Source: a virus. Taken from it: DNA of 20,552 nt. Within the stretch, counting starts at the first letter, position 1. Each line of letters begins with the position of its first letter. Positions 1 to 20,552 of this stretch are shown piece after piece. Made by a program: the position numbers and the translations under genes. Under the pieces are notes generated by a model, which worked only from the letters and a program-made list of their open reading frames with translations, did no database searches and was not told the DNA's origin. The DNA lies in the IMG/VR virus record IMGVR_UViG_3300030002_000130, positions 1 to 20,552 of that record, one strand, 5' to 3'.

Positions 1-186
1 CTCTTGCACAGCCCTGTCTGCGATCTCCCGCACAGTAGGGATAATGAAGGAGTCGTCTTTCAGAGTGATGCCCGGATAGCCAAGGCCTTTCGGCCTTTCG
101 TTCTGCGGTTCAAGTTGACAGACCTGTAGCAAAGCCACGAGGTCTGCCTCCGGTATGTTTGACGGTACTACAATGTGCTCGTTCAT
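1..186 (-). CDS. Unknown protein downstream of tail fibre (partial, runs off left edge)
   Basis: An open frame begins at an ATG at 186-184 and stays open for 62 codons to the window edge, so the C-terminus is missing. The visible protein starts MNEHIVVPSN and includes a stretch reading KGLGYPGITLKDD. It has no signal peptide, membrane segment or motif I recognise. The start is supported by an AAGGAG Shine-Dalgarno that overlaps the stop codon of the fibre gene, 7 nt before the ATG, so the two genes are probably translationally coupled. In many myophages the gene after a fibre encodes a fibre chaperone, a second fibre part or an unrelated small protein. Position alone suggests a fibre-associated role, but nothing in the visible residues proves it. 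Confidence 0.7.
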   Translation of the reverse strand, partial: MNEHIVVPSNIPEADLVALLQVCQLEPQNERPKGLGYPGITLKDDSFIIPTVREIADRAVQE

Positions 187-197
187 TCCTGCGCTCC

Positions 198-2213
198 TTA
201 GAAAACGATCTTGACTTCGCCATCGCCGCCCTTGCCACCAGCCGCGCCACCTGTCCAACCCCCTGACGAACCGCCACCGCCACCGCCCTTGCGTCCTGCG
301 TAGCCAGAGATGCCAGCACCTGAGTCAGCACCTGCACCGCCTAGCTGACCTGCATCGCCACCCCCACCACCACCACCTCCGCAATAACCGCCGGCACTGT
401 CGACGCCCTTGGCACCTGCATTGTTTCCTGTGGCTGCTGTCCCGTCTACGTGAATTCCACCAGCTGGGCCTGAACCTCCACGCGAACCACGACCACCAGT
501 GCCACCTGAAGGATCTATACCGAGGCCACCTTCTGAGTACCCTGGATCAGTTCCGCAACAGAAGCTGTAGGCACCTTGACCACCCAAGCCTCCGGGAACG
601 GAAGTATTGAAGGCCTGAGTACTCTCGCCAGTAACCCCAGTGTTCGCTAAACCAGCTGCTACACTAAGGCCACCCGTGCCGCCCTTGCCGACCACGATAG
701 TCTTCGGGACACCTGCCAGCAGTTCGATATTGGCAAGGGCTCGATGACCACCTGCTCCGCCACCTCCACCAGCACCACCCCATGCGTAGTTGCTGTTGCC
801 CGACGGAACTGCAGCACCGCCACCACCGCCACCACCAGCGCCGATCAAGTCAGACGCACCGACTGTCGTGTTAGGTGGCACGAAGGAGAACGTACCCGCG
901 GTTGCGTAAGTGACTGTCGATTTGCGTGTGATCGAGTCGTAGATGAAGCTTGTCGATCCGGGGAACATTGCCTGAGTCGGAACAACCCATGCCAGCTCTG
1001 ACGAATACGCCCACGGTACTTGCACGGTAGTACGCAGACCGAACGAATCTCGGATCTCGCACTGAACAACACCCTGAGCAATACCGCCATTGGCCAACTG
1101 TGCCCGTACTGAAACGGTTGCTTTGGTTGGATCGTCGAAAGTAGCCAGACCAGATACGTTCGACCAGTAGTAGACGTAGGGAGCATTGCCCTCCGCAAGT
1201 GCAGTGACGCTTGCCGCTGCTTCGCCTCCGCCGTTGATCGAAGCTGTGAGGTTCGCCACGGACACTGTAGCACTCAACGGCTGTACTGCATTGGCAATGA
1301 TCTGTCGCAGGTTCGACCACAAGCTGAAAGCTGTACCGATCGCGGGATCATTGATGTGAATCCCGACAGTTGAACCCGACCCCGGAATCGAAGGCAACGG
1401 ATCAGGATTCAGAAGTAGCCGGACAGTGTTGACTGGAGTACCGATATGCTGGATCGAAGCAACTGATCGGAAGTATCCTTCCGCAGTCTCAACGACGAAG
1501 CTTTTGCTCTCGACTGGATACGGGGACAGGTAGGCTTCAGTGTAAGGCCACTGCTCAATCGGGAAATCAAGCCACGTACTTGACGCATTGCCGATAACGA
1601 AATTTCCCAACAGATAAAACGTACCTGCAGGTGTCCATTTGGTATTCGAGCTCTGCACCAACAGCGTACCGTTACCGTTACCGTCAAGCTCTTGCACGAC
1701 TACCAAAGGGATGTCCGGATTCGCGGCCATCTCAGGTGGCACAACTTCCGTCCACGCAGCCACTTGCAGTACGGACTGTTGCGACCCTTCGGCGCTCACT
1801 ATCTGAAACACCGCCACAGACTGCTCGAGTTGAAGCAAGCAGTTGAAGCTGTAAGTCAGCGAGAGGTTGGTGCCGAGGCTTGAGTACTTGCTCTGAGGTT
1901 TGTCAAACGTAGCCTTGGCAAACATCGTACCGTCTTCGAGGTACAAAGCGACTTCACCGAAATCGAACGGACCCGCATCAGGTGGCAGCTTGCACACCAG
2001 ATTGATGATGTTGTTGCCGATATACGAATAGCTCGAGACTGCACCTTCGTACAGCATGTCGCCTGACAGGGACTCTTGTTCCTTTGTCACTTCGTAGCCG
2101 TACGCAGAACCAATGGCAAACCCTTTGATGTTGATGAATGGGCCAGTAGGAGTAGCACGAGATGCTACGGCCAAGCCCTTGCTGGAGATAATTAAAAGTG
2201 GTGTCGACGCCAT
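198..2213 (-). CDS. Tail fibre/adhesin with glycine-rich tip
   Basis: This 671-residue protein is a probable receptor-binding fibre. Residues 1-130 (MASTPLLIISSKGLAVAS...) look like the N-terminal tail-fibre domain that attaches to the baseplate, including FGEVALYLEDGTMFA. Residues about 315-400 resemble a PKD/Ig-like beta-sandwich (VYYWSNVSG, then RDSFGLRTT). A short TFSFVPP strand near 441-447 leads into a glycine-rich region from about 455 to 671 with many GG and GGGGG runs, ending GEVKIVF. That ending is common in glycine-rich phage adhesins. Known polyglycine-II adhesin tips, such as gp38 of T-even-like phage S16, bind outer-membrane receptors with loops between glycine helices; applying that here is inference. 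The start has AGGA 6 nt upstream and lies 8 nt after the preceding gene. Confidence 0.82.
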   Translation of the reverse strand: MASTPLLIISSKGLAVASRATPTGPFINIKGFAIGSAYGYEVTKEQESLSGDMLYEGAVSSYSYIGNNIINLVCKLPPDAGPFDFGEVALYLEDGTMFAKATFDKPQSKYSSLGTNLSLTYSFNCLLQLEQSVAVFQIVSAEGSQQSVLQVAAWTEVVPPEMAANPDIPLVVVQELDGNGNGTLLVQSSNTKWTPAGTFYLLGNFVIGNASSTWLDFPIEQWPYTEAYLSPYPVESKSFVVETAEGYFRSVASIQHIGTPVNTVRLLLNPDPLPSIPGSGSTVGIHINDPAIGTAFSLWSNLRQIIANAVQPLSATVSVANLTASINGGGEAAASVTALAEGNAPYVYYWSNVSGLATFDDPTKATVSVRAQLANGGIAQGVVQCEIRDSFGLRTTVQVPWAYSSELAWVVPTQAMFPGSTSFIYDSITRKSTVTYATAGTFSFVPPNTTVGASDLIGAGGGGGGGAAVPSGNSNYAWGGAGGGGGAGGHRALANIELLAGVPKTIVVGKGGTGGLSVAAGLANTGVTGESTQAFNTSVPGGLGGQGAYSFCCGTDPGYSEGGLGIDPSGGTGGRGSRGGSGPAGGIHVDGTAATGNNAGAKGVDSAGGYCGGGGGGGGDAGQLGGAGADSGAGISGYAGRKGGGGGGSSGGWTGGAAGGKGGDGEVKIVF
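201..851 (-). repeat. Low-complexity glycine-rich coding region of the fibre tip
   Basis: This part of the fibre gene encodes roughly residues 455-671 and is dominated by GGN codons, seen on the plus strand as runs of ccacc and gcc. The pattern is irregular blocks of G-rich sequence separated by short non-glycine loops (for example SGNSNYAW, SVAAGLANT, FCCGTDPGY, GIHVDGTAATG), not an exact tandem repeat. The loops are the likely receptor-contacting and variable segments. Three cysteines (residues 552, 553 and 611) lie inside it. Confidence 0.8.
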
Positions 2214-2221
2214 GATGATTC

Positions 2222-3331
2222 CTAGAGAGGAAGGTTGGATGAAACATTCAGGGGACGCCGTTGAGCATCCCTCGTAAGCCCGTAGATGTAGTTGCCAATA
2301 CCGTAGCTTGCCACGCCAGTCGGGAACGACGCAAGAGACGCACTACCTGATACTGCATCAGTCATCGATTGCGTCAGAGTCCATTGCAACTCCAGCATTG
2401 CTGAGCTGGGTGTAGGACCAGTAGACGTAGGCACCAAAGAGTAATTCTCGTTCTTGGTATCGCCAGAAGGCATGTCAGGCAAGAGCTTGATGAAGAAGGG
2501 ACGATTGGCTAGGGCTACGCTGCCCGCACCAGCTGAAGCCAACTGAGCATTCCGCACAAGGAACTTCGAGGCATAGCCGCGCAGGATACCCTTACTGCGA
2601 CTCTTGACACCCATGAAGCCGAAGTTCGAATCGTCACTGAGCTTGTTGATGATGACACCGTCGACAGTGAGTTCCGAATCGATACACTGGAACATGTCGG
2701 AGTACACCGAGTACGCGGAAGTCTGCAATCCCGTGGTTGACGGGGTGGCCGGGATGTCGAACTGCACACCGTAGCTTCTGAACGTCGAGTCCTTGAGGAC
2801 GATGCTGCGCATGTACCAGCAGTTGGTAACGTTGTCCTGCTGAACGTCAGAGATCACCACCGGTCGATCCAAGTTGGCCTGATACTGACTGTGCAGCAAG
2901 CTACCGGCAAGCAGGACATTGTATGTACCATACGTGGGCTCGTCGTAAAGAGACAAGGTCACGTCGACATTCGACAACACTCGACGCTGGCTCAGAGAGA
3001 AGGTCGACCCCGACTTTAGCAGGATGGTAACCTGCTTGGGCTTATACGTCTCAATGAGACTGAGAGCGAAGTCAAGGGTCTTACAAGTGAGCGTTAGGTA
3101 ACCTAAGCCCTCGGAGGCGTAGACATCTTCGCCGATGAACGGATCAACCTTAATCGTAGGAGGCATCGGATAGTCCCCGTAGTACAAGCCATCAGAGTTC
3201 AGCTTGAGCTTGTTTGCTACGAAGGCTGACACCGGGACGACGCGAGGATCGATAACTTCCGAACCTGGCACCAAGGGTCGGTGCTGCCGGGCTGCTTCGT
3301 CGTAACCGACAACTGGAATCTTAGTAGTCAT
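2222..3331 (-). CDS. Probable beta-helical virion protein (fibre/tailspike-like)
   Basis: This 369-residue protein follows the baseplate wedge genes and precedes the fibre gene. Residues around 45-55 contain DGLYYGDYP, a 'DGLYxG' phrase common in fibre N-termini. From about 75 to 260 the sequence alternates short hydrophobic strands and turns (TLDFALSLI, VTILLKSGSTFSL, VVISDVQQDN, RSIVLKDSTF), as in right-handed beta-helix (pectate-lyase-like) phage proteins. No catalytic motif stands out, so I infer a structural or receptor-facing role in the baseplate rim or a short fibre rather than a known glycanase. The start is preceded by AAGGAAG with 7 nt spacing. It could also be a baseplate adaptor for the long fibre. 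Confidence 0.65.
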   Translation of the reverse strand: MTTKIPVVGYDEAARQHRPLVPGSEVIDPRVVPVSAFVANKLKLNSDGLYYGDYPMPPTIKVDPFIGEDVYASEGLGYLTLTCKTLDFALSLIETYKPKQVTILLKSGSTFSLSQRRVLSNVDVTLSLYDEPTYGTYNVLLAGSLLHSQYQANLDRPVVISDVQQDNVTNCWYMRSIVLKDSTFRSYGVQFDIPATPSTTGLQTSAYSVYSDMFQCIDSELTVDGVIINKLSDDSNFGFMGVKSRSKGILRGYASKFLVRNAQLASAGAGSVALANRPFFIKLLPDMPSGDTKNENYSLVPTSTGPTPSSAMLELQWTLTQSMTDAVSGSASLASFPTGVASYGIGNYIYGLTRDAQRRPLNVSSNLPL

Positions 3332-3358
3332 TGCTGCGCTTCCTTTTCAAAATGAAAC

Positions 3359-4672
3359 TTACCAATATGGAACCCACACGTTCGGGTAGAGTTCGTATAG
3401 TCCTTGTGGGCTCGTGATCGGTATAGGCGATACTCCAAAATAGGTTCGTGGGTGAACCCCTTCCATGAAGGCTACTAGGCCTATGAACTCCGGGGCATAC
3501 GCATCGACTGGAGTCAGCGCGTCAACCATACAACCGGCATTCACGATAGGAACGTCGTTGACGTCCGTCACTAGGAACTCGTAGATGAATGAGTCCGTCG
3601 TAGCCAATGCCGTGCGGCTCATGTATCCTGGGATCCGTGCTGGCGACCTGTTGCTACCCGGCACCTTAACCCACACCAAGTTGTCACCGCAGAGAACCTT
3701 ACCTTCACCGAAGCATTTCGTCGGCAAGCTATGAGCAAATGCAGAAGCCTGATAGGCTTTGCCGTAGACGGGTAGCTTCTTCCCATCGTGCGTCTTGATC
3801 CAACCCGAAGGCTGTCCAAGGAAGTACGACACCTGCGGTCCTACTGTAGAGTAGAACAGCGTGGACACCCAGTCGAAAGTATTCATGGGTGGTGGATCTG
3901 CACCGAACGAATCCTTGTTGCTGATGACTAGTGCGTTCTCACATAGCAGAGCAACTGCCACTATGTCGGCAGTGGTCGACTCATAGGTGGGAACAATAGG
4001 AATGTCAAAGACTTGCTCGATGCTCTGCAAGACCAGATTGTAGTTGGCAACGTCGTCGAAGAACTTCGTCAAGACCTGAGGTTCCATCTCGAGGTTGCCT
4101 TTGACTGTCAGGGACACGTGTGTCGTTGGATACCAAGTTCCTCCATCCCATAGAGGGATGCCAATACGAGCATCGCCCTCAGGTACGAAAGTGTCGTAGT
4201 CCTCTGTCCAGAGCTTCACTAGAGTGAAGTCCTGACTCAAACAGAAGTTGAGGAAATCGATGGCTGCGTACTTCCCCTTCTCCAGCCAGTACTGCCCAAC
4301 GAAGCGGGACAACGCTAAGTACGCAGACTCAGTGATCACACCTGAGTTGGAGAGCTTCATGCCGAGAAGGTTGACCTGCTTGATAAGCAAGGGCTTCTCG
4401 GGGATGCCCCAATCTTCAAAGGCGACCATCGCTTGCGCTTCGATCTTTGCTTCCACGTCTGGGCTGTCAACCCACATGTTGCGAATGTTGTGGAAGGCAT
4501 CAAGCTTGGCATCAACGAGTTCACCAAAGACTTCATCTATCGCGTTCGTGTAACCGACGAAGTATGGATTGATTGCCAAGTAAGGTGGGAGCAGTATAGA
4601 CTTGGGCAGGCTGTAACCCAAGCGACTGTTCAGTGCAGGACTGCTTGTAGGGAGATCAAGTGTGTAAATCAT
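3359..4672 (-). CDS. Baseplate wedge protein, probable gp7/tail protein I type
   Basis: This 437-residue protein starts 3 nt after the gp6/gpJ-like wedge gene, the place where P2/Mu-type phages encode tail protein I and T4 encodes gp7. Residues 29-67 (LPPYLAINPYFVGYTNAIDEVF and following) are helical and amphipathic. Residues 121-150 (RFVGQYWLEKGKYAAIDFLN and following) and a GGTWYPTTHVSL stretch near 177-188 resemble the region of tail-I-like proteins that links baseplate J to the fibre. The C-terminal third is less recognisable. No signal peptide or transmembrane segment is visible. Family assignment rests mainly on gene order and general character, not on a decisive motif. Expected role: join the wedge core to the fibre-attachment periphery of the baseplate. 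Confidence 0.6.
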   Translation of the reverse strand: MIYTLDLPTSSPALNSRLGYSLPKSILLPPYLAINPYFVGYTNAIDEVFGELVDAKLDAFHNIRNMWVDSPDVEAKIEAQAMVAFEDWGIPEKPLLIKQVNLLGMKLSNSGVITESAYLALSRFVGQYWLEKGKYAAIDFLNFCLSQDFTLVKLWTEDYDTFVPEGDARIGIPLWDGGTWYPTTHVSLTVKGNLEMEPQVLTKFFDDVANYNLVLQSIEQVFDIPIVPTYESTTADIVAVALLCENALVISNKDSFGADPPPMNTFDWVSTLFYSTVGPQVSYFLGQPSGWIKTHDGKKLPVYGKAYQASAFAHSLPTKCFGEGKVLCGDNLVWVKVPGSNRSPARIPGYMSRTALATTDSFIYEFLVTDVNDVPIVNAGCMVDALTPVDAYAPEFIGLVAFMEGVHPRTYFGVSPIPITSPQGLYELYPNVWVPYW

Positions 4673-4675
4673 AAC

Positions 4676-6415
4676 TCAACCCAAGTTGATTTTCTGTTGG
4701 CGATCAGAGAACTGCACGGTGACAGAAAGATCGCGCAACGAATTGTACCGCACAGGTGTATCGGCAAGCTGGTTTGGAGGATCGCCTGTGGGGTCGACCG
4801 TACCATTGTCTGACCAGAAAAGCGTACCTGCTGGAATGGTTGCCAACAGTCCGATGCTCCCGGCCTTGCGACCATAGATCTTGTAGGCCGCTGCCGATTT
4901 GTTCTCCGGCCAAGAGATATTGATCGCAGCATTCAAGCCGCTGACAACTTGAGGGAATACCCAATGTGCTGGTGGGCCCTCTTCGCCCGACTCCGTCACT
5001 GTTGATATTCCGTAAGCGTACACCAAAGGACTCAGGATACCAGCACCGGGGATTACAGTAGCTGTCGGCTGTGGGCTCTCAGGAGCAGTAACGATCATGC
5101 TACCGGCAGGACTGAGAACCTTGACGTAGGAGATCTCACCCGGGGCTGCGGCAAAGCAGGCCTCTACGAGATCTGACTCATGGAAGTTCGTCATCAGCAA
5201 GCCAGGCTGGGCAGAGAACAGGTTCTTGAGACCTGCACGTACCTTGCTCTCGACCTCGCTAGGGATCGCAGTGTTGAAACAATACACAGCTACAGACACG
5301 TCCCGACCGATCGGGATTGGGTCTTGCCAGATGAAGTAGGGTGCATACATCGACACTTCCTGACAGAACTTGCAGAAATCACGCTTCTGTTCTGCTGTCC
5401 ACGGGCTGGTAGTCAAGGCAGCTACACGAATGACGTTCATCCATTTCACGTCGCGAGGATTGAGTTCCCGTTGCGCTTGCGTGATAGCGTCCACGATGCC
5501 GGGATACAGATTCACGATGGCCTTGTACTGTGGCTTCGTTACTGCGGAGGAGTACGTACCGAACGCACCTGACTCGACGTTCTTGTAAGCTAGGGTGCTT
5601 TTCTCATCGGCGCCTCCAGTTGGGTTGGCGTAAGCGACACCTGAAATGTCCGGATAGCCTGTTACGATCAGCCGCTTGTTGAAAGTTACTAAGGAGTCGC
5701 CATTACCGCCCTTGGTAAGCACATAGATCACGGTGACCAAGTCATTGACTGACGGCTTCGTTCCGTACTTGCCGGAACCAAACTGAATCATCAGGCGCCC
5801 GTCGGAGTGCGTCAGGTCTGAGTAGGCCGGAAGGTTCTCGTAGTTCCACAGGCCGCCGTATGCCTTCGGCAGGATGTTGGAGTTGAGCATAACGACCACA
5901 TCGTGATCGCTGACTGCAAACGCATCTTCGACAGACACGAAGGCTTGAAGGTCGGAGCCTAAACCGGACACTTGGTATGCTTTGACCTCACCCTCATACA
6001 CAGGGGTATCCAAGGGTACGTTGGCTTCAAGAGTCAACACGTCCCGATTGAAACACAAGTAGCCACCGATGTTGATCTGTGTGTAAGGTGACAGCGTTAC
6101 GTCGACAGGAGAAGTCATCGTGACTGGAACGGAGGCTGGGAGCTTACGGGTCAAGCGGATGCCCTGCATGACTGCAATAGCACGAATGGCTCCGTCAGAC
6201 TGCACGGTGTCCGGAAACGAATCTTCGAAGTAGCGAAGGAGCTTTGCGTTGTTGAACGTACCGATGGTCGAGATCAACTGGATCAAAGCCGTAGAGGTCT
6301 GCGTGGTAAGTGTGCCTCGCCACGTGGCATCGTTGGAAAGCTTTGCCTGAAACTGAGTTACGAATTGATCGAAGTCGACAGTTGCGTCGGACAATGCGAA
6401 TGGTGACTGAGACAT
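4676..6415 (-). CDS. Baseplate wedge protein, gp6/baseplate-J family, with FN3-like insertion
   Basis: This 579-residue protein is the main wedge subunit, which in T4 (gp6) and P2 (gpJ) dimerises to form the ring around the hub and drives sheath contraction. The N-terminus (DFDQFVTQFQAKL, then TSTALIQLISTIGTFNNAKLLRYFEDSF) is the typical helical J/gp6 opening, followed by a beta-rich middle (residues 90-260) and a domain at 290-435 with PRDVKWMNVIRVAAL and IPSEVESKVRAGL. Residues about 445-548 look like a fibronectin type III or similar Ig-like domain (SPLVYAYGISTVTESGEEG, AAYKIYGRKAGSIGLLATI). The protein then returns to a typical J-type ending (SLRDLSVTVQFSD). The start has AAGGGG 6 nt upstream and lies 10 nt after the gp25-like gene. 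Confidence 0.85.
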   Translation of the reverse strand: MSQSPFALSDATVDFDQFVTQFQAKLSNDATWRGTLTTQTSTALIQLISTIGTFNNAKLLRYFEDSFPDTVQSDGAIRAIAVMQGIRLTRKLPASVPVTMTSPVDVTLSPYTQINIGGYLCFNRDVLTLEANVPLDTPVYEGEVKAYQVSGLGSDLQAFVSVEDAFAVSDHDVVVMLNSNILPKAYGGLWNYENLPAYSDLTHSDGRLMIQFGSGKYGTKPSVNDLVTVIYVLTKGGNGDSLVTFNKRLIVTGYPDISGVAYANPTGGADEKSTLAYKNVESGAFGTYSSAVTKPQYKAIVNLYPGIVDAITQAQRELNPRDVKWMNVIRVAALTTSPWTAEQKRDFCKFCQEVSMYAPYFIWQDPIPIGRDVSVAVYCFNTAIPSEVESKVRAGLKNLFSAQPGLLMTNFHESDLVEACFAAAPGEISYVKVLSPAGSMIVTAPESPQPTATVIPGAGILSPLVYAYGISTVTESGEEGPPAHWVFPQVVSGLNAAINISWPENKSAAAYKIYGRKAGSIGLLATIPAGTLFWSDNGTVDPTGDPPNQLADTPVRYNSLRDLSVTVQFSDRQQKINLG

Positions 6416-6425
6416 TACTGACCCC

Positions 6426-6830
6426 TTAAACGACGGCTAGATGAAACTGAATTGATTGCGGGCTGGTATCTGATCCCTGCAACATGCGGAAGGCGATGCG
6501 CACTACATAGCCCGGTATATTCAAATCTGGTTTGATGAACGTGTTCGCCTGATCGAGCTGGATGCGAGGCTCCCAAGTAGCGATGGCTTGCACCATGCAC
6601 ATCCGCATCGACTCTGCAGTACTATCAGAGATAGGCTCTTGCAGGAACTGGTACCAGAAGGAACCATACAGAGGCTCGAAGGTTCTGGAGCGCCCACCGA
6701 TAGGGCAATTGAAAAGGTTGAACAGCCCTGACACCTTAACTGCAGTGGCATCAGGGATTCTGTCAGGCAGTGCGTTCATGCCTATCAACGAATTTACATC
6801 AATCCAAACGGCACCCTGTAACGAATCCAT
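6426..6830 (-). CDS. Baseplate wedge subunit, gp25 family
   Basis: This 134-residue protein matches the small gp25/gpW-type baseplate subunit in length and layout. Residues 36-58 (LFNLFNCPIGGRSRTFEPLYGS) and 60-90, ending WEPRI (residues 86-90), carry the conserved 'EPR' core motif of gp25 proteins, which stabilises the sheath initiation ring and the wedge core bundle. The C-terminus is a beta hairpin (GYVVRIAFRML). It sits directly upstream of the gp6/J-like gene, the usual order in contractile tails and contractile injection systems. The start has AAGGA with 6 nt spacing. There is no sign of fusion or truncation. Confidence 0.9.
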   Translation of the reverse strand: MDSLQGAVWIDVNSLIGMNALPDRIPDATAVKVSGLFNLFNCPIGGRSRTFEPLYGSFWYQFLQEPISDSTAESMRMCMVQAIATWEPRIQLDQANTFIKPDLNIPGYVVRIAFRMLQGSDTSPQSIQFHLAVV

Positions 6831-6849
6831 AACTAATCCTTAGTGAGTA

Positions 6850-7911
6850 CTAACTACCAAGTGACGCAAGGTACTCGTCGTTGGCCTTTTGGTAACGGGC
6901 TTTAGCAACCTTGTATTCTTCAGTCTTGGCGTTCCAAGTATTGAACTCCTCTGAGGTGCTAAACTCTAGGCGCAATGTTCGGTATGCCTCTTTCTCAGCT
7001 TCCGTCGCATTAGGCGCATTAGCTGCTTCTTTAATTGCCTTGTAGTTACGCGCAGCTTGCCACGCCTCTGCCTTCTTCATCAGGGCAACGCATTCTTCCC
7101 CCTTTGCCTTCATGTCGTCTCGGGCTGCTTGACACTCAGCTTTCAGGGCGTCTGTGTTTGCAGGATTAGATGGAGGCACTGGCTGTGCAGGCACAGGAGG
7201 GGCCAAGACCACCTCAGGACTGACAGCTAGTGGCACACTGGCAGGGATGACTGAGCCCCTCAGTGCAGGAACGCAAGCATTCATACTCTGGTGCTCTGTG
7301 GCTAGACCCGGTGGCACGTTGGTGAATTGTTTCATTATGTCGTTGATCGCAGGGGAGTGGTTACCACTTAGGAACGAACCAAAGGCGAAGTTACGAAGTT
7401 GTGCTTGGCCCTGAGCAATCGCTGCTGTCGCTGAGGCTTGCACGTTAGTCAGTGACGCTGTTGTTCCGGACACTAGGGCCGCTATCTGCGTGGCCGTTGC
7501 ATTGGGAACAACTGGAGCTCCCGGTACAGGTGTGGGAGGTATAGGGGCAGTGGCGAGGATGCTCTGTATCTGGGCATGAAGCGAAGAGAGCATAGGCGCC
7601 GTCTGTGTCAATGGCGCAAACGCAGCCTGCATTGTTGCTCCGCCGTCAGTGCCCGGCATAATCCCGTCTGTTGTCTGTACCCGCTTCTGCACAGACTCCA
7701 CTGCAGCCATCACCGGCATGTTGATAGACAGGCTGCTCAAGTTAGAGGCCATGCTGCTGCGAACAGAAGCGAGCATTGCGGTGAGGCCTGTGTCTTGACC
7801 ACCCAGTGCTGGATGACTGTGCAGTTGGCCAAGCTCTGCTGCAATGCCAGTGGTAGGATCTTGCATCAATGATCCAGCACCTGCATTGATGATCGTACTG
7901 AATAAGCTCAT
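6850..7911 (-). CDS. Unknown Ala/Pro-rich coiled-coil protein in the baseplate cluster
   Basis: I do not recognise this 353-residue protein. Residues 1-120 are Ala/Ser/Met-rich and probably helical. A proline-rich linker lies near 122-137 (PIPPTPVPGAPVVP) and a second at about 228-247 (LAPPVPAQPVPPSNP). The last 100 residues are charged and helical (ECQAARDDMKAKGEECVALM and after), typical of a coiled coil. No catalytic motif, membrane segment or signal peptide is visible. It lies between the PAAR spike tip gene (9 nt gap) and the gp25-like gene (19 nt gap), with AAGGA 6 nt before its ATG. Position suggests a hub- or spike-associated structural part, or an assembly chaperone for them. This is inference. 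Confidence 0.75.
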   Translation of the reverse strand: MSLFSTIINAGAGSLMQDPTTGIAAELGQLHSHPALGGQDTGLTAMLASVRSSMASNLSSLSINMPVMAAVESVQKRVQTTDGIMPGTDGGATMQAAFAPLTQTAPMLSSLHAQIQSILATAPIPPTPVPGAPVVPNATATQIAALVSGTTASLTNVQASATAAIAQGQAQLRNFAFGSFLSGNHSPAINDIMKQFTNVPPGLATEHQSMNACVPALRGSVIPASVPLAVSPEVVLAPPVPAQPVPPSNPANTDALKAECQAARDDMKAKGEECVALMKKAEAWQAARNYKAIKEAANAPNATEAEKEAYRTLRLEFSTSEEFNTWNAKTEEYKVAKARYQKANDEYLASLGS

Positions 7912-7920
7912 GACTCGTCC

Positions 7921-8889
7921 TTAAGGTTTCAACTCAGCTGGCAGATTGACACCGTTCGCACCACCGTGCCCGTAAGGTGCACCACCCGTATAGGTCCACA
8001 TGATTCGCGTCGCATCGCTCTGACTCTTACCTCTGTGCGACACATGCACCCATGCTGAGTTGTGCTTCTCGTAAATGATCTGCGAGAACGGCAAGCCAGA
8101 GGCTACGAGGAACTTGAATATCTCGATGGTTGCTTCAGTGCTTCCACCTGAAATGTCGGCAGCGCAACCCAAGCCGTGATCGGTGGCGCCCATACCCGAA
8201 GCCACAGTGCGGAAGCCACTGTTAAAGCTGAAGGGGAACTTGTCACGAATAGGTTCGAGAACGCTCAGGCACAACGCTGCCCAATTGCAAGCGATCTGGT
8301 TCGCGGTAAGGTCACGTTGAGCAACTGGAATGTTCTTGCAATCTCCCAACGTGAAGTGAGGACTGACGTTGATCGCCATCTCCTTCGAGGTGATGACTTC
8401 CGGAAACTTATCACATGACTGGTAGCTACGTGCTACGCCTTCGTTCGGTGCATCCATTACATCTCCCGGTGGTAAATATGTTGCAGCTTGTGTTGCTATC
8501 GCTTGCTGGCCTGCTGGCGAATTGTCGTAGACCATACGGCCTGCAATGATCTGCACTCCCGGTACAGGGGCTCCGGGATTTTCATCACCCGCGAACACAT
8601 CCGGACTGCCTGATACTGCAACATACTGACCACCACCAAGTACGATACCGTAATCGCCGATCCTATGCACTGGAGGGTTGCTATCTCCGAACACTGTTGC
8701 TGATCCTGTCGTGGCTTGCGTGATATGACCGCACGACGTATTGCCTAGATCTCCGACGCGAACTATCGGAGATCCATTGGCGCTACTGATAGGATCACCA
8801 GTACAGAAGATCGTGACGAACTCAACAGGACCGTCGTGCTGGTAACAAACACCGACACCTAGATCACCTACCCTACACACCGCAGGCAT
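7921..8889 (-). CDS. PAAR spike tip fused to M15-type peptidase
   Basis: Residues 1-105 form a PAAR domain, the metal-stabilised cone that sharpens contractile-tail spikes. It shows repeated '[GS]SP..RVGD' turns (NGSPIVRVGDL, PPVHRIGDYG, SGSPDVFAGDE) and candidate zinc ligands C15, H18, C53, H55 and H75. After a linker (about 106-160), residues 165-300 match the zinc D,D-carboxypeptidase/endopeptidase M15 fold: SPHFTLGDC, LEPIRDKF, SGFRT (R227), then DHGLGCAADI with H238 and D245, and E274 before WVHVSH with H282. These correspond to the HxxxxxxxD and E...H zinc and catalytic positions. It directly follows the gp5-like spike gene (1 nt gap). Expected role: tip of the puncturing needle that cuts peptidoglycan peptide bonds during genome entry. 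The catalytic residues appear intact; activity is untested. Confidence 0.85.
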   Translation of the reverse strand: MPAVCRVGDLGVGVCYQHDGPVEFVTIFCTGDPISSANGSPIVRVGDLGNTSCGHITQATTGSATVFGDSNPPVHRIGDYGIVLGGGQYVAVSGSPDVFAGDENPGAPVPGVQIIAGRMVYDNSPAGQQAIATQAATYLPPGDVMDAPNEGVARSYQSCDKFPEVITSKEMAINVSPHFTLGDCKNIPVAQRDLTANQIACNWAALCLSVLEPIRDKFPFSFNSGFRTVASGMGATDHGLGCAADISGGSTEATIEIFKFLVASGLPFSQIIYEKHNSAWVHVSHRGKSQSDATRIMWTYTGGAPYGHGGANGVNLPAELKP

Positions 8890-8890
8890 A

Positions 8891-9508
8891 CTAACCCCCG
8901 TTGAGTTGAATGGTCGACCCTTGAATCTCGCAAGTGCCGTCTGAGTGCATAGTCGTGTTGCCCGCTACGTTTGCCGTCATGTTCCCTTCCACTGTAGCGT
9001 TCATGTTCCCCTTAATCAGCCAGTTGTGATCCTGAGGCGTCGTCACTGTGACCGTGCCGTCTTTGATCACCATGGACACTAAGGACGAATGCACGAACGT
9101 CCACGTCTTGGTGGTCATGTCGACTAGGAGCTTGTTGCCAGTAGGATCAACGAAGCCCCATGCGTTGTTATGAAATTCGCGCTTCTGCTCTGCTGTCTTC
9201 TTGCCAAAGGCCAACAGGCTACCCAAGTAGATCGGATGGTGCTGATCTCCGTCCTGCAGGATCACCAAGATCTGCGAGCCTATCGCAGGAGGGCCATACA
9301 CTCCGTATCCACCACCTACACCGAATGGCGAAAACTTCGATGGGCCAATCCACACGCAAGACTCTTCGTCGTCGTAGATGCCCGGGATCAACGCTTTGAT
9401 ACGATCGAGTCCGTCCGGGTCCAAGTTGACGATGACTGTACCGATCAGATACTTGCCGTCATAGTCTTCTTTGTTGTTCATTGTGTCTTGCACTGTTCCG
9501 AGCGGCAT
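8891..9508 (-). CDS. Baseplate central spike, gp5/gpV-like, without lysozyme domain
   Basis: This 205-residue protein has an N-terminal OB-fold (residues about 15-100), with YLIGTVIVNLDPDGLDRIKA, then VYGPPAIGSQILVILQDGD and HPIYLGSLL, the standard opening of gp5/gpV/VgrG-type spikes. A middle strand region (VDPTGNKLLVDM) leads to a short repetitive beta-helix near 160-205 (MNATVEGNMTANVAGNTTMH, ending IQLNGG), which would form the trimeric needle that the PAAR protein caps. T4 gp5 has a lysozyme between the OB-fold and the needle; here there is none, and wall-degrading functions sit in neighbouring genes. The start overlaps the stop of the hub gene by 1 nt (TAATG), with AAGGAA upstream, so translation is coupled. 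Confidence 0.88.
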   Translation of the reverse strand: MPLGTVQDTMNNKEDYDGKYLIGTVIVNLDPDGLDRIKALIPGIYDDEESCVWIGPSKFSPFGVGGGYGVYGPPAIGSQILVILQDGDQHHPIYLGSLLAFGKKTAEQKREFHNNAWGFVDPTGNKLLVDMTTKTWTFVHSSLVSMVIKDGTVTVTTPQDHNWLIKGNMNATVEGNMTANVAGNTTMHSDGTCEIQGSTIQLNGG

Positions 9509-10587
9509 TACGAAGTTCCTTCCCGAAAGGCAATGATCTTCTCAGCGTAGGAAGTCCCCTGCTGGTAAATCACTTTGTGTCCGATGATGTAATCTCCGTC
9601 GTACTCACTGGAAGCCGACGGGCTAGTGGTCAAGCTCAATCCATCCATGATCGACAACCTTGTTGGGTGGTCGAAAGTGAACTCACCACCAAGACTGAGC
9701 AATGCGTCGTACCTCGCGTTCTGGTACTTGGCCTTCTCGCAGTTGGGATGCACATTGCCGAAGTCGATCGGACTGTACGTGAAGTTGCCGCGCTTGATAG
9801 CGTCCCGCACTCCCTGATTTACCAACAGGTTGTTCACCTTGGGCACTAGACTCAGCTCACTATGTTGCTTAGTCGCATATATCGACTGCGCCACGCGCGT
9901 GTCTCTGTAACCAGATAGGGCATTGGTGAAACCTGAATCCGTCGTGGGTCTGAACTCACGGGCCTGATAGGCACCTGCGGTTGCATAGTTATAACTCACA
10001 CGTGCTGTGAACGTCGGCGAACGTACATCTCGATACCGCATCGTCCCCGAGAGGTCGATGCCCATTGCTATGTGTGCTGCATCTGTGATGAATCCACGAG
10101 CAGCTATGAACTCAGCGAACTCACAGAAGGACCGATTCCTTGGAAGCCACACTTGCGCATCGTTCGTCTGTATGCCTGAGAACTTCATATCGCACAGGCT
10201 GCAGATCTCGGATAGAGCAGCAGACGAAGTGCCATTGATGCCTAGCGACGATGTCCCTATGTGATAGCGAGGCACATTCAGGAACCCATCGATCTCGTAG
10301 AGGTCATGGCCCCCGCTTGGATGACGAAAGATGTTGGCCGCACGAAACGACATTGATGTTTGAATATCGGAATCTTTGATCACTACGTCGATGGAAGAGG
10401 AATCGCCCAACTTGTATTTGGACATAACACCCATGACGTCTAGGATGGCAAAGTGCATCGTGGGAACGTGCCACTTGGTGGACTCTGCGCAATGAAAGAA
10501 GTTGAGGATGTTGATCTCTTCCAACGGATACTCAGCGCCGTTGATGAAGATCGATATCTCCAAGGCACCACGAACTCTGTAGCCCAT
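9508..10587 (-). CDS. Baseplate hub protein, gp27/gpD-like
   Basis: This 359-residue protein sits directly before the spike gene, the position of T4 gp27, P2 gpD and Mu gp44. The sequence is beta-rich at both ends. The N-terminus (LEISIFINGAEYPLEEINIL) and FRAANIFRHPSGGHDLYEIDGFL fit the first hub barrel. A middle helical part (FCEFAEFIAARGFITDAAHI) and a C-terminal barrel (LSIMDGLSLTTSP, YDGDYIIGHKVIY) complete the typical gp27 layout. The hub trimer adapts the sixfold tube to the threefold spike and forms the channel. It starts 1 nt after the LysM-like gene's stop and overlaps the spike start by 1 nt. Its own Shine-Dalgarno is weak, so coupling is likely. Similarity is at the level of fold and context. 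Confidence 0.78.
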   Translation of the reverse strand: MGYRVRGALEISIFINGAEYPLEEINILNFFHCAESTKWHVPTMHFAILDVMGVMSKYKLGDSSSIDVVIKDSDIQTSMSFRAANIFRHPSGGHDLYEIDGFLNVPRYHIGTSSLGINGTSSAALSEICSLCDMKFSGIQTNDAQVWLPRNRSFCEFAEFIAARGFITDAAHIAMGIDLSGTMRYRDVRSPTFTARVSYNYATAGAYQAREFRPTTDSGFTNALSGYRDTRVAQSIYATKQHSELSLVPKVNNLLVNQGVRDAIKRGNFTYSPIDFGNVHPNCEKAKYQNARYDALLSLGGEFTFDHPTRLSIMDGLSLTTSPSASSEYDGDYIIGHKVIYQQGTSYAEKIIAFREGTS

Positions 10588-10588
10588 G

Positions 10589-10921
10589 TCAGATCACCAC
10601 TGTAGCTTGTTGAGCAGCCGGCCTAGTAAGGTAAGCCATCAATGATCCGATCTCCGGGATGGCCAAGCGGCAACCTACCACTATGTCGTTGATAGGATCA
10701 GCAAGACCGTTTGCGTAGAGGATGGCACGCCACAGAGATACATCGCCGTACATGTCGAAGGCCAATCCCGGAAGATTCGCTTCGTACTTCGAGTCGACCG
10801 TGATGTACTTTGCGATCTGCACTTGATAGCGAAGGTCTTTGTAGAGCGAATGGAAAACGTCAAACTCGCCTACGTTGGCAAGGTAGGGCGTGACGTTGGA
10901 GTAATCGTAAGAAGAGGGCAT
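10589..10921 (-). CDS. Small LysM-like baseplate protein, gp53-type
   Basis: This 110-residue protein has a compact C-terminal motif at residues 50-92: LPGLAFDMYGDVSLWRAILY, then ANGLADPINDIVVGCRLAIP. The pattern 'a..YGd..lWraIl.aNgl.dP...v..G..L.IP' is the LysM-like fold found in T4 gp53 and in small tail proteins (P2 gpX type) that clamp the baseplate around the hub. T4 gp53 is longer (close to 200 residues), so this would be a minimal version. It lies between the tube-cap gene (12 nt gap) and the hub gene (1 nt gap), matching Mu/P2-like synteny. The Shine-Dalgarno (AAGAGA) is modest. There is no reason to think it binds peptidoglycan in this context. Confidence 0.78.
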   Translation of the reverse strand: MPSSYDYSNVTPYLANVGEFDVFHSLYKDLRYQVQIAKYITVDSKYEANLPGLAFDMYGDVSLWRAILYANGLADPINDIVVGCRLAIPEIGSLMAYLTRPAAQQATVVI

Positions 10922-10933
10922 GATGATTGTCTC

Positions 10934-11809
10934 TTATCGGTTGGCGTAGTAGCCAGTGCGCGGAGCACTAGCACTGGCAGTGACTTGGAACATGTCTTGC
11001 AGGTCTTGCATCGTGACTGCGAACAGTGGGCGGACTACGACTGACACAGTGCATATGTTCGGTATGCCGGTCTCTCCGTCCAGGTACGTCATGCCCCACA
11101 CTGGGCTCGCGGCAATCACAACTACATCGCGGATGTTGAGGAACTTTCCAAGCCTGATCGATATGCGGTTCTTGATGCACTTGGCCATCTCGTTGCGCTT
11201 CGCAACAGCTTCCTCTCTAGATGCTGTCTTCTGAGTAATCGTGGGTGTAGTAGACTTGTTCTGCTGATCGCTTAAGGTGCCATCTGTATTGATACTCCTT
11301 CCAACGTCAGCTCCCATGTTGAAGCCCATCTTCACGATGTCCCAACCCTTGGACACGACGTCTTTGCCGGTCTTCAACACCTCGTCCAAGATACGACGGG
11401 CTTCGGCAGGGTCAAGAGTAGGTCCCGGAGTAATCATGAAGCCGTTGGTGTCTAGGGACGGAACGACCATGCTGAGCAGATCAAGCACAGGCGTCATTAC
11501 GTCCTTGACCGGATCGCTGTCTGTAGTGAACACCAGATCGAACGTCAAGTCGGAACCTTCAGTGCCTTGCCACACCTGCAAGGTCATCATCTGTGTCGCT
11601 GGCCGCACTCCGAACATCTTCAAGGCAGTAGAGATCGAACCGGGCAGCATCCCTAGCAGACCCTGAGAGAACGGGGCTTCCCATGTAGACGTGTTCTCCA
11701 TGCGCAGCTCTTCAGGCATACCGCCCAAGACTCGAACCACTCGTCCCGTCTCGTTGCGATACTGCTGTATCTCGATCTCGTATGCGGTCACGCTGTTGCC
11801 GTTACTCAT
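10934..11809 (-). CDS. Baseplate tube cap/initiator, gp48/gp54-like
   Basis: This 291-residue protein shows a beta-rich first half (MMTLQVWQGTEGSDLTFDLV, then FTTDSDPVKDVMTPVLDLL, then NGFMITPGPT). A helical or flexible middle spans about 133-205. A second beta block at 215-270 reads ISIRLGKFLNIRDVVVIAAS, then GIPNICTVSVVVRPLFA. That block resembles the tube-like domain of T4 gp48/gp54, which start tail-tube polymerisation on the hub. The start ATG overlaps the previous stop by four bases (ATGA), with GGAG 7 nt upstream. In Mu-like phages this slot holds the protein between the tape measure and the hub (Mu gp43), which is an alternative name for the same role. Assignment rests on domain character plus position. 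Confidence 0.68.
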   Translation of the reverse strand: MSNGNSVTAYEIEIQQYRNETGRVVRVLGGMPEELRMENTSTWEAPFSQGLLGMLPGSISTALKMFGVRPATQMMTLQVWQGTEGSDLTFDLVFTTDSDPVKDVMTPVLDLLSMVVPSLDTNGFMITPGPTLDPAEARRILDEVLKTGKDVVSKGWDIVKMGFNMGADVGRSINTDGTLSDQQNKSTTPTITQKTASREEAVAKRNEMAKCIKNRISIRLGKFLNIRDVVVIAASPVWGMTYLDGETGIPNICTVSVVVRPLFAVTMQDLQDMFQVTASASAPRTGYYANR

Positions 11810-13314
11810 GCTTGTGCTCCAGTTGCTAATCGTAGGGTTGGTTGATTCTTTCCAAGCTTGACAGGCTCATAGGGTGCATCAGAGGAACCGCCTACGCTAC
11901 TAGGAGATGCCTGTGCAACCTTTGTCGTAGCTGGTGCTTGTGGCTTCGGTGGGGCTACCGCAGTGGTGGGCGGTGTAGATATCTCTGCCGTCCGTTGCTC
12001 GTATCTGCCAAGCCGTCCTGCAAACATCTCGTATATCTGCCGGAAGGATCTGGCGGTCGTGCCTGAATAGAACACCGTGTAGTTGTTGTCGATCTCTTTC
12101 TGTGAGGCAAAAGAAGCAGCCTCTGCATCAGGTTCGTTCTGGTAGTGCTTGATGAATGTTGCACCGCCACCTGCACCCAAGAAGTGCGTAAGGTATATGT
12201 CTGTGATCGACACTGAACTTCCTGACGCCTTCAATGCGGCGGGGTATCCCTCATGCTTCATCATTGCTGCAGCCATGACTGCTGACGCTACGGGATCGAG
12301 CTTGTCGGCCGTCTTGTCCACGCCGTACATCTTGCCGTACTTGGAAATCATGCCTTTCCAGGTACTGTCTAGGAACTGGAACAAACCAGAGGCAGAACCC
12401 TTTGGGGGTGTAGCATCTGATCGGAAGGATGATTCGACACCTGCCATCGCAGTAAGCAAATTCAGAGGGACTCCAACTTTCGTAGACGCGTACTTCAAGG
12501 CGTCGGCTACAGCTGCAGAGATCACGGCCTTCTTACTCTTCTTGTCGGCTGCCCCCTGAATGCGTACCGCGGATGCTTTAGTTTCAGGAGCTTGTGCAGG
12601 AGCTGGCCGGGTCGGGGGTGCAGGAGCCACCAACTCCTTGGCCTTCATAACAGGAGACGTTTTAGGTTCAGGTGCTTGCTCTTTAGCAGCAACTACAGGT
12701 GCTGAGGTCTGCGCAACCGGAGCAGGCTCAGCCGTCACAGTAGGGAGGTCCGGAGACTTCTTAAACTCTTCTACCTTGTGTATGTTCTTGTCAGCTTCTG
12801 ATTGCTCGCCGTCTTTCTTCACGAAGAAGTGGTGATAACCCCACAAGGCCAAACCCCCGATGGCTAGGGCTATGGCCACGACAGGATTGGCAATCAAGAA
12901 GGCAATTGTACTTCCTAACACCGCCATCACTGAAGTGACGACGAACGTCACCGTAGAGGCTATCAGACCCACCACTGTACTGATGACTGTACCGATAGCA
13001 GTACCGATCAAGGGCAGGAGCTCAGCCAAAGTACTGCGGATGGCCATGCTCTCAAACTCTTCGACCGCAGCAGCCTTGGCCTTCTCCTTCACCGAGTGCT
13101 CAGTGCCCTTGATGATTAGGTTTGCAATCTCTCGAGACTGTGCTACCACTTTCTCCCGCTTTTGATGCTTCTCTCTGTTCTCAGTAGCGTCTTTGATGGA
13201 CATGGGTAGGGCTGTCTCGGACAAAAGTAAGAGCATGTCCATCGGCCCTAATACTTCAGGCATCTGAGCAGTATCTTTAGCACCTAGCAGCGCTACCCCG
13301 GCCATCAACGACAT
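11806..13314 (-). CDS. Membrane-spanning tail protein with SLT lytic transglycosylase domain (second tape-measure/hub gene)
   Basis: This 502-residue protein has a charged helical N-terminus, a long hydrophobic stretch at about 96-163 rich in G, A, V, I and T (probably two or three membrane helices; TLAELLPLIGTAIGTVIS to LALWGYHHFF), and a Pro/Ala-rich linker at 190-245. A transglycosylase fold follows at about 270-400: LLTAMAGVESSFRSDA with catalytic glutamate E294, GSASGLFQFLDSTWKGM, and DIYLTHFLGAGGGATFI. These match the goose-lysozyme/SLT motifs 'ESxF', 'GLFQ' and 'YLxHFLG'. A second Pro/Ala-rich tail ends it. It overlaps the preceding gene by 1 nt (TAATG). Expected role: ejected with the tape measure, locally cutting glycan strands and perhaps inserting in the inner membrane as a DNA channel. 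Confidence 0.8.
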   Translation of the reverse strand: MSLMAGVALLGAKDTAQMPEVLGPMDMLLLLSETALPMSIKDATENREKHQKREKVVAQSREIANLIIKGTEHSVKEKAKAAAVEEFESMAIRSTLAELLPLIGTAIGTVISTVVGLIASTVTFVVTSVMAVLGSTIAFLIANPVVAIALAIGGLALWGYHHFFVKKDGEQSEADKNIHKVEEFKKSPDLPTVTAEPAPVAQTSAPVVAAKEQAPEPKTSPVMKAKELVAPAPPTRPAPAQAPETKASAVRIQGAADKKSKKAVISAAVADALKYASTKVGVPLNLLTAMAGVESSFRSDATPPKGSASGLFQFLDSTWKGMISKYGKMYGVDKTADKLDPVASAVMAAAMMKHEGYPAALKASGSSVSITDIYLTHFLGAGGGATFIKHYQNEPDAEAASFASQKEIDNNYTVFYSGTTARSFRQIYEMFAGRLGRYEQRTAEISTPPTTAVAPPKPQAPATTKVAQASPSSVGGSSDAPYEPVKLGKNQPTLRLATGAQA

Positions 13315-15284
13315 TAGCAGAGCCCTTTCAAGTTAATAAGAACGTTACGCTCACTTGTAGCACTTGACGACGGTATCGTGGCTAGACCCAAGGATGGGCT
13401 GCCTCCACCCCCACCACTGCTCGAAGGTGCGTGCTTGGCCTCGGGCGCAGGAGCAGGTGGTGGAGTAGCGATCACTGGCTTCGTTGATGATGCAGCCGCA
13501 GCTTGCGGACTAACAGCCACAGTAACGTTTGCCTTGCCACCTCGAGACGGCGTGGTCATCGGCATTGTTGCATCTGTACGCATACCCGGAGTGGCAGGGT
13601 CTGCCGTCGTCGGCTTAGCCGTCGAAGAAGGAGTGGCCGAGGAAGTTCCAGACGCATCAGCGCCACCACCTGTAGCCCCTTGAGGCGCCGCAGGACTAGC
13701 AGGTGCAGGGGCTCCAGAAGACGAGTCAGGCGTTGCAGAAGTAGGCGCGTCTTCGGGCTTAGGTCCGAGGAGGGCAGCAGCTCCAGTCATCTTTGATTGT
13801 CGAACAGGTTCGTTCTTCTCCGTGGGTGGAGCATTGACGATGATCTGATCTTCCGGAACCTTGACACCGTATGTCTTCTCGAACTCCTTTGCCTCTTGTG
13901 GATCGAAGGTATGGGAGCCCATGTAGTTCTCTGCCCGCTTCTTATCCCAGTTAGCGGTGAAGCCCAACTTGTCGTTAGCCTTGCTGCCCCAGTCATAGGC
14001 CGCGGCAGCAACAGGCCGAGCACCAGACTCTACTGCACCTGTAGCTGCTTTGTTCACTAGGTTGTCAGCAGGATCGGTCTTGGGGTGCCGATCAATGCCG
14101 AGGAACGCATAGATCTTGTCGACCACCCACTCGTAGCTCTTCGAGAACGTGTCCTTGATAACTTCCATCAGGTCGATGTCTTTGAACCGCTCGATGTAAC
14201 CCTGCACCACACCTCCCAAAGCTACAAGCCCGACAGCAAGGAGCATCAACGCGTTGCCCTTGTCTTTCAGGCCACCAGTCTTGGCAACCTTGTCGTACTT
14301 CGCCTTGATGAACTTCATCAAGCCATTGGTCTCATCTTTCCCTCTCCCTTTGGGGTTTTCTGGATCAACAAGGTCCTTGCTCTTGTTCATCTTGTCACCC
14401 TTCGGCTCGGGTATAGATTCGGGCTTTGGCCTCTTTGTCTTTGCACCATAGCCGAAGAAACTGAGCAAGCCTTGGCCGAACTTCTTCACAGCACTAGGTG
14501 CAGACTTGCGAGCGGGCTTGATAGTTCCGGGAGTGGATTTTACAGGCGGGCTATCTTTGTTTTCAGGTTGAGCAACAACAGGCTTCGCCGTAGGACTACC
14601 GACGAACTCAGCTCTCAAGGCCTCAAGTGACTCATGTATAGCACGTACCGCTTTCTCAAACGGTGTCTCTTTGGGTTCCTTCTTTCCGCCCTTGTCCCCA
14701 AGGAGTTCCTTAATCTGGTCAAGCTTGGACTCCCACGTATCTTCATCATGCTTCTTGATTTTGGCAAGGGTGTCATCAGCCAGATCTTCATTGGCTGCTT
14801 CCATGTCCTTGGCGACCCGATCGAGATTGAAGTTCTGCAGCTTGAGCTTAGGAGCCTCCATCAAGTGGTTCTTTTTCTTCGGGAGCTCAGGGATGTTCTC
14901 CGTTGCTTCTTCAAGGCTACCGTCTTTGGCCTCCAGCATCTCAGAGATCGCGGCAAGCAGAGTTGGCATGGTTTCCTTCTGTGCCTTCTCTACTGCCTGT
15001 CCGTAGATGATAGCCATCTGCCTAGCAGTCAATGGCTGCTTACTCCGAGCCTTGCGTTTGGTCTGGATTGATTCCGCACGTTCCGCAGCAGAGAGCTCTG
15101 CGAGTCGCACACCTTCAGCAAAGACAGAGTACGCCAAGTCATCGTAGGTCTTCAGAGCAGACCCAAGGGCATCCACATCCTTCTGAGTGTATTGCCCGTC
15201 GATCACGCGCTGTAGAGGAGCACTAGCCGTCTTCTGTATGGCTTGCCACTTTTTCAGTTCGTAGGCACTTCGAAGTCCTGCCAT
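13314..15284 (-). CDS. Probable tape-measure protein (first of two)
   Basis: This 656-residue protein lies just after the chaperone/frameshift gene, where tape-measure genes lie in most tailed phages. Residues 1-230 are mostly charged helix and probable coiled coil. Pro/Lys-rich linkers span 230-310. One strong membrane segment lies at about 344-362 (ALMLLAVGLVALGGVVQGYI). Residues 365-500 are mixed helix. The C-terminal 150 residues are low-complexity Pro/Ala/Ser/Thr/Gly ending NVLINLKGLC. T4 gp29 (tape measure) is a little shorter (near 590 residues). At the usual rule of about 1.5 Angstrom per residue this gene alone would correspond to a tail near 100 nm. Start: AAAGGA 6 nt before ATG. 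It could instead be a hub protein with the next gene as the ruler. Confidence 0.62.
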   Translation of the reverse strand: MAGLRSAYELKKWQAIQKTASAPLQRVIDGQYTQKDVDALGSALKTYDDLAYSVFAEGVRLAELSAAERAESIQTKRKARSKQPLTARQMAIIYGQAVEKAQKETMPTLLAAISEMLEAKDGSLEEATENIPELPKKKNHLMEAPKLKLQNFNLDRVAKDMEAANEDLADDTLAKIKKHDEDTWESKLDQIKELLGDKGGKKEPKETPFEKAVRAIHESLEALRAEFVGSPTAKPVVAQPENKDSPPVKSTPGTIKPARKSAPSAVKKFGQGLLSFFGYGAKTKRPKPESIPEPKGDKMNKSKDLVDPENPKGRGKDETNGLMKFIKAKYDKVAKTGGLKDKGNALMLLAVGLVALGGVVQGYIERFKDIDLMEVIKDTFSKSYEWVVDKIYAFLGIDRHPKTDPADNLVNKAATGAVESGARPVAAAAYDWGSKANDKLGFTANWDKKRAENYMGSHTFDPQEAKEFEKTYGVKVPEDQIIVNAPPTEKNEPVRQSKMTGAAALLGPKPEDAPTSATPDSSSGAPAPASPAAPQGATGGGADASGTSSATPSSTAKPTTADPATPGMRTDATMPMTTPSRGGKANVTVAVSPQAAAASSTKPVIATPPPAPAPEAKHAPSSSGGGGGSPSLGLATIPSSSATSERNVLINLKGLC

Positions 15285-15299
15285 GACTATTCCTTTAAG

Positions 15300-15494
15300 T
15301 TAACCACCGATGTATATCTGGTTGTTCTCGATACACTTCTTCTTGGTCTCTCGTATTGCTGACACTTTATCGCTGAGGTACATGAAGTCTTGAACCAGCA
15401 TCGTTTCATCGTAGACGCCAAACTCTTGCATGATCTTTGTCTTGCGTTCGATGACCTCAGCCTTATCGCTCAGCGGAAAGAAACGAGTGTGCAT
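15300..15494 (-). CDS. Probable frameshift extension of the tail chaperone (64-codon overlapping frame)
   Basis: This frame overlaps the end of the gp26-like gene and continues 160 bases past its stop. Read from the ATG at 15494 it gives 64 residues starting MHTRFFPLSDKAEV and ending NNQIYIGG; the part after the overlap is charged and helical. The ATG has no good Shine-Dalgarno at normal distance (the nearest GAGGGA is about 17 nt away). Its net register is +1 (equal to -2) relative to the upstream gene. The pair sits between a tube-fold gene and the tape-measure gene, the classic place for a programmed frameshift that makes two tail-assembly chaperones. I therefore read it as an extension making a product of about 376 residues, but an independent small gene or a sequencing error cannot be excluded. 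Confidence 0.62.
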   Translation of the reverse strand: MHTRFFPLSDKAEVIERKTKIMQEFGVYDETMLVQDFMYLSDKVSAIRETKKKCIENNQIYIGG

Positions 15495-16431
15495 CGAGGG
15501 TGATCTTGCTATCCCTCGACGCACCACACCCGTTGCATTTGATGTTGATCGTTTCTTCCACGCCGAAGCAGTCCATTGCCTTCTCGTACTCTTGGAGCTT
15601 GAAGCACGTGTCGCCGTCGAAGTTAGCAACGACCTCGATGCGCTCCGCCAACGTCATGCGTGGGTTCTCTTTGGAAGTGAACACCGAGGCAAGCTTGCCG
15701 AGGTACTGATACTCAACATCCAACCAATCCGGATGCTCTAGGAATTCAACGGTATCCCGCATCGTGGCCGGCCGGCAGTAGAAGGGTTCAGGCAGTGCAT
15801 AGAGTTCAGGAGGCGGCAGCTCCTTCAAGTGATTGACCTGCAGATTGGGTTGCGTGATCGTAGTGACGATCTTCAGTGAATCTTCAGGCATCTCTTTGTT
15901 CTGCACTTGAACGATATGCACAGGGTTCAAGCAGAATGAAGTAGTGACCAAAGTGGCCTTGGCGAAGGAATGCAGCTTGAGCCAATAGAGAACGAAGTAG
16001 AAATCGGCGACGCACAGATCAAAGGCTAACGGACCTTCTACGTTCTGCGCTGTGGTGGACAAGACCGCGCTGACTGCTTCGATCATGGGAAGCATGCTTC
16101 GGTCTTCGTGCGCCTTCGACAGCTTGGCCAGATGCAGAATGCGGAACGGCTTGACGTAGAGATCCTTGAAACCGTAGAAGGCAAACTCCGAGGGCAGGGC
16201 AACGCTGATTGCTTCAGGGTCAGCACTTGGATTCGTGAAGCCAACAGGGATCACAGGGACAGGAGCATGATGGGGGACAGGACGGCCTTCAGGCGCAGGC
16301 ATCGCCATTGGTTGCATGGACTTGCGCTTGAACTGATTCCGTGCTTGTTGAGCTGGAGTCTGTGTTGCTGTCGCAAGATGGTCTTGCAACGCTTGCGGGA
16401 ACGCGGCGAACGTCGTTTGCTCGTTACTCAT
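15463..16431 (-). CDS. Tail/baseplate assembly chaperone, gp26-like
   Basis: This 322-residue protein has a flexible Pro-rich N-terminus (1-70), then helical blocks (FRILHLAKLSKAHEDRSMLP, 97-116; FDLCVADFYFVLYWLKLHSF, 137-156). A possible split metal site follows: C167 and H172 in SFCLNPVH, and C299 and C302 in IKCNGC. This general layout is seen in gp26-type baseplate hub/assembly proteins of large myophages. It lies between the tube-fold and tape-measure genes, so a chaperone for the tape measure or hub is the best functional guess. The start has AGAGAGG 9 nt upstream. The frame ends LDAHSFLSAER at a TAA at 15465-15463, but a +1 shift near the end would join it to the overlapping frame. Confidence 0.68.
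   Translation of the reverse strand: MSNEQTTFAAFPQALQDHLATATQTPAQQARNQFKRKSMQPMAMPAPEGRPVPHHAPVPVIPVGFTNPSADPEAISVALPSEFAFYGFKDLYVKPFRILHLAKLSKAHEDRSMLPMIEAVSAVLSTTAQNVEGPLAFDLCVADFYFVLYWLKLHSFAKATLVTTSFCLNPVHIVQVQNKEMPEDSLKIVTTITQPNLQVNHLKELPPPELYALPEPFYCRPATMRDTVEFLEHPDWLDVEYQYLGKLASVFTSKENPRMTLAERIEVVANFDGDTCFKLQEYEKAMDCFGVEETINIKCNGCGASRDSKITLDAHSFLSAER
15477..15486 (-). promoter_or_regulatory. Candidate +1 programmed frameshift site (TCG TTT CTT T)
   Basis: In the zero frame, the codons before the stop read CAC TCG TTT CTT TCC GCT GAG CGA TAA. If the Phe tRNA on TTT (15483-15481) slips one base to TTC, the next codon is TTT and the chain continues FFPLSDKAEV into the other frame. TTT-C is favourable because the GAA anticodon pairs better with TTC. 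The exact site is inference; a -2 shift in the same region would give the same register. Confidence 0.45.
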
Positions 16432-16452
16432 TTTATGATGCCTCTCTTTTGG

Positions 16453-17466
16453 TTAGAAATACCCACCCGTACCCTCTGCAGGTTTGGGTTGGAAGAAATT
16501 TGATACCTTACTCGGGATGCTACTCAAGGCACTACCGACCTTGGATAACGTATTCAAGCCGAAACCCATAAGACCATTCGGCGACTTAGACTGCATAGCG
16601 CTTTGTAATCCGGAACTGCTCGATGCAGACATAACGTCAATATCCACATCGTTGGTAGCGAAGTCTACTGTAGCCATCAAGCGACCACTAGCATCACTGA
16701 CCACTTGCAACGAGTCAATGTTCGTCGGCCACGCATCGTAGTACGTGATGGTCATCACCTCCTGCCTATTTACAGATAGGATGCTGACGGGGATGTTCCG
16801 GTAGAAGCCCATGTCACCAGGTGCGTGAGGTCTTCCCCACTTGCCTTGGTTCGCGTAGTCAGCGGCCTTGCCATAACGAAGGACAAGATCCTGCCACCGT
16901 TTGAGGTACATCATCGTCTGCATGGAATTGTCGAGGAAGAACGTGAGCTGCAATCCTGACACCGAGTACGTCTTCGGTATCTTCTCGAAGTGCCCACGAC
17001 GATACACGTCTTGTGTTTCGATAACACGGAAGGGGAGTGTGCCTGCCTCAACGTAGTACCAAGGGAGAGTAACTCCCGGTAGTAACGGAGGCATACAGAA
17101 CCAATTGAAGTTGAGCAGAGCGTCCTGCCGCGCATTGATTCCTTGGAAGGGATTGCCCGGATTGGCCTGACCTTGAGCGAGACTGGCGAACGAAGGGTCG
17201 CTACCGAAGGAAGCTTTGGTCATGTCGTTCGGTATGCCGAGCAGCTTCGACTGGGCACCTGAGAAGTCGCCAGTGAGTGCAGACATGGCGGCACTACGCA
17301 GCCCGTTAACTGCGGAGCTAGAGGCGCGGTTGATGCCACCGTTGATCTGCGACTGGACATTCATCATGCCATACGTCGCGTTGTTTGTCAGGGATTGCCG
17401 AGCACCGAGAACAGGAGATGTCGCTGCGTTCTTGGCACCAGCTATGAGGCCGGAGAAGGATGCCAT
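16453..17466 (-). CDS. Tail-tube-fold protein (gp19 family; tube or tube initiator)
   Basis: Residues about 120-278 resemble T4 gp19: LPGVTLPWYYVEAGTLPFR, then GLQLTFFLDNSMQTMMYLKR, YRNIPVSILSV, and YYDAWPTNIDSLQVVSD, followed by a strand ending DFATNDVDIDV. The WPTN-[I/V]-xx-LQ phrase is the clearest match; in T4 gp19 the same spot reads WPTNVGELQ. The protein is 337 residues, roughly twice gp19, with an Ala/Ser/Gly-rich extension of about 110 residues at the N-terminus and about 55 at the C-terminus (ending GTGGYF). The length is closer to gp54, so it may be a tube initiator with the main tube elsewhere. It opens the tail cassette after a terminator-like region. The start has only a weak Shine-Dalgarno. 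Confidence 0.75.
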   Translation of the reverse strand: MASFSGLIAGAKNAATSPVLGARQSLTNNATYGMMNVQSQINGGINRASSSAVNGLRSAAMSALTGDFSGAQSKLLGIPNDMTKASFGSDPSFASLAQGQANPGNPFQGINARQDALLNFNWFCMPPLLPGVTLPWYYVEAGTLPFRVIETQDVYRRGHFEKIPKTYSVSGLQLTFFLDNSMQTMMYLKRWQDLVLRYGKAADYANQGKWGRPHAPGDMGFYRNIPVSILSVNRQEVMTITYYDAWPTNIDSLQVVSDASGRLMATVDFATNDVDIDVMSASSSSGLQSAMQSKSPNGLMGFGLNTLSKVGSALSSIPSKVSNFFQPKPAEGTGGYF

Positions 17467-17525
17467 TGGTTGTACCGTAAATGGCGAAGTGCTAGCTGAA
17501 CTTGGAACCTTAGAAGAAAGCTAGC

Positions 17526-17541
17526 CTTCTAGGTTTAGAAG
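17526..17541 (-). terminator. Second hairpin in the gap (CTTCTA/TAGAAG)
   Basis: A 6-bp perfect stem (cttcta at 17526-17531, tagaag at 17536-17541) with a 4-base loop follows the main terminator-like hairpin on the minus-strand transcript, and a T-rich stretch (TTTCTTCT) lies a few bases further on. It overlaps the T-tract of the first hairpin, so the two probably compete. Being AT-rich, it is weak alone and could be an RNA-processing or pause element instead. Confidence 0.35.
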
Positions 17542-17578
17542 AAGGAGGGCAAAGGCAGTACGCTCTTTATCGCCCTCC
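17537..17578 (-). terminator. Intrinsic terminator-like hairpin between early block and tail cassette
   Basis: On the minus strand a stem GGAGGGC (17578-17572) pairs with GCCCTCC (17550-17544), extended inside by AAAG/CTTT with a 3-base bulge, and is followed by TTCTTCT (17543-17537). The preceding gene ends in tandem stops (TGATAA). This is the longest non-coding gap in the window (127 bases, 17467-17593). It fits the end of one transcription unit, although the T-tract is interrupted. I see no convincing sigma-70 promoter after it. Confidence 0.6.
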
Positions 17579-17593
17579 GTGGGGTATGGCTTA

Positions 17594-17848
17594 TCAGTCA
17601 GGTGCTTCGGTGATCGTTATGTAGTACGACTTACCTTGCACCAGTTGCGACTTGGCCGCGGGGTTGGCGATACCTGCTTTGAACTCACCCCATGGTGTCA
17701 TCTTTCCGAACACTGCATTCTCCGGAAGCTGACGCTTACCCGCATCGGGTTCATACACGGCACCGAACTGAACAGTCTGAACTGATTCATCTGTTGCGGC
17801 ATCACCTTGGGGAGCCACCCAACACTTCATCTTGCAAACAATAGTCAT
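17594..17848 (-). CDS. Small beta-rich phage protein of unknown function
   Basis: I choose the ATG at 17848 (MTIVCKMKCW, 84 residues) because AGGAG lies 8 nt upstream; an in-frame ATG 8 codons earlier lacks this. The sequence VQFGAVYEPDAGKRQLPENA, VFGKMTPWGEFKAGIANPAA and QGKSYYITITEAPD follows a pattern I recall from short conserved proteins in many tailed phages: a CKMxC-like start, an 'ENAxFxKxTPxG' middle and a 'GKxYYxxxT' end. Their function is unknown to me; they are often near virion genes. Two cysteines (C5, C9) lie near the N-terminus. It is the last gene before the terminator-like hairpin. Confidence 0.8.
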   Translation of the reverse strand: MTIVCKMKCWVAPQGDAATDESVQTVQFGAVYEPDAGKRQLPENAVFGKMTPWGEFKAGIANPAAKSQLVQGKSYYITITEAPD

Positions 17849-17926
17849 CTTTGTTACTCCTAAGTAAACCACCTTTCAGTGGCGGGCTCAGGCCTTTGTC
17901 TTACAGTCTCGCAGCCTGCGAAAACG

Positions 17927-18139
17927 TTACCGTGCGTCTTTCGACACGTTCATTATGTTGTGGAACATAGTGGTGATCGCGTCGAAATCATCAGAGTCCA
18001 GACTCTTGCGAATCTCTTTGCAGAACGACTCAATTCGACCTACGTCGTATAGTGCCTTGTGTCTTTTGTTCTGAATGGCTTGTTTTTTCTCAGAGGCGGG
18101 GCTTGCGGCCTGCAACCTATTAGACGCGTTGATTTTCAT
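17927..18139 (-). CDS. Small protein with the shared MKINAxxRL N-terminus
   Basis: This is a 70-residue, mainly helical, charged protein starting MKINASNRLQAASPASEKKQ and ending MNVSKDAR. The N-terminus matches those of two other genes nearby (at 19621 and 19908), while the rest is unrelated. The start has GAGGG 9 nt upstream and lies 21 nt after the preceding stop. No catalytic motif or membrane segment is seen. If the shared peptide is a virion-targeting or propeptide signal, this would be a small internal virion protein; that is inference. An A-S-E triplet at residues 15-17 would fit the [S/A/G]-x-E cleavage rule reported for phiKZ-type prohead proteases, but such triplets occur by chance. 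Confidence 0.78.
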   Translation of the reverse strand: MKINASNRLQAASPASEKKQAIQNKRHKALYDVGRIESFCKEIRKSLDSDDFDAITTMFHNIMNVSKDAR

Positions 18140-18160
18140 TTTGTGTAACCCTCGGTGTGA

Positions 18161-18616
18161 TTAAAAAATGCCGGTGCCGTAGTCGAATGACGCACCACCC
18201 CAGGTGAGTAATATCGCGGGATCGATAGATCCTCCCTTCGGACCTTGACGAGACAGGTCGACCTGATCTCGAATGATGCGACCCTGCGGTGGCATGTAGT
18301 ATCCGATGGACGGGTTGGGATCAACAGAGATGATCTCTTCAGACACATAGAGGTCACGCTCAATGATGATCTCGTCTCGTGCGTCCGGATGCTCAGGCCA
18401 CTGCTCGCCGACTTTGTAGATGATGTTCAAACGTGCGGTGCCTTGGGCATACAGCGCAATGTCGAGCACGTTAGCAATCTTCTCGCAGTCGTTCATCTCG
18501 CAGATGACGGCAAGCGTCTCCTTGGGCTGAGCGTTCTTCATGGCAATCAAGTCTCGAGTAATCTGCGCCTCGACTGCCGGGGTGTATGTGTCGTAGATGA
18601 GACGAATCGCAAACAT
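18161..18616 (-). CDS. Unknown 151-residue protein
   Basis: The protein starts MFAIRLIYDTYTPAVEAQIT and contains a helical region with three Cys-free turns followed by ETLAVICEMNDCEKIANVLD, then a beta/loop-rich second half (IGYYMPPQGRIIRDQVDLSR) ending DYGTGIF. I recognise no family. There is no signal peptide or membrane helix. The start is well supported: AGGAG lies 6 nt upstream of the ATG and 9 nt separate it from the preceding stop. It sits between two genes that carry the MKINA-type N-terminus but does not carry it itself. A virion or virion-assembly role is possible from context only. Confidence 0.75.
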   Translation of the reverse strand: MFAIRLIYDTYTPAVEAQITRDLIAMKNAQPKETLAVICEMNDCEKIANVLDIALYAQGTARLNIIYKVGEQWPEHPDARDEIIIERDLYVSEEIISVDPNPSIGYYMPPQGRIIRDQVDLSRQGPKGGSIDPAILLTWGGASFDYGTGIF

Positions 18617-18625
18617 GGATGACTC

Positions 18626-19621
18626 CTAAACCTTCAGCGCACTGAGCGCTGGAATCTTTACTGCCAGATGCAACTTCTTGGCAGCGGTGTAGAACAACGC
18701 TATCAGGAAATTCCAATTGCTGACTGACAGGTAGTTGAACAGTGACACGCCGGAAAGCCCTGCAGCCAAAAGAACAAGGCCTGCAATGCCTGACGGAGTA
18801 GCGAACAGATCGTAAATCGAGAAGTTACCTTTCAAAGCATCGATCACAGCATCAAGAGCCATGTCCGAATCAAAGTTACCACTGAACGACATGTTGAACC
18901 ACATCCAGATCAGAAGGCCTGCCAACGCAGGGCCAGCAAGCTTCTTCAGGAGAGGGTACTTGGCTAACAGGTCGTCGACAGCCTTGGCACTCTTCTGTAC
19001 ATGCTGGAACGCACCACTCTTCTCTAGGTCATGCACCACAGCCATCAATCCGTGATGCAGTAAGGCTGCTGTTGCTTTGACTGCCTTGACTGCCGTGATG
19101 ACTGAGAACTTCAATGCCTTCAGAAGCTTGAACACGCTACGCTCTTTGAACGCTGCGACGATCTCTGTCTTGCTTACCTTGAGATGCTCGGAGATGTCGG
19201 CAATCAGCTTCTTGTATTCGGAAAAGAAATGTGTAAGCACAGAAGGCAGACTGAAAGCATTGAGCTCGTCTGCCTCTTTCAACGTGGCGCTCAGGAAGGC
19301 ACAGTATTGCTTGTAGCTGACGTCTTCGATTGACGCAGTGACGGTCAATCGATTAGCAGCCTCGATCGAGTCCTTCTCTTCGTCGCCGTCTTCTTCAGAG
19401 TCTTCAACGTCGTCCTCTTTGCCCTCGTCGTACCAAGCATCTTCAGGCTTGATCGGATCCTTAGGCTTCGGAGGGACGATAGGTGCTGAAGGCTTCACTG
19501 GCGTCGTAGGTGTAGAAGGCTTGACCGGCTCTACAGGCTCTGCCGACTTTTGCATCTCCACCGGCTTTATCGGCTTGGGGTTGTACTCTGAAAGGAGGCG
19601 CTGAGCAGCGTTGATCTTCAC
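18626..19621 (-). CDS. Membrane-associated protein with MKINA N-terminus, Pro-rich and acidic linkers
   Basis: This 331-residue protein starts at GTG (MKINAAQRLL), overlapping the previous stop by four bases (GTGA), with AAAGGA 6 nt upstream. Residues 15-60 are Pro/Lys-rich (PKPIKP, PVKPSAPIVPPKPKDPIKP) and 64-85 strongly acidic. At 86-92 a second copy of the motif appears (IEAANRL). A helical, Lys/Ala-rich region spans 105-225. Three hydrophobic segments follow at about 228-246 (LAGPALAGLLIWMWF), 276-297 and 302-314. I have the impression that the 160-315 part recurs in other large phages, but I know no function. An ejected or internal virion protein that inserts in the host membrane would fit; so would a protein acting in the infected cell's membrane. 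Confidence 0.78.
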   Translation of the reverse strand: MKINAAQRLLSEYNPKPIKPVEMQKSAEPVEPVKPSTPTTPVKPSAPIVPPKPKDPIKPEDAWYDEGKEDDVEDSEEDGDEEKDSIEAANRLTVTASIEDVSYKQYCAFLSATLKEADELNAFSLPSVLTHFFSEYKKLIADISEHLKVSKTEIVAAFKERSVFKLLKALKFSVITAVKAVKATAALLHHGLMAVVHDLEKSGAFQHVQKSAKAVDDLLAKYPLLKKLAGPALAGLLIWMWFNMSFSGNFDSDMALDAVIDALKGNFSIYDLFATPSGIAGLVLLAAGLSGVSLFNYLSVSNWNFLIALFYTAAKKLHLAVKIPALSALKV

Positions 19622-19908
19622 TCCTTATCCTTTCCAAGTTTGCGTTCCAGGTGTGGTACCCACGCAGGCTTAACACGCACTGGAGGTTTGTGTTGGAGCC
19701 TCTGCTGGTGCAGCTCAGTGGCAGACGGCAGCTTGTCGATATACGACGGGGACTTCTCAGAGTAAGGAGCGCCCATGAACAGTTTGTCGTTCGGATGCTC
19801 ATGGTTGTATCTCGAGCGCTCTTGCGAAGACATGTCAAGCCACCACTGAGGCGTATCGTGGCTGATAGTAGCACTCATCCTCAACCTCGTAGCCGCATTG
19901 ATCTGCAT
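19618..19908 (-). CDS. Small protein with MQINAATRL N-terminus and WW...HP motif
   Basis: I choose the ATG at 19908 (MQINAATRLRMSATIS, 96 residues): GGAAGGA lies about 5 nt upstream, and the start is 1 nt after the previous stop. A longer start at 19923 lacks this. Residues 22-42 (WWLDMSSQERSRYNHEHPND) match a pattern I recall from many large-phage virion proteins: two tryptophans, 'LS..Eq..Y...HP.SK'. The C-terminus is basic and Pro-containing (KPPVRVKPAWVPHLERKLGK). The function is unknown; the combination with the shared N-terminal motif suggests a packaged or structure-associated protein. It overlaps the next gene by four bases. Confidence 0.78.
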   Translation of the reverse strand: MQINAATRLRMSATISHDTPQWWLDMSSQERSRYNHEHPNDKLFMGAPYSEKSPSYIDKLPSATELHQQRLQHKPPVRVKPAWVPHLERKLGKDKE

Positions 19909-19909
19909 G

Positions 19910-20158
19910 TCAGTCCTTCCCAACGCCCTTGGCTAATGCCTTCGCGTCGTCCAGAGAGATGGTCATCACTTTCGTAATCTCGTCAGGCAGCACGAGACGG
20001 ATGTTCTTGCCATTGGACGATTTCCGAACACCAAACTTGTCGCCCTTCTGGATCACGACTGGCTTACCACGAAAGTCGAGAGTGATGGGCTTACCAGCTT
20101 GGTAAGAAAACCAGTCGTAATCCGTGTCCGGCTTGATGCGCGCCATAAATGAGTACAT
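19910..20158 (-). CDS. Small unknown protein (82 residues)
   Basis: This protein starts MYSFMARIKPDTDYDWFSYQ and continues with a beta-rich middle (KPITLDFRGKPVVIQKGDKF) and a short helical end (LDDAKALAKGVGKD). The ATG at 20158 has an excellent Shine-Dalgarno (AAGGAGGT, 7 nt spacing), so I prefer it to the internal Met at residue 5. I recognise no family. The 'G-K-P-V-V-I-Q-K-G-D-K-F-G-V-R' stretch has the look of a small beta-barrel domain. It begins a tightly coupled run with the next two genes. Confidence 0.8.
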   Translation of the reverse strand: MYSFMARIKPDTDYDWFSYQAGKPITLDFRGKPVVIQKGDKFGVRKSSNGKNIRLVLPDEITKVMTISLDDAKALAKGVGKD

Positions 20159-20209
20159 TGAAACTACCTCCTTAGCCTTGCTGTTCTGTTGTCACTATGA
20201 AATTGCATC

Positions 20210-20552
20210 TCACAGTGGTTTCAAGACAGCAGTACCCTTGGTTGCAATGTTGCGGTTGCGCAGCTCTGCTCTGTAGTTGGGATCCTTCTGTGCTCGCATT
20301 GCAATCTTCACAATCTTCGCATTCAAGTCGCGCTTTTTTGCCTCTTGGTTATAAACGTGTTGCTTCTGTCCCGTCTTCCCAAGAGTGAACAGATCGTGAT
20401 GGTGGAACTCGCGGGAACCTAAGCCGGGGGAGCGAGAGTACCCTGCACCCAACGAGGCCGTCGTCAGGTGATGCACTTGTGCATTGACTTCAGCGTCGAA
20501 ATCGGAGTCTTCTTCTCCCTCTTCGCCGTCGGGCCTCTGTTGCTCGGTCTCG
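20210..20552 (-). CDS. Unknown protein, partial at right edge
   Basis: The frame is open to the window edge, so the N-terminus is missing. An in-frame GTG at 20476 is not needed as a start, because coding-like sequence continues upstream: a strongly acidic tract (PDGEEGEEDSDFDAEVNA), then VHHLTTASLGAGYSRSPGLG. The C-terminal part is basic and helical (EAKKRDLNAKIVKIAMRAQK, then NYRAELRNRNIATKG). No catalytic motif is seen. The acidic tract followed by a hydrophobic turn and 'LTxTAS'-like residues resembles the region around the second motif copy of the membrane-like protein at 18626-19621, but the match is short. The 50 bases between this stop and the next start hold only a Shine-Dalgarno. 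Confidence 0.7.
   Translation of the reverse strand, partial: ETEQQRPDGEEGEEDSDFDAEVNAQVHHLTTASLGAGYSRSPGLGSREFHHHDLFTLGKTGQKQHVYNQEAKKRDLNAKIVKIAMRAQKDPNYRAELRNRNIATKGTAVLKPL

Follow-up and report, generated by a model that had tools for sequence, protein, structure and literature searches.

A short peptide shared by diverse proteins in a clade of jumbo myoviruses, a probable docking tag for virion cargo

Why three otherwise unlike proteins, encoded close together in a viral genome, should begin with the same peptide is the question raised by a stretch of 20,552 nucleotides (the window), a jumbo-myovirus fragment of 20.5 kb represented by the IMG/VR record IMGVR_UViG_3300030002_000130. The tail tube protein of the window (16453..17466, minus strand) has relatives in Achromobacter phage Motura and Burkholderia phages BcepSauron and Saruman, and more distant ones in Pseudomonas phages Lu11 and HRDY3, while a DNA similarity search of named phages against the window yielded no match. 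Three minus-strand genes carrying the peptide are located in the interval between the tail tube gene and the portal gene, of which the C-terminal part is present (20210..20551, minus strand). Two untagged minus-strand genes share this interval, namely a KMPT-N domain protein conserved next to the portal in the clade (19910..20158; PF20294, 1.4e-14) and a conserved gene, p18616 (18161..18616). Contig L002, which overlaps the window and is identical to it over the query gene, continues upstream through the portal, RuvC and terminase genes and adds four further tagged genes of the window virus just upstream of the window, with the tags MVQINAATRL, MKIEINAASRL, MTETRINAATRL and MKIEAADRL. Contig G013 (81 kb) contains the same upstream genes and then runs further; all four of its tagged genes lie inside the first 6.5 kb.

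The first tagged gene of the window (19618..19908, minus strand, 96 aa) starts at 19908 downstream of AAGGA. Its tag, MQINAATRL (19882..19908), belongs to a conserved stretch that goes on with RMSA and is followed by a WW..M....Q..Y...HPNDK module, an HPxSK-type mini-module at residues 22-46 (19771..19845). Tagged relatives are encoded at position 1018 of G008 and position 65959 of G003, and the combination of the tag and a module of this type occurs in about 14 other clade proteins. This second shared module can be written as [WF]..[LM]....[QK]...[YW]...HP.SK, stands directly or soon after the tag, and has carriers that include proteins of G004, G008, G010, G014 and Sauron (three times); gp33 of phage NCTB opens with an HP.SK-like stretch without the tag. 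At residue 160 of Motura QDH83616, MEIFASTRLQAT with an HPESK module starts at an internal methionine, such that either the database start may lie too far upstream or the tag may be internal.

The second tagged gene (18626..19621, minus strand, 331 aa) starts at 19621 with a GTG that overlaps the stop codon of the upstream gene (GTGA), the first residue being methionine through initiation. Its tag, MKINAAQRL (19595..19621), is followed by a proline-rich and acidic linker, a second tag copy (IEAANRLTV, residues 86-94, 19340..19366) and a hydrophobic domain. The region 18677..19366 is homologous to tagged proteins of G002, G003, G005 and G011, and part of it to the untagged gp33 of phage NCTB. 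In alignments the internal copy falls on the N-terminal tags of relatives (MKIEAARRLRAS in G002, MKIEAHARLLAS in G003), the NCTB relative being without a tag; this suggests that a second tag and the linker were added to the gene on top of an ancestral tag. The third gene (17927..18139, minus strand, 70 aa) starts at 18139 with MKINASNRL (18113..18139), behind a weaker GAGGG located further away, and a search for relatives of its product found none. The coordinates of all three genes were confirmed, and in pairwise BLASTP the tag was the sole match among the three proteins, which are therefore not copies of one gene; the initial annotation had likewise described them as sharing an N-terminal peptide and otherwise unlike.

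The clade examined comprised the window virus, Motura, BcepSauron/Saruman and IMG/VR relatives, all jumbo myoviruses. Among the genes called in 13 genomes or contigs, 142 encode N-terminally tagged proteins, up to about 20 per genome, of which at most a few are unreliable (entries past position 20000 of G017, a record joined across a 387-base gap); possible mis-called starts among apparently internal tags, e.g. Motura QDH83616, were left out of this count. The suggestion that the motif would find further carriers genome-wide was thus borne out by the search of relatives. With the tag removed, the 142 proteins formed 89 sequence clusters, and the three window proteins showed no BLASTP similarity to one another beyond the tag, which excludes the tandem duplication and divergence of a single gene that had been named as an alternative. 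For a strict motif, [ILV]xA[AS]xRL, 102 occurrences were observed within the first 11 residues compared to 1.84 expected from its internal density. The reversed strict motif was not found in the first 11 residues across the clade, and the strict motif was absent from the outgroup genomes PaBG, Yoloswag and Peetri. Across IMG/VR, a degenerate DNA pattern of the tag matched 45 stretches, strongly clustered in few contigs; in the records behind these stretches a looser pattern matched dozens of times and the backward pattern once. Furthermore, in a motif-blind search of N-terminal k-mers the tag was the top signal in five genomes (16 genes in Motura, 20 in G004, 11 in G005, 12 in G002 and 10 in G009, against null maxima of 3-5). 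BcepSauron did not rise above its null in this test (5 vs 6); the tagged genes of this phage nonetheless fit the motif, and some of them have tagged homologues in other genomes. T4, included as a positive control, did not exceed the null, having too few proteins with a capsid-targeting sequence (CTS). The sharing of the tag is not due to chance.

The tag is about ten residues long, with the consensus [K/Q/E]-[I/L]-[N/E/Q]-A-A-x-R-L-x-A-[A/S/T]. By position, 116 tagged proteins have K/Q/E, I/L/V, N/E/Q, A, A, x, R, L, x, A (85/116) and A/S/T, where the conservation of A, R and L is partly a product of the search expression, and conservation is absent past the A/S/T position. An alignment of 117 tagged proteins gave MKIxAAxRLxA and then nothing. 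Each virus has its own dialect: IEAA in G002 and G003, IQAA in Motura, LNAA in G004 and INAA in the window virus.

The tag is not confined to N-termini. Strict motifs deeper in proteins numbered 32, some of them mis-called starts, compared to 3 for the reversed motif. Eight of the 32 begin within the last 18 residues, as in ISAARRLMGQ, ITAAQRLAAGA, LGAAARLVATAQ, LGASARLLATAK and VSAARRLLGK, each ending at the stop codon, and other internal copies sit between domains. The positions on cargo are 102 N-terminal strict and 8 C-terminal, plus the other internal strict copies. The C-terminal and linker copies indicate that the tag is not simply an N-terminal propeptide; of the targeting or propeptide tag originally proposed, the interchangeable tag was upheld and the simple N-terminal propeptide was not. 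A very acidic family (LFLQ.NP.PSD.QFH.LA...GVD.ETLE with repeated LNDG) carries the tag internally or C-terminally in every genome in which it was seen (BcepSauron 50615, G004 23837, G005 19480, G014 28232, Motura QDH83608), and is a possible core or scaffold component.

Tagged domains also occur without the tag. Untagged relatives are present in phage NCTB and Xanthomonas phage PhiXhv-15, the latter with an untagged DUF3175 protein, a domain that bears the tag in nine proteins of the clade. In Motura, G002 and G005 the genes for portal, KMPT-N protein, p18616 and tail tube follow one another without a break, and tagged genes split this order at differing places in BcepSauron, G004 and the window virus. 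Given these differing insertion points in a conserved order, and DUF3175 being tagged or untagged depending on the phage, tagged genes behave as accessory cargo genes. The 89 clusters, the conservation at the peptide level and the untagged relatives in NCTB and PhiXhv-15 lend strong support to the earlier proposal that the tag is interchangeable among diverse cargo proteins.

Motura, BcepSauron and several tag-bearing contigs encode a homologue of the head maturation protease near the gene of a major capsid protein (MCP) homologue, and in most genomes the tagged genes are found around these two genes, mostly on the strand of the MCP gene. The share of tagged genes lying no more than 40 kb from the MCP gene was 16 of 18 in Motura (p=3e-6), 18 of 21 in G004 (2e-7), 18 of 19 in G005 (1e-7) and 11 of 12 in G002 (2e-4), with less clear clustering in BcepSauron (5 of 8, p=0.07). 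The Motura cluster lies just upstream of the head genes and downstream of the tail fibre genes. Gene position suggests late expression of the tagged genes. None of the MCP, portal and tail tube proteins starts with the tag. The MCP N-termini of the clade contain tag-like stretches, K[IV]xA[AT][RK]xP and NGE[LMIF]NASSK; these ignore the dialect of the genome, and a tag shared by the MCP is not claimed. Between about residues 35 and 65, the MCP of all clade members conserves NGE[LMIF]NASSK and [LIMV]xA[AS], the latter near residue 62. One might speculate that the end of the tag, L-x-A-[AST], and this [LIMV]-x-A-[AS] correspond to a shared site of the head protease.

Pfam matches among the tagged proteins include NUDIX, DUF3175, saccharopine dehydrogenase-like, SprT, GNAT and ribosome modulation factor domains, and a PHROG match identified a T7-0.7-like kinase (phrog_15752, 2.1e-21). 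Where identifiable, the cargo is predicted to be of host-takeover types. Ribosome modulation factor was matched in Pfam by one of 117 tagged proteins; a tagged 78-residue protein of Motura (142823-143056, QDH83625) resembles this factor by eye. Motif inspection suggests that some tagged proteins are probable R-S-E ADP-ribosyltransferases (ARTs). An ART-like family of Motura has invariant R99, S129 and E215xE217 and is encoded by three genes that are true paralogues, and the protein at G004 28659, with an internal tag, contains VYRGL...SSWTSD...QKEVVVQG and was not recognised by Pfam. Structure models of two ART-like cargo families were of low confidence, with meaningless Foldseek matches, and sequence and profile searches of the PDB with ART-like cargo returned nothing.

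A close parallel among known systems is offered by T4, where ten residues of IPIII are enough for capsid targeting, the ADP-ribosyltransferase Alt is packaged and injected, and the CTS has been proposed as a general route for loading proteins into the head (PMC9026906). As with the CTS of IPI, IPII, IPIII and Alt, a short peptide, in the clade mostly N-terminal, is common to proteins that diverge in the rest of their sequence; effectors are among the carriers in both cases, an ADP-ribosyltransferase in T4 and probable ones in the clade. The T4 CTS is found on about four proteins and is removed by gp21, whereas the clade tag is carried by up to about 20 proteins per genome, has C-terminal and linker copies and dialects, and probably directs packaging and may undergo cleavage. 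The tag pattern had no match in the T4 genome. We infer that the tag works like the T4 CTS while being unrelated to it in sequence. In SPN3US, gp53 and gp54 have identical N-termini and 34% overall identity, for which a CTS-like role was suggested (PMC5694885). In these ejection proteins and gp47 the propeptides are mostly long and confined to a few head proteins of a different giant-phage lineage, with no counterpart to a short tag that recurs across dozens of unrelated proteins. Bacterial microcompartment encapsulation peptides and encapsulin cargo-loading peptides are short docking sequences by which varied cargo is brought into a protein shell, and they can occupy either terminus of the cargo. 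The clade tag likewise occurs at either end of its cargo, although the shells and the sequences differ. Polyvalent and MuF-fused phage effectors (PMC9503650) comprise the same cargo classes (ART, NUDIX) and are thought to be packaged and injected, but these are large multidomain fusions, while the clade proteins are separate and small with the peptide alone in common. A literature search, with most subscription journals and preprints outside its scope, found no earlier description of the tag.

Taken as a whole, the tag is probably a cargo-docking peptide by which its carriers are captured into the prohead, injected with the DNA and enabled to act early on the next host. Tagged proteins would be made alongside late genes, and the tag, whether N-terminal, C-terminal or between domains, would be captured by a component of phage head assembly, for which the scaffold or core and the inner face of the capsid are candidate receptors. 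Captured proteins would be built into the prohead, possibly with proteolytic trimming of the tag, and then injected with the DNA for early action on the next host; the recognition dialect would vary between viruses. Prohead or virion targeting is the most likely role judging from the linkage to head genes, the effector repertoire and the analogy with T4. That host-takeover proteins of types acting early are encoded in a late head region and bear one common docking peptide is best read as loading into the virion, and it has been argued that ARTs and NUDIX proteins are often packaged in the virions of myoviruses (PMC9503650). A search of the literature for the virion proteome of a tagged phage found none. 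A virion proteome of 14 proteins has been published for PaBG (PMC7412058), which has no tag and is unusable as a test of packaging. Should the tag indeed mark packaging, the set of proteins that a jumbo phage injects, about 20 and mostly of unassigned function, would be readable from its genome. The tag would also be a short portable sequence with which proteins could be loaded into very large phage heads, and the differing dialects of related viruses would provide a way to study the evolution of cargo recognition.

The same tag, dialects and use at either terminus would be expected of a peptide that docks to any common partner. The tagged proteins could accordingly stay unpackaged and be directed to a different late structure or partner within the infected cell, for instance to a site of replication or assembly, to the membrane, to a phage chaperone, or to a common inhibitor by which effectors are silenced. 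The clustering with head genes and the presence of early host-takeover types in a late region favour packaging without being decisive, and we regard this alternative as unlikely. Docking on the tail, baseplate or neck and not in the head interior would be consistent with the location of the window genes between portal and tail tube, and of the Motura cluster downstream of the tail fibre genes. In most genomes, however, the tagged genes surround the protease and MCP genes, and for a set of about 20 different enzymes T4 offers a precedent in the head, not in the tail; docking on the tail, baseplate or neck is quite unlikely.

The shared peptide could also be a by-product of DNA, in the form of a duplicated start cassette or a translation-enhancing start region copied before many genes. 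Several tagged genes do adjoin, and a few clusters are truly paralogous, e.g. the three ART-like genes of Motura. Nevertheless, synonymous codon use at the conserved tag residues is about as varied as elsewhere in each genome, with codon identity at the background level, and the 30 bases upstream of tagged genes are hardly more similar than those of other genes, which points to selection on the peptide and not to recently copied DNA. Together with the number of clusters left after tag removal and the tags at C-termini, these comparisons rule out single-gene duplication, start-cassette copying and a translational enhancer as general explanations, and an origin as a DNA by-product has a negligible probability.

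A broader form of the docking proposal is an address code, in which each jumbo-phage lineage would have one docking tag and its receptor, working from either end, such that any gene gaining the tag would become injected cargo, with Erwinia phage Yoloswag using a different tag in the same manner. This extension is plausible but tentative. In Yoloswag (KY448244), another recurrent N-terminus, ME[I/K][I/V]VSLSA, was observed on about 8 unrelated proteins including one NUDIX protein, and is possibly the tag of another lineage. In the motif-blind test the top N-terminal k-mer of this phage occurred in 6 genes, where the null reached 4 at most, and VSLSA is present in the gene calls at 82794, 88108, 155342, 160416, 167475, 187078, 199138 and 199805.
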